From Sneathiella marina (lineage in GTDB: Bacteria; Pseudomonadota; Alphaproteobacteria; Sneathiellales; Sneathiellaceae), in NCBI RefSeq assembly GCF_023746535.1, contig NZ_CP098747.1:1060364-1124363 (forward strand): DNA of 64,000 nucleotides. Direction: 5' to 3'. A model generated the notes under the pieces. The model was given only the letters and a program-made list of their open reading frames with translations. It did no database searches and was not told where the DNA came from. This document shows positions 1-64,000 of the stretch, piece after piece; positions within the stretch are counted from its first letter, which is position 1, and each line of letters begins with the position of its first letter. The translations under genes and the position numbers were made by a program.

Positions 1-663
1 CCGGCCTTCTGCTTCCAGAATTGCAGATTTTTTCTCGCCTTCTGCTTTTAGAATTTCAGATTGTCTTACGCCTTCTGCTTCCAGGATAACAGCTCGTTTG
101 AGCCGTTCCGCTTTCATCTGACGGCCCATGGCCTCGACAAGGTCAAGCGGCGGCGTGATATCTTTAATTTCTACGCGGGTAACCTTCAGGCCCCAAGGGG
201 TGGAGGCTTGATCAATTACATTTAGCAGTTTGACGTTTATGGAATCGCGTTGGCTCAACGCCGCATCCAAATCCATTGAGCCTAAAACCGTTCTAAGGTT
301 TGTCTGAGCGAGATTTTGGATAGCTCGCTCAAGATCTCGTACCTCATATGTGGACTTTGCCGCGTCGAGAACCTGAAAGAACAGAATACCGTCTACTTGA
401 ACCATAGCATTGTCGCGGGAAATGACCTCCTGCGTGGGGATATCCAATACCTGTTCCATCATATTGACCTTAGTGCCAATGCGGTCAATAAACGGGATGA
501 TCAATCCTAATCCGGGTTGAAGGCTTTTGGTGTATCGGCCAAAACGTTCAACGGTATACTGATATCCCTGCGGCACAATCGTGACGCCCATGAATACAAT
601 AACGATCGCCAGTAGAACGAGAACAATGACAAATGCCGCGAAGCCAGAAACGAAAAGATCCAT
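1..663 (-). CDS. SPFH/band-7 (stomatin-like, QmcA-type) membrane protein, 3' end outside the window
   Basis: The reading frame starts at an ATG at 663 and runs off the left edge, so only the first 221 codons are seen. It opens with one hydrophobic segment (about residues 5-29, rich in V, I and L), followed by the SPFH core: [15 protein letters not shown], a PGL-IPF-DR segment, and the pattern [19 protein letters not shown]. The visible end is a heptad-like Ala/Glu repeat (AEGxxxxxILxAEGE), the coiled coil typical of stomatin/QmcA oligomers. By family knowledge these proteins form membrane-anchored ring assemblies and are often paired with NfeD; the neighbouring gene lies outside the window. 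The family assignment is firm, the exact cellular role is not. Confidence 0.88.
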
Positions 664-771
664 TTAGCACCCCCTAGTTGTTGGATAATTTACATGCTTA
701 TACCACTATATAGTGATAAATTGCGATTTTTTAAGCTATTTCTGGTGATATCTTTATAAGCGCGGCGGGTA

Positions 772-1221
772 CTACGCTGATCTTGTTTTCATCATGCCGA
801 TGGTTTTTACGGACAAAACTTTTTCATCATTCTGATTAAACAGGAAAATTTGAGCCCGAATTACACCCATTTCAGGTCGAGAAGTGGACCTGCGCGTTTC
901 AATGACAGTAGACTCAAATCGGAGAACATCTCCTGGTCGCACAGGCAAAATCCACCTCAAATCATCAAAGCCCGGAGAGCCGAGCCCTGCACGTTGGTTG
1001 ACCATATTATCAACCATCATTCGCATAAGCATGCCGCCCGTATGCCAACCTGAGGCAATCAATCCGCCGTAAATACTGTCATTCGCCGCTTTCTCGTCCA
1101 CATGAAAGGGTTGGGGATCATATTTCCGCGCAAATTTCAGTATTTCTTCCAAGGTTACTTTCTTCTCACCGAAAACCGTTTTGTCCCCAACTCCTATATC
1201 CTCGAAATATATCGTGCTCAT
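772..1221 (-). CDS. MaoC-like hot-dog-fold dehydratase (second of a tandem pair)
   Basis: This 149-residue protein has the R-hydratase/MaoC layout. An N-terminal FEDIGVGD segment is followed by the hydratase motif region YDPQPFHVDEKAA with GGLIASGWHT, the usual site of the catalytic Asp/His pair. A later VRPGDVL segment and RPEMGVI are also typical. Family members hydrate enoyl-CoA or similar unsaturated acyl thioesters. Its ATG overlaps the stop of the upstream paralogue by four bases (ATGA), so the two are translationally coupled. The two proteins share most of these motifs and probably arose by duplication; they could form a heterodimer. The substrate is not deducible. Confidence 0.88.
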   Translation of the reverse strand: MSTIYFEDIGVGDKTVFGEKKVTLEEILKFARKYDPQPFHVDEKAANDSIYGGLIASGWHTGGMLMRMMVDNMVNQRAGLGSPGFDDLRWILPVRPGDVLRFESTVIETRRSTSRPEMGVIRAQIFLFNQNDEKVLSVKTIGMMKTRSA

Positions 1222-1697
1222 TGGCTAATCTCCCGAACGGAGATCTTTGATGGTTTTCTGAGAAACATACCGCTTGAAATCATGGTCATTTTTACTTCGC
1301 CATCTTGGTTGCAGACTACATGTGAGAATTTGACGAATCCGAGCTCTGGCTTGCTCTTAGGTAAGCTTCGATCTGTAATTTCTGCAGTGACATGAAGGGT
1401 TTCACCCGGTCTTACGGGTTTTTTCCATCTGAGCTGTTCGACGCCCGGCGATCCCATAGTTGCGGAATTGTTGAGATACCCATCGACCATCATACGCATA
1501 CACATGGCGGCAGTGTGCCAACCACTCGCTATGATGCCTCCAAAGTAATGCTCTGATGCTGCTTCTTTGTCGATATGAAAAGGCTGCGGGTCGAACTCCG
1601 TCGCGTATTCAATGACTTCTTCTTCAGTGACTTCCATGGCCCCGAATTCCATTTTTCGGCCGACGGTAAAATCTTCCCAATACAACATTTCTGTCAC
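1218..1697 (-). CDS. MaoC-like hot-dog-fold dehydratase (first of a tandem pair)
   Basis: The 159-residue product is a close paralogue of the downstream gene: FTVGRKMEFG, then FDPQPFHIDKEAA, GGIIASGWHTAAM, VRPGETL and KPELGFV occupy the same relative positions. The Asp and His of the DPQPFHID segment match the catalytic residues of R-specific enoyl-CoA hydratases. It lies 69 bases downstream of ychF on the same strand and may be the distal part of the rplY-pth-ychF transcript. MaoC-like acyl hydratase is well supported. The specific pathway (fatty acid, PHA or another CoA thioester) is not. Confidence 0.88.
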   Translation of the reverse strand: MTEMLYWEDFTVGRKMEFGAMEVTEEEVIEYATEFDPQPFHIDKEAASEHYFGGIIASGWHTAAMCMRMMVDGYLNNSATMGSPGVEQLRWKKPVRPGETLHVTAEITDRSLPKSKPELGFVKFSHVVCNQDGEVKMTMISSGMFLRKPSKISVREISQ

Positions 1698-1766
1698 TAT
1701 CCTTTGACCTTATACTGGTCTTTTGCGTTGTGTCGCTTTTTCAAGAGATTGAATTATGTGTTTGAC

Positions 1767-2864
1767 CTAGTTTGCAAATCTAAAATGCAAGACATCACCG
1801 TCAAGCACAATATATTCTTTGCCTTCCAACCGCATCTGACCTGCTTCTTTGGCCCCGTTCTCTCCGCCGTTATCGATATAGGCCGGATAGGCGATGGTTT
1901 CTGCCCGGATAAACCCTTTTTCAAAATCAGTATGGATAACACCAGCCGCTTGCGGTGCTTTTGTGCCTTTCGTAACGGTCCAGGCGCGGCATTCCTTGGG
2001 TCCAACCGTAAAATAGGTAATAAGTTCAAGTAGATCGTAACCGGCCCTGATTATTCGACCCAATCCTGTTTCTGTTAATCCAAGTTCTGAAAGAAATTCC
2101 TCGCGCTCTTCTTTGTCGAGCTGGGCAACTTCAGATTCAATTGCGGCAGAAATAACCACGACACCTGCATTTTCAGCCGCAGCCTTACCTTCTACCAATT
2201 TTGAAAAATCGTTACCGGTTGCAGCGCTATCTTCATCAACATTACAGACATATAGAACAGGCTTTGCCGTAAGGAGCTGTAAATTTCTGAATATCTTGAC
2301 CTCGTCTTCAGCCAGTTCCACCATACGCGCTGGCTTACCGTCTCTTAATACGACAAGAGCTCGATCAATCAGTTCAGACTGCTTTTTTGCTTCCTTGTCG
2401 CCGCCGCGGATTTTTTTGACTAAAGTTTCGGTTCTTTTCTCCAGGCTCTCCAAATCGGCAAGCATCAGCTCGGTTTCGATAGTCTCGGCGTCGGAAAGGG
2501 GGTCGATTTTTCCGTCAACATGGGTAATATCGTCATCTTCAAAGCATCTTATTACTTGAATAACCGCATCGACTTCACGAATATGCGCCAAGAATTTATT
2601 GCCCAGCCCTTCGCCACTTGCAGCACCGCGGACAAGTCCTGCGATATCAACAAATGTCAATTGAGTCGGGATCAGTTCTTTTGATGACGCGAGAGCTGCT
2701 AATTTTGTCAGCCGCGGATCGGGGACGGGAACCTGCCCAAGGTTTGGTTCGATCGTACAGAAGGGATAATTCTCGGCCGCAGCCTGAGCTGTTTCTGTGA
2801 GGGCATTGAACAAAGTGGACTTACCGACATTCGGCAGCCCGACAATACCGCATTTAAAACCCAT
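1767..2864 (-). CDS. ychF: YchF/Obg-family ATPase (redox-regulated)
   Basis: This 365-residue protein has the standard YchF length. The P-loop GLPNVGKSTLFNALT lies near residues 8-22. It is followed by the Obg-type G2/G3 region DIAGLVRGAASGEGLGNKFL, a helical coiled-coil insertion (LESLEKRTETLVKKIRGG), an NVDE motif at the NKxD position, and a C-terminal TGS-like domain (TYFTVGPKECRAW to YIVLDGDVLHFRFAN). Family members bind ATP rather than GTP and associate with ribosomes. It starts two bases after the pth stop on the same strand, the classic pth-ychF operon, which supports a translation-associated role. Confidence 0.96.
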   Translation of the reverse strand: MGFKCGIVGLPNVGKSTLFNALTETAQAAAENYPFCTIEPNLGQVPVPDPRLTKLAALASSKELIPTQLTFVDIAGLVRGAASGEGLGNKFLAHIREVDAVIQVIRCFEDDDITHVDGKIDPLSDAETIETELMLADLESLEKRTETLVKKIRGGDKEAKKQSELIDRALVVLRDGKPARMVELAEDEVKIFRNLQLLTAKPVLYVCNVDEDSAATGNDFSKLVEGKAAAENAGVVVISAAIESEVAQLDKEEREEFLSELGLTETGLGRIIRAGYDLLELITYFTVGPKECRAWTVTKGTKAPQAAGVIHTDFEKGFIRAETIAYPAYIDNGGENGAKEAGQMRLEGKEYIVLDGDVLHFRFAN

Positions 2865-2866
2865 AT

Positions 2867-3463
2867 CTAGCTTCCTTCGATGTTCTTTTTCTTGTCGGGC
2901 GCTGTTTCAAGCGCAATTTTGTTCATAAAGCTGGAGTCTTCGCCGGAAATAAGCATGTCAGTGTGCCGGGCAACGCTATCAATGATTTTTTCGGCAAACT
3001 GCTTCTCTGCTTTCGAAAAATCTTTCAGGACGTGACCGGAAACCAAATGCTTCTCTCCAGGATGGCCGACGCCTAGCCGGACTCTTTTGAAATCCTGACC
3101 TATATAGGCAATAATTGAGCGAATACCATTGTTTCCGCCATGCCCGCCACCAGATTTCACACGGACTTTCCCCATGGGAAGGTCAAGCTCATCATGCAGG
3201 ACTATGACATTTTCAGGCGGGATCTTGTAGAATCTCATGGCTTCACCCACCGACCGGCCGGATTCATTCATATAAGTAGTAGGTTTCAGCGCGAGGATTT
3301 TCACGTCGCCGATTTTTCCATCTGCAACCAGTCCCTGAAATTTAATACGTTCCGGCATAAAGGAATGGCGGTGAATGATTTCATCCACCGCCATAAATCC
3401 AAAATTATGCCGATTGTCGGTGTATCCCTTACCGGGATTTCCGAGGCCAACCAGCAATATCAT
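2867..3463 (-). CDS. pth: Peptidyl-tRNA hydrolase
   Basis: Peptidyl-tRNA hydrolase releases peptides from prematurely dropped-off peptidyl-tRNAs. The 198-residue product starts MILLVGLGNPGKGY and carries the catalytic His in the NRHNFGF segment, the Asp in HDELDLPMGKVR and the tRNA-contacting GGHGGNNGIRS loop. The open frame extends upstream to 3697, but that part overlaps rplY in another frame and encodes a Lys-rich tract foreign to the family, so the ATG at 3461-3463 is taken as the start. It lies 13 bases after the rplY stop and 2 bases before ychF, giving an rplY-pth-ychF transcription unit. Confidence 0.96.
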   Translation of the reverse strand: MILLVGLGNPGKGYTDNRHNFGFMAVDEIIHRHSFMPERIKFQGLVADGKIGDVKILALKPTTYMNESGRSVGEAMRFYKIPPENVIVLHDELDLPMGKVRVKSGGGHGGNNGIRSIIAYIGQDFKRVRLGVGHPGEKHLVSGHVLKDFSKAEKQFAEKIIDSVARHTDMLISGEDSSFMNKIALETAPDKKKNIEGS

Positions 3464-3476
3464 CAACGATACCCGA

Positions 3477-4154
3477 CTACTCTTCGCCGTCGGCTTCAGC
3501 AGTGTCTTCTGCTGCTTCACCGTCTTCGGCGGTTTCGCCTTCGACACCTTCTTCGCCTTCTTCAGCTTCAACTTCTGGCTCTTCTTCAACCGTTGGTGAA
3601 GCAATGGTAGCAATCGTGAAGTCTCGGTCAGATATTGTTGGCTCACATCCTTCCGGCAGAGTGACTTCGGAAATATGGACACTGTCGCCAATGTCATATT
3701 TTTCTAGGTCAATTTCAATAGCTTCCGGAATATTGCCGGCCGGAACCATCATTTCGATTTCATGGCGGACAACGTTCAAAACACCACCGCGTTTTAAGCC
3801 TTCGCACTCTTCTTCGTTCAGGAAGCTCACGACCACCATGACGGCGATCTGTGATTTTGCCGAAACACGAAGAAAATCAACATGCATCGGCGATTCCTTA
3901 ACGGGATGAAGCTGCATGTCACGTGGCAAAACGTTATGTTTTGTTGATCCGACTTTTACCGTGTAAACAGTTGACAGGAACGCATCCCGATAAATGGCTT
4001 TTACCAATTCACGGGTTTCCAGCGAAATCGAAATAGGGTCTTTTTTATCGCCATATATGACGGCCGGTGTTCGGCCTTCACGACGCAATGCACGGGAGGT
4101 CCCCTTTCCAGCCCGGTCACGCGTTTCTGCAATTAATACTGCATTCTCGCTCAT
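3477..4154 (-). CDS. rplY: 50S ribosomal protein L25, long CTC/TL5 form
   Basis: The 225-residue protein has the N-terminal L25 5S-rRNA-binding domain (RAGKGTSRALRREGRTPAVIYG) followed by the CTC/TL5 C-terminal beta domain (LNVVRHEIEMMVPAGNIPEAIEIDL, then VTLPEGCEPTISDRDFTIATI). It ends in a very acidic Glu-rich tail of roughly 35 residues. The start has a clear AGGAGA ribosome-binding site about 5 bases upstream. The gene heads the rplY-pth-ychF unit. A compact GC hairpin sits in its leader. The acidic tail is usual in alphaproteobacterial L25 and is probably disordered. Confidence 0.95.
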   Translation of the reverse strand: MSENAVLIAETRDRAGKGTSRALRREGRTPAVIYGDKKDPISISLETRELVKAIYRDAFLSTVYTVKVGSTKHNVLPRDMQLHPVKESPMHVDFLRVSAKSQIAVMVVVSFLNEEECEGLKRGGVLNVVRHEIEMMVPAGNIPEAIEIDLEKYDIGDSVHISEVTLPEGCEPTISDRDFTIATIASPTVEEEPEVEAEEGEEGVEGETAEDGEAAEDTAEADGEE

Positions 4155-4179
4155 TATATCTCTCCTAAGTAACGAGCAA

Positions 4180-4197
4180 CACCGGGAAAACCCGGTG
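4180..4197. terminator. Compact GC hairpin between prs and rplY
   Basis: CACCGGG-AAAA-CCCGGTG forms a perfect 7-bp stem with a 4-base loop. No T-run follows on the minus strand. It could be a weak prs terminator or attenuator, or a structured rplY 5' leader where L25 or another protein might bind. The sequence alone does not decide. Confidence 0.4.
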
Positions 4198-4250
4198 CCA
4201 AAAATGACGCTTGCCTCCAGGGGTGCCCGCGCCGTGATATGTCTATTCGG

Positions 4251-5186
4251 TTAGTCGAACAGACTGGAAACCGAAGTCTCCTTAGAAATTCTGTACATTG
4301 CCTCGCCGATCAGCGGGGCAATGGATATTTGGCGCATTTTGTCGGAATGCTTAAAGGCCTCCGTTGCCATAATGCTATCAGTCGTGACCATTTCTTCCAG
4401 TGCGGAATCGTTAATCCGGGAAATTGCACCCCCGGACAACACACCATGCGTCACATAGCCGGTAACGCTCTTGGCTCCTTGTTTCATTAACGCTTCTGCA
4501 GCGTTACACAAAGTACCGGCACTATCGACAATGTCATCTACCAGAATGCACCGCTGGCCTCTGACGTCACCAATAATGTTCATGACTTCCGAGACGCCAG
4601 CTTTTTCACGGCGCTTATCCACGATTGCGAGGTCTGCGTCAAGCCTTTTAGCGTAAGCCCGGGCCCTGACAACACCGCCCACATCAGGAGAAACGATCGT
4701 AATTTCACTCCCGCGGCCATATGTTTTCTCTATATCTGGTACGATAATGGGAGCTGAAAACAAATTATCGGTTGGAATATCAAAAAATCCCTGTATCTGA
4801 CCGGCATGCAGATCCATTGTCAGAACTCGGTCTGCCCCAGCAGTTGTAATCAAATTGGCGACCAACTTTGCCGATATCGGCGTACGAGGTCCCGGTTTCC
4901 GATCCTGCCGGGCATAGCCAAAATAAGGAAGAACTGCTGTGATTCGTGCTGCAGATGCGCGTTTGAGCGCATCTATACAAACCAGTAGCTCCATCAAATG
5001 GTCATTTGCCGGGAAGGACGTGGGTTGAAGAACAAAAACATCTTCACCACGAACATTTTCGTGAATTTCTACGAAAACTTCCATGTCCGAGAAACGTCGA
5101 ACGTCAGCATTTGTTAAAGGTAATTTTAAGTAGCTCGTAACAGCTTCAGCCAGCGGCCGATTGCCATTTCCCGTAAGCACTTTCAT
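4251..5186 (-). CDS. prs: Ribose-phosphate pyrophosphokinase (PRPP synthetase)
   Basis: PRPP synthetase makes 5-phosphoribosyl-1-pyrophosphate from ribose-5-phosphate and ATP for nucleotide, His, Trp and NAD synthesis. The 311-residue length is typical. Visible hallmarks are [21 protein letters not shown], the ATP-binding flexible-loop region [20 protein letters not shown], the [19 protein letters not shown] segment and the PRPP-binding loop [16 protein letters not shown]. It lies upstream of rplY on the same strand with a 96-base gap that holds a hairpin. The assignment is essentially certain. Confidence 0.97.
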
Positions 5187-5346
5187 GTGAACGGTCCTCT
5201 GCCCATTTTAGGCTTTGTTCAGTCAAACAATACAAACTGTGCGCGGTACCGAAACGACACATGGGCAACAGCGGGCGGAACTTACCAAGGGCCTTTGATC
5301 CTGTAAACGGTATAAAGAGAAATTTTAGCTTTTTTGGAAATTATAA

Positions 5347-6198
5347 TCAGGATTTTGACCGAAAATACTCAGGTTCGCTACTTCGGAGCAATTTTAGAAC
5401 TCCTTGCGCACCGCCTTTGGCTGCCAAAGGTGCTGTTGGCCCCCAGACACCGTTCAGCGAACCGGCTTTGATTCTGTTGCGCTGCTGAATTTGGCCAACT
5501 TGCTCTCCGTTGCGACGCTCCAAACTCCAAGTAAGGAGAATGATTTGTGTTCCAAGCTTTGCCGGGGATAATTTTGCTTTTCCTCTGACAATATAATTTG
5601 CTCCGCTCTCGGTTGGCAGCACGTCAAATCCCATGCGGACTAGTTCTTCCTGAATGGCAAAGGAAAGGCTTTCAGCTCCATCTCCCGGAGCTCCGCGGAC
5701 AATTGGAACAAACAGCACCGGTTTTTTCAATGACGCGAAGTTTACGCCGTCACCGCCTAGTAATCGATCAATATTGCTGGCCGAATGCAGGACGAATTCT
5801 TCAATATCCTTCGGCTTGGTGGAGCTTGACTGTACCAGATCCGGGAGCTTCTCTATCGTGTAAAGACCGGTATTCTGGTTTTGAGGGTCGAATATGGTCC
5901 ATTGGATGAACTGCAGTCCGCCTTCGTCAATCATGTCGCCCCGGACATAATACCTATCCGGGACTTCTTCTCCGGCAAAGGCGGCTATACCTAAATCCTG
6001 AAGCTTTTTGGCAATAGCTGTATCAATGTCAGCCGGGCCATCCTGAACCGAAGCTACATATAGATAGGCTCTGGGTCCTGGAATAGTTGGCAGACCTGTC
6101 TTTACCTCAGGCTGAAACGGCCTCTCGAGCGGTTGACACGCAACCAGAAGAAGGACTCCGAGTATAGAAAGTCTTTTTGTGAAAATCCTAAATCGCAC
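5347..6198 (-). CDS. Predicted lipoprotein of unknown function
   Basis: The 283-residue product begins with a basic N-terminus and a hydrophobic stretch ending in LLLVAC, a lipobox that places the lipidated cysteine at about residue 21. The mature part has no motif I recognise. It shows two similar-looking halves, each with a segment like VPIVRGAPGDGAESLSFAIQEEL or ASVQDGPADIDTAIAKKLQDLG, suggesting a duplicated alpha/beta unit. The start codon is GTG, chosen because it directly precedes the signal sequence. The gene stands between pgeF and prs with gaps of 98 and 160 bases. Function unknown; probably anchored in the envelope. Confidence 0.75.
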   Translation of the reverse strand: MRFRIFTKRLSILGVLLLVACQPLERPFQPEVKTGLPTIPGPRAYLYVASVQDGPADIDTAIAKKLQDLGIAAFAGEEVPDRYYVRGDMIDEGGLQFIQWTIFDPQNQNTGLYTIEKLPDLVQSSSTKPKDIEEFVLHSASNIDRLLGGDGVNFASLKKPVLFVPIVRGAPGDGAESLSFAIQEELVRMGFDVLPTESGANYIVRGKAKLSPAKLGTQIILLTWSLERRNGEQVGQIQQRNRIKAGSLNGVWGPTAPLAAKGGAQGVLKLLRSSEPEYFRSKS

Positions 6199-6296
6199 AG
6201 GTTGCTAAAATCCCCAGCAGACAAATTATTATAAAGATTACCATATACGGCATTTTTGGCCCTCAGTACAAGTATACGTAAAATTGTCGATATTTC

Positions 6297-7067
6297 CTAT
6301 TCGTTACCAATGAGGGCGATTGCAGATAGTTGCCGGCCGTAATCAGCCTCTCCTCGTTTTGTCATGCGCCGATAGCTATAGAACAAGTCTTCCTCTGCAC
6401 ATGTATCATTTTCAAGCATGTCAACGCGGTCAATTCCGGTTTCAAGCAATCTGTCGCGGACGTATTCTTTCAGATTGAACATATGATGTCCCGCATTAAC
6501 CGAGGGTGTGAAATAACGGGCTGCTTGCGAGTCAACTGCCAGAAACGGGGCAGGGAATTCCGGACCCACTTCATAAGAAGCTTGCGTGATTGCCGGGCCA
6601 ACCGCCGCTTTTATGTCCGACTTGGCTGCGCCAAGTTGAATCATCGCTTCCACAGTGTTCTTTCCGATATTTGACAGTGCACCTTTCCAGCCGGAATGAG
6701 CAGCTCCAATTACCTGATGTTCAGTGTCCGCGAATAAGATTGGGACGCAATCCGCCGTTAGAATACCCAAGGCAAGACCGGGCACGTTGGTGACCATAGC
6801 ATCCGCTTTCGGTTTTTCAGGCATTTCCAGTTCGTCTTGGATAACGACGACATCAGCACTGTGAACTTGATGTATGGTTCGAAGCATATCCGGACCAACT
6901 CCGAGATCCCGCATTGCCCGTGCCCGATTTTCGAAGACGTCCTCGGCTCGATCTTTTGAGCCTGGGCCACAGTTAAGGCTGCTGTAAATACCATGCGACA
7001 CACCGCCCTTACGGGTGAAGAACCCGTGAGAAATGTTGTCGCTTTCAAAAATGGAGCTGGTGAGCAT
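6297..7067 (-). CDS. pgeF: PgeF/YfiH-family purine nucleoside phosphorylase (laccase-domain protein)
   Basis: The 256-residue protein shows the YfiH signature. An N-terminal GFFTRKGGVS segment and HQVHSADVV (first metal-binding His) are followed by ILTADCVPI (Cys) and GAAHSGWKGAL (second His), with YSYRR near the end. In characterised members these ligands bind zinc, and the enzymes act on purine nucleosides or edit peptidoglycan precursors. The frame can start at a TTG at 7079 inside midA, but the ATG at 7067 lies one base after the midA stop and is preferred. It is the last gene of the lgt-midA-pgeF operon. Confidence 0.93.
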   Translation of the reverse strand: MLTSSIFESDNISHGFFTRKGGVSHGIYSSLNCGPGSKDRAEDVFENRARAMRDLGVGPDMLRTIHQVHSADVVVIQDELEMPEKPKADAMVTNVPGLALGILTADCVPILFADTEHQVIGAAHSGWKGALSNIGKNTVEAMIQLGAAKSDIKAAVGPAITQASYEVGPEFPAPFLAVDSQAARYFTPSVNAGHHMFNLKEYVRDRLLETGIDRVDMLENDTCAEEDLFYSYRRMTKRGEADYGRQLSAIALIGNE

Positions 7068-7068
7068 G

Positions 7069-8136
7069 CTAAAGATCAAATCCTTCCGGAGGTGCCGTCA
7101 ACCCGCTCGAAATTGCGAGTACCTTGAATAAAGTTCCCATTTCTGCGGCACTAGTCAAGCGACGTAAACTGGAAGTGATGGTTTTTCTTTGTTCTTCTGT
7201 TGCAGATCGCTTCAACAGGGCGGCTCGGGCTTCAATTCCAAGTCGTTCAAGGAAACGGCCTTGCGATGTTGGCCCATGAATATCCACTGGATATTTTCGC
7301 GCCTCCGAAATCAACTGGGGAAACTTGACGTGAGCCGTGAGATCCGACATTCCCGGATCAACAAGCGGATTTTGGATTGTATGATCCCGTACAGCCTGAA
7401 AGCTGTCGCCATAAATGGCGTTAGCGGATCCATAATCGATTATCAAAGCGGCCCCGCCGAATTTTTGCAGAGATTGGCTGATGCTGTTGAGACACTTAAT
7501 ACCCTGAGGACAGATTTCAAGAATTAGGTTGCTATCCGCGTCAGACGGTGGTGGCAGTGTCTTATGGGATACTGTGTCTACTGAAAAAGCAAACTGATCA
7601 TCCTTCCAGTCGATAAATCTTTCATACCATTTTCCTGCTGTTGCTTCGTATTGGTGAATTGGCAAAGCATCAAAAAATTCGTTGGCAATGATTATGGTAG
7701 GACCGTTGTCCAAATCCGGGATATCAGAATACCAGAAAATGGAAGGATGACTTAGGGCAGCTTTTTGCCGAATTCTAAGCCGGTCACTTGTCTCAACGAG
7801 ATGAATATGTGCGGCATCGATAAACTCTGGAACTAAAGCTCCGCTTCTTAAAGCGTCTGCCAACAATGTACCGTTGCCCGGACCGAGTTCCATCAAATTG
7901 AACTGCGCGGGTTCCCCAAGCTTTGACCAAGTGTCAATGCACCAAAGACCAATAAGCTCGCCAAACATCTGACTGATTTCTGGTGCCGTCACAAAATCTC
8001 CTGATTTACCAAATGGATTTTGACGGGTGTAATATCCATATTCCGGATGAGAAAGGGCGGCTTCCATATAATCATGAACCGAAAGGGCACCGTGTTTCTC
8101 AATCTTTTCTCTGAGAATTTTGGTCAGTGGTGTCAT
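7069..8136 (-). CDS. MidA/NDUFAF7-type SAM-dependent protein methyltransferase
   Basis: This 355-residue protein matches the DUF185 family. It has the N-terminal signature HGALSVHDYMEAALSHPEYGYYTRQNPFGKSGDFVTAPEISQMFGELIG (given by its positions, about residues 15-63), then the SAM-binding LMELGPGNGTLL and ANEFFDALPIHQ. The mitochondrial homologue NDUFAF7 methylates an arginine of complex I subunit NDUFS2, and bacterial members may do likewise. The start overlaps the lgt stop by four bases (ATGA), and the stop lies one base before pgeF, so the three genes are tightly coupled. Confidence 0.93.
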   Translation of the reverse strand: MTPLTKILREKIEKHGALSVHDYMEAALSHPEYGYYTRQNPFGKSGDFVTAPEISQMFGELIGLWCIDTWSKLGEPAQFNLMELGPGNGTLLADALRSGALVPEFIDAAHIHLVETSDRLRIRQKAALSHPSIFWYSDIPDLDNGPTIIIANEFFDALPIHQYEATAGKWYERFIDWKDDQFAFSVDTVSHKTLPPPSDADSNLILEICPQGIKCLNSISQSLQKFGGAALIIDYGSANAIYGDSFQAVRDHTIQNPLVDPGMSDLTAHVKFPQLISEARKYPVDIHGPTSQGRFLERLGIEARAALLKRSATEEQRKTITSSLRRLTSAAEMGTLFKVLAISSGLTAPPEGFDL

Positions 8137-8942
8137 TTTTTAAGAGGTGTTTTCCGGAATAGAAAATACAATCCAATCAGGATCATCGGGACTGACAGAA
8201 ATTGACCCATGGTGAATCCCCCGGCCAGGAAGCCAAGATGCGCATCCGGTTGGCGAAAAAATTCGACGAAACTTCTGGCCAGAGCATATCCTAGAAAAAA
8301 GACGCCTGTCAGGAAACCTGGCTTTTTGACCAGATCTGTTTTGCGAAGGATGAGCATAATGACAAACAATAACAAACCTTCCAGCAAAGCCTCATAGAGC
8401 TGGCTGGGATGGCGCGGTAGATCGCCGCCACCGGGGAATAATACCCCCCAGGCTACATCCGTGGTTCGGCCATAAAGCTCTGCATTGATGAAATTGGCGA
8501 TGCGGCCAAAAAACAATCCCACTGGCGCGACGGTTGCCAATAAGTCGGAGAAATCCATTAAGGGAATTTTCTTCGCTCTGGTAAACAAAATTGTAGCAAC
8601 GATAACACCAAGGAAACCGCCATGGAATGACATGCCTCCCTGCCAAACCATAAATATCTCAGACGGGTTGGACAGGTAATATTCCGGTTTATAAAACAAG
8701 ACGTAACCTAGCCGACCGCCCAGAATAACGCCCAATGTTGCCCAAACCAGAAAGTCGTCCACATTTTTGTCTGTGACGCTGGATCCAGGCGCCTTTGCAA
8801 ATCTCATCATCAGGCGCCAGCCGATAACCAAGCCTGCGATATAGGCCAGAGCATACCATCTGATCGCAAAAGGGCCCAATTCGAATATTATGGGATCTAT
8901 TTCCGGGAAGGCGATAGCTAAAAATTGTGTCGATAAAGTCAT
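8133..8942 (-). CDS. lgt: Prolipoprotein diacylglyceryl transferase
   Basis: Lgt transfers diacylglycerol from phosphatidylglycerol to the lipobox cysteine of prolipoproteins in the inner membrane. The polytopic protein has seven-helix-like hydrophobicity and the Lgt signature GRIANFINAELYGR, followed by HPSQLYEALLEG, plus an early IRWYALAYIAG segment. The ATG at 8942 is listed; an in-frame GTG three codons upstream at 8951 is equally possible, and neither has a strong ribosome-binding site. It leads lgt-midA-pgeF and is divergent from ubiK. Confidence 0.95.
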   Translation of the reverse strand: MTLSTQFLAIAFPEIDPIIFELGPFAIRWYALAYIAGLVIGWRLMMRFAKAPGSSVTDKNVDDFLVWATLGVILGGRLGYVLFYKPEYYLSNPSEIFMVWQGGMSFHGGFLGVIVATILFTRAKKIPLMDFSDLLATVAPVGLFFGRIANFINAELYGRTTDVAWGVLFPGGGDLPRHPSQLYEALLEGLLLFVIMLILRKTDLVKKPGFLTGVFFLGYALARSFVEFFRQPDAHLGFLAGGFTMGQFLSVPMILIGLYFLFRKTPLKK

Positions 8943-9055
8943 GGCGGACACTATATAAAGCTATATGTGCAAACCGCAAGTAAATCGGCGTTCAAAGGGT
9001 TTGCTTTTGTAAATTACCCTTGTCATTATGCGCGCTAACCTGAGGAGCATGAGAG

Positions 9056-9367
9056 ATGCAGACGAATTCGCGACTTTTTGATGATCTGGCCCGCCTAGCG
9101 ACCGGCGCGCTTGGGACGGCGCAGGGGGTTAAATCAGAGTGGGAGAATCTTTTCCATCAGCGACTTGAGCGGTTTATTGCGGATATGGATTTGGTCCCCC
9201 GTGAGGAGTTTGATGCCGTGAAGGCCATGGCGGTTCTGGCTCGCGAGGAAAATGAAGCTTTGACCAGTCGCATTGACCAGCTGGAAAAACAATTTGCGGC
9301 GATGCAGAAAAAACCAGCGACGAAGAAATCAACTCGCGCCGCCAGCGCCAAGTCGGCAAAGGATTAA
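9056..9367 (+). CDS. ubiK: UbiK/BMFP-family accessory factor
   Basis: The 103-residue protein has the membrane-fusogenic BMFP layout. It has an N-terminal amphipathic segment (FDDLARLATGALGTAQGVKSEWENLFHQRLERF) listed here by its position around residues 8-41, then VPREEFDAVKAMAVLAREEN and a coiled coil (LTSRIDQLEKQFAAM), ending in a Lys/Ala-rich basic tail. In enterobacteria UbiK assists late ubiquinone biosynthesis under oxic conditions. The start has GAGGAG nine bases upstream. It is divergent from lgt across about 110 bases. Confidence 0.88.
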   Translation: MQTNSRLFDDLARLATGALGTAQGVKSEWENLFHQRLERFIADMDLVPREEFDAVKAMAVLAREENEALTSRIDQLEKQFAAMQKKPATKKSTRAASAKSAKD

Positions 9368-9599
9368 TCACCCCTGTTGAGTGGTGTTATTTGCTGCTCT
9401 TTCAATTTTATCCACAAGAAAATACAAAATGGACTGCTTTCTTTGTTGCTAAGGCTTCAAAGGCGGATTACGCTACATGTATGGCGGTAGATTTTTTGTG
9501 CCACCATATATGGCCTGTAGTTGATTTCCTTTCTGGCGGCGATTTACGCCTGGGCCGATGAAGAAAGCCGGTGAGGATAGTTCTGAAAGGAATGGCTCC

Positions 9600-10106
9600 A
9601 TGACGTCATTGTACCTGTCCCACGAAGAGCTTGATGACACCAATCCCCTCGATCTGATTGAAAGTATCATTGTAGAAAACGACTGGTCCTTTGATCGCCA
9701 GGGTCGCAATGAACTTACAGTGGGTGTCGACGGCAGCTGGTGTCAGTATCATCTTTGGTTCTCATGGCGCTCTGATTTAAAAGCCGTTCATTTCTCCTGT
9801 GCTTATGATATCAAAATTCCGGATCGCCAATATCAGTCGATTTATGAACTTCTTGCCCGTGTGAACGAACGAATGCCAGTTGGCCATTTCGATACTTGGC
9901 GAGAAGAAGGCATGGTATTGTTCCGGCATTCGCTGCTGCTCGGTGGAGCCTCCGAAGTGCGGAGTGAGCAATTCCAGACTCTTGTCGAAATCGGAATGAA
10001 AGAACTGGAGAAATTCTACCCGGCTATACAATTTTGTATCTGGGGCGGCAAAACTCCGGAAGAGGCAATTGATGCCGCCATGTTTGAAACAGTGGGTGAA
10101 GCTTAA
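9600..10106 (+). CDS. YbjN domain-containing protein
   Basis: The 168-residue product resembles the YbjN family: NPLDLIESIIVENDWSFDRQ at the start, a WCQYHLWFSWRSDLKAVHFSCAYD core and NERMPVGHFDTWREEGMVLFRHSLL. The family is thought to act as chaperone-like or regulatory proteins; the biochemical role is not established. An upstream ATG at 9558 is in frame, but the ATG at 9600 has GAAAGG nine bases before it and matches the family start. The stop is five bases before proC, so the two are probably cotranscribed, an arrangement common in alphaproteobacteria. Confidence 0.85.
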   Translation: MTSLYLSHEELDDTNPLDLIESIIVENDWSFDRQGRNELTVGVDGSWCQYHLWFSWRSDLKAVHFSCAYDIKIPDRQYQSIYELLARVNERMPVGHFDTWREEGMVLFRHSLLLGGASEVRSEQFQTLVEIGMKELEKFYPAIQFCIWGGKTPEEAIDAAMFETVGEA

Positions 10107-10111
10107 CAACT

Positions 10112-10921
10112 ATGTCTAGTTCCATACTTTTAGTGGGCTCCGGGAAAATGGGGCAAGCGATGCTGGGCGGCTGGGTTGACACTTTTGTCACGCCGTCGGA
10201 TGTCGTTGTTGTTGACCCAAATGTTGAAAATCTTGCTGTGGCGAAAGCGCTTGGATGTATTGGTCACCAGTCTCCTGTGGATATAGATGGCTCGTTTCAG
10301 CCCGAGGTGATCGTTCTTGCGGTAAAACCTCAGATGATGGTGGATGTCCTGCCGACCTTTCAAACACTTGCCGCGAACGGAGCGTTGATTATCTCCATTG
10401 CCGCGGGGACGGGTATCGCGCAATTCGAAACAGCTTTCGGTGCGACAGCCTCAATAATTCGGGCAATGCCGAATACGCCGGCAGCGGTTCGGCACGGAAT
10501 GATTGTCTGTTGCCAGAACGGGCATGCCAGTTCGGCACAGTTAGAAATTTGTGACAAACTGATGACAGCAATCGGCACCGTCGCCTGGATTGATGATGAA
10601 AAATTGATGGATGCCGTCACCGGGTTGTCGGGTTCTGGGCCGGCATACGTTTTTCATATGATTGAAGCCATGGCCGCAGCCGGGGTTCGGGCGGGTCTTC
10701 CGGAGGATCTCGCGGAAACGCTTGCAGAGGTAACCGTTGCGGGGGCTGGAAAACTGGCCATTGCATCTGATGAGCCGGCCTCGAAATTGCGTGAGAATGT
10801 CACCAGCCCTAACGGGACAACTGCCGCAGGACTAGCTGTTTTAATGGCAGAAGACGGTCTCGGTCCGCTTATTGAAAAGACGGTCGCCGCTGCGACTAAA
10901 AGATCGAAAGAATTAGGCTAA
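10112..10921 (+). CDS. proC: Pyrroline-5-carboxylate reductase
   Basis: This enzyme performs the last step of proline synthesis, reducing pyrroline-5-carboxylate with NAD(P)H. The 269-residue protein has the N-terminal Rossmann motif ILLVGSGKMGQAMLGGW, the VLAVKPQ segment, IRAMPNTPAAV, and the C-terminal signature LSGSGPAYVFHMIEAMAAAGVRAGLP (given by its position around residues 175-200), with ENVTSPNGTTAAGL. These place it firmly in the ProC family. It follows the YbjN gene by five bases. Confidence 0.97.
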   Translation: MSSSILLVGSGKMGQAMLGGWVDTFVTPSDVVVVDPNVENLAVAKALGCIGHQSPVDIDGSFQPEVIVLAVKPQMMVDVLPTFQTLAANGALIISIAAGTGIAQFETAFGATASIIRAMPNTPAAVRHGMIVCCQNGHASSAQLEICDKLMTAIGTVAWIDDEKLMDAVTGLSGSGPAYVFHMIEAMAAAGVRAGLPEDLAETLAEVTVAGAGKLAIASDEPASKLRENVTSPNGTTAAGLAVLMAEDGLGPLIEKTVAAATKRSKELG

Positions 10922-11002
10922 AAGAAGCATTTTTTCTGAAAACTCTTTAAAATAGAATAATATTTATCATATACACCTATCTAGAAGAGAAGGGTGATGG
11001 TA

Positions 11003-11431
11003 ATGAATGATACAACACAATCAGGTGCCGCGGGCGCTCCAACTGCAGCTGGCGGACTGGTTATTCCAGATCTCAGTGCGTTGTCGGCTTTGCAAAAACA
11101 GAATATGCAAAAGATGACAGCGGCCGTGGAAACAGCATCGCACGGGTTACAGGACATCGTGAGCCAACAAAGAAGTACGCTTCAGGAAACGGCAGAAAAT
11201 CTACAGGCTTCTTTGAGCACCGCCAGACCATCAGATCAATCCGGAATAGTATCGTTCCCGGATATTCAATCCCAAATCAGTAATCTGTCGACGACCATCG
11301 AGAATATGAACTCGGTTGCCACTACCCTGACTGCATCGACAACAAAATCGTTTGATACGGTCACTCAATCCCTGACGGAAGCGCTGGCAGCAATTGAGGA
11401 CGTGGCGCAGAAATTTTCGTCCGGTGGTTAA
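11003..11431 (+). CDS. Phasin-like small helical protein
   Basis: The 142-residue product is predicted to be mostly helical and is rich in Ala, Gln, Ser and Thr, with no Cys or Trp. The stretch LSALQKQNMQKMTAAVETAS and the following QQRSTLQETAENLQASL resemble phasin-family proteins that coat polyhydroxyalkanoate granules, but no diagnostic residue confirms this. In-frame GTG (10994) and ATG (10997) codons exist; the ATG at 11003 is chosen because the purine-rich GAAGAGAAGG ends nine bases upstream. The neighbour at 11845 is similar in length and composition. Phasin-like is an inference. Confidence 0.6.
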   Translation: MNDTTQSGAAGAPTAAGGLVIPDLSALSALQKQNMQKMTAAVETASHGLQDIVSQQRSTLQETAENLQASLSTARPSDQSGIVSFPDIQSQISNLSTTIENMNSVATTLTASTTKSFDTVTQSLTEALAAIEDVAQKFSSGG

Positions 11432-11506
11432 TTTACGGATTTTTGGATTGTCCTTCGCTTTGCCGTCCCATAGCATTTGCGCTCATTTTAAAGGAAGAGG
11501 CAGTTT

Positions 11507-11848
11507 ATGACAGATGAGATTACCTTTGACGATTTCTTGGCGGTGGATATTCGGGTAGGTCGGGTATTGGAAGCCAATGAATTTCCTCAGGCTCGCAAGC
11601 CGGCGTATAAGCTGAAAGTAGATTTTGGAGGTGAAATCGGAATTAAGAAGACGTCCGCCCAAATTACAGATCTGTATCAGACGGACGATTTGATCGGGCG
11701 GCTGGTCATCGGGGTAGTCAATTTTCCGCCGCGGCAAATCGGCCCCTTTATGTCGGAAGTGCTGATTTTGGGATTTGACGACGGAGAGGGGCGAATCTCG
11801 CTTATTTCTCCGGGTCATGAGGTTCCACTGGGCGGACGCCTTCAATGA
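11507..11848 (+). CDS. csaA: CsaA-type tRNA-binding (EMAP-II/OB-fold) protein
   Basis: The 113-residue single-domain protein is a stand-alone tRNA-binding OB fold. It has FLAVDIRVGRVLEANEFP, then ARKPAYKLKVDFG, IGIKKTSAQIT and VVNFPPRQIGPFMSEVLILG. CsaA homologues have chaperone or export-related activity reported in Bacillus and bind tRNA-like ligands. A good ribosome-binding site (AAGGAAGAGG) precedes the ATG. Its stop overlaps the ATG of the next gene by four bases, so the two are translationally coupled. Confidence 0.92.
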   Translation: MTDEITFDDFLAVDIRVGRVLEANEFPQARKPAYKLKVDFGGEIGIKKTSAQITDLYQTDDLIGRLVIGVVNFPPRQIGPFMSEVLILGFDDGEGRISLISPGHEVPLGGRLQ

Positions 11849-12228
11849 GTCAGGAACAAGATGGATTGACGGAAAGTAATGGGCAGGAGGGGGCATCGGC
11901 GGAAATGCCGGCACCACCTAATTTAGAAACCCTTTTCCAATCCCAAACGCAGCAAATTGATGAGGCGATCCAGAAGGCCAATAAGGCGTTTGAGGTGTTT
12001 ACAAACCGCGACCAGGAAGTAACGGCACTGACACAGACCCTCAGCACCGAGGTCAATGCTGTCTTTCTCATTGCCGCCGCCGCGCAAACACCGCAATTGG
12101 CGGCGGCGAGTATCCCGGCGGTATTAGCGTTGGCAAATGCCGCATTTGCGACCGTTCCAGTGACCCAGCAAAAGGCGATAGCGGAGGTTTCACAAGCTTT
12201 TGTTTCGATTGAAGTCGACCGGCAATAA
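11845..12228 (+). CDS. Small helical protein of unknown function coupled to csaA
   Basis: The 127-residue product has a Glu/Ser/Gly-rich, probably disordered N-terminus, a helical stretch LFQSQTQQIDEAIQKANKAF, then a long Ala-rich apolar helix (about residues 73-105). I do not recognise a family. The start overlaps the csaA stop as ATGA. It is reminiscent in composition of the phasin-like gene on the other side of csaA, but I see no clear sequence identity. It ends five bases from the convergent histidine kinase gene. Confidence 0.7.
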   Translation: MSQEQDGLTESNGQEGASAEMPAPPNLETLFQSQTQQIDEAIQKANKAFEVFTNRDQEVTALTQTLSTEVNAVFLIAAAAQTPQLAAASIPAVLALANAAFATVPVTQQKAIAEVSQAFVSIEVDRQ

Positions 12229-12233
12229 ATAGG

Positions 12234-13598
12234 TTATCGGGGAAACCGGATTTCGATACGTAAACCGCCCGCAGGCGCTTCTCCGAGGGTGATTTGACCG
12301 CCATGCCCATGAATTACATCCCGGGCGATTGTCATTCCTAGGCCGCTGCCGCCAGTTTCCGTATTCCGAGACGGGTCCAGTCGATGAAACGGTTTAAAGA
12401 CATCAGCGCGGCTGGCTTCAGGTATTCCCGGGCCATCATCATCGATGGTCACGGTAACTTCTAAATCTACCGCATGTACAGTAATCCATACCTCAGATGC
12501 ATAGCGTGCAGCGTTATTTATTAGATTAGTAATACATCGTTTCAGGCTATTCGGCCGAACAGAAGCCCAAAGCTCTTGCGGGGTATCGAGAGAGACAACG
12601 GTGCCCTGTCGGCGGGCATTGACGACAATGTCCTGAAACAGGTCCGGAATATCTGTGTTTTCGACTGCTTCTGCTTCCTGGCCACGGGCAAAGGCAAGAT
12701 AACCTTCAACCATTTTCTCCATGTCCGCAACATCGCCTTCGAGACTTTGCTTGTCATCTTGCTCGGGCATCATTGCGAGTTGAAGTTTCATTCGGGTCAA
12801 CGGTGTGCGTAAATCGTGACTTACCCCGGCAAGCATTTCTGTTCGCTGGGTTATCTGCCTGAGAATTCGGTTTTTCATAACATGAAACGCTCTGGAGGCA
12901 AGCCGGATTTCTTGCGCGCCGCTGGGCTTGAAATCCTCCACATATTGGCCTTTCCCGAATTTTTCCGCGGCATCAGAAAGCTGGCGGATGGGGCGCATTT
13001 GATTGCGCAAAAATACCAGTGCAATTCCAAGCAGGGCTAGAGATATACCGACCATCCACATGACAAATATGTAAGTTGTGCTTGAAAACAGGCGCTTGTC
13101 ACGAACAATAACCTGCATGACAGAATCAGGGAGTTGAACAAGCAAGACAACAGATTCAAGTTTTTTGTTTGTCGATATGCTGAAAGGCCGAGCGGGAAGA
13201 CTTTCCTGCAGCGCACGGGCGAGATGTCCCTCCAGAAACCCGTATTTCGTGACAAATTCACTCCCTTCAGGCAAGGTCGCACCTGGATCGATACTGACGG
13301 CAAGGCGCATCTGGTTACGGGCGCTATTGAGGATATCGGTTTCAGCCGTTTCACCAGGAAATCTATCCATGAGGGAGATAACGGCAGCAACATCGCCGGC
13401 AACCCCTTGGGCCAGCCGTCTGGCAACATTGTCCCAATGCCGTTCATAAAAAATATACGTGACAAGAACTTGTAAAAGGATAATCGGCAAGACAACAATC
13501 AATATGGAGCGGCCGAACAGTGTCCTCGGCATTAGCTTTTTCAGGAAGTCAAAATTTATATGCGAAAATGCATTTTTTAAGAAACCTAATCCGCCCAT
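12234..13598 (-). CDS. EnvZ-like sensor histidine kinase
   Basis: The 454-residue protein has two transmembrane segments (about residues 29-50 and 176-197) flanking a periplasmic domain of about 125 residues, followed by a HAMP linker. The dimerisation/phosphorylation box is AGVSHDLRTPLTRMKLQLAM with His261, then an N-box NLINNAARYA and ATP-lid boxes DDDGPGIP and GSGLGMTIARDVIHGHGG. This is the EnvZ/OmpR-type kinase architecture. Its start overlaps the response regulator stop by 13 bases, so they form a two-component pair within a marR-ompR-envZ unit. The signal is unknown. Confidence 0.93.
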   Translation of the reverse strand: MGGLGFLKNAFSHINFDFLKKLMPRTLFGRSILIVVLPIILLQVLVTYIFYERHWDNVARRLAQGVAGDVAAVISLMDRFPGETAETDILNSARNQMRLAVSIDPGATLPEGSEFVTKYGFLEGHLARALQESLPARPFSISTNKKLESVVLLVQLPDSVMQVIVRDKRLFSSTTYIFVMWMVGISLALLGIALVFLRNQMRPIRQLSDAAEKFGKGQYVEDFKPSGAQEIRLASRAFHVMKNRILRQITQRTEMLAGVSHDLRTPLTRMKLQLAMMPEQDDKQSLEGDVADMEKMVEGYLAFARGQEAEAVENTDIPDLFQDIVVNARRQGTVVSLDTPQELWASVRPNSLKRCITNLINNAARYASEVWITVHAVDLEVTVTIDDDGPGIPEASRADVFKPFHRLDPSRNTETGGSGLGMTIARDVIHGHGGQITLGEAPAGGLRIEIRFPR

Positions 13599-14269
13599 AA
13601 AACATATCCTTCGCCGCGGACTGTTTGTAGGTAACGCGGCAGCTTGGGATCATCTTCAATTTTCCGCCTCAATCGTGTTATCTGAACGTCAACGGCCCGT
13701 CCCTGATTTCCACTTGTTAAGGAAAGATTATCTCGACTGATCGGGACTCCCGGCGTGGATGCCAGGGATTTGAGAAGCAATGATTCACCCGACGTCAAAT
13801 TGATTACCTCACCGTCTCGAAGAAGCTCGCCCTTCTCTGTGTTGAATGTAAAATCACCAAAGCTGAGTTCTTCAAATGTCTCGATTTTCGCCCGCCTGAG
13901 GATGGCATCAATTCGTAAAAGCAGCTCTCTTGGTTCAAACGGTTTTGTCAAATAGTCGTCGACGCCACCTTCAAGTCCATCAATCCGATCGCTAGATTCG
14001 CCCATTGCTGTCAGCATCAAAATCGGAATATCTCGGCTAAAGCCTGAACCAGACCGCACTGTCTTCGCCATCTCAAGGCCATCTCCACCCGGCATCATCC
14101 GATCGAGGACAATCAAATCAAAGTCAAATCCAGACATTTTGCTGCGCGCCATATCGGCAGATCCCGCTGTTGAAACACGATAGTTGTTATCCATCAAATA
14201 TTTTCGAAGAAGCGATAACAACCGCGTATCATCATCCACAACCAGGATATGGGGCGCATTGTCCAACAT
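13586..14269 (-). CDS. OmpR/PetR-like response regulator
   Basis: The 227-residue protein has a receiver domain (VVDDDTRLLSLL, phospho-acceptor Asp56 in VLDRMMPGGDG, Lys109 in LTKPFEPREL) and a C-terminal winged helix (RAVDVQITRLRRKIEDD, TVRGEGYVLW). It follows a MarR-family gene by 27 bases and precedes the histidine kinase, overlapping it by 13 bases. In Rhodobacter the corresponding MarR-OmpR pair is called PetP-PetR and is required for cytochrome bc1 expression; that this pair is orthologous is inferred from synteny with the aminotransferase. Confidence 0.93.
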   Translation of the reverse strand: MLDNAPHILVVDDDTRLLSLLRKYLMDNNYRVSTAGSADMARSKMSGFDFDLIVLDRMMPGGDGLEMAKTVRSGSGFSRDIPILMLTAMGESSDRIDGLEGGVDDYLTKPFEPRELLLRIDAILRRAKIETFEELSFGDFTFNTEKGELLRDGEVINLTSGESLLLKSLASTPGVPISRDNLSLTSGNQGRAVDVQITRLRRKIEDDPKLPRYLQTVRGEGYVLWAD

Positions 14270-14296
14270 ACGAGCTTTTCTCCAGCGCTTTGCTTG

Positions 14297-14791
14297 TCAG
14301 GGGTTAAAAATCCGGCCAAGGGCCATGTCGCGATCTTTCTCGTCTATCAGGCCCGCAAGAACCTGACGATATCCTGCAACGGCATCGCCTCCTGCTTCGC
14401 GAAACGCTTTTGCAACTAAATCCCGTTGAACACGGCTTATCTTTTGCTCGAGCTGTTGGCCGTTTTCCGTCAAATACAGCAATCTCTGGCGGCGGTCCAC
14501 CTTGCCAGCTTGCTGTTCAACAAATCCCCGATCAATCAAGGTACTCAGAACTCGACTTAGGCTCTGCTTTGTTATGCGCAATATATCGAGCAATTCGGAA
14601 ACAGTCATGCCTTCATTGCGGCCAATAAAATGGATCACGCGATGATGTGCCCGCCCAAATTTATACTCTTTAAGAATTTCATCCGGTCCGGCGGTGAAGT
14701 CCCGATAGGCGAAAAAAAGCAGCTCTATACTCTGTCTTAATTCTTCTTCTCGAAGAAAAAGAGGGTTGTTTGTAGATTTTACGTCAGTCAT
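14297..14791 (-). CDS. MarR-family (PetP-like) transcriptional regulator
   Basis: The 164-residue protein has a MarR winged helix: YKFGRAHHRVIHFIGRNEGMTVSELLDIL leading into RITKQSLSRVLSTLIDRGFV (recognition helix) and KVDRRQRLLYLTENGQ (wing). These span about residues 45-115. It is the first gene of a likely marR-ompR-envZ operon and is divergent from an ilvE-like gene across 103 bases that contain inverted repeats. Autoregulation and control of the aminotransferase are plausible inferences. Confidence 0.9.
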   Translation of the reverse strand: MTDVKSTNNPLFLREEELRQSIELLFFAYRDFTAGPDEILKEYKFGRAHHRVIHFIGRNEGMTVSELLDILRITKQSLSRVLSTLIDRGFVEQQAGKVDRRQRLLYLTENGQQLEQKISRVQRDLVAKAFREAGGDAVAGYRQVLAGLIDEKDRDMALGRIFNP

Positions 14792-14826
14792 GTTGACATA
14801 TATTTCTCATAATGTTACAAAATCAT

Positions 14827-14850
14827 AGTTCGATTCGACATAAACGAACT
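14827..14850. promoter_or_regulatory. Inverted repeat in the marR-ilvE divergent promoter region
   Basis: AGTTCG and CGAACT are separated by 12 bases in the AT-rich gap between the divergent marR and ilvE starts. A TATAAT at 14871-14876 could be the -10 box of ilvE. The repeat is a candidate operator for the adjacent MarR protein; no binding evidence exists. Confidence 0.4.
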
Positions 14851-14894
14851 CTATATACGAATATACGACATATAATAACTCAAGGTGCTTTATT

Positions 14895-15779
14895 ATGGAT
14901 ACCTCTTCTTTTGCCGATCGGAACGGCCTTATATGGTTTGATGGTGAACTCGTACCATGGCGAGACGCAAACATCCACGTCCTAACTCATGGATTGCATT
15001 ATGCAAGTAGCGTGTTTGAAGGAGAGCGGGTCTATGATGGCGAAATATTCAAGCTGGTTGAACATACTGATCGTCTAATTAATTCTGCCAAAATTCTCGG
15101 TTTTGAAATTGAACAAACTGCAGATGAAATCAATAAAGCGTGTTGGGATACGATTGCGGCAAATAAGATCGTTGACGGATACCTCCGTCCGGTTGCCTGG
15201 CGCGGGTCAGAGATGATGGCGGTGTCTGCCCAGCAGTGCAGAATTCATTTGGCGATTGCTGCCTGGGTTTGGCCGAGTTATTTTGACCCTGAAGCTCGTA
15301 TGAAAGGGATTAAACTCAAATTATCACCCTGGAAGCGGCCTTCACCGGAGACAATTCCGACTCAGTCTAAGGCAGCAGGTTTGTACATGATTTGTACATT
15401 GAGCAAACATGAAGCAGAAGCTGAGGGCTATGATGATGCATTGATGCTGGATTATCGGGGAAGAGTGGCGGAAGCGACCGGTGCCAATATCTTTTTTGTT
15501 CAGGACGGTAAGTTGCATACACCAGATCCAGATTGCTTTTTGGATGGAATTACACGTCGTACTGTCATTGATCTGGCTAAAGCGCGGGGTATCGAGGTGA
15601 TTGAACGCGCCATAATGCCGGAAGAGATGGCAAATTTTACAGAATGTTTCCTGACAGGTACTGCTGCTGAAGTTACTCCCGTCAGCTGCATCGATAACTA
15701 TAAGTTTGTTCCGGGTGAAATTTGTCAGCAACTCATCGGTGACTATGAAAATTGTGTACGCCGAAAGGTTGCTGCGTAA
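14895..15779 (+). CDS. ilvE: Branched-chain amino acid aminotransferase-like class IV aminotransferase
   Basis: The 294-residue protein is a fold-type IV PLP enzyme. It has IWFDGELVPWRDANIHVLTHGLHY at the start (about residues 13-36), SSVFEGERVYDG, then PTQSKAAGLYMICTLSKHEA with the candidate PLP lysine, and EATGANIFFVQDG and FLDGITRRTVIDLA for cofactor binding. Such enzymes transaminate leucine, isoleucine and valine. D-amino acid transaminase is a less likely alternative. The gene is divergent from a MarR regulator, the usual place for this paralogue in alphaproteobacteria, and is followed by two intrinsic terminators. Confidence 0.9.
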   Translation: MDTSSFADRNGLIWFDGELVPWRDANIHVLTHGLHYASSVFEGERVYDGEIFKLVEHTDRLINSAKILGFEIEQTADEINKACWDTIAANKIVDGYLRPVAWRGSEMMAVSAQQCRIHLAIAAWVWPSYFDPEARMKGIKLKLSPWKRPSPETIPTQSKAAGLYMICTLSKHEAEAEGYDDALMLDYRGRVAEATGANIFFVQDGKLHTPDPDCFLDGITRRTVIDLAKARGIEVIERAIMPEEMANFTECFLTGTAAEVTPVSCIDNYKFVPGEICQQLIGDYENCVRRKVAA

Positions 15780-15782
15780 CGC

Positions 15783-15810
15783 AAGCGCTCTGTACTTAAG
15801 CGCTTTTTTT
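15783..15810 (+). terminator. Intrinsic terminator 1 after ilvE
   Basis: AAGCGCT and AGCGCTT form a 7-bp stem around a 9-base loop, followed by an uninterrupted T-run at 15804-15810. It starts three bases after the ilvE stop. Confidence 0.85.
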
Positions 15811-15811
15811 G

Positions 15812-15846
15812 CCCGCTTGCTCCTGTCGCAAGCGGGTATTTTTTGC
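15812..15846 (+). terminator. Intrinsic terminator 2 after ilvE (tandem)
   Basis: CCCGCTTGC and GCAAGCGGG form a perfect 9-bp stem with a 7-base loop, followed by TATTTTTTG. It lies directly behind the first terminator, giving a tandem stop that insulates the downstream Sel1-like gene. Confidence 0.85.
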
Positions 15847-15927
15847 ATTTTTAGGTAAATTCCTTTAAAACACCATATATTATATGTAGAAACAGGAATT
15901 CTGTATTTTTTGTGGGAACACGAAAAG

Positions 15928-17298
15928 ATGTATTGTAAGCGATTAGGCGTGGCGCTGGCTGTGTTTCTAATGGGAACGAATCTGGCATCGGCAGATTTTC
16001 AAGATGGTCAAAAAGCCTTCGATCAGAAAGATTATTCAACTGCAACTGAACAATGGCGTCTCGCCGCCCATAAAGGGGACGAACGCGCACAGTTCAGCTT
16101 GGGAAAACTGTTCGAAGAAGGTGCTGATGGTATTGAGATTGATTTGGTTAAGTCATATGCCTGGTTTAAAATTTCAGCCGCACAGGATGTAAATGGGGCG
16201 AAAGACGCGTTAAGCCGTTTGAAAAAAGAAATGACGCCAGGTCAAATAGAAGAAGCCAATGCACAGGCGGTGGCTGCTCTAGGTGTTTGGTATCGAAAAT
16301 ATTTTAACCAAAACGAAGACGATTTCCAGAAAATGAAGGCGGATATTGCGGCTCAGAAGCAGCAGAAGCTGGCCATGGAAAAAGAAGCTGCGAAGGAGCG
16401 TGCGGACAATCAGGCTGATTTGATAGCCCAAAGAAATGCAGATGCGAAAGTCGCTCAGCAATTGGAAGAAGAAAATAGAAAAGCAGCAATTTTGGCGGCC
16501 CGGCAGCAAGCGGAAGAAGCAAAAATTATTGCTTTTCAGGAACAGCAAAGAATTGAGGAGCAGCAGCGCTTGGTGGCGCTCAGGCAGCAGCAGGACGAAC
16601 AGAAGAAGCTAAATGAGGCGCGCACCCGGCTTGATGAGCTTAAAGCCAAACAACAAGGGATCGCGCCAGAAAAGTCATCGACTGTATTGAGAACCGTGCC
16701 GGTCGCTGAAACTGCGGTTGCTGCGGTGGCCGTTAGTTCTGTAGCTGCATCAGCGCCGACATCCACGTCAGAAAGTACAGCATCTGTGGCCGGTGCAACT
16801 GCAGTCGCCTCTGTCCCCGTTGCAGCTGCTGCAAGCGCGCAATCAATAGCTGTCGCCACTCCTGTGGCTTTACCGTCGAGTGTGACGGAGAAACCTGGCG
16901 GTACCAACGTCGTATTGCAAGACGCTGAAACGACCTCGGAAAAGATTAAGATTGAGGCCCAAGAGCCCGTTACACAGGAAACTGTGGCACTCGCTAAACA
17001 GCCAACAAATGTTCCTCAGGAACTACTTGATCGGCCAGGATTGGATGAGGTGGCACTTATTGAAATATTTGAACTGGCGCAATCGGTACCACTTGAAACG
17101 GAAGCGGCACAAACAGAGATTTCCGAATCTCTTGTCCGAATTGACGCGTTAAAATGGTCACTGATTTCCGGTGTTAAGGGGGATGCGGCGGCCCCGAAAA
17201 TGAACAAAGTACTGATGTCAAAAATGACACCTGTTCAAATTGCTGAAGCCAACAGGCTCGCGGGAGAATGGCTGGCGAAGCGGCAAAGCCGGCTTTAG
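15928..17298 (+). CDS. Secreted Sel1-repeat protein with coiled coil and internal duplication
   Basis: The 456-residue product starts with a signal peptide (MYCKRLGVALAVFLMGTNLA, cleavage near SADF). Residues about 25-90 hold a Sel1-like repeat (AAHKGDERAQFSLGKLFEEG, then SYAWFKISAAQ). A long Glu/Gln/Ala coiled coil (about 120-245) and a low-complexity Ala/Val/Thr/Ser linker (about 250-320) follow. The C-terminus repeats a motif of the N-terminal part: MTPGQIEEAN at 102-111 and MTPVQIAEAN at 433-442. A TTG at 15910 is in frame, but the ATG at 15928 precedes the signal peptide directly. Probably a periplasmic scaffold; function unknown. Confidence 0.8.
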   Translation: MYCKRLGVALAVFLMGTNLASADFQDGQKAFDQKDYSTATEQWRLAAHKGDERAQFSLGKLFEEGADGIEIDLVKSYAWFKISAAQDVNGAKDALSRLKKEMTPGQIEEANAQAVAALGVWYRKYFNQNEDDFQKMKADIAAQKQQKLAMEKEAAKERADNQADLIAQRNADAKVAQQLEEENRKAAILAARQQAEEAKIIAFQEQQRIEEQQRLVALRQQQDEQKKLNEARTRLDELKAKQQGIAPEKSSTVLRTVPVAETAVAAVAVSSVAASAPTSTSESTASVAGATAVASVPVAAAASAQSIAVATPVALPSSVTEKPGGTNVVLQDAETTSEKIKIEAQEPVTQETVALAKQPTNVPQELLDRPGLDEVALIEIFELAQSVPLETEAAQTEISESLVRIDALKWSLISGVKGDAAAPKMNKVLMSKMTPVQIAEANRLAGEWLAKRQSRL

Positions 17299-17313
17299 CT
17301 TTTTATATGGGTG

Positions 17314-17766
17314 TTAACCCTTCCAGCGCTTTGCAGCCTCAATATCACTTTTCCGTTCCTTCACCCAATCCCGAGCACCGCTTGCGTTTTCCTCTTGTTT
17401 CCAGAAAGGCGCTTTGGTTTTCAGCCAATCCATTAGGAAAGACGCGGCTTCAAACGCCTGCTCGCGATGGGCGGACGCAGTAATGACAAGCACTATGGGC
17501 TCGCCAAGTGCCATGGTTCCAAATCGATGAACAACCAGGCTGGCTTGCAGATCCCATCGGGAATTTGCCTCTTTTTCGATTTTTTCCAACTCTCGTTCCG
17601 TCATTCCGGGATAATGCTCCAAAGTCAGGCTGGTTACATCTGAGCCATCATTAAAATCCCGTACCAAGCCGGTAAAGCTGACAACAGCTCCAATATCTGT
17701 GCGATCCGCAGTCAGCCGCTTAATCTCTTGCCCGGTATCGAATATTTCTGGTTGAACCCGGATCAT
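17314..17766 (-). CDS. moaE: Molybdopterin synthase catalytic subunit
   Basis: MoaE inserts sulfur from MoaD thiocarboxylate into precursor Z (cPMP) to give molybdopterin. The 150-residue protein shows GAVVSFTGLVRDFNDG, LTLEHYPGMTERELEKI, VVHRFGTMALGEPIVLVITASAHREQAF (about residues 97-124) and the Lys-rich active region LKTKAPFWKQE. It begins one base after the moaD stop and is convergent with the Sel1-like gene. It ends a uvrC-pgsA-mobB-moeA-moaD-moaE run. Confidence 0.96.
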   Translation of the reverse strand: MIRVQPEIFDTGQEIKRLTADRTDIGAVVSFTGLVRDFNDGSDVTSLTLEHYPGMTERELEKIEKEANSRWDLQASLVVHRFGTMALGEPIVLVITASAHREQAFEAASFLMDWLKTKAPFWKQEENASGARDWVKERKSDIEAAKRWKG

Positions 17767-17767
17767 T

Positions 17768-18019
17768 TCATCCTCCGGTTACCGGCGGAAAGAAGGCAAC
17801 TTCATCTCCATTTTTCAAGGGGACATTGGTGACAACATATTCCTGATTTACGGCGATACGGACAACGTCCATATCTATAAATGCTTCCTGAAATTGGGGC
17901 CCGCGGGTTTTTATCCAGGCGACGAGGCTATCAACATCATAGATTTCTGCGCTGCATGCGACCGTTTCCTCAGTAATGCCGAGCTTGGTTTTCAACCAGG
18001 CGAAATAGAGAATTCTCAT
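17768..18019 (-). CDS. moaD: Molybdopterin synthase sulfur-carrier subunit
   Basis: The 83-residue ubiquitin-like protein ends in the diagnostic Gly-Gly (FFPPVTGG), which is thiocarboxylated and donates sulfur in molybdopterin synthesis. The start MRILYFAWLKTKLGITEE is typical of MoaD. It overlaps the moeA stop by four bases and is followed after one base by moaE, its partner subunit. Confidence 0.95.
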   Translation of the reverse strand: MRILYFAWLKTKLGITEETVACSAEIYDVDSLVAWIKTRGPQFQEAFIDMDVVRIAVNQEYVVTNVPLKNGDEVAFFPPVTGG

Positions 18020-19272
18020 TTCATTAGCTCCGAGAACGGTAGGAACGTCACCAGGTCTCCTTGATCAATTTTTGTCACTTCGTCTCCTAGTTCGATCAAT
18101 CCATTGGCCCATATCACAGACGATAGCACGCCGGATCCATCTGTATGAAATTTTTCGATCTCGCCGATACCCTGTGATCCGGCGGTATAGCGCGCCCGAA
18201 GCCATTCTGTACGCCCCGGCTTTTTTTGAATGGAGAATGCCGCATGCGCCTGGAAAGACAGGGCAGGTGCGAGAGTAACTCCGCTTAAGGCCGCAACAAG
18301 GGGCCGGACAAATTTCAAGCAACATACCATGGCGGCGATGGGATTGCCCGGAAGCCCAACGAATGCAGCGTCACCAATATGTCCAAGTGCCAGCGGTCGG
18401 CCGGGTTTAATTGCGATGCGCCAAAAATTTAGTTGCCCTGCCTTGAGAAGGGCATTCTTGACGTGATCCTCGTCTCCCATGGAAACACCGCCTGACGTTA
18501 TAACAAGATCATGTGTCTCAGATGCCTTCAATAAAGCTGAGCGAACAATCTCCAGTTCGTCCTTCAGGATACCGAGATCTGTTACCTGACAGCCAAAGCC
18601 GCGTAAAATGGCAGCCAGGATCATTCTGTTGCTGTCAAAAATACTTCCTTCGAATTCCAGGCTGCCCGGATTTATTAATTCATCTCCAGTAGAAAATAAA
18701 GCGACGGTAACGGGCCGAAAAACGGAAATTTCTGATAGCCCGATTGACGCGAGATATCCCACTTCCTGTGGTCGTAGTAACGTTCCTTTTTCTAGCAATA
18801 AGTTGCCCTTTGTGATGTCTTCTCCCGCTTTTCGGCAATTGGCGCCAGGTTTCAAGCCGATCGGAAGCCGGACTTTATCGTTTTCAATCTGGACATCTTC
18901 GATCATCGCGACGCTATCCAAAGATTTCGGCATTACTGCACCTGTCAATATTTTGACAGTGTCCGTCTCCGATACCTCACCTTGGTAAGGCGCTCCCGCT
19001 GCGCTTCTTCCAACCACTGTTCGAAACTGGTGCGGCTTCTTTTCATAATCGCTATAGGCAAATGCATAGCCGTCCACAGCGGAATTATCAGCAGGTGGAA
19101 CGTTTCGTGGTGCATAAATGGTTTCGGCAAGAACTCTGTTGGCACAGTTGGCCAGCAAACAGTTCTCAATTCCAACCGATTGATCAACAGCATTGTGAAT
19201 ACGGCCAAGTGCTTCCTGTGCACTAATCATATCATCGCTGTTTGCGAAACAATCGTTAGCTAGCCGGGGCAT
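18016..19272 (-). CDS. moeA: Molybdopterin molybdenumtransferase
   Basis: MoeA ligates molybdate to adenylylated molybdopterin. The 418-residue protein has domain I (APRNVPPADNSAVDGYAFA), the central segments GEDI and LRPQEVGYLASIGL, the MPT-binding TSGGVSMGDEDHVK, and KPGRPLALGHIGDAAFVGLPGNP (given by its position around residues 287-309). A GGAGGT ribosome-binding site lies 8 bases before the ATG at 19272, so this longer start is preferred over the Met at codon 15. The first codons overlap the end of mobB by 17 bases. Confidence 0.96.
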   Translation of the reverse strand: MPRLANDCFANSDDMISAQEALGRIHNAVDQSVGIENCLLANCANRVLAETIYAPRNVPPADNSAVDGYAFAYSDYEKKPHQFRTVVGRSAAGAPYQGEVSETDTVKILTGAVMPKSLDSVAMIEDVQIENDKVRLPIGLKPGANCRKAGEDITKGNLLLEKGTLLRPQEVGYLASIGLSEISVFRPVTVALFSTGDELINPGSLEFEGSIFDSNRMILAAILRGFGCQVTDLGILKDELEIVRSALLKASETHDLVITSGGVSMGDEDHVKNALLKAGQLNFWRIAIKPGRPLALGHIGDAAFVGLPGNPIAAMVCCLKFVRPLVAALSGVTLAPALSFQAHAAFSIQKKPGRTEWLRARYTAGSQGIGEIEKFHTDGSGVLSSVIWANGLIELGDEVTKIDQGDLVTFLPFSELMK

Positions 19273-19786
19273 CTAAAGCCACCTCCATTTGAAAATGCGA
19301 GACTATAAAATCAGCTATTTCATTTTCGTCATTCAAATTAAGCACCGGTATGCTTGCCTCAAGTTCCCCATTGGGGCAGGCGATGGCGATAATTGTCCCA
19401 TCTAAACCCATCCGGGGGGTCGTGCCACTTTCCTCCCGCCAAACTTCAATTTTTGGAAAATCCTCCGTCTTAAAACCTTCAATCAGCAGCAAATCCACAG
19501 GTACCATTTTCTCAATAAGTTGCTCGAGATGTGCTTCACCTTCGTCCAAATTTTCATGCATCAAAGCCCATCGATTTGCGGAGGAAATCAGAACTTCATG
19601 TGCGCCAGCTTCGCGGTGACGGAACGAGTCTTTGCCGGGCCGGTCAATATCAAATTTGTGATGCGCGTGCTTTATTGTCGAGACAGTGTGACCACGTTGA
19701 ATTAACGCTGGAATAAGGCGCGTTAACAACGTCGTTTTACCGTTTCCGCTCCAACCCGAAATACCTAGAATATTCATATTGTCCAT
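19256..19786 (-). CDS. mobB: MobB: molybdopterin-guanine dinucleotide biosynthesis adaptor GTPase
   Basis: The 176-residue protein has a P-loop in ISGWSGNGKTTLLTRLIPALI, then STIKHAHHKFDIDRPGKDSFRHREAGA, typical of MobB, and LLIEGFKTEDFPKIEVWR. MobB assists MobA in attaching GMP to molybdopterin, forming the bis-MGD type cofactor of DMSO-reductase family enzymes. mobA is not in this window. The start may be the Met at codon 1 or at codon 4 (MNILGISGW). It is followed by moeA, which overlaps it. Confidence 0.93.
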   Translation of the reverse strand: MDNMNILGISGWSGNGKTTLLTRLIPALIQRGHTVSTIKHAHHKFDIDRPGKDSFRHREAGAHEVLISSANRWALMHENLDEGEAHLEQLIEKMVPVDLLLIEGFKTEDFPKIEVWREESGTTPRMGLDGTIIAIACPNGELEASIPVLNLNDENEIADFIVSHFQMEVALDAPAS

Positions 19787-19835
19787 GCCTGTTGGAACTC
19801 GTTCTGATCATACGCAGGAGTTAGAATTAAATCAG

Positions 19836-20399
19836 TTAGGATGCCTCTTCAACCATATGCTTCAGACCAAGCCGTAAATAATCATAGCCTGTCCAAACAG
19901 TCAAAATGCCAGCTATCCACAAAAGAGCTTCACCAACGAGCATTGCATCGAATGTTTCCTGTACAGCTGGTCCGCCAAGTAAGAAACACAATGCCAGTAT
20001 TTGTGACGCAGTTTTCCATTTTGCCAGTTTGCTAACCGGAAGGCCTACCCTAAGCTCAGCCAAGTACTCCCGTAAACCGGAGACCATGATTTCCCGGCAA
20101 AGGATAATAACAGCCGGTATAAGTTCCCAATCGGACACGCGGCCAATGCCAACCAGAAACAGCAAGACTGACGCCACCAGTATTTTGTCAGCCACTGGGT
20201 CCAGGAACTTGCCGAGATTGGATGTTTGCTGATACCGTCGTGCCAGGTATCCATCGAGGAAATCTGTAATTCCAGCCGCTATGAACAGCCCAAGCGGTAA
20301 CCAGCTGGATAAATCTCCCGGTAAAAACATTGAGGCCAATAGCAACGGAATGACAACGATGCGTGACAGGGTGAGTATGTTTGGTAATTTAAAGAGCAT
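19836..20399 (-). CDS. pgsA: CDP-diacylglycerol-glycerol-3-phosphate 3-phosphatidyltransferase
   Basis: PgsA makes phosphatidylglycerol phosphate in the inner membrane. The 187-residue polytopic protein has the CDP-alcohol phosphotransferase signature with its DG, AR, G and two Asp residues in order (DFLDGYLARRYQQTSNLG, then KFLDPVADK). The position downstream of uvrC is widespread among proteobacteria. It lies 49 bases before mobB and 74 bases after uvrC. Confidence 0.95.
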   Translation of the reverse strand: MLFKLPNILTLSRIVVIPLLLASMFLPGDLSSWLPLGLFIAAGITDFLDGYLARRYQQTSNLGKFLDPVADKILVASVLLFLVGIGRVSDWELIPAVIILCREIMVSGLREYLAELRVGLPVSKLAKWKTASQILALCFLLGGPAVQETFDAMLVGEALLWIAGILTVWTGYDYLRLGLKHMVEEAS

Positions 20400-20473
20400 G
20401 CATCGACTGACCTTGCAGGTCCAATAAAAAAGGGCAGTATAAGGCGCTCAATGCAGGAGCGAAAGAGCTGAAA

Positions 20474-22405
20474 TCAGCTTTCTTCATGGAAAAAATTGTA
20501 AATGATAGTTGCTGTTCTTTTGGATATTCCTTCGACAGCCTCCAAATCACTTAATGCCGCCTGTTCAACGCCCTTGGCTGACCCAAATCTATTTAGAAGT
20601 GCCTTTTTGCGTTTGCCTCCGATTCCCGGTATTTCATCCAGGGGGGATCGACCGATAGCCCGTGACCTTTTCGCACGATGGGTAGTAATCGCGAAGTTAT
20701 GCACTTCATCCCGTAGCCGCTGTAAAAAATATAAAGTAGGGTCTTTCTCCGGTAGAGAAAAGGGAGCTTTTCCTGTCATAAAAAAGCGTTCACGCCCTGC
20801 ATTTCTATCCGGCCCCTTCGCTATACCAACTAGCGCCACGTCCTCGACACCTAGTTTGTCGAAGACATCCTGAACAACACTTAATTGACCCTGACCACCG
20901 TCGATAAGAATAAGATCCGGCCATTGTTCTCGAGAGCCAGACGACTCTGGGCCGGCCTTTTCCGGATCTTCTTTTTGCAGCCGGATAAATCGCCGTGTAA
21001 GTACTTCCCGCATCATCCCGTAGTCATCTCCGGGAGCTAACTGATTATCTTTGATGTTGAACTTACGATAGGCTTTTTTCTCAAATCCCTCTGGGCCGGC
21101 GACGATCATGGCACCGGTGGAATGCGTGCCGGAAATATGGCTGTTATCATAGACTTCTATTCTTTTTGGCGGGGCGGGAAGATCGAACACGGTGGCGATA
21201 CCTTCCAGATGTTTTCGCTGTGTTGCATTTTCCGCCATGCGACGTGCAAGGGCTCCTTTTGCATTTAAGACCGCATGGTCTACCAGTCCTCTATTTAACC
21301 CGCGTTTCGGTGTCTGGATTTTTACAGTGTGTTCCGCTGCAATAGAGAGGGCATCTCCGATGAGATCGGCATCTGCCAGGTCATGACTTGTCCAGATACG
21401 CCGAGGGGCTGGGCGACCATCATAAAACTGGCCAATAAAGGCACTTAGGATATCGGCTGGTTCATCTTCTTTTGTATGGGAAGGGTAATGTGCTCGATTG
21501 CCGAAATTTTGACCGGACCGGATAAAAAATACCTGAACGCAAGTTTGCCCACCTTCCTGATGCGCGGCGACAACATCAACTTCATCCACTTTTGGAAGGT
21601 TGATAGTTTGCTTGGATTGTATATGTGCCATGGCTTTCAGTCGATCCCGCAGCACAGCGGCTTGTTCAAAATCGAGGTCGTCGCTTGCCGTTTGCATCCT
21701 GTCGGCGAGCTTCTTTTGCAGACTATGGCTACGCCCAGACAGAAACGATCGAGCTTCGTCAACAACCGTTAGGTAATCCGTACGGCTAATCAGATCAACA
21801 CATGGACCGGCGCATCGTTTGATTTGATATTGAAGGCAAGGACGCGTTCTGTTTTGAAATTCTGAATCCGAGCAAGAGCGCAACGGGAACAAGCGTTGGA
21901 AAGTTGCCAAAGTCTCGTTTACAGCGCCAGCTGAGGCAAAGGGGCCATAATATTCCCCTTTTCTGGAACGGGCTCCCCGATGCTTGGTGATTTGGGGCCA
22001 TTCGTGATCACCGGTGATCAAAATATACGGAAAGGATTTGTCATCCCGAAGAATTATATTGTAGCGCGGCTTTAATTTTTTTATCAGGTTGGCTTCCAGC
22101 AGCAGGGCTTCAACTTCCGTGTGCGTAGAAACAAATTCCATCGATCGCGTCAGCGATACCATCCGCATGATACGGCTCGATTGGCCAGCTGTTTTAATGT
22201 AACTGCTTACCCGCTTTTTCAGGTTTTTGGCTTTGCCGACATACAAGATGGCGCCACCTTGATCTATCATACGATAGACGCCAGGTGAGGAAGGTAGATT
22301 TTTCAATACCTTTTGGATGATATCCGCACCGCGCCGAAAGGGCGATTCGGTCAACTCGCCGGTCGATTCTATGTTTTCTGAAGCCAAATCTGACATATGA
22401 GCCAT
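20474..22405 (-). CDS. uvrC: UvrABC excinuclease subunit C
   Basis: UvrC makes the 3' and 5' incisions in nucleotide-excision repair. The 643-residue protein has an N-terminal GIY-YIG nuclease (SSPGVYRMIDQGGAILYVGKAKNLKKRVSSY, about residues 38-68), a UVR motif (LADRMQTASDDLDFEQAAVLRDRL), the RNase H-like nuclease domain (RIEVYDNSHISGTH, DLILIDGGQGQL) and two C-terminal helix-hairpin-helix motifs (LDEIPGIGGKRKKALLNRFG, then LEAVEGISKRTATIIY). It precedes pgsA. uvrB also occurs in this window but about 4.6 kb away. Confidence 0.97.
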   Translation of the reverse strand: MAHMSDLASENIESTGELTESPFRRGADIIQKVLKNLPSSPGVYRMIDQGGAILYVGKAKNLKKRVSSYIKTAGQSSRIMRMVSLTRSMEFVSTHTEVEALLLEANLIKKLKPRYNIILRDDKSFPYILITGDHEWPQITKHRGARSRKGEYYGPFASAGAVNETLATFQRLFPLRSCSDSEFQNRTRPCLQYQIKRCAGPCVDLISRTDYLTVVDEARSFLSGRSHSLQKKLADRMQTASDDLDFEQAAVLRDRLKAMAHIQSKQTINLPKVDEVDVVAAHQEGGQTCVQVFFIRSGQNFGNRAHYPSHTKEDEPADILSAFIGQFYDGRPAPRRIWTSHDLADADLIGDALSIAAEHTVKIQTPKRGLNRGLVDHAVLNAKGALARRMAENATQRKHLEGIATVFDLPAPPKRIEVYDNSHISGTHSTGAMIVAGPEGFEKKAYRKFNIKDNQLAPGDDYGMMREVLTRRFIRLQKEDPEKAGPESSGSREQWPDLILIDGGQGQLSVVQDVFDKLGVEDVALVGIAKGPDRNAGRERFFMTGKAPFSLPEKDPTLYFLQRLRDEVHNFAITTHRAKRSRAIGRSPLDEIPGIGGKRKKALLNRFGSAKGVEQAALSDLEAVEGISKRTATIIYNFFHEES

Positions 22406-22809
22406 TTATGCGGTTAAGAGTTACGGAAACTATCTAATACTATGATCAATAAAATACCCTAACTGCCTTATAAAAAAAGAACATTAGTGAATTTATGATT
22501 TCGTATGATTTTTATTTTAACAGATTTTTTACACTATCCACCAAACCTGTGGAAAACTTTGTGGGTAAGCCGCTTACATAACCCTGTAGGTCACAAGAAA
22601 CCTAGCCTTCGACGGGTCTGCCTATTTTTTAGGCAAATTTGTAATTCATTGATTTTGTTTAGCTTTTTAAATGTCAAGCGTGAGACTGCTAGATTTTCAC
22701 TATTATTCAAGATCATGACAGTTTGATTAAGGCACGATCAAGTCAATGTGCACAACTGGCTGTGGGATTCAACATATTTTGGACCAAATTAGATGAAAAC
22801 ACGTTGATT
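22406..22809. other. AT-rich intergenic region between uvrC and folB
   Basis: This stretch of about 400 bases has no convincing gene. It holds a short hairpin GCCT-ATTTTTT-AGGC near 22620 and a TGTGGAAAAC sequence near 22550 that only loosely resembles a DnaA box. It probably contains the uvrC promoter on the minus strand and the end of the folB transcript. Confidence 0.5.
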
Positions 22810-23223
22810 TTATTGCTTGCCACGGATGATTTCCACGCCAACACTAGTGGTATTTTCTATGGCTTTGAGTTTTTCAATTTTCACTTTAACCAAACTAACT
22901 CGTTCATAGTTAAGGCAGATTACCGCTACTTTTTCCGCCAGTGTTTCAACCAGATTGACATGCTCACGTGTTGCAAGATCCACAACAGCAGAAGCTATTG
23001 TCTGATAGCATACCACGTTATGATAATCATCGGCGACAGGCACCCGACTATCGTCAACAGTCATCTCGATGGAAACCCGAACCGGCTGCGGTGTTGTCTT
23101 TTCGTGAGCAAAGACGCCAATGAGCATATTAATCAGCAGATCATTGATAAAAACAGTATGCGATGCAGTCGGATGCGTAACCCGAAATGGATGATGGAAT
23201 TTCGCGGTTTCCGATTTAGCCAT
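22810..23223 (-). CDS. folB: Dihydroneopterin aldolase-like protein
   Basis: The 137-residue product matches the FolB tunnelling fold: FINDLLINMLIGVFAHEKTTPQPVRVSIEM, then DDYHNVVCYQTIASAVVDLA, HVNLVETLAEKVAVICLNY and VKVKIEKLKAI. FolB cleaves dihydroneopterin in folate synthesis. The open frame runs upstream to 23292, but the ATG at 23223 has a GGAAGGGGA ribosome-binding site and matches the family start. It overlaps the preceding reductase gene by eight bases, so the two pterin-related genes are coupled. Confidence 0.9.
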   Translation of the reverse strand: MAKSETAKFHHPFRVTHPTASHTVFINDLLINMLIGVFAHEKTTPQPVRVSIEMTVDDSRVPVADDYHNVVCYQTIASAVVDLATREHVNLVETLAEKVAVICLNYERVSLVKVKIEKLKAIENTTSVGVEIIRGKQ

Positions 23224-23974
23224 TATGTTCCCCTTCCATCGCGATCTTTGCGGTCGGCAAATGTTGTCCACCATCAAGCGCAATAAACTCACCTGTCATT
23301 GAAGGCGATTCCAAAATAAAATGAACTGCTCTCGCAATTTCCTCTGGTAACGGCCCATATCCTAAAGGCACAGATGCTTGTTGCTGTTTAAATTGCGCCG
23401 TTGATTGTCTTGTGTTGGCCAGAGTTGGGCCGGGACCGATTGCATTAACTCGAATTTTCGGCGCCATGGACATGGCCATTGTTTGTGTCAGTGTCCATAA
23501 ACCGGCTTTGCTCAGCGTGTAAGATAAGAATTCAGGGCGCAGGTTAAAAACCCGCTGATCAATGATATTGACTATGTTGCCCTGGAGACTATCAGGCAAT
23601 TGATTGAAAAAGCTTTGTGACAATAGGGCGGGTGCCATGAGATTTGATTTGAGGTGAGCATCAAAACTGCTGGCGGTAAAATCGAATATATTATCCATCT
23701 CGAAGCGTGCCGCATTATTGACGAGGCATAAAAGCGGTCCAATTTCCGCAGATGCTTTCGGTATCAATTCTAACACGGCTGCCGGCTCACTCAAATCTGC
23801 TTTGAAAAGGGCAACACAGGCTCCGAGAGCTTCAAGTTCCGCCTTGGTTTTTTCCGCTGCATCTCGTGAGGTGTTGAAATGAAGTGCTATATTCCAACCG
23901 GTTTTTGCAAAAGATAAGGCAATCGAACGCCCAATGCGTTGGCTGGCGCCGGTTATTAATACACTTTTTGACAT
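23216..23974 (-). CDS. FolM-like short-chain dehydrogenase (putative dihydromonapterin/dihydrofolate reductase)
   Basis: The 252-residue SDR has the nucleotide-binding GASQRIGRSIALSF, where an Arg after the Gln is typical of pteridine-type reductases, the NNAARF segment, and the catalytic YTLSK. DQRVFNLRPEFLSYTLSKAGLW and MAPKIRVNAIGPGPTL are typical of FolM/PTR1-like enzymes. Overlap with folB strengthens a pterin role. Family assignment as SDR is certain; the substrate is inferred. Confidence 0.85.
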   Translation of the reverse strand: MSKSVLITGASQRIGRSIALSFAKTGWNIALHFNTSRDAAEKTKAELEALGACVALFKADLSEPAAVLELIPKASAEIGPLLCLVNNAARFEMDNIFDFTASSFDAHLKSNLMAPALLSQSFFNQLPDSLQGNIVNIIDQRVFNLRPEFLSYTLSKAGLWTLTQTMAMSMAPKIRVNAIGPGPTLANTRQSTAQFKQQQASVPLGYGPLPEEIARAVHFILESPSMTGEFIALDGGQHLPTAKIAMEGEHNG

Positions 23975-23998
23975 TTGAAGTGACGTTCCGCAGATCGA

Positions 23999-24970
23999 TT
24001 ATAAAGAAGCAGTATAGACCCCAGACATACCATAAAATTGTGTGGTGATATAGGCGACATACGCTACACAGAAAACGCCGCCTATAATTCGTCCAATGGG
24101 TTTTTTCGACAGAAAAATCGGGAGCATAAGTAAGGACACAAAAAGCATGACCCATAAATCAAAATGAAGAATTTGAGCCGGTGCAGTTAAAGGTTCAATC
24201 ATCGCTGTCACGCCGATTATGCCAGTAATGTTAAACAGGTTTGATCCAAGAACATTACCGATGGCGACGTCACCATGACGACGGACAGCGGCAATTATAG
24301 ATGTTGCGAGTTCTGGCAATGAAGTACCCAATGCAACAAGCGTAAGGCCGATTATTTCATCTGACACACCTGCGACAGTCGCAATGGTTACTGCGCCATG
24401 AACCAGTAATCGGGATCCAAGTACCAACCCGCCTAAGCCCAAAAGGATAAACAGAAGGCTTATCCATACGCTCTTGGGCATATTTTGCTCGTATTCCTCC
24501 AGCGCCTCTTCCGCCCCTTCATCGCCTTCTTTTCGGGCTCTAAGGTAAGAACGTAATATAACGGCGATAAGCAGTCCAAGCAGGATAGCGCCTTTCCATA
24601 AGTCGATCATTCCATTCCAGGCAAGAACCATAAACAGGATTGATCCAGCGACCATAACTAGGCTGTCCCTTAATGCAGAACGATTGTCGCAGACAATGGG
24701 GTAGATTAGGGCCGGTATTCCAAGAACCAATAGTACATTGGCAATATTACTACCGACCACGTTACCGATGGCAATACCAGGTGCACCGTCCAAGGCGGCC
24801 TGAATGCAGACAACAAGTTCTGGTGCAGATGTACCGAAGGCGACGATCGTAAAACCAATGACAAGTTTGGAGATGCCCATCTGTTCAGCCAGTGCGACAG
24901 AACCTCTGACAAGAAGTTCACCGCAGACAAGAAGTATCACTAAGCCGGCGGCCACTTGAAAATACATCAT
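23999..24970 (-). CDS. Calcium/sodium antiporter (CaCA, YrbG-type)
   Basis: The 323-residue polytopic protein has the two duplicated alpha-repeats of the CaCA family: IVAFGTSAPELVVCIQAAL followed by GNVVGSNIANVLL, and LVALGTSLPELATSIIAAV followed by GNVLGSNLFNITG. An acidic cytoplasmic loop (EGDEGAEEALEEYEQ) separates the halves. These exchangers expel Ca2+ or similar cations using Na+ or H+. It lies 24 bases upstream of the FolM-like gene, so it may share its transcript. Confidence 0.94.
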   Translation of the reverse strand: MMYFQVAAGLVILLVCGELLVRGSVALAEQMGISKLVIGFTIVAFGTSAPELVVCIQAALDGAPGIAIGNVVGSNIANVLLVLGIPALIYPIVCDNRSALRDSLVMVAGSILFMVLAWNGMIDLWKGAILLGLLIAVILRSYLRARKEGDEGAEEALEEYEQNMPKSVWISLLFILLGLGGLVLGSRLLVHGAVTIATVAGVSDEIIGLTLVALGTSLPELATSIIAAVRRHGDVAIGNVLGSNLFNITGIIGVTAMIEPLTAPAQILHFDLWVMLFVSLLMLPIFLSKKPIGRIIGGVFCVAYVAYITTQFYGMSGVYTASL

Positions 24971-25151
24971 AAAATGTAAATGTCCTGTGGGTTCATCCGG
25001 ATTTCTTTCTTCCTGTTTCGCTGTTTAGAAGTGGTGATCTGATGTTATATAGACATGGAGCACCAACAGTAAAAGAGTTATGCTAAATAAAACCGTATAG
25101 AATTGGCTCTCCTGTGGCGCATTTGCAAATGCGATGAGCTTTCAAAACCAT

Positions 25152-26081
25152 TTAATATTTTTTCTCTACTGAATAACCTTTTGCCCGCAAAAGAGCCAAA
25201 ACTCCGTTTTCACCCGGCAAATGTAAGGCGCCAATGCCAACAAAAGCGCTGCCTTGCTTAAGTGCGGGCAGCATTCGCTCAACCATGCGCCGATTACGTT
25301 CATCAACCAATTTTTCTGATATCAAATAGTTTAGGCCTTCGCTGGCAGAAGCGAGCGCTTCTTCCAGATCGCAAGCAATCCAGCCGGTATTTCCCGACAA
25401 GTAATATGAAGTAATTGTTTCGAGCTCTTCCTCCAAACGAGCATGTTCGAGGATACTTTGATCCAAATACTCGAGCTGGATTTCCACAGGTGTACTATCA
25501 AAAACGTTCAGCTGTTCCTTATTGGTTTCAAGAGCAAGTACAGTTTTTCCTGCATTTATTGCCGATTTCTCAAGCTCTTTATCCAATAGAGCCATTTTAG
25601 GAGCATTGCCTTCCAATGCGGGTGGGGGTTGGCTGATTATCGCTGCGGCCGCCCATATTTTTACGCGATTTAGAGTTTGTGCATCTAATCCGTACGGTGC
25701 AGCAATTCCAGCCAGTTTTTTGAATCGCTCAGGACCAATTGCCGCTCTTAAACTCTGCCCTTGTGGTAAGAGCATCATTGCCTGGCTGCGGGCCATATCC
25801 TCATTCTTCAATGAAGTCTCAAAGACGGCAGTATGTGATGAGTTGAATGCCTGCATGATGACACCAGGGAGATGAAGTATACGGGGATCTTTGGAATGCA
25901 TGGTGCCAAAAATATAGTTTGGAGGAGCCCCCTCGCGCATTACCTTCCAAAGCCGCCCCTTGTCATAGGGTCTCGCCTCACAATTTTCCGGAGCATCGAC
26001 TTTTGCGACGGCATTTTGAGAAAACACCGAAATTAATAGTAGCGCCGCCAGGCCAAATAGAAGTTTTGAAATTTCTTTCAT
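25152..26081 (-). CDS. TraB/GumN family (DUF399-like) secreted protein
   Basis: The 309-residue protein begins with a signal peptide (KLLFGLAALLLISVFSQNAVA). The conserved TraB/GumN features are a GxxH-like motif early on (NYIFGTMHSKDPRI), an AVFET segment, a LDKELEKSAINAGKTVLALET region and a late GSAFVGIGALHLPGENGVLALLRAKGY (given by its position near the C-terminus). Members are thought to be metalloprotease-like or Tiki-like; the biochemistry here is unknown. Divergent from modA. Confidence 0.88.
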   Translation of the reverse strand: MKEISKLLFGLAALLLISVFSQNAVAKVDAPENCEARPYDKGRLWKVMREGAPPNYIFGTMHSKDPRILHLPGVIMQAFNSSHTAVFETSLKNEDMARSQAMMLLPQGQSLRAAIGPERFKKLAGIAAPYGLDAQTLNRVKIWAAAAIISQPPPALEGNAPKMALLDKELEKSAINAGKTVLALETNKEQLNVFDSTPVEIQLEYLDQSILEHARLEEELETITSYYLSGNTGWIACDLEEALASASEGLNYLISEKLVDERNRRMVERMLPALKQGSAFVGIGALHLPGENGVLALLRAKGYSVEKKY

Positions 26082-26175
26082 ATGAGTTCTCTTTGATTGC
26101 GAAAACTTAAGATTAGCGGCACAGTAACATACAATAGGAGATTTAGACGAATTAGCATTTATGTGGGGGAATGGA

Positions 26176-26970
26176 ATGCCAATCGGAAGACTGAGGTTTA
26201 GAAATATCTTTTACAAACTGCTAATTACTGCGGTAATTGCTGTTCTCTGTGTCCGGCCAGCAATGTCTGCTGAGCGGGATATTGTCGTTTTTGCAGCAGC
26301 AAGTACAACAGATGTCGTTAGTGCGATTGTTGTTGAATTCGAACGCCGCACGGGATTTCAGGTAACGACGTCTTTCGCCAGTAGCGGAACACTAGCTAAA
26401 CAAGTTAGAGAAGGCGCTCCCGCGAATATATTTATCTCTGCCAATAAAACATGGCTTGATTATCTTGTGAACGAAAAATTGCTTCTGGAAGACGGGTATA
26501 AGGAGATCGCATCAAATCAACTGGTTCTCGTAGCGCCAAAGGAAGAGCGCGTAGTTGACCCTTTCATCATTGATAATTTGCCTGAGATGCTGGAAGGCGG
26601 ATTTCTTGCAATTGGAAATCCAGATCATGTACCTGTTGGAATATATGCAAAAGCTGCGTTACATTCGTTGAAATTGTGGGATGCCCTTAAAGGCAAATAT
26701 GTTGCTTTGCCAAATGCCCGGGCGGTAACAGCTTTAGTGGAAAGAGAAGAAGTGCCATTTGCTGTTATTTATGAAACAGATGCCAAGACGAGTAAAAACC
26801 TCAAAGTTGTAACAACATTTCCGCCAGATTCATATCCAGCTATCATTTATGGGCTGGGCCTCATCAAAGATTATGACAGTCATGCTGCGAAGGAATTTGT
26901 TAAATTTGTTCTGTCGCCGGACGGCAGGGATATATTCGATCAATATGGCTTTGTGACCTTGAAGAATTAA
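26176..26970 (+). CDS. modA: Molybdate ABC transporter substrate-binding protein (orphan)
   Basis: The 264-residue periplasmic protein has a signal peptide ([22 protein letters not shown]), then [44 protein letters not shown] and the C-terminal QYGFV. This ASST/SSG pattern provides the oxyanion-binding serines of ModA. An in-frame ATG lies at 26161, but GGGGG six bases before the ATG at 26176 supports the later start. The permease and ATPase genes (modB, modC) are absent nearby. Its stop overlaps the convergent uvrB stop in a TTAA tetramer. Confidence 0.9.
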
Positions 26971-29141
26971 GATTGCCGGGAGCGACCACCAAGAACGTGG
27001 CCATTTCCTGCCCGGCCCTTGCTTGAACGCCCTTGGGGGCGGCCAGTTCTAGGCCCACCAATACCTAGTTCGCGATCTTGTAGTTTTTTGACTTCATCAC
27101 GCAGGCGAGCCGCCTCTTCAAACTCGAGATCCGCTGCGGCCTCTTTCATTTTCTTTTCCAGATCTTCAATGTGGGCCGTCAGGTTATGACCTATCATATG
27201 GGTTGCGTCTTCCAACCCCAGGCCGACCTCATGATGATCTTGTTCATAGACACTTTGCATGATGTCGCCGATATTTTTCCGGACAGACATTGGGGTAATG
27301 CCGTGTTCAGAATTGAACGCTTCTTGCTTGTCTTTGCGTCGCTTTGTCTCATCAAGTGCGTATTGCATGCTCTTGGTGATTTTGTCTGCATAGAGTATGA
27401 CCCGGCCATCTACATGCCGTGCGGCCCGGCCGATTGTTTGTATAAGAGATGTTGAAGATCGTAAAAACCCTTCTTTGTCCGCATCAAGAATAGCGACAAG
27501 GGCACATTCCGGTATATCAAGGCCTTCACGCAACAGGTTGATTCCAACGAGCACATCGAAGGTTCCAAGGCGTAAATCTCTTATGATTTCAATGCGCTCC
27601 AATGTATCAATATCGGAATGAAGATAGCGGACCTTGATGCCATTCTCATGGAAATACTCGGTCAGGTCCTCGGCCATTTTCTTCGTCAATGTTGTTACGA
27701 GAACCCGCTCCCCTTTTTCTGCACATAGTTTGCATTCACGCATCAAATCGTCCACTTGCGTGTCAACCGGGCGAATAATGCAATCGGGATCCGTAAGACC
27801 GGTTGGACGAATAACCTGTTCGACAAATGCACCACCGGTCCGTTCCAACTCCCACGGGCCGGGCGTTGCAGAGACGAAGATAGTTTGCGGTCTCATCAAC
27901 TGCCATTCTTCGAATTTTAGTGGTCGATTATCCATGCAAGAGGGGAGTCGGAAGCCGTAATCGGAAAGAGTTGATTTACGGCGAAAATCGCCTTTGTACA
28001 TTGCGCCGATCTGGCTGACGGTGACATGACTTTCGTCAACCATCAAAACAGCGTTGTCCGGCAGATATTCAAATAACGTGGGCGGTGGCTCGCCTGGTCC
28101 TCGCCCCGAAAGATAACGCGAATAATTCTCAATCCCAGCGCAAGCACCCGTCGCTTCCATCATTTCCAAATCAAACATCGTCCGCTGCTCGAGCCGTTGC
28201 GCTTCGAGCAATTTCTCATTTGTTTCAAATTCAGAAAGGCGTGATTTAAGCTCAATCTTAATTTTTTCCTGAGCCTGACGCAAAGTTGGTTTTGGTGTTA
28301 CATAGTGGCTATTGGCATAAATACGAACTTCGCCAAGCTTTCCGGTTTTTTCACCGGTGAGGGGGTCAAATTCTGTAATCGTTTCCAACTCATCGCCGAA
28401 CAGGGAAAGCCGCCAGGCACGATCTTCCAGATGGGCCGGGAAAATTTCAATGGTATCGCCGCGCACCCGGAATGTGCCGCGTGTGAAACTTGCGTCATTG
28501 CGACGATACTGAATCTCTACCAATCTCTTCAACAAATCCTGGCGGTTAAATGTTTGGCCAGTTTTTAAATGCAGCGTCATTTCGCTATAAGTCTCAACCG
28601 ACCCGATACCGTAGATGCAAGATACGGATGCAACAATTATGACATCATCTCGTTCTAGGAGTGCGCGCGTGGCCGAATGTCGAAGTCGGTCTATCTGCTC
28701 GTTTACTGATGCATCCTTTTCGATATATGTATCGGTACGGGCAACATAAGCTTCAGGTTGATAATAATCATAATAAGAAACAAAATACTCCACCGCGTTG
28801 TCTGGAAAGAATGCTTTCATCTCCCCGTATAACTGAGCGGCAAGAGTTTTATTATGGGCGAGAATGAGCGTCGGCCGTTGAACCTGTTCAATGACTTTAG
28901 CCATTGTGAACGTTTTTCCCGAGCCGGTGACACCTAGTAGGACCTGGTCTTTGTCATGTTGCTCAATACTTGAAACCAGATCCTTGATGGCTTCTGGTTG
29001 GTCTCCGGCCGGCTCATAATCGGAAACGACCTTAAAGGCTATGCCACCTTGCGATTTTTCTGGCCTCACTGGTCGATGAGGTATGAACGTGGCGGACGTT
29101 TCCTCTAAACCTGATGTTTCAGTTTTGTTCTGAATTTGCAT
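26967..29141 (-). CDS. uvrB: UvrABC excinuclease subunit B
   Basis: UvrB is the damage-verifying helicase of nucleotide-excision repair. The 724-residue protein has Walker [15 protein letters not shown], the beta-hairpin region [21 protein letters not shown], the helicase motifs [12 protein letters not shown] and QTIGRAARH, and a C-terminal UVR motif ([27 protein letters not shown], about residues 665-690). It ends in a Gly/Arg-rich tail. It is convergent with modA with overlapping stop codons. Confidence 0.97.
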
Positions 29142-29239
29142 GATCTGTTTATAGGCAGATTATCTGAAAAATTCTATCTCAAACTGAGAGCTGGAGGAAG
29201 AATTCCTATACTAATGTGATGAAGATCAAATAAGGGGGA

Positions 29240-29292
29240 GCCGCTCGGATGGCCAGTAGACAGGAAGGAAAACAGGCTTGTATCCGAACGGC
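29240..29292 (-). terminator. Stem-loop downstream of the DUF1127 gene
   Basis: Arms GCCGCTCGGAT (29240-29250) and ATCCGAACGGC (29282-29292) pair with one G-U after transcription, around a 31-base loop. It starts 12 bases after the DUF1127 stop on the minus strand and is followed by a C/T-rich stretch (TCCCCCTTATTTG). Terminator-like or a stabilising 3' structure. Confidence 0.4.
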
Positions 29293-29304
29293 AGCTTGAA
29301 TTAT

Positions 29305-29532
29305 TTAGGCGCGCCAGAATGGCTTGGAAATTTCATCGAGAGCTTGTTGTGAAGAAACTCCCATATCAACCAAATATTTCTTATCTAAGGAAGCAAGCTG
29401 GCGGCGCATGGAAGCTCTTCCTTGCCATTTAACAACAGATTCCACAATTGAGCCAAAAAATCCAGTTTTAGCTTCCGAATTGCGTGTTGCTTTTCCACCT
29501 AAGTCATTAATAATGATGTGGTTTGATGCCAT
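29305..29532 (-). CDS. DUF1127 (YjiS-like) small protein
   Basis: The 75-residue protein ends with the DUF1127 signature: VVKWQGRASMRRQLASLDKKYLVDMGVSS (about residues 33-62) followed by QALDEISKPFWRA. Small arginine-rich members of this family bind RNA or affect phosphate and carbon metabolism in alphaproteobacteria, and many are CcaF1-like. The gene is divergent from a GcvA-like LysR gene and is followed by a stem-loop. Confidence 0.88.
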   Translation of the reverse strand: MASNHIIINDLGGKATRNSEAKTGFFGSIVESVVKWQGRASMRRQLASLDKKYLVDMGVSSQQALDEISKPFWRA

Positions 29533-29685
29533 TTTCCTTCTCCTTCGAACTCGCCGGGACGACCCTATGTCTTTATCCCTTGGCTTTTTAATGATCTATA
29601 TGTCGTCTATTTTTAGCTTGATTACAAACGACAAATACTAATAGGATAGATTAGTTTTTCTAATCTGAAAATTTGCGAGAAAAAT

Positions 29686-30612
29686 ATGCGTTTACCACCG
29701 CTCAATGCATTAAGAAGCTTCGAAGCCGCTGCTCGTCAGTTAAGTTTTTCAAAAGCGGCCGAAGAATTATATGTCACCCCAGCCGCAGTTAGTCATCAGG
29801 TTAAGGCGCTGGAAGATTGGCTAGGGGTGGATTTGTTCAAGAGATTGAACCGGGCGGTAATGCTAACTGATGAAGGGCAAAGTTATGTTTTAGGTGTTCG
29901 TGAGGGATTACAGCTATTGAGTAGTGCCACTGAAAAGTTAATGAAACAAGATGCCGCGGGTGCTTTACATGTTGATACCATGCCATCTTTTGCTGCGCGT
30001 TGGTTATTGCCGAGACTAAGCCGGTTTCGCGACGAACATCCAGACATAGACGTCAGGCTTTCCGCATCAGATCTATTGACTGACTTCGACAGAAATGATG
30101 TCGATATAGTGGTGCGCTATGGAAATGGGAACTATCCAGGGCTTCGTGTTGAAAAACTTCTCACGGAAGATGTGCTATTTCCAGTTTGCAGCCCTAGTTT
30201 ACTGACCGGAGAGCATCCTCTTCGAACGCCGGAGGATCTTCAATTTCACACGTTGTTGCATGATGATATGCGGATTGATTGGGATACTTGGCTGACTGTT
30301 GCAGGCGTTGAAAATGTAGATCCCAAAAAAGGGCCAAGCTTCAACGACAGTTCCATGGTGCTGACTGCGGCGATGGCGGGACAGGGTGTTGCACTGGGAC
30401 GAAGTACCTTGGCAGCAGATGATCTGATCGCGGGGCGCTTGGTGCGGCCATTTAATCAGCAGCCATTGAAGGCAGGACATGCGTATTATATTGTTTGCCC
30501 GGAAGAAAAGGCTGATCGTCCTCGTATTGCGGCCTTTCGGACATGGCTTATGAAAGAAGCCGCAATGGATCCAGGCCGGTTCATGTCCAGTTCAATTGAG
30601 GAAGTTGAATAA
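29686..30612 (+). CDS. LysR-family regulator, GcvA-like
   Basis: The 308-residue protein opens with MRLPPLNALRSFEAAARQLSFSKAAEELYVTPAAVSHQVKALED (about residues 1-44), the highly characteristic GcvA-type helix-turn-helix, followed by a LysR substrate-binding domain (FAARWLLPRLSRFRDEHPDIDVRL, VDIVVRYGNG, ALGRSTLAADDLIAGRLVRPF). GcvA controls the glycine cleavage system in E. coli, but such genes are many in alphaproteobacteria, so the target here is open. Divergent from the DUF1127 gene. Confidence 0.92.
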   Translation: MRLPPLNALRSFEAAARQLSFSKAAEELYVTPAAVSHQVKALEDWLGVDLFKRLNRAVMLTDEGQSYVLGVREGLQLLSSATEKLMKQDAAGALHVDTMPSFAARWLLPRLSRFRDEHPDIDVRLSASDLLTDFDRNDVDIVVRYGNGNYPGLRVEKLLTEDVLFPVCSPSLLTGEHPLRTPEDLQFHTLLHDDMRIDWDTWLTVAGVENVDPKKGPSFNDSSMVLTAAMAGQGVALGRSTLAADDLIAGRLVRPFNQQPLKAGHAYYIVCPEEKADRPRIAAFRTWLMKEAAMDPGRFMSSSIEEVE

Positions 30613-30791
30613 CCGGGTTGTTTTGCAGCGAGGGCTTGTAGGAAATTCGACAATCCCCCAATGAATTCTATCAATTGTCGAGCGGCCTGATAAAACGCCG
30701 CCAACAAGCGAAAAATTTATGGCTTAAGCTCATTTTTATGAGTATAGAAGTGAGGCTTGTTGGGGGAAAACATGTCACCCCTTTATCCTAA

Positions 30792-32012
<1,221 letters not shown>

Positions 32013-32033
32013 GTGGGCGTAGAAAATTGATAA

Positions 32034-32061
32034 AAGGCGGCCAGTGATTCGGCCGCCTTTT
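32034..32061 (+). terminator. Intrinsic terminator after the aminotransferase
   Basis: AAGGCGGCC and GGCCGCCTT form a perfect 9-bp stem with an 8-base loop (AGTGATTC), followed by TTCTT. It lies 22 bases after the aminotransferase stop. Confidence 0.85.
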
Positions 32062-32204
32062 CTTATGAATCTCCCAAATTGGATAAATAATTTTTGCAAG
32101 CCAGCACAAAAGTGCGAAAGATGAATTTTCGGGTCATTTTTTTGTTGCAGGACTCAAACAGGAAGAGGAACATTAGAACATCCTAACAAAAAGGGAGGCA
32201 CGTT

Positions 32205-34220
32205 ATGGCGGTACTCAAGCCAAAGGGGCCTCGCAGCGTAGCGCTGGTAGGCCCCTATTCAAGTGGTAAAACAACTCTTCTCGAAGCATTCCTGCATATT
32301 TGCGGCGAAATTGACAGAAAAGGCAATGTCAATTCCGGGACTTCCACCGGCGACAGTTCTAAAGAAGCCCGTGACCGAAATATGAGTGTTGAAGTAAATG
32401 CTGCGCATATGACCTATCTCGGTGATGATTTCACCATTCTCGACTGTCCAGGCTCCATTGAATTCTTTCAGGAAACCGAAAATGCTCTTCGCGGTGTAGA
32501 TGCGGCGATCGTGGTATGTGAACCGGATCAAAATAGAGTTCTTACGCTGTCGCCGATTTTGAAATTGCTCGAAGATTATGGTTTGCCGACCTTTGTTTTC
32601 GTGAATAAAATTGATAAGGCACATGGATCAGTACAGGAATTATTCAACTCATTACAGTCTGTTACTGACAGGGCTCTTGTGCTGCGGCAGGTCCCTATTT
32701 TAAAGGATGGCATTGTTACCGGTTATGTGGATCTCGCGTCAGAAAGAGCTTATGTCTATAAGGAGGGCAATGCATCGAGGATTATCGATCTGCCACCGGA
32801 AATGGCGGAAGAGGAAGGCACATCGCGATTTTCAATGTTGGAGAAACTAGCAGATTTCGATGACCATCTGATGGAAGAGCTTCTTGAGGATATCGAGCCT
32901 GAAAGAGAAGAAATATACACCCTTTTGCAGAACGATTTGAGCGAAGGGGTAGTCACGCCGGTATTTCTGGGATCTGCGGATCTGGATCATGGTGTCCGAA
33001 GATTGTTGAAGGCCTTGCGCCATGAAGTGCCCGAAGCCCAGGTCTCTGCTCAACGAAGCGGACTATCCGGTAATGATACTACCGCGATTGCGCAAGTCCT
33101 AAAAACCTATATGTCAGCACAAGGCGGCAAGCTTTCACTTGCCCGAATTTGGTCCGGTAAAATAAGTGACGGTGACAGTTTTACAACGGGCCGCATAGGC
33201 GGGTTATTTAGAATGCAGGGAAGCAAAATAGAAAAAGTCACAGTGGCTACGGCGGGTGATATTGTTGCATTTGGGAGGCTTGAAGACGCCCATACCGGAG
33301 ATATACTGACGACAGATGAAGCCAATCATGCCCGCCCTGTTTCCTCACTGGAACCGGTTTATAATTATGCCCTGTTCGCGGAGAAGCGAGAGGACGATGT
33401 AAAGCTTTCCTCGGCACTCGGAAAGATCGTTGAGGAAGATCCGTCTTTGATAGCGGAGCACAAGCAGGAAACTCAGGAGCTTTTGCTCTGGGGGCAAGGA
33501 GAAATCCACTTGAAAGTTGCCCTGGAACGGTTACGAAACAAATATGGTCTGGAGATAAAATCAAGAAAACCGAAAGTTGCCTATAAAGAAGCAATCCGTA
33601 AATCCGCAACTCAGCATGCGCGGTACAAGAAACAAAGCGGAGGGCATGGCCAATTTGGCGATGTGCAAATTGAAATTAAACCGCTGCCGCGTGGCGCCGG
33701 ATTTAACTTTGAGGAAAAAATTGTCGGTGGCTCGGTTCCTCGCCAATATATTCCAGCTGTCGAGCACGGTGTGAAGGAATATTTGATGGAAGGCCCGTTG
33801 GGGTTCCCCGTTGTGGATGTGGAAGTGACCTTGTTTGATGGCCAGTTCCATTCAGTTGATAGTTCCGAGAACTCGTTTCGATCCGCGGCGCGCATTGCCA
33901 TGAGCGAAGGTATGCCCAAATGTGATCCGGTATTACTGGAGCCCATTTATAAGGTGGAAATTGCAATGCCGTCAGAATATACGTCCAAAGTAAATAGTAT
34001 TGTCAGTGGTAGAAGGGGTCAAATTCTCGGCTTCGATGCGCGGCAAGGCTGGGATGGATGGGATTTACTGGTTGCAATGATACCTGAATCCGAAGTTCAG
34101 GATCTTATTGTAGACTTGCGTTCTGCTACCTTAGGGGTGGGGACTTACAGAAGCGAATTTGATCACCTTCAAGAGCTCACCGGTCAAAATGCTGAAAAGG
34201 TTCTGCAAAACCGGGACTGA
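32205..34220 (+). CDS. EF-G-like translational GTPase paralogue with altered switch II
   Basis: The 671-residue protein has the five-domain EF-G layout. G1 is GPYSSGKTT (16-24), G4 is NKID (134-137), and the C-terminal EF-G domain IV/V region runs from YKKQSGGHGQFGDVQIEIKP to PMSEYTSKVNSIVSGRRGQIL-like segments. The switch II G3 motif reads DCPGS (80-84) instead of the usual DTPGH, so the catalytic His is Ser84. This fits the non-essential EF-G-like paralogues known in alphaproteobacteria rather than the housekeeping FusA. A leader AGGGAGGC ribosome-binding site lies five bases before the ATG. Its role is not established. Confidence 0.85.
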   Translation: MAVLKPKGPRSVALVGPYSSGKTTLLEAFLHICGEIDRKGNVNSGTSTGDSSKEARDRNMSVEVNAAHMTYLGDDFTILDCPGSIEFFQETENALRGVDAAIVVCEPDQNRVLTLSPILKLLEDYGLPTFVFVNKIDKAHGSVQELFNSLQSVTDRALVLRQVPILKDGIVTGYVDLASERAYVYKEGNASRIIDLPPEMAEEEGTSRFSMLEKLADFDDHLMEELLEDIEPEREEIYTLLQNDLSEGVVTPVFLGSADLDHGVRRLLKALRHEVPEAQVSAQRSGLSGNDTTAIAQVLKTYMSAQGGKLSLARIWSGKISDGDSFTTGRIGGLFRMQGSKIEKVTVATAGDIVAFGRLEDAHTGDILTTDEANHARPVSSLEPVYNYALFAEKREDDVKLSSALGKIVEEDPSLIAEHKQETQELLLWGQGEIHLKVALERLRNKYGLEIKSRKPKVAYKEAIRKSATQHARYKKQSGGHGQFGDVQIEIKPLPRGAGFNFEEKIVGGSVPRQYIPAVEHGVKEYLMEGPLGFPVVDVEVTLFDGQFHSVDSSENSFRSAARIAMSEGMPKCDPVLLEPIYKVEIAMPSEYTSKVNSIVSGRRGQILGFDARQGWDGWDLLVAMIPESEVQDLIVDLRSATLGVGTYRSEFDHLQELTGQNAEKVLQNRD

Positions 34221-34357
34221 GGGAGTTTTTCCGAGTTCTGTATTGCGTTGATGATTTTGAGAAATCCGCGGTATCTCACGGACTATTGAATTGTAGTTTA
34301 CCGGCGATGGTGTCAATTATCCTTGGAAACAAGTGTGATTGATGAAGGAGTGGGCGC

Positions 34358-35329
34358 GTGCTGATAAAAATTCGTAAAGGTTGGGAACTCTCGGAATCCC
34401 AGGCTACTTCAGAAAATGATTTTATAAATCGGCGATCGATTTTAAAAGGCTTTGCAGGTGCGGGTATGCTGGCTTCTGCTGGTGCGTTATCCCCTTTTCG
34501 TCAGGCTCTTGCTGAGGAAGGGGATCCAAGTGCGGGTCTTTATCCGGTTCCAAGGAATGAGCTCTACACTGTAGCCCGAAAACTGACGCCAGAAAAAATT
34601 GCAACTACTTATAATAATTTTTATGAGTTCGGCTCGCATAAAAATATTTCCAAAGCCGCTCAAGCGCTTCCTATTCGGCCGTGGACTGTCAAAATTACGG
34701 GCATGGTTGAGAAAGAGATGGAAATAGATATTGATGATCTACTTGCTAAAATGCCTCTTGAGGAGCGTATTTACCGCCACCGTTGTGTTGAGGCTTGGTC
34801 CATGGCAGTTCCCTGGAGCGGCTTTGCATTGAAAGAACTGGTAAAATTGGCGGCTCCAACGTCGAATGCTAAGTATCTTGTTATGAAAACATTTGAAAAT
34901 AAGGCCGTCGCTCCCGGACAAAGACAATTTTGGTACCCGTGGCCATATACCGAAGGTCTGACGATGGAAGAAGCAACGAACGATCTGTCCTTTATGGTAA
35001 CAGGTATGTATGGCAAGCCGGTGCCGAAACAGAACGGCGCTCCTTTACGGTTGGCAGCACCGTGGAAATATGGCTTTAAGCAGGCGAAATCTCTTGTCAG
35101 TTTTCATTTTTCGGACAAAAGGCCGGTAACTTTCTGGGAAAAACTTAATGCGTCAGAATATGGCTTTTGGGCAAATGTTAATCCCGAAGTTGATCATCCA
35201 CGTTGGTCTCAGGCAACAGAGCGGGATATTGGTACAGGTGAACGAGTTCCAACAATCATCTACAACGGATATGGTGAATTTGTTGCCGATATGTATAAAG
35301 ACATAAAGGGCCAAAACCTGTTTATTTGA
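34358..35329 (+). CDS. msrP: Protein-methionine-sulfoxide reductase catalytic subunit MsrP
   Basis: MsrP (YedY) is a periplasmic molybdopterin enzyme that reduces methionine sulfoxide in proteins. The 323-residue product has a Tat signal (INRRSILKGFAGAGMLASAG, Arg25-Arg26) and the sulfite-oxidase-fold core: VKITGMVEKEMEIDIDDLL and YRHRCVEAWSMAVPWSGFAL, whose Cys143 is the expected Mo ligand. KYGFKQAKSLVSFHFSDKRP is also typical. Start is GTG, with AAGGAG seven bases before it. The haem partner MsrQ is not adjacent; the next genes are on the other strand. Confidence 0.94.
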   Translation: MLIKIRKGWELSESQATSENDFINRRSILKGFAGAGMLASAGALSPFRQALAEEGDPSAGLYPVPRNELYTVARKLTPEKIATTYNNFYEFGSHKNISKAAQALPIRPWTVKITGMVEKEMEIDIDDLLAKMPLEERIYRHRCVEAWSMAVPWSGFALKELVKLAAPTSNAKYLVMKTFENKAVAPGQRQFWYPWPYTEGLTMEEATNDLSFMVTGMYGKPVPKQNGAPLRLAAPWKYGFKQAKSLVSFHFSDKRPVTFWEKLNASEYGFWANVNPEVDHPRWSQATERDIGTGERVPTIIYNGYGEFVADMYKDIKGQNLFI

Positions 35330-35459
35330 CGCTAAATTTAAGCATTACATACCTGCATTGTATTTCAATTGCTCGCTGGCGTCTTGCAATGCTGGCGGGC
35401 ATTTCCTGCTGCTCCAGATTCATTTTCTACCGGTTTTCGTGATGATCAGAGTAATCATC

Positions 35460-35608
35460 AAAAAAAATGCCGACCAAATAAATGGCCGGCAAGTCTAACA
35501 GGGAGGTTGCATCTCTCTCGAGATACGGGACAAGTCGGGCAGGGAGGAGCCCTATTGTCCAACACCAGAAGGGGTCTGGTGTGGTAGCACGCTGCATTGC
35601 AGCATCGC
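35460..35608 (-). ncRNA. Putative anti-Shine-Dalgarno sRNA, copy A
   Basis: Reading the minus strand, a possible promoter (TTCAAA at 35639-35644, 18 bases, TATACA at 35615-35620) precedes a 5' hairpin GCUGC-AAU-GCAGC. A stem GGACAA...UUGUCC carries CUCCUCCC in its loop; then a 7-bp hairpin closed by GAGA, the tail ACCUCCCUGUUAGACUU, and a terminator (GCCGGCC-AUUUAUUU-GGUCGGC) running into eight U residues. Three further copies with the same layout occur in this window. The 5' end is estimated from the promoter, so length (about 149 nt) is approximate. Confidence 0.68.
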
Positions 35609-35684
35609 TATTACTGTATATTGGATGCAATCAGAAAATTTGAACCCGAAAAAATTCATGGCTGCCATGCATTTAATGCATATC

Positions 35685-35834
35685 AAAAAAAGACCGGCCC
35701 CTTGCGAGGCCGGCCTAGTCTAAAGGGAGGTATATCCTTCGATAATACCGATTGTATGTGTCTGGGAGGAAAACACACAATCCACATATCAGCTGGGAGC
35801 TGATAACTGATCAATGCTGCAATGCAACATTCAT
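35685..35834 (-). ncRNA. Putative anti-Shine-Dalgarno sRNA, copy B
   Basis: A likely promoter (TTGAAA at 35864-35869, 17 bases, TAAGTT at 35841-35846) precedes a 5' hairpin UGUUGC-AUU-GCAGCA. Next come a hairpin around UCAGCUCCCAGCUGA, a stem GAUUGU...ACAAUC with UUCCUCCCAG in its loop, a hairpin with a GAAG loop, CCUCCCUUUAGACUA, and a GC terminator with a U-run. Same architecture as copies A and C but with diverged stems, so the conserved parts are the CCUCCC motifs, the tail and the terminator. Confidence 0.7.
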
Positions 35835-35977
35835 GATCAAAACTTAGTGTATGGCTAACGCTTTTTCAATAGAAATATTGCACTGCACCTATGTAATTCA
35901 TGCATGCCAGATATGCAGTTTATTGGATCTCTTATGGCATTAAAAACGGCGAAATTTATGTAATGCTGAAGGGGCGC

Positions 35978-36135
35978 AAAAAAAATGCCGGCCAAATGAA
36001 TGGCCGGCAAGTCTAACAGGGAGGTGTCATGTCAGGGAGACATGACGTTGCAAAAAACTGGGAGGAATTTTTGCAACATTCACAAAGATCAAGAGATCTT
36101 TCGTGAAAACTGATATTGCAATGCAACATCGTATG
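35978..36135 (-). ncRNA. Putative anti-Shine-Dalgarno sRNA, copy C
   Basis: The minus strand reads a 5' hairpin GAUGUUGC-AUU-GCAAUAUC, a hairpin UUCAC...GUGAA with inner AAAGAUC pairing, a 10-bp stem GUUGCAAAAA with UUCCUCCCAG in its loop, and GUCAUGUC-UCCCU-GACAUGAC. The tail ACCUCCCUGUUAGACUU is identical to copy A, and the terminator GCCGGCC-AUUCAUUU-GGCCGGC ends in eight U. No good -35 box was found. The 5' end is placed by analogy with A and B. Confidence 0.68.
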
Positions 36136-36224
36136 CCCTTTTGTATGAAATTCTTGTGGTCAGGGAAAGATCAATCTCGGCAACGCCGATATGCAATTAC
36201 TGCATAGCTTGATAAGATGTTGTT

Positions 36225-37115
36225 TTAAAAAGCAGATTCGGCGACTTTTTGAATTAGGAAGTCCCTGAAAATTGTAACACGCTTGGATTTTCGTAATTCT
36301 TCTGGGTAAACATAATAACTGTCGAAGGAAGGGCCGCCCATATCTGGAAGAATACGGACTACATTGCTATGTCCCTGGACGATGTAATCGGGCAAGCTGG
36401 CGATGCCGAGGCCACTTTGGACAGCCAACAACAATCCATATACATTATTGACCTTGAAGACCGGCACTATTTCCTTTCCAAGTTCGGAAAGCTCTTTCAT
36501 CACCCAATTGACATTGGCAATATTTGTCGGTGCCTCATCGCCGTAAACGATAAGGTTGAAATCAATAACATCTTCAATGGTCGACGGTGTCCCATGTTTT
36601 TTCAAAAAATCAGGGGAGGCGTATAAGTGGTGATTGACCGTCATTAGTTTGCGCTGAATAAGATCAGGTTGCACGGGTGCCCTTAATCTGATGGCAATAT
36701 CTGCTTCGCGCATCCCAAGATCGAGTTCCCGATCGGCCAGAATTAGGTTTACGGTAATTTCAGGATATAGTTCGATAAACTCACGAATGCGGGGTGTGAG
36801 CCAGTTCGCTCCGAGGCCAACTGTTGCCGTAACTCGGATCTCACCAGACGGTTTTTCCCGCGCGTCCATCAGCTGCGCTTCAGTCATTGCGAGTTTGGCA
36901 AAAACATCATGCGCCGTCCGAAATAGCAATTCTCCTTGTTCCGTCAACAGAAGGCCGCGGGCATGACGATGGAAGAGGGCAACCTTCAGGCTGTCTTCGA
37001 GTGCACTAATCTGTCGGCTAACAGCAGATTGGCTTAAATGCAGGGTTTCACCGGCGTGAGTAAAACTACCCGCTTCGGCTACGGCATGAAAAACGCGAAG
37101 TTTATCCCAGTCCAT
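36225..37115 (-). CDS. LysR-family transcriptional regulator upstream of trxB
   Basis: The 296-residue protein has an N-terminal helix-turn-helix (MDWDKLRVFHAVAEAGSFTHAGETLHLSQSAVSRQISALED, about residues 1-41) and a LysR effector domain (VTATVGLGANWLTPRIREFIELYPEITVNL, LDLGMREADIAIRLRAP). A GTG at 37145 is in frame, but the ATG at 37115 begins the canonical MDWDKLRVF start. It is oriented away from trxB's downstream end and next to the sRNA cluster, which lies on the same strand behind it. Confidence 0.9.
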   Translation of the reverse strand: MDWDKLRVFHAVAEAGSFTHAGETLHLSQSAVSRQISALEDSLKVALFHRHARGLLLTEQGELLFRTAHDVFAKLAMTEAQLMDAREKPSGEIRVTATVGLGANWLTPRIREFIELYPEITVNLILADRELDLGMREADIAIRLRAPVQPDLIQRKLMTVNHHLYASPDFLKKHGTPSTIEDVIDFNLIVYGDEAPTNIANVNWVMKELSELGKEIVPVFKVNNVYGLLLAVQSGLGIASLPDYIVQGHSNVVRILPDMGGPSFDSYYVYPEELRKSKRVTIFRDFLIQKVAESAF

Positions 37116-37245
37116 CTTGATGTCCAGATTACAGGTTAAGGGCACCCAGGAATACTGGGACTAACCTTTTCTTATTATAAAGTCAGATTACCCGATAATT
37201 TGCATCGAAGACAAGGTTGTCTCGCAATATTTCGGTTATCCTGGC

Positions 37246-38217
37246 TTACTCAGCAGCTTCCTTAGATGTAGAGCTTTCATTAGCCGCAATAAATTTTTCG
37301 GCTTCAAGGGCGGCCATGCATCCGGTACCCGCTGCAGTAACAGCTTGGCGGTAAATTTTGTCCTGCACATCGCCACAGGCAAAAATGCCGGGAATATTGG
37401 TTGCTGTCGAATCAGGAGCTGTAATCAAATATCCCTCGTCATCCATTTCCAATTTTTCTTTAAACAGCTCTGTATTCGGGCTATGACCAATAGCGATAAA
37501 TACCCCATGAACTGACACATCTTGTGTCTCATTCGTATGAACATGGCGAATTCTGGCTGCAGTTACACCAAAGGGATCTGCTTCACCGATAATTTCTTCC
37601 AGAACATGATCCCAGATTATCTCAATTTTCGGATTTTTCTTAAGCCGTTCGATCAGGATTTTTTCCGCCCGCAAGGAATCGCGCCGATGAACCAGGGTCA
37701 CCTTGTCCGCATGATTTGTCAGGTAAATTGCTTCCTCAACGGCTGTGTTTCCTCCGCCGATTACCATGACTTCCTTTCCACGATAGAAAAACCCATCACA
37801 TGTCGCACAGGCGGAAACACCAAAACCCATATATTTTTCTTCAGAAGGAAGGCCCAGCCATTTTGCCGCCGCGCCGGTCGCAATGACGACGGTTTCCGCA
37901 ATATATTTTGTCCCAGAGTCTGCTGTAGCGACAAACGGGCGTTGGCTTGTGTCCAGGTCTGTGATGTAGTCATTGAAAATTCTTGTTCCGACATTCTTAG
38001 CCTGAGCTTCCATTTGTTCCATTAGCCATGGGCCCTGGATTGGCTCTGCAAATCCAGGGTAGTTTTCGACATCTGTTGTAATGGTCAATTGTCCACCTGG
38101 CTGCAATCCATGAACGAGAATCGGGTCCAAAGAGGCACGTGCCGCATAAACTGCAGCGGTATCGCCCGCTGGACCAGAGCCAATTATTAAAACATCAGTA
38201 TTGTGGATTTCAGCCAT
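37246..38217 (-). CDS. trxB: Thioredoxin-disulfide reductase
   Basis: TrxB reduces thioredoxin with NADPH. The 323-residue flavoprotein has the FAD motif IIGSGPAGDTAAVYAARA, the redox-active CATC (Cys137 and Cys140 in SACATCDGFFYRG), the NADPH motif MVIGGGNTAVEEA and the late FACGDVQDKIYRQAVTAAGTG. It is followed by the LysR gene on the same strand with a gap of about 130 bases. Confidence 0.97.
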   Translation of the reverse strand: MAEIHNTDVLIIGSGPAGDTAAVYAARASLDPILVHGLQPGGQLTITTDVENYPGFAEPIQGPWLMEQMEAQAKNVGTRIFNDYITDLDTSQRPFVATADSGTKYIAETVVIATGAAAKWLGLPSEEKYMGFGVSACATCDGFFYRGKEVMVIGGGNTAVEEAIYLTNHADKVTLVHRRDSLRAEKILIERLKKNPKIEIIWDHVLEEIIGEADPFGVTAARIRHVHTNETQDVSVHGVFIAIGHSPNTELFKEKLEMDDEGYLITAPDSTATNIPGIFACGDVQDKIYRQAVTAAGTGCMAALEAEKFIAANESSTSKEAAE

Positions 38218-38329
38218 GCGGTTCTCCGGCGCTCAAAAAGCAGATTCTAAAATGCAATATCAGATTATGTATAATGTGCGGCGAGGGCATGCAAGTGGGC
38301 GTATCGGTTTTGCGACCCAGATCACAAAA

Positions 38330-39307
38330 TTATGTGCGTTTGGATAAGATTTTAAGAACTTCAGAGGCAATTCTCTTCGTTTCAAGCAATGGTGTGGAAG
38401 ACCATTGCTCCAATTTGCCAGTAAAGGGGCGTGTATAACCCATGTCCTGCATTCTTTGGTGAAAATGCTTGAACTTTTGATTCCCGCCGGATAATTCAAA
38501 TATATAAACCGGTTTCCCCATAGAGCTCGCCTCACAAACCATATTAATGGAATCGGCTGTTACCACGATTGCGGATGCCAGATCGAGAAATCCAAAGTAA
38601 GGGTTTTCTCCTTGCCCTTTCCATATTTGATGAGGAAGTTTAGCAAGAGCTTCGGCTAATATGGTTTCGTTTTCATGCCCGGTTCGTCGCGATGTTGTTA
38701 CCAGAAAACTGCAGCCGGTTTGATCGTGTAAAGACGCTAAATCCTTGGCAAGGTTCGACATGACAGCCGGTGTCAGGTCATAGCACTTGTTGCTGCCGCC
38801 TACCAAGACCGTGACAATGGGTCGTGGGAGAGTCTCAATCGATGATCTTAATCTATCTCCTTCTGCTTTTAAAAGTTCAGGAGTGATCCGTCCCAAAGCC
38901 CCTTCGGCAACCAATACGTTCGGGCCGCGAAGTTTGTCATGTTCCGGAACGATGACGAGGTCAAAATTCGCAGAGTTTGTATTTGGTGTCTGGATATGGA
39001 TGGTGAATGTTTTTTGGCCACTTGCTTTTTTAATAGCCATATTGATCGGTATTGAATGTCGCCCACAGGTTATGAGAATATCTGGCCAGGGTGCATTGAT
39101 CGGATCACTTTCCGGCTTAAGTTGAGATAACGGTGATATCCAAAGGGCCGGGGGAAACCAACGCCAGGGTTTCTTCGTCTGAATACGTTTTACAACGTAT
39201 TCCAACCCTAGCGCCTCTGCCAATCCAATGCATTGGACTTCCATGCCGGCGCTTCCGTCGGTCATGACCCAACATGTCATATTTTTCTTCTTTTCGTTCA
39301 CATTCAT
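38330..39307 (-). CDS. Mitochondrial-fission ELM1-like protein (DUF1022)
   Basis: The 325-residue product has the ELM1/DUF1022 segments: WVMTDGSAGMEVQCIGLAEALG at the start, PDILITCGRHSIPINMAIKKA, TIHIQTPN, VIVPEHDKLRGPNVLVAEGAL, VGGSNKCYDL and SFLVTTSRRTGHENE. A late VTADSINMVCEASSMGKPVYIFEL looks like a glycosyltransferase-B-type donor site, so a sugar-transferase-like fold is possible. The role in bacteria is unknown. Start at 39307 or at Met10 is uncertain. Divergent from an Lrp-family gene. Confidence 0.88.
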   Translation of the reverse strand: MNVNEKKKNMTCWVMTDGSAGMEVQCIGLAEALGLEYVVKRIQTKKPWRWFPPALWISPLSQLKPESDPINAPWPDILITCGRHSIPINMAIKKASGQKTFTIHIQTPNTNSANFDLVIVPEHDKLRGPNVLVAEGALGRITPELLKAEGDRLRSSIETLPRPIVTVLVGGSNKCYDLTPAVMSNLAKDLASLHDQTGCSFLVTTSRRTGHENETILAEALAKLPHQIWKGQGENPYFGFLDLASAIVVTADSINMVCEASSMGKPVYIFELSGGNQKFKHFHQRMQDMGYTRPFTGKLEQWSSTPLLETKRIASEVLKILSKRT

Positions 39308-39449
39308 TTCCCTGCTTTAAGCGGTCCCTTTCCCATAGGTCAAGTCCTAAGCCGTAAATTTGATAATTTGGCATATTCCCTGCTTCTATCTCTTGGCGGA
39401 ATGCAATCCTTGTAATAATATTGCGCACAACTGACAGCCGGAGGAAATA

Positions 39450-39944
39450 ATGCAACGTGTTAAACTAGACGAAATAGATCGCCGTATTCTGCACGATTTG
39501 CAGGAAAATGGCCGAATTACTAATGTTGAACTGGCAAAAAATGCTGGTATATCGGCCCCTCCCTGTTTACGGCGCGTGCGAGCCCTGGAGGAAACGGGCT
39601 TTATTCAAGGATACCATGCTCAGTTAAACTCTGAGAATCTTGGATTTGGCGTAACGGTCTTCGCATTGGTGGGCTTGCAAAGTCAGGCCGAGGTTGATTT
39701 GTCCGCATTCGAAGAAAGGGTAACGGCATGGCCGTTGGTGCGGGAATGTTACATGCTAGCCGGTGAAAATGACTTTATATTAAAAGTTGTTGCGAAAGAC
39801 TGGGATACCTATCAGCATTTTTTAACCCACGAATTAACAGCTGCACCAAATGTTGCTCATGTAAAAACCTCGCTTGGTATTCGTGTTTCCAAATATTTGC
39901 CGGGTGTTCCGGTTGAAACAAATGTTGGCATTGACGAAACGTAA
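39450..39944 (+). CDS. Lrp/AsnC-family regulator
   Basis: The 164-residue protein has the Lrp helix-turn-helix (LDEIDRRILHDLQENGRITNVELAKNAGISAPPCLRRVRALEE, about residues 3-45) and the RAM ligand-binding domain (FGVTVFALVGLQSQ, VRECYMLAGENDFILKVVAKDWDTYQHF). Such regulators sense amino acids. It is divergent from the ELM1-like gene and 54 bases upstream of an acyl-CoA ligase. Confidence 0.94.
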   Translation: MQRVKLDEIDRRILHDLQENGRITNVELAKNAGISAPPCLRRVRALEETGFIQGYHAQLNSENLGFGVTVFALVGLQSQAEVDLSAFEERVTAWPLVRECYMLAGENDFILKVVAKDWDTYQHFLTHELTAAPNVAHVKTSLGIRVSKYLPGVPVETNVGIDET

Positions 39945-39998
39945 CCAAACGCAGTGTAAAAAAGTAAAATTATCTAGATACCATGTGGGAGACAACAA

Positions 39999-41624
39999 AT
40001 GGCCGCGAATCCGTTCGAAACCAATCTTGATATGAATGCAGCGAACTTTGAACCCCTGTCACCGCTGACTTTCATCGAACGCTCGGCTGAAGTATACCCT
40101 GATAAAACAGCAGTAATACACGGTGACTGGTCCTATACCTACCGGGAGTTCTATGCCAGAACACGGCGGCTGGCGAGTGCCCTCAAAAATAGAGGAATTG
40201 GTATAGGTGACACTGTCTCGGTGATTGCACCTAATATACCGGCTCTGTTGGAAAGTCATTTCGGGATCCCGATGATTGGTGCAGTTTTGAATGCACTTAA
40301 TACACGGCTTGATGCAGCAGCCCTTGCTTTTATTCTCGACCATGCCGACTGCAAACTTTTAATCACAGACCGATCTTTCTCTTCTCTCATTTCTGAAGCA
40401 TTGTCTATATGTGCAGTAAATCCAATTGTAATTGATATTGATGACCCATTGGCCGATTCGGGTGTGCTGGTGGGTGAAATGGATTACGAAACCTTCCTTG
40501 CCTCAGGCGATCCGGATTTCATATGGCACGCGCCGAAAGATGAATGGCAAGCCCTGTCGTTAAATTACACATCGGGAACTACCGGGGATCCAAAGGGTGT
40601 CGTTTATCATCATCGTGGCGCCTATCTGGCGGCGACAGGGTCCGCGATGACGTGGAACCTGCCCAAATCAGCGACCTACCTGTGGACGTTACCGATGTTC
40701 CATTGCAATGGCTGGTGCTTTCCCTGGACCGTTACGGCTGTAGGCGGCACGCATGTTTGTTTGCGTAATGTTGAAGCCACCGCAATCTATGATCAGATGC
40801 AGAAGCATGGTGTAGATTATATGTGCGGAGCGCCCATTGTTCTTTCAATGATGATCAATACAACGGACGAGAATAAGGCAAAGGCACCCAAGGGCGTTAA
40901 AGCGATGGTCGCAGGTGCGCCACCTCCTGCCGCGGTGCTTGCCCAAATTGATGCTATGGGGTTTGACGTTACCCACGTATATGGCCTGACTGAAACCTAC
41001 GGGCCCGCTGTCTATTGTGATTGGAACCCTGAATGGAACGATAAGCCTAAGGACGAACGGGCAGCGTTGAAGGCACGCCAGGGAGTTCGATATCATGCAC
41101 TTGCTGAGCTAGATATAATGGACCCGGAAACGATGACACCTGTTCCATGGGATGGTCAAACCATGGGTGAGGTGATGTTACGGGGAAATCTCATAATGAA
41201 GGGGTATTTAAAAAACGCCAAAACAACGGATGCATCATTCGAAAGTGGCTGGTTCCATTCTGGCGATCTGGGTGTCATTCATGAAGATGGATATATTGAG
41301 CTGAGAGACCGTTCGAAAGATATTATAATATCTGGCGGCGAGAATATTTCGACTATTGAAGTTGAAAATGTCCTTTACAAGCATCCGGAAATTCTGGAAG
41401 CCGCCGTAGTTGCGCGCCCAGATGAAAAATGGGGCGAGACACCGTGCGCCTTTGTGACGCCAAGAGACGGCAAATCCCCTACTTCATCTGAAATTATAGC
41501 TTTTTGCAGAGACAATCTTGCACATTTCAAGTGCCCCAAAACTGTTATATTTGCTGAATTACCTAAAACGTCGACAGGGAAGGTGCAAAAATTCGTTCTC
41601 CGCGAAACAGCCAGAAACCTGTAG
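39999..41624 (+). CDS. Acyl-CoA synthetase (AMP-forming), medium-chain or DmdB-like
   Basis: The 541-residue ANL-family enzyme has the AMP-binding P-loop LNYTSGTTGDPKGVVYHHRG, the A5 motif VYGLTETYGP, the A8 hinge ELRDRSKDIIISGGENIS, and a C-terminal Lys in LPKTSTGKVQKFVLR. The WLFHCNGWCFPWTV-like motif (here MFHCNGWCFPWTVTAVGG) is typical of fatty acid or 3-methylmercaptopropionate CoA ligases. Substrate is not resolved. Confidence 0.93.
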   Translation: MAANPFETNLDMNAANFEPLSPLTFIERSAEVYPDKTAVIHGDWSYTYREFYARTRRLASALKNRGIGIGDTVSVIAPNIPALLESHFGIPMIGAVLNALNTRLDAAALAFILDHADCKLLITDRSFSSLISEALSICAVNPIVIDIDDPLADSGVLVGEMDYETFLASGDPDFIWHAPKDEWQALSLNYTSGTTGDPKGVVYHHRGAYLAATGSAMTWNLPKSATYLWTLPMFHCNGWCFPWTVTAVGGTHVCLRNVEATAIYDQMQKHGVDYMCGAPIVLSMMINTTDENKAKAPKGVKAMVAGAPPPAAVLAQIDAMGFDVTHVYGLTETYGPAVYCDWNPEWNDKPKDERAALKARQGVRYHALAELDIMDPETMTPVPWDGQTMGEVMLRGNLIMKGYLKNAKTTDASFESGWFHSGDLGVIHEDGYIELRDRSKDIIISGGENISTIEVENVLYKHPEILEAAVVARPDEKWGETPCAFVTPRDGKSPTSSEIIAFCRDNLAHFKCPKTVIFAELPKTSTGKVQKFVLRETARNL

Positions 41625-41689
41625 TTATCAAAAAATTAACCAAGTTCTGAGTATTGTCTACATCCAAATTTACTTCGGAGGATGCGGCC

Positions 41690-41959
41690 TTGACCCAGTA
41701 CCTTGTTACGGAAGAAAATCCAGCTGGTAAAAAGCTGGAAGACGTTTTGGCGATGGTGCGAAACGATATTTTGGAGCGCTGCCTGTTGATCACAGATGAT
41801 CCGCGTGCTGAAGCTAAATCTGTTCTTGCAAACAATATGCGTATACTCAATTTGCTGACCAACGCTATCGAGCTTGCCGAAGACAGTACGACTACTCTGG
41901 ATAAGGCATTTGGTCCCAGTCAGGCTGGAAAAGGAGGCCCTCCGCGTATTGGTCACTGA
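41690..41959 (+). CDS. Small protein of unknown function with TTG start
   Basis: The frame opens at 41654, but the TTG at 41690 lies seven bases after a strong GGAGGA ribosome-binding site and gives an 89-residue protein (MTQYLVTEENPAGKKLEDV...). It is mainly helical: LEDVLAMVRNDILERCLLITDD and ANNMRILNLLTNAIELAED, with a Gly/Pro end. I do not recognise the family. It follows the acyl-CoA ligase by 65 bases and is closed by an intrinsic terminator, so it may be its distal partner. Confidence 0.65.
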   Translation: MTQYLVTEENPAGKKLEDVLAMVRNDILERCLLITDDPRAEAKSVLANNMRILNLLTNAIELAEDSTTTLDKAFGPSQAGKGGPPRIGH

Positions 41960-42005
41960 TGTGCTAGGATGAAAATCAAAGTTAGGTTAAAAACCCTAAA
42001 TTATT

Positions 42006-42040
42006 GAGGGGGCTGCCATTTACGGCGCCCCCTCTTTTAT
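42006..42040 (+). terminator. Intrinsic terminator after the small protein
   Basis: GAGGGGGC (42006-42013) and GCCCCCTC (42027-42034) form an 8-bp stem, followed by TTTTATTT. It ends the acyl-CoA ligase transcript and faces the oppositely oriented sRNA copy D. Confidence 0.85.
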
Positions 42041-42159
42041 TTGCCTCTACCTGTCAGACTTGTTCTGAACGCGGAATTAAAACGCTGAATGGGAATGAGA
42101 GTCAAGAGACTCTGTCACAAATACGTCAAAAAATATTCTTTTTTAGTCGTAGGCGGGTC

Positions 42160-42273
42160 AAAAAAAGAGCCGCCTATGAAAGGCGGCCCAAGTCAACAGG
42201 GAGGCGTCATAAGGACTGGAATTGGGATTCCAATCCATGTAATCCGTATCGGACTACATCTTTCAATGTAGCG
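42160..42273 (-). ncRNA. Putative anti-Shine-Dalgarno sRNA, copy D
   Basis: The minus strand shows a candidate promoter (TTGCGT, 17 bases, TTTAAT) directly before a 5' hairpin CUACAU-UGAAAG-AUGUAG. A 10-bp stem GGAUUGGAAU-CCCA-AUUCCAGUCC follows, then GCCUCCCUGUUGACUU, and a terminator GCCGCCUUUCAUAGGCGGC with seven U. It shares the tail and terminator design of copies A-C but lacks the loop-borne CCUCCC. About 114 nt; the ends are approximate. Confidence 0.62.
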
Positions 42274-42399
42274 AAAATTTATTAAATTACAATTAACGAA
42301 TACACGCAAATGGATTTATCGTGACCACTTATGGTCATTTTTTCGACATGATTCGGACGGAGTTTTAAGTGTGCGAATGATTTAGAAAATCATATTGTC

Positions 42400-42582
42400 C
42401 TATTTTTTGAAAAAGCTATCGGCGGTGTCCTGGGCGGCCAGTTTCTTTTTAATAATCAATTTGACCTTTTCGATCTCAGTGGTCATATCTGCAATATACT
42501 CATGCAGGTCGTCAATCGACATAGTGTCAAAATTGACGTTTGAAGACAGACTTTGTGAAGATTCTTCATCGTTACTTGTCAT
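42400..42582 (-). CDS. DUF1192 family small protein
   Basis: The 60-residue protein (from the ATG at 42582 with GAGGA about nine bases upstream) has the DUF1192 signature NFDTMSIDDLHEYIADMTTEIEKVKLIIKKKLAAQDTADSFF (about residues 17-58). The family is small, helical and confined mainly to alphaproteobacteria; function unknown. It is divergent from the quinone oxidoreductase, the usual alphaproteobacterial neighbour. Confidence 0.85.
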   Translation of the reverse strand: MTSNDEESSQSLSSNVNFDTMSIDDLHEYIADMTTEIEKVKLIIKKKLAAQDTADSFFKK

Positions 42583-42686
42583 CGCAGTTATCCTCAATAT
42601 GCTATGCGTCACGGGCGTCAGTATAAACCTGCAAATATACTAACTTGCTGCTTTGCATGCGGACAAATAAAAAGTCGGAGAAAAAA

Positions 42687-43685
42687 ATGATCACGTTGCC
42701 TACAACTATGACAGCGATTGAAATTAAAGAATTTGGGGGCCCGGAAGGATTAGTACCAACAAACCGTCCTGTACCGTCCCCAGGGCATGATGATGTTTTA
42801 GTGAAGGTTGTCGCCGCCGGAGTTAATCGCCCAGATGTATTGCAACGGATGGGGGGGTATGCGCCGCCGCCAGGAGCTTCCGATATACCGGGATTGGAAA
42901 TATCTGGCACCGTTGCAGCTGTTGGCTCTGGCGTCACCCGATTTAAAGTTGGGGATAGTTTATGCGCGTTGGTTGCCGGTGGTGGCTACGCTGAATATTG
43001 TATCGCGCCGGAAGCCCAATGTCTGGACGTGCCTTCGGGTTACGACCTCGTACGTGCTGCCGCAATCCCAGAAACATATTTTACGGTATGGACAAATGTA
43101 TTTGATCGGGGCCGACTTAAAGGTGGAGAGACTTTTTTGGTTCATGGTGGCGCTAGCGGCATTGGAACAACTGCCATTCAACTCGCGAAGTCCTTTGGTG
43201 CGCGAGTTTTCACAACGGCTTCAACAGACGCTAAATGCCGTGAAGTTGAAGCCTTGGGTGCGGAGCGAGGCATCAATTACAATGACGAGGATTTTGTAAA
43301 AATTGTTAAGGAGTTGACCGACGGACGTGGTGTTGACCTCATTCTGGATATGGTGGGCGGTGATTACATTCAACGAAATATATCAGCCCTTGCCGTAGAA
43401 GGCCGGCTTGTGTATATCGCTTTTTTAGGCGGCGCAGCGGCGGAAGTTAATTTTGCTCCAGTTATGATGAAACGCCTGACGATAACAGGCTCGACTTTGC
43501 GGCCGCAGTCCATTCAGGCGAAATCTGAAATTGGCGCGGCATTGGAAGAGAAGGTTTGGCCGTTACTTGCAGCCGGATCAATTGGTCCGGTCATGGATAG
43601 CGTGTTTCCTCTAAAAGAAGCCGCTGCAGCACATAAACGGATTGACGATTCCTCGCATATTGGGAAAATCGTCCTTGAGGTTTGA
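42687..43685 (+). CDS. NAD(P)H quinone oxidoreductase, PIG3/QOR type
   Basis: The 332-residue medium-chain dehydrogenase starts at the ATG at 42687 (CGGAG six bases upstream), although the open frame extends to 42645. It has MTAIEIKEFGGPEGL, VAAGVNRPDVLQRMGGYAPPPGASDIPGLEISG (about residues 43-75), the NADPH-binding VHGGASGIGTTAIQLAKSFGARVFTT, and a late SVFPLKEAAAAHKRIDDSSHIGKIVL. No zinc ligands are evident, as in QOR/PIG3. Divergent from DUF1192. Confidence 0.93.
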   Translation: MITLPTTMTAIEIKEFGGPEGLVPTNRPVPSPGHDDVLVKVVAAGVNRPDVLQRMGGYAPPPGASDIPGLEISGTVAAVGSGVTRFKVGDSLCALVAGGGYAEYCIAPEAQCLDVPSGYDLVRAAAIPETYFTVWTNVFDRGRLKGGETFLVHGGASGIGTTAIQLAKSFGARVFTTASTDAKCREVEALGAERGINYNDEDFVKIVKELTDGRGVDLILDMVGGDYIQRNISALAVEGRLVYIAFLGGAAAEVNFAPVMMKRLTITGSTLRPQSIQAKSEIGAALEEKVWPLLAAGSIGPVMDSVFPLKEAAAAHKRIDDSSHIGKIVLEV

Positions 43686-43813
43686 TTTAAACGCTTGCTT
43701 GACGAAGATATTGGCGTATACGGCCTAGACTTTAGGGGTGATATCCGCCATATACAGTGAAGAAATAGCAGTAGGCCCCTCTCTCGCTGGGAAGGGCCAC
43801 ATAAGGAGATATT

Positions 43814-44578
43814 ATGGTTACGCCATTATTGCCAAAGGCAACGGCTGTTTGGTTAGTTGATAATACAGCTTTGTCATTTGCACAAATTGGCGATTTCTGC
43901 GGTTTGCATTCACTTGAAATCCAAGGAATTGCGGATGGTGAAGTCGCTATTGGTATTGTTGGGCAGGATCCGACTGCAAGCGGCCAACTCACGCAAGAAG
44001 AACTGGACCGTTGTCAGAATGACCCTACTGCGCGTCTTGAGCTGAGTAAACCTGCCGGTGATGTGCCGCAACCACGGCGACGCGGTGGTCGCTATACACC
44101 TGTTTCTCGACGTGGAGATCGGCCGGATGCAATTTCCTGGTTGGTTAAGTTTCATCCAGAGCTTACAGATGCGCAAATATCCAAGTTGATTGGAACCACA
44201 AAAACAACCATTACTGCAATTCGGGATAAAACTCATTGGAATACGCAAAATATTCGGCCACGAGATCCCGTAAGTGTTGGTATCTGCACACAGCTTGAAT
44301 TGGATGAAGCCGTTAAGAAATCGGCGCATCGGCGGACCGACGAGGACCGGGGTAAATTGATGGAAGAAGTCGCTGCTGCGGTCGCTGCTGAAGCTGCCGC
44401 GGTGCCACTAACTCCTTACGAGCTTAAAAAACAGCAGGCCCAAAAAGAAGAAGCCTACGATCCGATGGCTGAAGCGGAGGCCGTCTTTGGAAAGACCGAT
44501 GCAAGTACGGAAAAACAAGATGAGGCGGCTAAAATTGCCAAAAGCTTTGACGATATTTTCAAGCCTTCGTCTAGCTAG
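43814..44578 (+). CDS. DUF1013 (TrcR-like) cell-cycle/RNA polymerase-associated protein
   Basis: The 254-residue protein matches DUF1013: MVTPLLPKATAVWLVDNTALSFAQIGDFCGLHSLEIQGIADGEVA (about residues 1-45), LVKFHPELTDAQISKLIGTTKTTITAIRDKTHWNTQNI and RDPVSVGICTQLELDEAV. The Caulobacter member, TrcR, associates with RNA polymerase. A helix-turn-helix-like DNA-binding section is likely in ISKLIGTTKTTITAIRDK. A good ribosome-binding site (AAGGAG) precedes the start. An intrinsic terminator follows. Confidence 0.92.
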   Translation: MVTPLLPKATAVWLVDNTALSFAQIGDFCGLHSLEIQGIADGEVAIGIVGQDPTASGQLTQEELDRCQNDPTARLELSKPAGDVPQPRRRGGRYTPVSRRGDRPDAISWLVKFHPELTDAQISKLIGTTKTTITAIRDKTHWNTQNIRPRDPVSVGICTQLELDEAVKKSAHRRTDEDRGKLMEEVAAAVAAEAAAVPLTPYELKKQQAQKEEAYDPMAEAEAVFGKTDASTEKQDEAAKIAKSFDDIFKPSSS

Positions 44579-44603
44579 CTGATAGAGTATATATCCGATA
44601 ACA

Positions 44604-44632
44604 AACCGCGAGATTTTTCTCGCGGTTTTGTT
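44604..44632 (+). terminator. Intrinsic terminator after the DUF1013 gene
   Basis: AACCGCGAG and CTCGCGGTT form a perfect 9-bp stem with an ATTTTT loop, followed by TTGTTTTG. Confidence 0.9.
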
Positions 44633-44744
44633 TTGTATCAATGAAATTGATCGATTTTTGTATCTAATAATGGTCTCTATTGACTTTGAACGGTAACCGT
44701 TGTTTTTCTAGGGACAAACTAAGAATAGATTCAGGGAGTAACCT

Positions 44745-46652
44745 ATGGCCACTTATGAAGAAGACTATCAGCGTTCTTTGCAAGACCCGAACGGGTTTTG
44801 GGGAGAGGCAGCCTCGGACATAAGCTGGTATAAACCCTGGACGACTGTTCTCAACGATACCAATCCACCCTTTTATAAATGGTTCGAGGGTGGGGAGCTC
44901 AACACTTGTTACAATTGCCTCGATCGGCATGTTGAGGAAGGGCGAGGTGATCAACATGCGTTGATATACGACAGCCCCATGACGAACCAGGTCAAGAAAT
45001 TTACGTATCGCGAACTTACAGAAATCGTTGCTCGATTTGCTGGGGGACTAGCAAGTCTTGGTGTCACTAAGGGCGATAGGGTTTTGATCTATATGCCAAT
45101 GGTACCTGAAGCACTTGTCGCGATGCTTGCCTGTGCGCGATTAGGGGCGGTACATTCTGTGGTATTTGGGGGATTTGCACCCAAAGAGCTGGCCACACGG
45201 ATTGACGATGCAAAACCTGTTTGCATCATAGCGGGATCGTGTGGCTTGGAACCGGGAAGAATTGTCGAGTATAAGCCTTTACTAGACGAAGCCTTTGAGA
45301 TGTCGACACATAAGCCTTCGAGCAGTGTGATTCTGCAGCGATCAGAATGTGTAGCGTCCATGGTCGAGGGGCGTGACCATGATTGGCAGGAGTTAGTGGC
45401 GGCTTCAGAACCTGTTGACTGTGTACCTGTTGCGGCGACAGATCCTCTTTACGTCCTTTATACATCAGGGACTACGGGTATTCCCAAAGGAGTGGTCCGT
45501 GACAATGGGGGACATGCGGTAGCCCTGAAATGGTCCATGAAATATGTTTATGACATCAATCCCGGAGAAGTCTTTTGGGCTGCATCGGATGTTGGCTGGG
45601 TTGTAGGGCATTCCTACATCGTATATGCCCCATTGTTGCATGGCTGCACGACAATTTTGTTTGAAGGGAAGCCCGTTGGGACACCGGATGCGGGCACTTT
45701 CTGGAGAGTTATTCAAGATCATAAAGTTAAAGCGTTGTTTACAGCGCCGACTGCGTTTCGCGCGATCAAGCAGTATGACCATGAGGCGAAACTGCTTGCG
45801 AACTACGATCTCAGTAACTTTAAAACTCTGTTTCTCGCAGGAGAACGTGCAGACCCCGATACCATTATCTGGGCTCAGGATGCCTTGAAAGTACCTGTTA
45901 TTGACCATTGGTGGCAAACGGAATCGGGCTGGCCAATCGGGGCTAACTGTATGGGGTACGGAATGAAACCTGTTAAGCTGGGAAGTCCCACTTTACCAGT
46001 GGCCGGATATGACATTCGAATTATTGATGAAGAAGACGCATTTTCAGAAAAAGCAACCGGTGATATTGGTGTGATCGCAATTAAGCTACCTCTACCTCCG
46101 GGCACGTTGCCGACGTTATGGCACAACGACCAAGGTTATATCAATTCTTACCTAAGTGATATTCCCGGATACTATAAAACGGGCGACGCTGGTTATGTAG
46201 ATGAAGATGGGTATCTCTTTATCATGGCGCGGACGGACGATATTATCAATGTCGCAGGTCACCGGCTTTCAACTGGCGGCATGGAAGAGGTTTTGGCGGG
46301 TCACAAGGACGTCGCGGAATGTGCGGTTATCGGCGTACAAGACGAGCTAAAAGGACAAGCGCCGATGGGGTTTGTCGTGTTGAATATTGGTGTGAATCGT
46401 GACCATGAAGATCTAAAGAAGGAACTCGTAGGACTTGTCAGAGAAAAAATTGGCCCCGTCGCAGCGTTCAAGATTGCGCTGGTCGTTGCCCGATTGCCAA
46501 AAACGCGTTCCGGTAAGATATTGAGAGGTGTCATGCGAAAAGTGGCGGACGGCGAAGACCTTATAGTTCCGGCAACAATCGACGATCCCTCCATAGTAAC
46601 AGAAATTGCTGATGTCCTTGCGACAGTCGGCTATCCCATAGCAAAAAAGTAA
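44745..46652 (+). CDS. prpE: Propionyl-CoA synthetase
   Basis: PrpE activates propionate to propionyl-CoA. The 635-residue ANL enzyme has the P-loop LYTSGTTGIPKGVVRDNGGH, the PrpE-typical AASDVGWVVGHSYIVYAPLLHG, A5 DHWWQTESGWPIG, and the hinge RTDDIINVAGHRLSTGGMEEVL with the acetylatable C-terminal Lys in LPKTRSGKILRGVMR. This separates it from acetyl-CoA synthetase. It is followed after 14 bases by an SDR, probably cotranscribed. Confidence 0.95.
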   Translation: MATYEEDYQRSLQDPNGFWGEAASDISWYKPWTTVLNDTNPPFYKWFEGGELNTCYNCLDRHVEEGRGDQHALIYDSPMTNQVKKFTYRELTEIVARFAGGLASLGVTKGDRVLIYMPMVPEALVAMLACARLGAVHSVVFGGFAPKELATRIDDAKPVCIIAGSCGLEPGRIVEYKPLLDEAFEMSTHKPSSSVILQRSECVASMVEGRDHDWQELVAASEPVDCVPVAATDPLYVLYTSGTTGIPKGVVRDNGGHAVALKWSMKYVYDINPGEVFWAASDVGWVVGHSYIVYAPLLHGCTTILFEGKPVGTPDAGTFWRVIQDHKVKALFTAPTAFRAIKQYDHEAKLLANYDLSNFKTLFLAGERADPDTIIWAQDALKVPVIDHWWQTESGWPIGANCMGYGMKPVKLGSPTLPVAGYDIRIIDEEDAFSEKATGDIGVIAIKLPLPPGTLPTLWHNDQGYINSYLSDIPGYYKTGDAGYVDEDGYLFIMARTDDIINVAGHRLSTGGMEEVLAGHKDVAECAVIGVQDELKGQAPMGFVVLNIGVNRDHEDLKKELVGLVREKIGPVAAFKIALVVARLPKTRSGKILRGVMRKVADGEDLIVPATIDDPSIVTEIADVLATVGYPIAKK

Positions 46653-46666
46653 TTGAGGAAATGACC

Positions 46667-47437
46667 ATGCGGTTGAAAGACAAGGTTGCAATTGTAACTG
46701 GTGCCGCCCAAGGGATCGGTTACAGTATCGCCCAACGTTATTTGGCGCAGGGAGCAATAGTCTACGTAGCAGATATAGATGGAGCAGCAGCAACAAGCGC
46801 AGCGGAAAAACTGGGATCGTCAGCGATTCCCGTGATTTGTGATGTCTCTAAAAAATCCGAGTGTGTTGCACTGGTCGAAAAAGTTATGAATGATCAGGCG
46901 CGTGTCGATATCCTGGTCAATAATGCCGGCATTCTTCGTACAGGAGATGTGCTGGAAATTTCTGAGGAAGATTTTGATGCTGTGTTGGGCGTTAATCTCA
47001 AAGGTGCTTTTTTGCTTAGCCAAGCTGCTGGTAAAGTAATGGTTAATCAGGAAGGCGGCGGCAGTATCATCAATATGTCTTCGGTAAACTCACTTCTGAC
47101 CATTCCGAATATTCTGCCATACAACGTGTCGAAGGGTGGTTTGAATCAATTAACACGCGTTATGGCAGTCTCTCTAGCTCAACGCGGCGTAAGGGTTAAT
47201 GCGATAGGGCCTGGCTCGATCGCTACCGATATGTTGAACCAGGTGATGGAGGATGAAGCAGCCCGTCATGCAATCCTATCGAGAACGCCTATGGGCCGAA
47301 CAGGAAAACCCGAGGAAATAGCCGACGTTGCATTATTCCTGGCAACCGATGAAAGTTCATATATTACGGGACAGGTTATTTATGCGGATGGTGGACGATT
47401 GGGACTTAACTACACATCTCCGGTACCTGAAGCTTGA
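46667..47437 (+). CDS. Short-chain dehydrogenase (SDR, classical)
   Basis: The 256-residue protein has the nucleotide-binding TGAAQGIG, the NNAG motif, the catalytic Ser and YNVSK, and the late GRTGKPEEIADVALFLATDESSYITGQVIYADGG (about residues 210-244). These are typical of glucose-1-dehydrogenase or 3-oxoacyl-ACP-reductase-like SDRs. A GAGGA is one base before the ATG at 46661 and seven bases before the ATG at 46667, so the second is preferred. Substrate unknown. Its stop (TGA) directly abuts the convergent Hpt gene stop. Confidence 0.9.
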   Translation: MRLKDKVAIVTGAAQGIGYSIAQRYLAQGAIVYVADIDGAAATSAAEKLGSSAIPVICDVSKKSECVALVEKVMNDQARVDILVNNAGILRTGDVLEISEEDFDAVLGVNLKGAFLLSQAAGKVMVNQEGGGSIINMSSVNSLLTIPNILPYNVSKGGLNQLTRVMAVSLAQRGVRVNAIGPGSIATDMLNQVMEDEAARHAILSRTPMGRTGKPEEIADVALFLATDESSYITGQVIYADGGRLGLNYTSPVPEA

Positions 47438-47935
47438 TCAGCCCTTGCATATTGTAACAACATTGGCATTTTCCAGTGCCGTCAAAAGCTTTATCGATCG
47501 CGGATCATTCGGACTTCCAACATGATTTGCGACTGACCAGCTTAGAATGTCAACATGCGCATTTATGAATTCCAGGTTTAACGCTTCGACTTCGATAGCG
47601 TTACCTGTCAGCAGACAAATTTTCTCCCCAACCAAGCTGATCAGAGGATAGTCGAACGATCCACCCATTCCTTTTAGATCGTGGCAATGATTGAAGATAA
47701 TATCACGATCTAAGAATGTTCCTGTGTTTTCAGCGAGGGCCTGCCAAGATTTTTTAATTTCTTTGATACTATCAGCAGCACCAATCAGAAATTTTTCTGC
47801 CAGAGCATGCATATTTTGCTCTGATCGTTTTTCGATTTCGTCGAACGAGATACCGGTATCCTGTTCAACTTTTGTTTGCAGCCGATCCGGCGGCCGATGA
47901 ATTTCATAGTCGCCTTTATTTTCTATTTTGACCAT
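47438..47935 (-). CDS. Hpt (histidine phosphotransfer) domain protein
   Basis: The 165-residue protein holds an Hpt helix bundle with the phospho-acceptor His85 in CHDLKGMGGSFDYPLI. Typical Hpt features, such as the HxLKG core and the following hydrophobic helix LVGEKICLLT, are present. It has no kinase domain. The ATG at 47935 has AAGG six bases upstream; a TTG at 47950 is in frame but weak. It follows a stand-alone receiver gene on the same strand, so the two probably form a phosphorelay pair. Confidence 0.87.
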   Translation of the reverse strand: MVKIENKGDYEIHRPPDRLQTKVEQDTGISFDEIEKRSEQNMHALAEKFLIGAADSIKEIKKSWQALAENTGTFLDRDIIFNHCHDLKGMGGSFDYPLISLVGEKICLLTGNAIEVEALNLEFINAHVDILSWSVANHVGSPNDPRSIKLLTALENANVVTICKG

Positions 47936-47990
47936 GAGGTGCCTTGACAAAAAACATAAAACTTAGTGGAAAACATAAGTCAGAGTACTT

Positions 47991-48476
47991 TTACTCCCGC
48001 CTTTCAAGGCCTTCATATCCACGCATTGCACGGCGTCGATCAGGCCCTAAAAACTCATCAGCCTTTATAAATGGTCGTGGGTTTTCGACCATCCACACCA
48101 AACGATCATATAAAGACCCGACGGATGCTGGTTTCGCCAGAAACTCAGTGGCTCCGACATTTCTTGCTTTAATGACAGTATCAATTTCAGTTTGTCCCGA
48201 TAGAACGAGAATTGGTACATAAGGGTCACAGCCATCTTCACCCCTACGAATTCGCTCAATAAGTTCAAAGCCGTCCAATGATGCCATTTTCAGATCTGTG
48301 ATTAAGATGTCAGGTTGCTTCTTTTTCATCATTTTAAGTGCATTGTTCGCGTTGAGGCAGCCTCGGAAATTAGTAATGTCCATCGCCTGCAGCAAGTGCT
48401 TTACGATTAAATGCATGTTCTTGTTGTCATCAACAAACAAGATATCAAGCTTCTTGAAATTGTAGTTTTTCGCCAT
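47991..48476 (-). CDS. Stand-alone response regulator receiver (CheY-like)
   Basis: The 161-residue protein has a receiver domain: the acidic pair Asp16-Asp17 (FVDDNKN), phospho-acceptor Asp61 (ILITDLKM), Ser93 (LSGQTE) and Lys115 (FLAKPAS). A C-terminal extension holds an RRR and an ERR cluster, but no DNA-binding domain. It lies 55 bases upstream of an Hpt protein gene on the same strand. Function in a phosphorelay is inferred; the cognate kinase is not in this window. Confidence 0.9.
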   Translation of the reverse strand: MAKNYNFKKLDILFVDDNKNMHLIVKHLLQAMDITNFRGCLNANNALKMMKKKQPDILITDLKMASLDGFELIERIRRGEDGCDPYVPILVLSGQTEIDTVIKARNVGATEFLAKPASVGSLYDRLVWMVENPRPFIKADEFLGPDRRRAMRGYEGLERRE

Positions 48477-48694
48477 CAAAAACCCATCGCGCTATTCAAT
48501 TACCAATTACTATTTTTTCAATACGTGGAATTGTAGTTGAAAATTGTTAATTCTTCACAAACGCAAAATTGTTTTATAGATGATATGTATTAGTCAAAAT
48601 TGTAAGATTCTGAAGGTCAGCGATGCCCCGCTCATAAATTGGTGGAACTCGCATTGCAAGCCGTAAGGAGTTTAACGAAAAATGGAGATGGAGA

Positions 48695-49081
48695 ATGCCT
48701 AAAGCCATAAATATTCAGGCTGAATTGGCGTCATTGACGCACTTGAGAAATCGACAAAAAGATATGCCGGAGGATGTTGTTGGAGACGCCTTTGCCAGAT
48801 TGGCAGAATATGATGAAGGCGCTGTTTTTACAGGAAGTTTTGATGGTGAAAGCCCTTGGGAGCGTCACACTAAGGGCGATGAGTTGGTCCACGTGTTGGC
48901 AGGACAAACCCAGTTGACTATTTTAGGGGAGGAAGGGGAAGATGTTCTGGAACTGCAAGCCGGTATGCTTACGGTTGTACCAAAGTCATGCTGGCACCGA
49001 TTTAAGTCACCTGAAGGTGTCACGTTATTGACTGTTACCCCCCAGCCTACAGATCATTCATCCGCAGAGGATCCGCGTTAA
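48695..49081 (+). CDS. Cupin-domain protein
   Basis: The 128-residue protein has a single cupin barrel with the two conserved motif regions: HTKGDELVHVLAGQTQLTI (metal-binding His and Glu region) and VVPKSCWHRFKSPEGVTLLTV. Cupins of this size are sugar isomerases, dioxygenase-like or regulatory; no further assignment is possible. An unrelated RidA gene starts just beyond on the other strand. Confidence 0.8.
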   Translation: MPKAINIQAELASLTHLRNRQKDMPEDVVGDAFARLAEYDEGAVFTGSFDGESPWERHTKGDELVHVLAGQTQLTILGEEGEDVLELQAGMLTVVPKSCWHRFKSPEGVTLLTVTPQPTDHSSAEDPR

Positions 49082-49088
49082 GAAGATT

Positions 49089-49472
49089 TTATGCAACAGC
49101 GATAGCTTCGATCTCAAGCAACCAGGAAGTGTCAAAAATACCGGCAATAATAACAGTAAGTGCAGGCTTGTGTTCCCCCAATGCAGTGGCGCGGGCTCTC
49201 CTGTTAAGAAGGGCATATTTTCGATCCGACAGAAAAGTTGTAACTTTAACCAGATTATCAATATCCATATTAGCTGCTGATAACTGTGCCTTGATATTGT
49301 CCCAGGCAACTTGCGCTTGATCGTCAAAACTGACCGGGATTTTTCCATCGACTGTGACCGGGATTTGGCCACTAATATATAGGGTGCGATTACCATCAAT
49401 TACTTCACGCGCCTGAGCATAGCCTCCGGCTGCGACAGGAGCGTGTTCTGAGTTGATTTCGCGCGACTTCAT
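49089..49472 (-). CDS. RidA/YjgF-like deaminase family protein
   Basis: The 127-residue protein resembles the RidA family: AVAGGYAQAREVIDGNRTLYISGQIPV at the start, VAWDNIKAQLSAANMDIDNLVKVTTFLSDRK (about residues 49-79) and ALLNRRARATALGEHKPALTVI. It ends LLEIEAIAVA, with a Glu in the usual end segment. RidA hydrolyses reactive enamine/imine intermediates. The substrate-Arg of typical RidA is not evident in the usual context, so a distinct Rid subfamily is likely. Confidence 0.8.
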   Translation of the reverse strand: MKSREINSEHAPVAAGGYAQAREVIDGNRTLYISGQIPVTVDGKIPVSFDDQAQVAWDNIKAQLSAANMDIDNLVKVTTFLSDRKYALLNRRARATALGEHKPALTVIIAGIFDTSWLLEIEAIAVA

Positions 49473-49512
49473 AGCATTTCTCCCTAGAATTGGCGTATTA
49501 AAGCAGAAAACA

Positions 49513-49546
49513 GCAAAGCCTTCCCATAATACTGGAAAGGCTTTGC
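49513..49546 (-). terminator. Intrinsic terminator after greA
   Basis: On the minus strand GCAAAGCCTT pairs with AAGGCTTTGC, extended by a few bases, around a short loop, then TGTTTTCTGCTTT. It lies 24-57 bases after the greA stop. Confidence 0.75.
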
Positions 49547-49569
49547 CAGAAAACTTAGTTTAATGAAAT

Positions 49570-50046
49570 CTAATCTACATACGTAACTTCGACGATTTCA
49601 TATGCCTTCGATCCGCCGGGCGTAGTCACTTCAATGCTATCGCCCTGTTCTTTTCCAATCAAAGCCCGCGCAAGAGGTGCGGTAATCGAAAGTCGACCTT
49701 GTTCGATACTACTTTCATCTTCTCCAACAATTTGATACCTGGTTTCCTCATCAGTATCTTCGTCAGCCAGCAGGATTGTCGCACCAAACTTGACTTGATC
49801 TCCGGAAATCGAGGTAACATCAATGACTTCGGATCGGCCAAGCTTATCTGCAAGCTCGGCAATCCGGCCTTCGATCAGAGACTGTTGTTCTTTGGCGGCG
49901 TGATATTCGGCGTTTTCTGAAAGATCACCATGCTCACGTGCCGTTGCAATCGCCTGGATGATCGACGGGCGTGCATTGGACTTTAGCTCTTTCAGTTCAG
50001 CTTCAAGCCGAGTGAATCCAGCCGCTGTCATAGGTATTCTTTCCAT
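49570..50046 (-). CDS. greA: Transcription elongation factor GreA
   Basis: GreA stimulates transcript cleavage by RNA polymerase at arrested complexes. The 158-residue protein has the N-terminal coiled coil ([14 protein letters not shown], then [27 protein letters not shown] about residues 30-56) with the acidic tip DLSENAEY, and the C-terminal FKBP-like domain ([30 protein letters not shown]). It follows carB on the same strand by 96 bases. Confidence 0.97.
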
Positions 50047-50142
50047 TGTCTTCTCAAATCACGTGTTACACGCAATAGCCTTATGTTTCGCCTAGCCAAA
50101 AAGGCGACTTGATTAATATCTCATATAACAGTTGTCAAGGAA

Positions 50143-53100
50143 TTAAGAATAGGATTGAAGTGGCTTAACTTCAAGAGTTCCTGTTTTTATTTTTTCAATA
50201 GCCATCACGGTAGCATGTGCGCCAGCAACGGTTGTTGAATAGGGAGTTTTCATCATGAGCGCTGTATTCCGGATGTCGTAACTGTCCCGCAATGCCTGTG
50301 CACCTTCTGTTGTATTAAAGACCATGGCGATATCGCCATTTTTCATATCATCTACAATATTTGGCCGGCCTTCCATGACTTTATTGACGCGCTTGACCTT
50401 TAGGCCTTGGGCATTCAAAAACTCAGCTGTTCCTCCAGTGGAGACAATATCAAATCCAAGATCGATGAGTTTTGCAACTGCATTCTTGATTGCTCCTTTA
50501 TCCAGATCCTTGACCGATACGAAAATGGTCCCGGTTGTTGGTAATTTGACGCCAGCAGCAATCTGGGATTTAAGAAAAGCAGAGCCAAAATCGGAATCTA
50601 TGCCCATAACTTCGCCCGTGGACCGCATTTCGGGCCCAAGGACAACATCGACACCGGGAAAACGGGTAAAAGGAAAAACCGCTTCTTTGACAGTTACGTG
50701 ATCAAGCGCCCGATACTCCAAATTGAAAGCAGACAGACTTTCACCAGCCATTATTCGAGCCGCAATTTTTGCAATCTGATAATTGATACTTTTCGCAACG
50801 AACGGCACGGTACGGCTGGCTCTTGGGTTAACTTCGAGGATAAAAATTACATCGTCCTTGATGGCAAATTGGACGTTCATCAATCCAATAACATTTAATG
50901 CCAGTGCCATTGCTTCAGTTTGACGCTTAATTTCTGAAATAAGAGTATCGGAAAGCGTATGAGGCGGAAGGGAGCATGCGCTGTCTCCTGAATGAATGCC
51001 CGCTTCCTCGATATGCTCCATAATCCCAGCAACAAAAACTGATTTACCGTCACACAGGCAATCAACATCCACTTCAATGGCATTCTGTAAATATCCATCG
51101 ACAAGTACAGGATTGTCGCCTGAGACTTGAACCGCCTCGCGCATATAGCGATCGAGTGATTCAGCATCCCTGACAATTTCCATACCACGGCCGCCTAGAA
51201 CATAAGAAGGGCGAACGACGACCGGAAACCCTATTCTTTCGGCAATGGTAAAAGCCTCGGGAACAGAGCGAGCAATTCCGTTTTCTGGCTGCTTCAAATT
51301 CAGTTTGTGCAAAAGCTGTTGAAATCGTTCGCGGTCTTCCGCCAAATCGATCGCGTCCGGTGTTGTTCCCAGGATTGGAACACCAGCCGCTTCCAGACCA
51401 GCCGCCAATTTGAGGGGGGTTTGGCCCCCGAATTGTACAATCACCCCATGTAATGTGCCGTTGCTTTGCTCTTTTCGTATGATGGCTAGCGTATCTTCAA
51501 CTGTTAAGGGCTCAAAATACAGCCGATCAGAGGTGTCGTAGTCTGTCGAAACTGTTTCCGGGTTACAATTGACCATTATAGTTTCATAGCCGGTTTCGGA
51601 CAGAGCATAAGCAGCATGTACACAGCAATAGTCAAACTCGATCCCTTGACCAATCCGATTTGGCCCGCCGCCGAGAATGATGACCTTCTTTGTGTCCGTC
51701 GGGTCTGCTTCGCATACGGCCGGGTCCCATTCATTTCCTTCATAAGTGGAGTACATATAAGGTGTTTGAGAGGGAAACTCCCCCGCGCAGGTGTCGATAC
51801 GCTTAAACACTGGATGAATGTCAAATTTCTCACGTGCCGCATATACATGGGCTTCTTTAGTTCCCGCAAGCTCTGCAAGCCGGCTGTCACTGAAGCCCAT
51901 TGACTTCAATTTCAGCAATCCGCCTTTTGTAGTTGGGATACCGGAGTCTTTAACGGCAGCCTCCAGAGCGACAATTTCTTGAATTTGAGAGAGGAACCAG
52001 GGTTCATATTTACTTGCTGCCCGTACTTCTTCCAGTGTTAAACCTTCACGGAAGGCCTGAGCTATACTTAATAATCGATCAGGTGTCGGGTAAGCCAGGA
52101 TCGCTTGAATACGTTGCTTGTCTGCCGGCTCCTCTCCTGGGCCGGCAAAGATCTGCTCATTTAACCCGGTTAGTCCGGTTTCAAGCGACCGCAATGCCTT
52201 TTGTAGACTTTCTGCAAAAGTCCGGCCAATGGCCATTGCTTCTCCAACTGATTTCATTGCTGTGCCAAGTTTTGGCTCGGCGCCGGCAAATTTTTCAAAT
52301 GTAAAGCGCGGGATTTTTGTCACGACATAGTCGATGGTTGGTTCGAACGATGCAGGTGTCACGCCGGTGATGTCATTGTCCAATTCGTCCAATGTGTAGC
52401 CGATTGCCAGCTTTGCCGCTATTTTGGCTATGGGAAAGCCTGTTGCCTTCGATGCCAATGCACTTGAACGCGAAACCCGAGGGTTCATTTCAATGATGAT
52501 AAGCCGGCCATTTTCCGGATTGACGGCAAACTGAACATTGGATCCACCAGTTTCAACTCCGATTTCACGCAAGACCGCGATAGAGGCATTCCGCATCAAT
52601 TGATATTCTTTGTCCGTCAAAGTCAGGGCAGGGGCGACGGTTATGGAATCTCCCGTGTGCACACCCATCGGATCAACATTCTCGATTGAACAGATAATGA
52701 TACAATTGTCCGCTTTATCCCGGACTACTTCCATTTCATATTCTTTCCAACCAACGATACTTTCTTCAACCAGGACTTCTGTGGTTGGTGACGCATCGAG
52801 GCCAGAGGCAATGATCGCTTCAAACTCTTCACGATTATAAGCAATCCCACCACCGGTACCGCCCAATGTGAAGGAAGGTCGGATAATACATGGGAGTTTT
52901 ACTTTTTCGAGGACCGTCCAGGCTTCTTCAAGGGAGTGAGCAACGCCGCTTACCGGCATATCAAGGCCAATTTTCAGCATTGCTGTTCTGAACTGATCCC
53001 GGTCTTCGGCTTTAGCAATGGCGTCACGGTTAGCGCCAATGAGCTGAACACCGAGCCGGTCAAGTGTGCCTCGTTCGGCTAACTCCAAAGCGGTATTCAG

Positions 53101-53385
53101 GGCCGTTTGCCCGCCCATGGTTGGAAGGATTGCATCGGGGCGTTCCTTTTCCAGAATTTTCTCAACAATGTCTGCGGTTATGGGCTCCACATAGGTTGCA
53201 TCGGCAAGCCCCGGATCCGTCATAATGGTCGCTGGGTTGGAGTTCACGAGAATGACGCGGTAGCCTTCTTCCTTCAGGGCCTTGCAAGCTTGGGTGCCGG
53301 AATAATCAAATTCGCATGCCTGTCCGATTATTATCGGGCCGGCACCAATGATCATGATGGATTTTATGTCGGTACGTTTAGGCAT
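50143..53385 (-). CDS. carB: Carbamoyl-phosphate synthase large subunit
   Basis: CarB uses ammonia from CarA, bicarbonate and two ATP for carbamoyl phosphate (pyrimidine and arginine synthesis). The 1080-residue protein has two ATP-grasp halves ([22 protein letters not shown] starts the second) and the C-terminal MGS-like regulatory domain ([25 protein letters not shown]). The open frame reaches a TTG at 53394, but the ATG at 53385 starts the standard [30 protein letters not shown]. The ATG overlaps the end of carA by eight bases. Confidence 0.97.
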
Positions 53386-54553
53386 GTTTATCAACCAGAT
53401 CTATAAACCGCTGAAAAAGGTAATGGCTGTCTTGTGGACCCGGGCTGGCCTCAGGATGATACTGGACGGAAAACACGGGCTTGCCGTCGATGCTCAGCCC
53501 CTCAACCACGCCATCGAATAATGACTTGTGCGTTTCAGTGACACCTTCCGGTAAACTGTCCCGAACAACGACGAAACCATGGTTCTGTGAAGTGATTTCA
53601 ACTTTACCCGTTGTCAAGTCCTTGACCGGTTGGTTCGCGCCGCGATGGCCTTGATGCATTTTTGTTGTGTCAGCGCCGAGAGCCAATGCCAGCATTTGAT
53701 GGCCAAGGCAAATACCAAACGTTGGTATCCCGCTTTCCACACATTCACGAATAACAGGAACAGCGTAAACGCCGGTCGCCGCTGGGTCTCCGGGGCCATT
53801 TGCCAGAAATATGCCGTCCGGGTTCAAGGTTGCAATATCCTGATAGCTTGCTGTCGCTGGAACAACAGTAATACGACATCCCAATTCCGCAAAACACCGC
53901 AATATATTGTGCTTGATACCGTAATCGATCGCGACAATGTGCCGACGCGGATTTGTCTGCGCTCCATAACCTTCTTTGATATCCCAATTGGATTCTGTCC
54001 AATCATAGGATTCTGTGCAGGAAACCTCTTTCGCGAGATCCATCCCTTCAAGGCCTGGCCATGCAGCAGCCTTAGCTTTCAGATCTTCCAGGTCAAATTT
54101 GCCATCTTTACTGTGGGCAATAACGCCATTTGGCGCCCCTGATTTTCGTACAATATGTGTCAGGCGTCTTGTGTCGACCCCGGAAATGCCGATTAGGTTT
54201 CGGGATTGCAACCAACCGTCCAAATGCCCCTTTGCCCGCCAGTTAGCTTCGTCAGTTATTTCTGCACGAATTATCAACCCATTTGCCGCGGCACCATGTG
54301 TTTCGATATCTTCGTCGTTGAATCCGACATTGCCGATATGGGGAAAGGTAAAGGTGATAAGCTGGCCTGCAAAGGACGGGTCTGTCAGGCTTTCCTGATA
54401 TCCTGTCATGGACGTGTTAAAACAAACCTCTCCGATCGTTTCACCTTCAATTCCGACGCCAAATCCATGAAAGATGCTGCCATCGCCGAGTACAAGGACG
54501 GCGGTGGCTGTCCGTTCAATATTTAAGTCCGTGGATTTGCTCGCATAAGACAT
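53378..54553 (-). CDS. carA: Carbamoyl-phosphate synthase small (glutaminase) subunit
   Basis: CarA hydrolyses glutamine and channels ammonia to CarB. The 391-residue protein has the N-terminal [38 protein letters not shown] (about residues 25-60) and a class I GATase domain with the nucleophile in [15 protein letters not shown] and the His/Glu pair in [11 protein letters not shown]. The open frame extends to 54688 with atypical sequence; the ATG at 54553 is the family start. It is followed by carB (8-base overlap). Confidence 0.96.
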
Positions 54554-54771
54554 GATGATAGGGACCCTCTCGCGGAAATTCCGCCGAGCCGTTTTACTTT
54601 GGCCAAATGTTGATATTTCCGCTGGAACATAGGGAGTTTGAGTGGGTCCGTCAAGTTTTCCGTTGCAAAAATTTCCCTTTAAAATCAATATGTTACAAAG
54701 AAAAATTGGTTTGCTAAAAAATCGGGTTTCAGTTAGTATTGCGCCTTTCTTTACAATAGATGTGTATGTAT

Positions 54772-55230
54772 ATGTTGCGAACCAATATCAAGTCGAACCT
54801 AAAAGACGCAATGAAATCAAAGGATAAGCGTAAGACTTCAACGTTACGTCTTATCATCGCAACCTTGCAAGACCGTGATTTGGCTGCTCGAGATAATGGG
54901 GCAGAAGAAGGAATCACAGAGGATGAGATTCTTCAAATGCTGACAACTATGGTTCGCCAACGAAAAGAGTCGATTTCAGCTTATGAAAAAGGTGGGCGGA
55001 TTGATTTGGCGACTTCGGAGCAGGAGGAAATAGAGATAATCTCTGATTTCTTGCCGAAGCAATTCGATGAGGAAGAAATCAGAAACGCAGTTAAAGAAAT
55101 TATAGCGGAGATCGATGCGCAAGGCCTCAAGGACATGGGGAAGACCATGGCGACATTGAAGGGAAAATACGCAGGCTGTATGGATTTTTCGATCGCGAGC
55201 TCCATTGTTAAAGAGACCTTGGGCGCGTAG
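54772..55230 (+). CDS. GatB/YqeY domain protein
   Basis: The 152-residue protein has the YqeY fold: IKSNLKDAMKSKDKRKTSTLRLIIATLQDRDLA, then EILQMLTTMVRQRKESISAYEKGGR and LPKQFDEEEIRNAVKEI, closing with MGKTMATLKGKYAG. Such proteins share the tail domain of GatB and are thought to bind tRNA or assist aminoacylation. Upstream ATGs in frame at 54760 and 54766 have no good ribosome-binding site either. It precedes dnaG-rpoD, the typical alphaproteobacterial order. Confidence 0.92.
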   Translation: MLRTNIKSNLKDAMKSKDKRKTSTLRLIIATLQDRDLAARDNGAEEGITEDEILQMLTTMVRQRKESISAYEKGGRIDLATSEQEEIEIISDFLPKQFDEEEIRNAVKEIIAEIDAQGLKDMGKTMATLKGKYAGCMDFSIASSIVKETLGA

Positions 55231-55293
55231 TCAAGTAAGGTCATTGTCTATTGCCTTGTCAATTGGTGACCTTTAACGGGTGTGGGAGAATAA

Positions 55294-57183
55294 ATGGCCT
55301 TTCCGCCGCAATTTTTAGAGGAAATACGAAACCGGGTTAGCCTTTCTGAGGTTATTGGCCGGCGGACGAAATTGGTCAAGAAGGGTCGCGAGCATTCAGG
55401 GCTCTGCCCGTTTCACAATGAAAAAACACCTTCCTTTACAGTCAATGAAGAAAAAGGATTTTATCATTGCTTTGGCTGTGGCGCCAATGGCGACTTAATA
55501 GAATTTATTAAACAAACTGAAGGTGTAGCGTTTCCGGAAGCCGTGGAACGACTAGCGTCCATCGCCGGATTGCAGATGCCGGTTGAAAGGCCGGAAGATC
55601 ACGCCCGCCGGCAAAAGGCTGCGACGTTACATGATGCCTTGGATTTAGCTGCAAAATGGTTCACATCGCAGTTAAAAACGCAGGCTGGATCCGTCGCACT
55701 TCAGTATCTGGCAAAGCGACAGGTCTCTGATGAAGCAATTGGAAATTTTAGGATTGGCTCCGCTCCGAATTCCCGCACTGCTTTGAAGGAAGCGCTCCTT
55801 TCGCGAGGCGTCACCGAAGAGACGATGCTTGAAGGCGGTTTGATTATTAAACCTGATGACGGTCGACCGAGCTATGATCGATTTCGTGACCGGTTGATGT
55901 TTCCTATTTCTGATCGAAGAGGGCGCATTATCGCGTTTGGCGGTCGAGCGCTTGGGGATGCACCGGCAAAATATCTCAATTCTCCCGAAACACCGCTCTT
56001 TCATAAAGGGCATGTACTCTACAATATGGCAATGGCCCGACAAAAAGCTTTTGAAGTTGGAAGCGTCATAGTAGCCGAGGGCTATATGGATGTAATTGCC
56101 CTCTCAGAGGCTGGGTTTTCACAATCAGTAGCACCACTTGGCACAGCAATTACTGAAGATCAGCTAAAGGTTTTATGGGGAATGGCCGCGGAGCCGATCC
56201 TGTGCCTTGATGGGGATGAAGCTGGATGGCGCGCTGCCTTACGTGCGGCAGAAAGGGCACTGCCTTTATTGAAGCCTGGATTTTCGTTGCGGTTTGCCCT
56301 GTTACCTAAAGGTGTTGATCCGGATGACCTGATCCGAAATGAAGGCGCTGATGCGATGGCCGCAATTCTGGAAAAGGCCGTACCACTTTCTCAAATTCTC
56401 TGGCGTAAAGAAGCCGAGGGGCGTCCGACAGATACACCGGAGCGAAAAGCGGCATTCGAAAAATCCATATACTCCATTTGCGATCAAATTACGGATGTGA
56501 CGGTTCAAGGTCATTACAAAACATATTTTAAAGATCGGTTATGGAACGCTTTTAGACCCGAAAAACAAACTCGAGTAAATGCGCTGGCACCTAAATCGTC
56601 GAAGGATCGATTCGGGCGATTCGCGAATCAAAAGCATGATTCGCGATATTCGGTACCCTCCCGACTCTCTTCTAATGCCTCTCATAGAACAGGCCGGCGG
56701 GAAGAATTAATCCTTCTAACCGTTATAAACCACCCGGAAATAATGGAAAATCACTTTGATGAATTTACACGGTTGAAACTTCACTCTGCCCAGCTTGACA
56801 GACTAAGGCGGTCGATAATAGATATTGTCGCTGTCGAATCATCTCTTGACTATGCGGGTATGGCGCACCATCTAGCTAAACGTAAATTGTCTGCACAAGT
56901 AGATAGGCTAAAAGCTTCTATGGGCGGCTCGACAGAATGGTTCGCTAATTCGGATGCGGCACTTGAAGATGCGATTAGCGGTTGGCGCCATATTTTGTCT
57001 CGACAGAAGAGAGAGGCATTGGAGCAGGAATTAACGGTGGCGCAGCAAAAACTAGGGGCAGAAGCGACCAGTGAGAATTTTGATCGATTGAAATTGGCAA
57101 AAAAAGCGCTACTGGATGCTGAGGGAAATGAAGCGGATCTGGATGGATTTGGATTTGCTTCGGGACGAAAGAACGATATTTAA
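55294..57183 (+). CDS. dnaG: DNA primase
   Basis: The 629-residue protein has the CHC2-type zinc site (Cys38, His41, Cys59, Cys62 in LCPFHNEKTPSFTV...CFGCGANGD), the catalytic-core N-terminal region (LMFPISDRRGRIIAFGGRAL), the TOPRIM segments (VIVAEGYMDVIAL, and LCLDGDEAGWRAALRAAERALP) and a C-terminal helicase-binding domain. DnaG synthesises primers for replication. It precedes rpoD, in the usual macromolecular-synthesis arrangement. Confidence 0.97.
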   Translation: MAFPPQFLEEIRNRVSLSEVIGRRTKLVKKGREHSGLCPFHNEKTPSFTVNEEKGFYHCFGCGANGDLIEFIKQTEGVAFPEAVERLASIAGLQMPVERPEDHARRQKAATLHDALDLAAKWFTSQLKTQAGSVALQYLAKRQVSDEAIGNFRIGSAPNSRTALKEALLSRGVTEETMLEGGLIIKPDDGRPSYDRFRDRLMFPISDRRGRIIAFGGRALGDAPAKYLNSPETPLFHKGHVLYNMAMARQKAFEVGSVIVAEGYMDVIALSEAGFSQSVAPLGTAITEDQLKVLWGMAAEPILCLDGDEAGWRAALRAAERALPLLKPGFSLRFALLPKGVDPDDLIRNEGADAMAAILEKAVPLSQILWRKEAEGRPTDTPERKAAFEKSIYSICDQITDVTVQGHYKTYFKDRLWNAFRPEKQTRVNALAPKSSKDRFGRFANQKHDSRYSVPSRLSSNASHRTGRREELILLTVINHPEIMENHFDEFTRLKLHSAQLDRLRRSIIDIVAVESSLDYAGMAHHLAKRKLSAQVDRLKASMGGSTEWFANSDAALEDAISGWRHILSRQKREALEQELTVAQQKLGAEATSENFDRLKLAKKALLDAEGNEADLDGFGFASGRKNDI

Positions 57184-57250
57184 ACACTTTTTACCTAAGC
57201 ATTCTTCATGGAGTTGCTTAAATGGGTAAATTTCGAGGAGTAATACTTTA

Positions 57251-59296
57251 ATGGCGACGAATAGTGCGGAAGCTGTTGATACGTCAGATCAACGTGAAGA
57301 ATCCCCGGATAGTCCGTTAATCGATGCCTCTCAAGCAGCTGTTAAAAAGATGCTGGCCAAGGCGAAGGAGAAGGGCTACGTCACATTTGACGAATTAAAC
57401 ACTGTCCTGCCTCAAGATCAGATGTCTTCTGAACAAATTGAAGACACGATGTCGTTATTGTCGGAAATGGGAATTAATGTCGTTGAAAATGACGAAGCAG
57501 GTGAAGAGCCTGCAGCGGACAAAGCTAACGATGACACCCAGGAAGATAAACCAGAAAAAGTAGTTGCCGAAAAACCGGCATCGACGGCGGGTGATCGAAC
57601 AGATGATCCGGTGCGTATGTATTTGCGCGAAATGGGAACTGTTGAGCTGCTGTCCCGTGAAGGCGAAATTGCCATTGCCAAACGCATCGAAGCTGGCCGC
57701 GGTAAAATGATCGGTGCCATTTGTGAAAGCCCGCTTACCATTCGCGCTATCCTGAATTGGCGTGAATTGATGCTGCAGGAACAACTCTTGCTGCGTGATG
57801 TGATTGACTTGGACGCGACTTACGGTGCCGGTGCAGCCGCAGAGAAAGCGTTGCAGGAAGGCTTTAGTGAAGACAGTGAAGATGACGAATTACCCGCCGC
57901 CGGCTTGAATGATGATGAGCCAGAAGCGGAGGCGGAATCGGAAACGGAAGAAAAAGACGAGGAAGATGAGGACGGGGAAGGTGAAACCGCCCGGAAAGAA
58001 GAAGAGGATGATGACGCTGAAGAAAATACTATGTCTTTGGCTGCATTGGAGGAAACCTTAAAGCCGGAAGTCTTTGAGCGGTTTGATGAGATCGCGAAAA
58101 CTTACAAAAAGCTCCACAAGCTACAAGAAGCACGTCTGACAGCTGCGCTTGAGAATGATGTTGTTTCGAACGCGCAGGAAAAGAAGTATGAGAAGCTGAA
58201 ACTGGAATTGGTTAAATTGATGGACGATGTTCATCTGACCAACAATCGCATTGAAGCTCTTGTAGACCAGCTTTACGGCATTAACCGGCGTTTGATGAGC
58301 CTGGAAGGAAAGCTTCTGCGGCTGGCGGAACGCCATAAAGTTGCCCGGACAAGTTTTCTTGAAAACTATTTCGGTTCCGAACTGGATCCAGGCTGGGTTG
58401 AGAAAATGAGTGGCCTGAAGGCAAAAGGTTGGAAAGATTTCACGACAAACGAAATCGAAGGAATTACGGAAATCCGGGCAGAAATCATCAAGATTTCTTC
58501 GGAGTTCGGAATGCCGATGATTGAGTTCCGCCGTATCGTAAGTTCAGTACAGCAAGGTGAACGTGAAGCCAGCCGCGCGAAAAAGGAGATGGTCGAAGCG
58601 AATTTGCGGCTTGTGATCTCGATTGCTAAAAAATACACGAACCGAGGATTGCAGTTCCTGGACCTTATTCAGGAGGGCAACATTGGTTTGATGAAAGCCG
58701 TTGACAAGTTTGAATATCGTCGTGGCTATAAGTTCTCCACATATGCAACTTGGTGGATCCGGCAAGCCATCACGCGCTCTATCGCTGATCAGGCGCGGAC
58801 AATCCGTATTCCGGTTCATATGATTGAGACAATTAATAAGCTCGTGCGGACATCTCGTCAGATGTTGCATGAAATTGGCCGCGAACCGACACCGGAGGAG
58901 TTGGCTGTGAAGCTCGGAATGCCACTTGAGAAAGTGCGCAAGGTGATGAAAATTGCCAAAGAGCCTATTAGTCTGGAAACGCCGATCGGTGATGAAGAAG
59001 ATAGCCATCTCGGTGATTTTATTCAGGACGAGAACGCAGTACAGCCTTTGGATGCGGCTATCCAATCCAACTTGCGCGAAACCACCACTCGGGTATTGGC
59101 GTCGTTGACACCTCGTGAGGAGCGGGTATTGCGGATGCGATTTGGAATTGGAATGAATACGGATCACACATTGGAAGAAGTAGGGCAGCAATTTTCTGTA
59201 ACGCGTGAGCGTATCCGGCAAATTGAAGCCAAGGCTCTTCGCAAGCTTAAACACCCAAGTCGGTCGCGAAAACTACGAAGTTTCCTCGACACCTAA
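57251..59296 (+). CDS. rpoD: RNA polymerase primary sigma factor
   Basis: The 681-residue protein has regions 1.1 ([27 protein letters not shown]), 1.2 ([32 protein letters not shown]), a non-conserved acidic segment (about residues 205-258), regions 2 ([70 protein letters not shown], positions 443-513) and 3 and 4 ([27 protein letters not shown]). It is the housekeeping sigma-70. A good ribosome-binding site (GAGGAG) lies before the start. Confidence 0.97.
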
Positions 59297-59320
59297 TAAA
59301 AAAAATCGGCATAAGGCAAA

Positions 59321-59348
59321 AATTGACGAAAGGATGATTTCGTCAATT
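59321..59348 (+). terminator. Stem-loop after rpoD
   Basis: AATTGACGAAA and TTTCGTCAATT form an 11-bp perfect stem with a 6-base loop, 25 bases after the rpoD stop. It is not followed by a T-run, so it may mark the transcript end or stabilise it. Confidence 0.45.
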
Positions 59349-59417
59349 GCGTCTTGCGTCTGAACAGGCTAAATAGTCACAACGCCACAAATTTACCGTT
59401 TATTGTAACCGATATTC

Positions 59418-59494
59418 GGGCCTGTAGCTCAGCTGGTTAGAGCCGTCCGCTCATAACGGACTGGTCGTAGGTTCAAGTCCTACCGGGCCCACCA
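59418..59494 (+). tRNA. tRNA with CAT anticodon, probably tRNA-Ile2 (lysidine-modified)
   Basis: The 77-base sequence folds into a cloverleaf: acceptor GGGCCTG / CGGGCCC with A73 and encoded CCA, D-arm AGCTCAGCTGGTTAGAGCC, anticodon stem GTCCG with loop CTCATAA, T-arm GTAGG-TTCAAGT-CCTAC. The anticodon is CAT. The acceptor with GGGCC rather than GGC differs from elongator tRNA-Met, and the position after rpoD is usual for tRNA-Ile(CAT) in alphaproteobacteria, so Ile2 is favoured. Lysidine modification by TilS would be needed. Confidence 0.88.
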
Positions 59495-59504
59495 CTTAAT
59501 CTGA

Positions 59505-59533
59505 GGCGAACCTGGACCCAACCCAGGTTCGCC
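59505..59533 (+). terminator. Perfect hairpin downstream of the tRNA
   Basis: GGCGAACCTGG and CCAGGTTCGCC form an 11-bp stem with a 7-base loop, ten bases after the tRNA. A second stem (CCCCG/CGGGG at 59540-59555) follows. There is no strong T-run, so termination is possible but not certain. Confidence 0.4.
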
Positions 59534-59739
59534 CCTGAACCCCGCAGAACCGGGGCCTTTAACCGTATCCACTGTGAACAGAGACGCTACCTTGAGAGCG
59601 AATAAGCTGGATTATGGCATTCGTCTCTGTTGCCCTGTTTCAGGGTCCAGTTCATGAATATATTAGGGAGATTAAATGGAGTAACCGAGCCGCTTTTTCT
59701 GCACTTGCCAGTCAGTTGGCAGCGGATTAATTCTCTTGA

Positions 59740-60546
59740 GGGCATTGTCACATTAACTTGCTAAAAGCGCAGAGAACCGTCAGCGGAATTGTTTAAACAA
59801 CGATGCTTGCGCTTGCCCAAACGCCAAATGCTTGGGCGCGACATTCCTTGAGGCGAGCTCGGTTGATTAAGTGACGTTGAAAGTAAAAGCTATTGTAAGT
59901 GGCTGACTGAATATTGAGGAGTTTTTGGGCCGATCCTGGTGACTTGAACCGCTGCATTTTTCGCTCTCTGCGCCTGACTGGAAGATGCGAATTTTCCGCT
60001 CGATTGTTAGATCGTTTGTCATCAATATGCTCAGCAGTTGTGCCCAAAAATCCGAAATGCTTTGTGATATGATTTCAATTTGTCTGTTATTATTTGAGTA
60101 GGCACAAAGCCTTGTTTCTTGAGTAGTTTACGCATCAGCTTCAACGCAGCTTTCGTGTTTCGCCTTGGTTGTACAAGGAAATCCAGGACCTCGCCTTCAC
60201 TATCAACGGCACGCCACAAGAAATAACGTTTTCCTCGAATAACGATGACCATTTCATCCAGATGCCAGACATCATTGGGAGTAGGGCGGGATGATCTCAG
60301 GTTTCTGGCAATTGGCTCACCAAACTTTAGAAACCATCGTCGAACAGTTTCGTAAGATATATCCAGGCCTCGTTCCGCGAGAAGATCTTCAATATCTCGA
60401 TAACTAAGTGTAAATCGAGCGTACAGCCAGACCGCATGCTGAATGATATGAGCCGGGAAGCGATGCCGAGAATATGAGATATTTTTCATCGATGAAGATT
60501 AGATCATCATCAATTTCCTAGCCACAAAATTAATGTGACAACACCC
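59740..60546 (-). mobile_element. IS6-family insertion sequence (frameshifted transposase, both ends present)
   Basis: Inverted ends are present: the left end reads GGGCATTGTCACATTAA and the right end, on the minus strand, GGGTGTTGTCACATTAA, differing at two positions. They bound an 807-bp element, the typical IS6-family size, with one transposase on the minus strand. No 8-bp direct repeat flanks it (left flank TCTCTTGA, right CCTATGTC), as expected if adjacent DNA was deleted or rearranged. Its right end lies one base from the stop codon of the isochorismatase gene. Confidence 0.85.
59793..60489 (-). pseudogene. IS6-family transposase with a frameshift in a T-run
   Basis: The first part (60489 to 60031; residues MKNISYSRHRFPAHIIQHAVWLYARFTLSYRDIEDLLAERG at its start) carries the DDE residues Asp in HLDEM and Asp in ITDKL. 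The second part, in another frame (60047 to 59793), continues with NNRAENSHLPVRRRERKMQRF, including the Glu. The frames join at a run of five T at about 60048-60052; removal of one T restores FRILGTTAEHIDD. Either an inactivating mutation or a homopolymer sequencing error. Confidence 0.85.
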
Positions 60547-60547
60547 C

Positions 60548-61369
60548 CTATGTCCCGTTAGTTATTCTTTCAACAGTTTCATCAGTCGACCAAACAGCAT
60601 TTGCCATATAGCGGAAATTGGTTAGCGCGGCGAGATAACCATCGCCTTCAGGCAACATAGCAGCGGCGGTGGCATCTTTCACGACTGCAACCTCAAAACC
60701 CTGTTCCAGTAGCTCACGCATATGAGACTCAGTACAGAGGTTGGCAGACATGCCCGCCAGGATGACTTGATCGACTTTATTTTTACGAAGTTGCAGGACC
60801 AAGTCATTGGACTCGTTTCCATAAAGTTTATGGGGTGAAGTTACGATTGTTTTGCCATCATTTATGTATGGTTTATACTGGGGCATAAAATCGGCGCCCG
60901 AATTCTCAAAACCATCTGTGGTTAGCGCACCTTTGCGGTCAAACATGCCAATTTTATGCATGAGTTTTTCAAGGGCCCCCTCAAACCGCCAACCATGGTC
61001 AGTTGGGTAATAGTAATGAGGGGAGATTGCCACTGTAATGCCTTTCGTCTTTGCGGCTTTAAAAAGCTTTTCGATGTTATTAACCGTATCGTGATGTTCG
61101 ACGCTAGCGCCAACGACGCCCCAGGTCACGCCATCAGGACTTAAAAAATCTATTTGTGGGTCCGTGACAACGAGGGCGACCCGCTTGATATCCAATTTCA
61201 TATCGCTCGGCGGGAGGGCTGGTTTAGCCGGGTCTGCGTAGGGATTATCGGCGGCAGCCGCTTCCGTTCCCGACGTACTAACCGCGACAGCTGCCACAGC
61301 GGCAGCGGCGACGCTGCCTCGAAGTGCATCTCGCCGACTTATTGGACTTTTTTCGTGATTATTACACAT
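60548..61369 (-). CDS. Tat-exported isochorismatase-like cysteine hydrolase
   Basis: The 273-residue protein starts at the ATG at 61369 (GGAG seven bases upstream). It has a Tat signal (SRRDALRGSVAAAAVAAVAV) and an isochorismatase-like domain with the candidate triad Asp70 or Asp74 (VTDPQIDFL), Lys181 (SPHKLYGNES) and Cys212 (GMSANLCTESHMREL). Members hydrolyse isochorismate, nicotinamide or carbamoyl compounds; the substrate is unknown. An ATG further upstream is in frame. It is divergent from an AraC gene, which may control it, and its stop is one base from an IS6 end. Confidence 0.87.
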   Translation of the reverse strand: MCNNHEKSPISRRDALRGSVAAAAVAAVAVSTSGTEAAAADNPYADPAKPALPPSDMKLDIKRVALVVTDPQIDFLSPDGVTWGVVGASVEHHDTVNNIEKLFKAAKTKGITVAISPHYYYPTDHGWRFEGALEKLMHKIGMFDRKGALTTDGFENSGADFMPQYKPYINDGKTIVTSPHKLYGNESNDLVLQLRKNKVDQVILAGMSANLCTESHMRELLEQGFEVAVVKDATAAAMLPEGDGYLAALTNFRYMANAVWSTDETVERITNGT

Positions 61370-61494
61370 GCTTTTCTCCATTGGCGTTTCAGGTACAAGG
61401 TTAATATGTCGATAGGTATGTGCCTTTTCGTCCGGATTGTGTCTCATATGTACTATTTATGTGTTCAACCCTCCAAAATCTGGCAAAATGACGT

Positions 61495-62409
61495 ATGAGT
61501 TTTGAACATGTTTTTAATGAGATGGAAATTGACGCAGATCCCTTTGCGCTCTGTGAATTACGTGGACGATGTGATTTGGGGCTCGGCCGCTTGTCGTTTG
61601 CGACATTGCATTATATTTTAGCCGGCCATGGAGAAATTATTTTTCGGGGACATCCGCCCTTAGAGATCAATCAGGGAACTTTGGTTCTTGTCCCTGCGTT
61701 ACAATCTCATATATTGCGTAGCTTCGGTGACAACCAGCAACCGCTGCCAGATTGCCATCCTGCGGAGCTTGACCTAGAGCACCATCTTCATGCGGCAGAT
61801 GATGAACTGCCAAAAAACAAATTGCTGGCGATTTGTAGTCAGGTGAATGTCGGTCTTCGGGGCATTAATAATCTGATTGATCTCGTGCGCGAACCTATTG
61901 TTGAATATGTCGAACCGTCAAGTCCTATGGCAGAGTCCATGGATCAATTGCTGCAGGAATTATCTACCCCCAAATTGGGAAGTCGAGCAATGATCGAAGT
62001 CTTGTTGAAGCAATGTATGATCCTGCTCCTGCGCAATCGGCTGGAGTCACAGGACAAAAGATTTGACTGGATGTCCGTATTAACCGATGAAAAACTTTGG
62101 ATTGCTTTACGGCTTATGCTCGATATGCCTGGCAATCTCCATTCGGTCGAAAGTCTCGCTGAGGCGGCGGGGATGAGTCGTTCAACCTTCGCCAAACGAT
62201 TTTTCACGGCATACGGAAAAGGGCCTATGGAGTTGCTGCGCAATCTTCGTATGCACCGTGCCGCTTCTTTACTAGCAGATTCTGATCTTCCCATAAAACG
62301 TATCGCCGAACTGGTCGGCTTTCAAAGTCGGAGTGCTTTCACCAGAAAATTTGAGAAAATTATTGGCACTTCACCGGGCAAGTATCGATCTAAGGTTCGT
62401 GGAAATTGA
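61495..62409 (+). CDS. AraC-family regulator divergent from the isochorismatase-like gene
   Basis: The 304-residue protein has an N-terminal cupin-type sensor domain (FATLHYILAGHGEIIFRGHPPLEINQGTLVLVPALQSH, about residues 34-70) and a C-terminal double helix-turn-helix (HSVESLAEAAGMSRSTFAKRFFTAYGKGPMELLRNLRMHRAASLL, then IAELVGFQSRSAFTRKFEKIIGTSPGKYR). It resembles the AraC_binding_2/CupinRmlC group. The 125-base gap to the isochorismatase-like gene suggests mutual control; no operator is evident. Confidence 0.93.
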   Translation: MSFEHVFNEMEIDADPFALCELRGRCDLGLGRLSFATLHYILAGHGEIIFRGHPPLEINQGTLVLVPALQSHILRSFGDNQQPLPDCHPAELDLEHHLHAADDELPKNKLLAICSQVNVGLRGINNLIDLVREPIVEYVEPSSPMAESMDQLLQELSTPKLGSRAMIEVLLKQCMILLLRNRLESQDKRFDWMSVLTDEKLWIALRLMLDMPGNLHSVESLAEAAGMSRSTFAKRFFTAYGKGPMELLRNLRMHRAASLLADSDLPIKRIAELVGFQSRSAFTRKFEKIIGTSPGKYRSKVRGN

Positions 62410-62424
62410 CAGAGGCAAAAAATG

Positions 62425-62450
62425 TGTCCCGGGGCGGAGTCGAACCACCA
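62425..62450 (-). other. tRNA-like 3' fragment (T-arm and acceptor half)
   Basis: On the minus strand GGTGG-TTCGACT-CCGCC makes a complete T-arm, followed by CCGGGAC-A-CA then TTTTTT. This resembles the 3' part of a tRNA, but no D-arm, anticodon arm or matching 5' acceptor (GTCCCGG) is seen upstream. Remnants of this kind are left by integrase recombination or tRNA gene decay. A chance match is possible. Confidence 0.4.
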
Positions 62451-62558
62451 GCAGGCTCAAAACGCGTCGGAATATAATGCAAACACGGTCTCTGTGCTCG
62501 CCGCAACACCAAGTCAGCTCCGGATCATGAACTGTCCTTTTCAGACACTGAAAATAGA

Positions 62559-62695
62559 GTCCGCTCTAGCCATCAATAACGGACATTGATTTTGAATTTT
62601 CAGATTTCTCAGAAATAACTTCCGCTTTCCGTATAGTAGCGGGCATAAACTCGCCGATCCAAAAGGGTCTGCTTAGTGCCAGAAGCGGACATTGA
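62559..62695. repeat. Imperfect palindromic repeats of the GTCCGCT/AGCGGAC type
   Basis: Within the gene-free stretch 62410-62781 are related short palindromic units: GTCCGCT ... GGACATTGA (62559-62589), CCGCT ... AGCGGGC (around 62620-62645) and GTCTGCT ... AGCGGACATTGA (62668-62695). No open frame of note occurs. They look like dispersed intergenic repeat units of unknown function. Confidence 0.45.
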
Positions 62696-62781
62696 GGGAA
62701 GAGGCCTATTGTCAGCTCCGTGCTCATAATGACAGTTTTTGGCGCTTCACCCTACGTCTGCTTTACGAACCTTTGGGTCAG

Positions 62782-63513
62782 TTAAATGACGTCATTGCCC
62801 TTCAGAGATTGTTGAAACTTAGACTTAGGCAACAGTCGAAACCGCTCATCTGAGACTTCGGCACTCAAAAGTCGATCACACCGAAACGCACGGGGTGCAT
62901 TTCGAAGGTGGTCAAAAGCCAGCACATACCAGACAGGATAATTCAGCAACAGATAGTGCGGCTCCATACTCCTTTTTGATTCTTCACCAGATTCCTTTTT
63001 GTATCGTATGTCCAAGGACCGTTGATCTAAGAATGCCTGATGCAATGCCTGAACAGCACGATCATTGGTGGAAACGATGGTTTTCTGAACGAATGTTGAT
63101 GCGGTTGCACCTATCAATATCCTAGATTTCAAACCGCTTACTTTATAGCGTTTGTCAGAGGAGAATGATGCAATCAACTGACGCCGGATAGATGCCAAAT
63201 TTGCAAGAAACATGGGTGAGTTCATTTGTTCAGCAACGGCGACGCTGATCAGCAGATCAACGGCTTCGGGGTAATTCAGGTTTAGACGCCCCACACCCCA
63301 GTGGCGGTCAAGACGAACGCCACCACCGCGACCGCGATCAGCATCGATCGGCAGCCCTTGATCGCGCATAAGCTGTAAGTCACGCGCAATTGTTCGCTCG
63401 CTGACATTATGCAAATCTGCAAGGTTTTTAATGGTGCACAACCCATCTTGCTTCAGTTGAACCGCCAACAGCTCAAGCCGTCTCAATCTATCGTTCGTAT
63501 TAGTACGGGTCAT
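62782..63513 (-). CDS. YafY-type HTH and WYL-domain transcriptional regulator
   Basis: The 243-residue protein has an N-terminal winged helix (DRLRRLELLAVQLKQDG, CTIKNLADLHNVSERTIARDLQLMRDQGLPIDADRGRGGGVRL, about residues 8-68) and a C-terminal WYL-like sensor domain (LDIRYKKESGEESKRSMEPHYLLLNYPVWYVLAFD). The start is the ATG at 63513; a palindrome covers the region just upstream, including its ribosome-binding site. It is divergent from a small alpha/beta-barrel protein gene. Autoregulation is strongly suggested. Confidence 0.92.
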   Translation of the reverse strand: MTRTNTNDRLRRLELLAVQLKQDGLCTIKNLADLHNVSERTIARDLQLMRDQGLPIDADRGRGGGVRLDRHWGVGRLNLNYPEAVDLLISVAVAEQMNSPMFLANLASIRRQLIASFSSDKRYKVSGLKSRILIGATASTFVQKTIVSTNDRAVQALHQAFLDQRSLDIRYKKESGEESKRSMEPHYLLLNYPVWYVLAFDHLRNAPRAFRCDRLLSAEVSDERFRLLPKSKFQQSLKGNDVI

Positions 63514-63517
63514 CAAA

Positions 63518-63544
63518 CAAATAAGACATAAAATGTCTTATTTG
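63518..63544. promoter_or_regulatory. Perfect palindromic operator between yafY-like and barrel-protein genes
   Basis: CAAATAAGACAT (63518-63529), spacer AAA and ATGTCTTATTTG (63533-63544) form a perfect inverted repeat. It ends five bases before the regulator's start codon and overlaps a TTGACA (63542-63547) that could be the -35 box of the divergent gene. Such a site is expected for the adjacent WYL regulator. Confidence 0.75.
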
Positions 63545-63588
63545 ACAATATACATATCGTGACACTAACAAATCAAAGGAGATAATCG

Positions 63589-63903
63589 ATGTTACCCGTA
63601 ACCGTTTTAGCCCCCATCAAGCTTGCCGAAGGCAAGACCGAAACCGATCTGCTTGCTGCTTCTAAAGTTTTCCAACGGGACTTCGTCGCACACGAAGTTG
63701 GTGTGTTGCGGCGCGAGCTAGTGCGCAAACCGGATGGGACCTATTTGGACATCGTCCAGTTTCGTAGCCACGAAGACTATTTGGATGTCGTCAAGAAGGA
63801 AATGGAATCACCGATCTGTGCAGCCTTCTTTTCCGTAATGGATCTCAGGGATTTTGACCCTGATGCCGAGATGGAAGTTAATGCCTCGCTCGAAACCCAC
63901 TAG
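63589..63903 (+). CDS. Small dimeric alpha/beta-barrel (ABM-like) protein of unknown function
   Basis: The 104-residue protein begins MLPVTVLAPIKLAEGKTETDLLAASKVFQRDF and includes RRELVRKPDGTYLDIVQFRSHEDYLDV, the layout of antibiotic-biosynthesis-monooxygenase or EthD-like dimeric alpha+beta barrels. No catalytic residue is assignable. AAGGAG lies eight bases before the ATG. It is divergent from, and probably regulated by, the WYL regulator. An intrinsic terminator-like hairpin follows. Confidence 0.75.
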   Translation: MLPVTVLAPIKLAEGKTETDLLAASKVFQRDFVAHEVGVLRRELVRKPDGTYLDIVQFRSHEDYLDVVKKEMESPICAAFFSVMDLRDFDPDAEMEVNASLETH

Positions 63904-63913
63904 ATGCTCCCTA

Positions 63914-63945
63914 GGGTGGCCTGATAAAACAGGTCACCCGTTTCT
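63914..63945 (+). terminator. Hairpin after the barrel-protein gene
   Basis: GGGTGGCCTG pairs with CAGGTCACCC (one G-U) around ATAAAA, followed by GTTTCTC. It starts eleven bases after the stop codon and fits a terminator. Confidence 0.6.
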
Positions 63946-64000
63946 CAGGTCACTTTCCAGATAGAGCGGAAATTCGGCTGGCAATGTCCCATGGTTGGTT

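Follow-up and report, generated by a model that had tools for sequence, protein, structure and literature searches.

The minus strand of the window (the whole 64-kb stretch of the Sneathiella marina genome that was analysed) carries, at approximately positions 35461-36132, three homologous sRNA units, each ending in its own terminator. The units (A, B and C; each ~150 nt) fill the interval between a LysR gene and a molybdopterin oxidoreductase gene, and each comprises four hairpins (H1 to H4) and a CCUCCCU(G)UUAGACU tail that is single-stranded, followed by a strong terminator (Table 1). We consider it likely that they are tandem trans-acting sRNAs, activated by LsrB and probably repressed by PhaR, which silence uptake genes by masking their Shine-Dalgarno (SD) sequences and whose origin is an ancestral module of trxB, lsrB and an sRNA. 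The analysis showed directly the conserved structure, the strand, the synteny, the operators and the complementarity; from these we infer transcription, the action of LsrB and PhaR, the use of Hfq and silencing.

Table 1. Features of the sRNA locus and its surroundings, in window positions
Feature	Position	Strand	Details
Unit A (LysR-proximal, ~150 nt)	35978..36132	-	H1 36130-36112; H2 36107-36079; H3 with UUCCUCCC loop 36077-36047 (motif at 36067-36060); H4 36046-36026; tail 36024-36010; terminator 36009-35986 + T-run
Unit B	35685..35834	-	H1 35834-35810; H2 with CUCCC loop 35809-35783; H3 with UUCCUCCC loop 35782-35750 (motif at 35771-35764); H4 35749-35729; tail 35730-35717; terminator 35716-35691 + T-run
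Unit C	35461..35608	-	H1 35605-35589; H2 35582-35562; H3 with CUCCUCCC loop 35560-35528 (motif at 35549-35542); H4 35526-35509; tail 35506-35492; terminator 35491-35468 + T-run
Predicted LsrB/VtlR-type operator, unit A	36181..36205	-	ATGCAGTAATTGCATATCGGCGTTG
Predicted LsrB/VtlR-type operator, unit B	35881..35905	-	ATGCATGAATTACATAGGTGCAGTG
Exact published 13-nt box	35916-35904		GCATATCTGGCAT; just upstream of unit B operator
Predicted LsrB/VtlR-type operator, unit C	35657..35681	-	ATGCATTAAATGCATGGCAGCCATG
PhaR/AniA-type palindrome in H1, unit A	36117..36125		TGCATTGCA; motif fit
PhaR/AniA-type palindrome in H1, unit B	35818..35826		TGCATTGCA; motif fit
PhaR/AniA-type palindrome in H1, unit C	35593..35601		TGCAATGCA; motif fit
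LsrB/VtlR-type LysR regulator	36225..37145	-	Conserved N-terminus MDWDK ~10 codons past listed GTG
trxB-like thioredoxin reductase	37246..38217	-	Pfam: pyridine nucleotide-disulphide oxidoreductase fold; conserved upstream neighbour of lsrB/vtlR

A preliminary description had placed three homologous units at these minus-strand coordinates, and every element that it named was present there: the 5' hairpins with AAU or AUU loops, the anti-SD loops UUCCUCCC and CUCCUCCC, the conserved tail, and the terminators, which end in 7-8 T. Additionally, our analysis revealed two more hairpins per unit (one in the interval between H1 and the anti-SD hairpin, the other before the tail), operators in the promoters, and a 5' palindrome that also fits a DNA operator. 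The anti-SD sequence is exposed in one main loop and the tail of units A and C, and in two loops and the tail of unit B. Folding of the three units was stronger than that of shuffled sequences (z-scores of -7.8, -5.4 and -9.9), and the minus-strand folds (-62.7, -60.2 and -63.3 kcal/mol) exceeded in stability those of the plus strand (-56.2, -42.4 and -56.5 kcal/mol). A terminator scan detected three strong terminators, all on the minus strand, compared with an average of 1.1 sites in shuffles of the region. Thus, the stronger folding, together with terminators pointing the same way, identifies the minus strand as the sRNA strand. A small-ORF reading was rejected, as the copies of any given unit share no conserved ORF of at least 14 codons.

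Of ten Sneathiella-type loci, nearly all carry all three units, identically ordered, behind an orthologous LysR gene; the locus L012 has no recognisable unit C. All helices covary strongly across 10-11 such loci: in the per-unit alignments of A, B and C, the consensus structures contain 39, 46 and 36 pairs, with 92.0, 98.4 and 94.0% of the cells paired, and when partners were slid by 1-3 columns as a control, pairing fell to 26-45%. Two-sided changes affected 17, 12 and 18 pairs, respectively, and were matched in none of 500 shuffles, so that the paired-column support originally set as a check was obtained in all three units. The most conserved unpaired parts are the anti-SD loops and the tail. 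Since terminators and short CCUCC motifs are common, the region could be thought to encode no functional RNA at all, the CCUCCC motifs being chance occurrences among repeated terminators and palindromes; this explanation, countered by the covariation, the conservation across genera and the synteny, has practically no probability, and the counts refute it unless the alignments are wrong. On this comparative evidence, the RNA structure of the three units is real.

The units lie directly downstream of an LsrB/VtlR-type gene with trxB ahead of it, the position that AbcR (ar15) occupies in rhizobia; AbcR of Agrobacterium and Sinorhizobium meliloti shows the same trxB-lysR-sRNA order (PMC7486931). 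The LysR protein encoded in the window is 80-88% identical to Sneathiella proteins, and its DNA-binding domain shares 79-83% identity with a Mesorhizobium regulator, as against 48% for the remainder. The conserved part of the protein lacks cysteine, and for this reason thiol redox sensing, as in S. meliloti LsrB, appears unlikely.

Among published LsrB sites, that of abcR1 (GCAT-N3-TG-N3-T) spans -61 to -49, and that of nfeR1 (TGCA-N6-GCAT) spans -72 to -60 (PMC8844928, PMC10746234). A candidate LysR operator was found ~75 nt upstream of each unit in the window, and a merged 25-nt box (ATGCRN6RCATN4GN3TG) was derived from these promoters. This box had five matches in the 4.07-Mb genome, against two for the reversed control; the three at the unit promoters hold by construction, as the box was written from those promoters, and the real test is its near-absence elsewhere. 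The remaining two matches (G000:C1:1497760-1497784 and 2452603-2452627; L181 and L182) may be due to chance or represent further LsrB targets. In unit B, the exact 13-nt box (GCAT-N3-TG-N3-T) was present ~64 nt upstream of the hairpin in 10 of 11 species; in the window itself, the box at that place has one mismatch and an exact copy lies just upstream. The published box, GCATGCGTGTGTT, also occurs in seven AbcR promoters of Mesorhizobium, at a matching place (-61 to -65). A simple sigma-70 scan of the region returned no promoter, and inspection of unit A by eye revealed no convincing -35 element. The -35 element is often missing from LysR-dependent promoters.

These operators bear on whether the units are transcribed independently. 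They could instead be processed fragments of the lysR mRNA 3'UTR, as lysR precedes them on the same strand and as they give sub-threshold Rfam matches to SorX, an sRNA that stems from a 3'UTR and has a similar tail. Each unit possesses its own conserved operator and its own terminator, which makes such an origin highly improbable and favours transcription from separate promoters. As a separate observation, neither the LsrB-type box nor the PhaR core survives in unit C of one Sneathiella subclade (L003, L004, L008, L009 and L010), yet the RNA is retained, which suggests, by analogy with abcR2 (RpoH1), that its regulation was switched.

The 5' hairpin H1 coincides with a second putative operator. 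In S. meliloti, PhaR (AniA) binds a palindrome with the core YGCRNYGCR and thereby represses the sRNA MmgR. The hairpins of units A and B, 22 in total, all fit this motif, loop included, and the loop fit counts in favour of an operator because base pairing alone does not demand an RNY loop. Furthermore, PhaR is encoded in the genome, where the same palindrome occurs twice ahead of a phasin gene and ahead of phaR. Repression of the units by PhaR is thus likely from their sequence. The preliminary description had read the differing stems as compensatory change; the covariation between species bears this out, with the exception that the changes in H1 are by themselves a weak argument for RNA structure, since the palindrome also fits a PhaR operator. 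More generally, a covarying 5' hairpin may be a DNA operator in disguise. Indeed, the 5' palindrome could be purely a PhaR DNA operator, with H1 not selected as an RNA hairpin and the rest of the RNA unchanged, as the RNY loop bases of the 22 copies and the identical palindromes ahead of phasin and phaR would suggest. We regard this as unlikely, because the hairpin outlives the motif: in most Sneathiella unit C copies the TGC-N3-GCA core is lost and a new hairpin (GATATTGAAATATATATC) preserves the pairing, and in L112, L113, L116 and L121 the motif is likewise lost and the hairpin kept. We therefore infer a double role for H1, as RNA hairpin and as PhaR operator.

Two further observations concern such palindromes. 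Two PhaR-type palindromes lie upstream of phaR (L092, 1379-1407), consistent with autoregulation. Moreover, a perfect PhaR-type palindrome with a hairpin, lacking the anti-SD tail, was found near 1501-1520 of L095/L089 (G000:C1:3102680), ~290 nt upstream of a 132-codon ORF that looks PilZ-like by eye; L089 also contains tandem glycine riboswitch aptamers (2351-2535; 68.5 and 41.3 bits).

A covariance-model search of related genomes, as proposed in the preliminary description, revealed relatives across the class. Among 289 alphaproteobacterial genomes, the joint model R2, built from 38 training sequences with rhizobia excluded, had matches in 124. The 29 loci with its best matches in other genomes are at most ~81% identical in DNA sequence to the training loci and thus represent other species. 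Among them, 25 lie behind a same-strand LsrB-like LysR gene, most with trxB ahead; of the exceptions, L117 lies behind trxB alone, and L106, L116 and L131 lack both genes. The operator core ATGC-N7-GCAT, which lies outside the modelled RNA, was present at -70 to -76 in 26 of the 29 loci (0.39 expected), and a PhaR-type palindrome in 21, a count that is partly circular since R2 contains the hairpin. In 11 of 11 rhizobial loci, R2 matched the AbcR locus and nothing else (E-values of 2e-6 to 2e-4), with a modest similarity (25-33 bits) that is carried by one hairpin, the tail and the terminator and is partly common to the SorX and suhB models. Rfam ar15 was confirmed at the AbcR place in two of these loci (L032 and L035).

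Within the S. marina genome, a fourth sRNA-like element, with a CCUCCCUGUUGACUU tail and a terminator, was observed downstream of a DUF1192 gene (window positions 42160-42302, minus strand). It scored 43.5 bits with the Rfam BjrC1505 model (cut-off 50) and an E-value of 2e-6 with R2; the other R2 matches in this genome were weak (E-value of 0.04 or worse).

The best reading of the sequence comparisons is that the units are positional orthologs of AbcR with an NfeR1-like architecture. Like AbcR1/AbcR2 of the Rhizobiales (ar15, RF02345), they occur in tandem beside lsrB/vtlR in the trxB-lsrB neighbourhood, have predicted targets among uptake genes, carry an LsrB/VtlR box near -60 (the 25-nt operator at all three window promoters) and expose the aSD1 motif (CUCCUCCC/CUCCCA) in a hairpin loop, as CUCCUCCC in unit C and UUCCUCCCA in units A and B. 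In contrast to AbcR (114-121 nt), the units are ~150 nt long, with two additional 5' hairpins; they contain a single-stranded CCUCCCUGUUAGACU tail in place of the aSD2/M2 motif GUUCCC between hairpins; they are present in three copies and begin with a PhaR palindrome; and their top predicted targets are TRAP genes instead of ABC genes. An Rfam search of the three units at E-values up to 10 yielded no ar15 match, listing suhB of the same clan instead, and we accordingly refer to AbcR-like positional orthologs and not to Rfam family members.

The units could alternatively be of the NfeR1 (ar14) or cuckoo/CcsR type, with the lsrB siting secondary. In NfeR1, hypervariable stems carry three aSD loops, and an LsrB site (TGCA-N6-GCAT) lies at -72 to -60 (near -70); the window units resemble NfeR1 in having several hairpins with aSD loops and such promoters. 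NfeR1 lies away from the lsrB locus, and the control described for it is repression by NtrC, where the window units carry a PhaR palindrome. The CcsR1-4/cuckoo RNAs, in turn, share with the units tandem homologous copies with CCUCC loops; they are co-transcribed with a DUF1127 gene and processed from its 3'UTR, whereas the units have their own operators and terminators, are flanked by lysR and the molybdopterin oxidoreductase gene and adjoin no DUF1127 gene, a context on which CcsR/cuckoo membership was rejected. Together with the lack of an Rfam ar14 match (E-values up to 10) and the class-wide agreement of position with AbcR, these differences render the alternative improbable. Of the two family leads offered initially, the ar14 likeness thus stood for architecture and LsrB-type control; the CcsR/cuckoo context is absent, and position and profile favour AbcR.

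Two other families were compared. SorX (RF02784) of Rhodobacter, an RNase E-processed 3'UTR product of ompR-1, resembles the units in its ACCUCCCUGUUGGACC tail, hairpin and terminator and differs in that the units have their own operators; membership was rejected on context and on scores of 43.1, 36.8 and 24.8 bits (cut-off 46.6), the model exceeding its cut-off in L005 and L112. MmgR (ar8; suhB, RF00519) shares the PhaR/AniA-type palindrome in the promoter region and a CUCCCU-AGACUU tail with terminator, but is 77 nt long, has one aSD loop and occupies a different locus; the units scored 29.1, 26.8 and 20.9 bits, below the suhB gathering score of 41.

Predicted targets were sought among 41 transporter binding-protein genes, whose start regions were compared with those of 147 other genes in this genome. 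Of 15 TRAP DctP genes, five (L168, L162, L169, L166 and L174) could pair perfectly over 11-14 nt at the SD (-11 to -18) with the exposed loops or the tail, a result to be read knowing that the target classes were picked by analogy and that DctP emerged as the standout only afterwards. The best pairing, of 14 nt, joins GUUUUCCUCCCAGA of unit B to L168. Among the controls, 3 of 147 had a match of at least 10 nt, none via the anti-SD motif (0 of 147), giving Fisher p-values of 1.6e-4 for all matches and 3e-6 for anti-SD matches only, the latter restriction having been imposed afterwards. The five DctP proteins are mutually only 19-31% identical, so that common ancestry of their leaders is unlikely to explain the shared pairing. 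For the other classes, the start-region comparison revealed no specific long pairing with LivK-type ABC binding-protein genes, and one Opp-type gene with a 10-nt pairing. There was also a broader SD preference for binding-protein genes, which the plain 16S anti-SD shows as well and which is therefore partly a matter of SD strength, and in at least one of 100 cases sRNAs with shuffled flanks also reached as many as five DctP genes; for both reasons, the DctP pairing is good, not final, evidence. The genome contains an Hfq gene.

Taken together, the covarying structure, the operator and terminator of each unit and the complementarity to TRAP SD sequences support the original suggestion that the units are probably a multicopy set of trans-acting translational regulators with their own promoters. 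In the proposed mechanism, the three sRNAs arose by triplication from a trxB-lsrB-sRNA module ancestral in Alphaproteobacteria, with rhizobial AbcR as its best-known form. LsrB/VtlR from the adjoining gene would bind ATGC-N7-GCAT ~75 nt upstream of each unit and activate it, as operator conservation and published LsrB biology lead us to expect, and PhaR would probably repress each unit at the TGC-N3-GCA palindrome at the transcript start, a repression that PHB granules would lift. The UUCCUCCC/CUCCUCCC loops and the CCUCCCUGUUAGACU tail would then pair with the SD of uptake mRNAs, chiefly TRAP DctP, and block translation, probably with Hfq. A wider scenario, which we entertain without favouring it, is that, in the ancestral alphaproteobacterial module, a single sRNA promoter answered both to activation by LsrB and to repression by PhaR (PHB granules), the 5' hairpin of the sRNA itself being the transcript of the PhaR operator; AbcR, NfeR1 and MmgR might then be later specialisations, and the Sneathiella triplication would silence TRAP uptake.

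AbcR sRNAs have been described for Rhizobiales; virulence and symbiosis are under their control in Brucella, Agrobacterium and rhizobia. Our literature search, whose coverage was incomplete, found no paper on the module outside Rhizobiales. From the present comparisons, the circuit of LsrB and its sRNA seems to be far older and to exist in free-living marine lineages; they also provide a concrete operator, a predicted carbon-storage input and predicted TRAP targets. The three sRNAs of S. marina look like a seemingly old, class-wide version of AbcR that would silence nutrient uptake according to carbon status.
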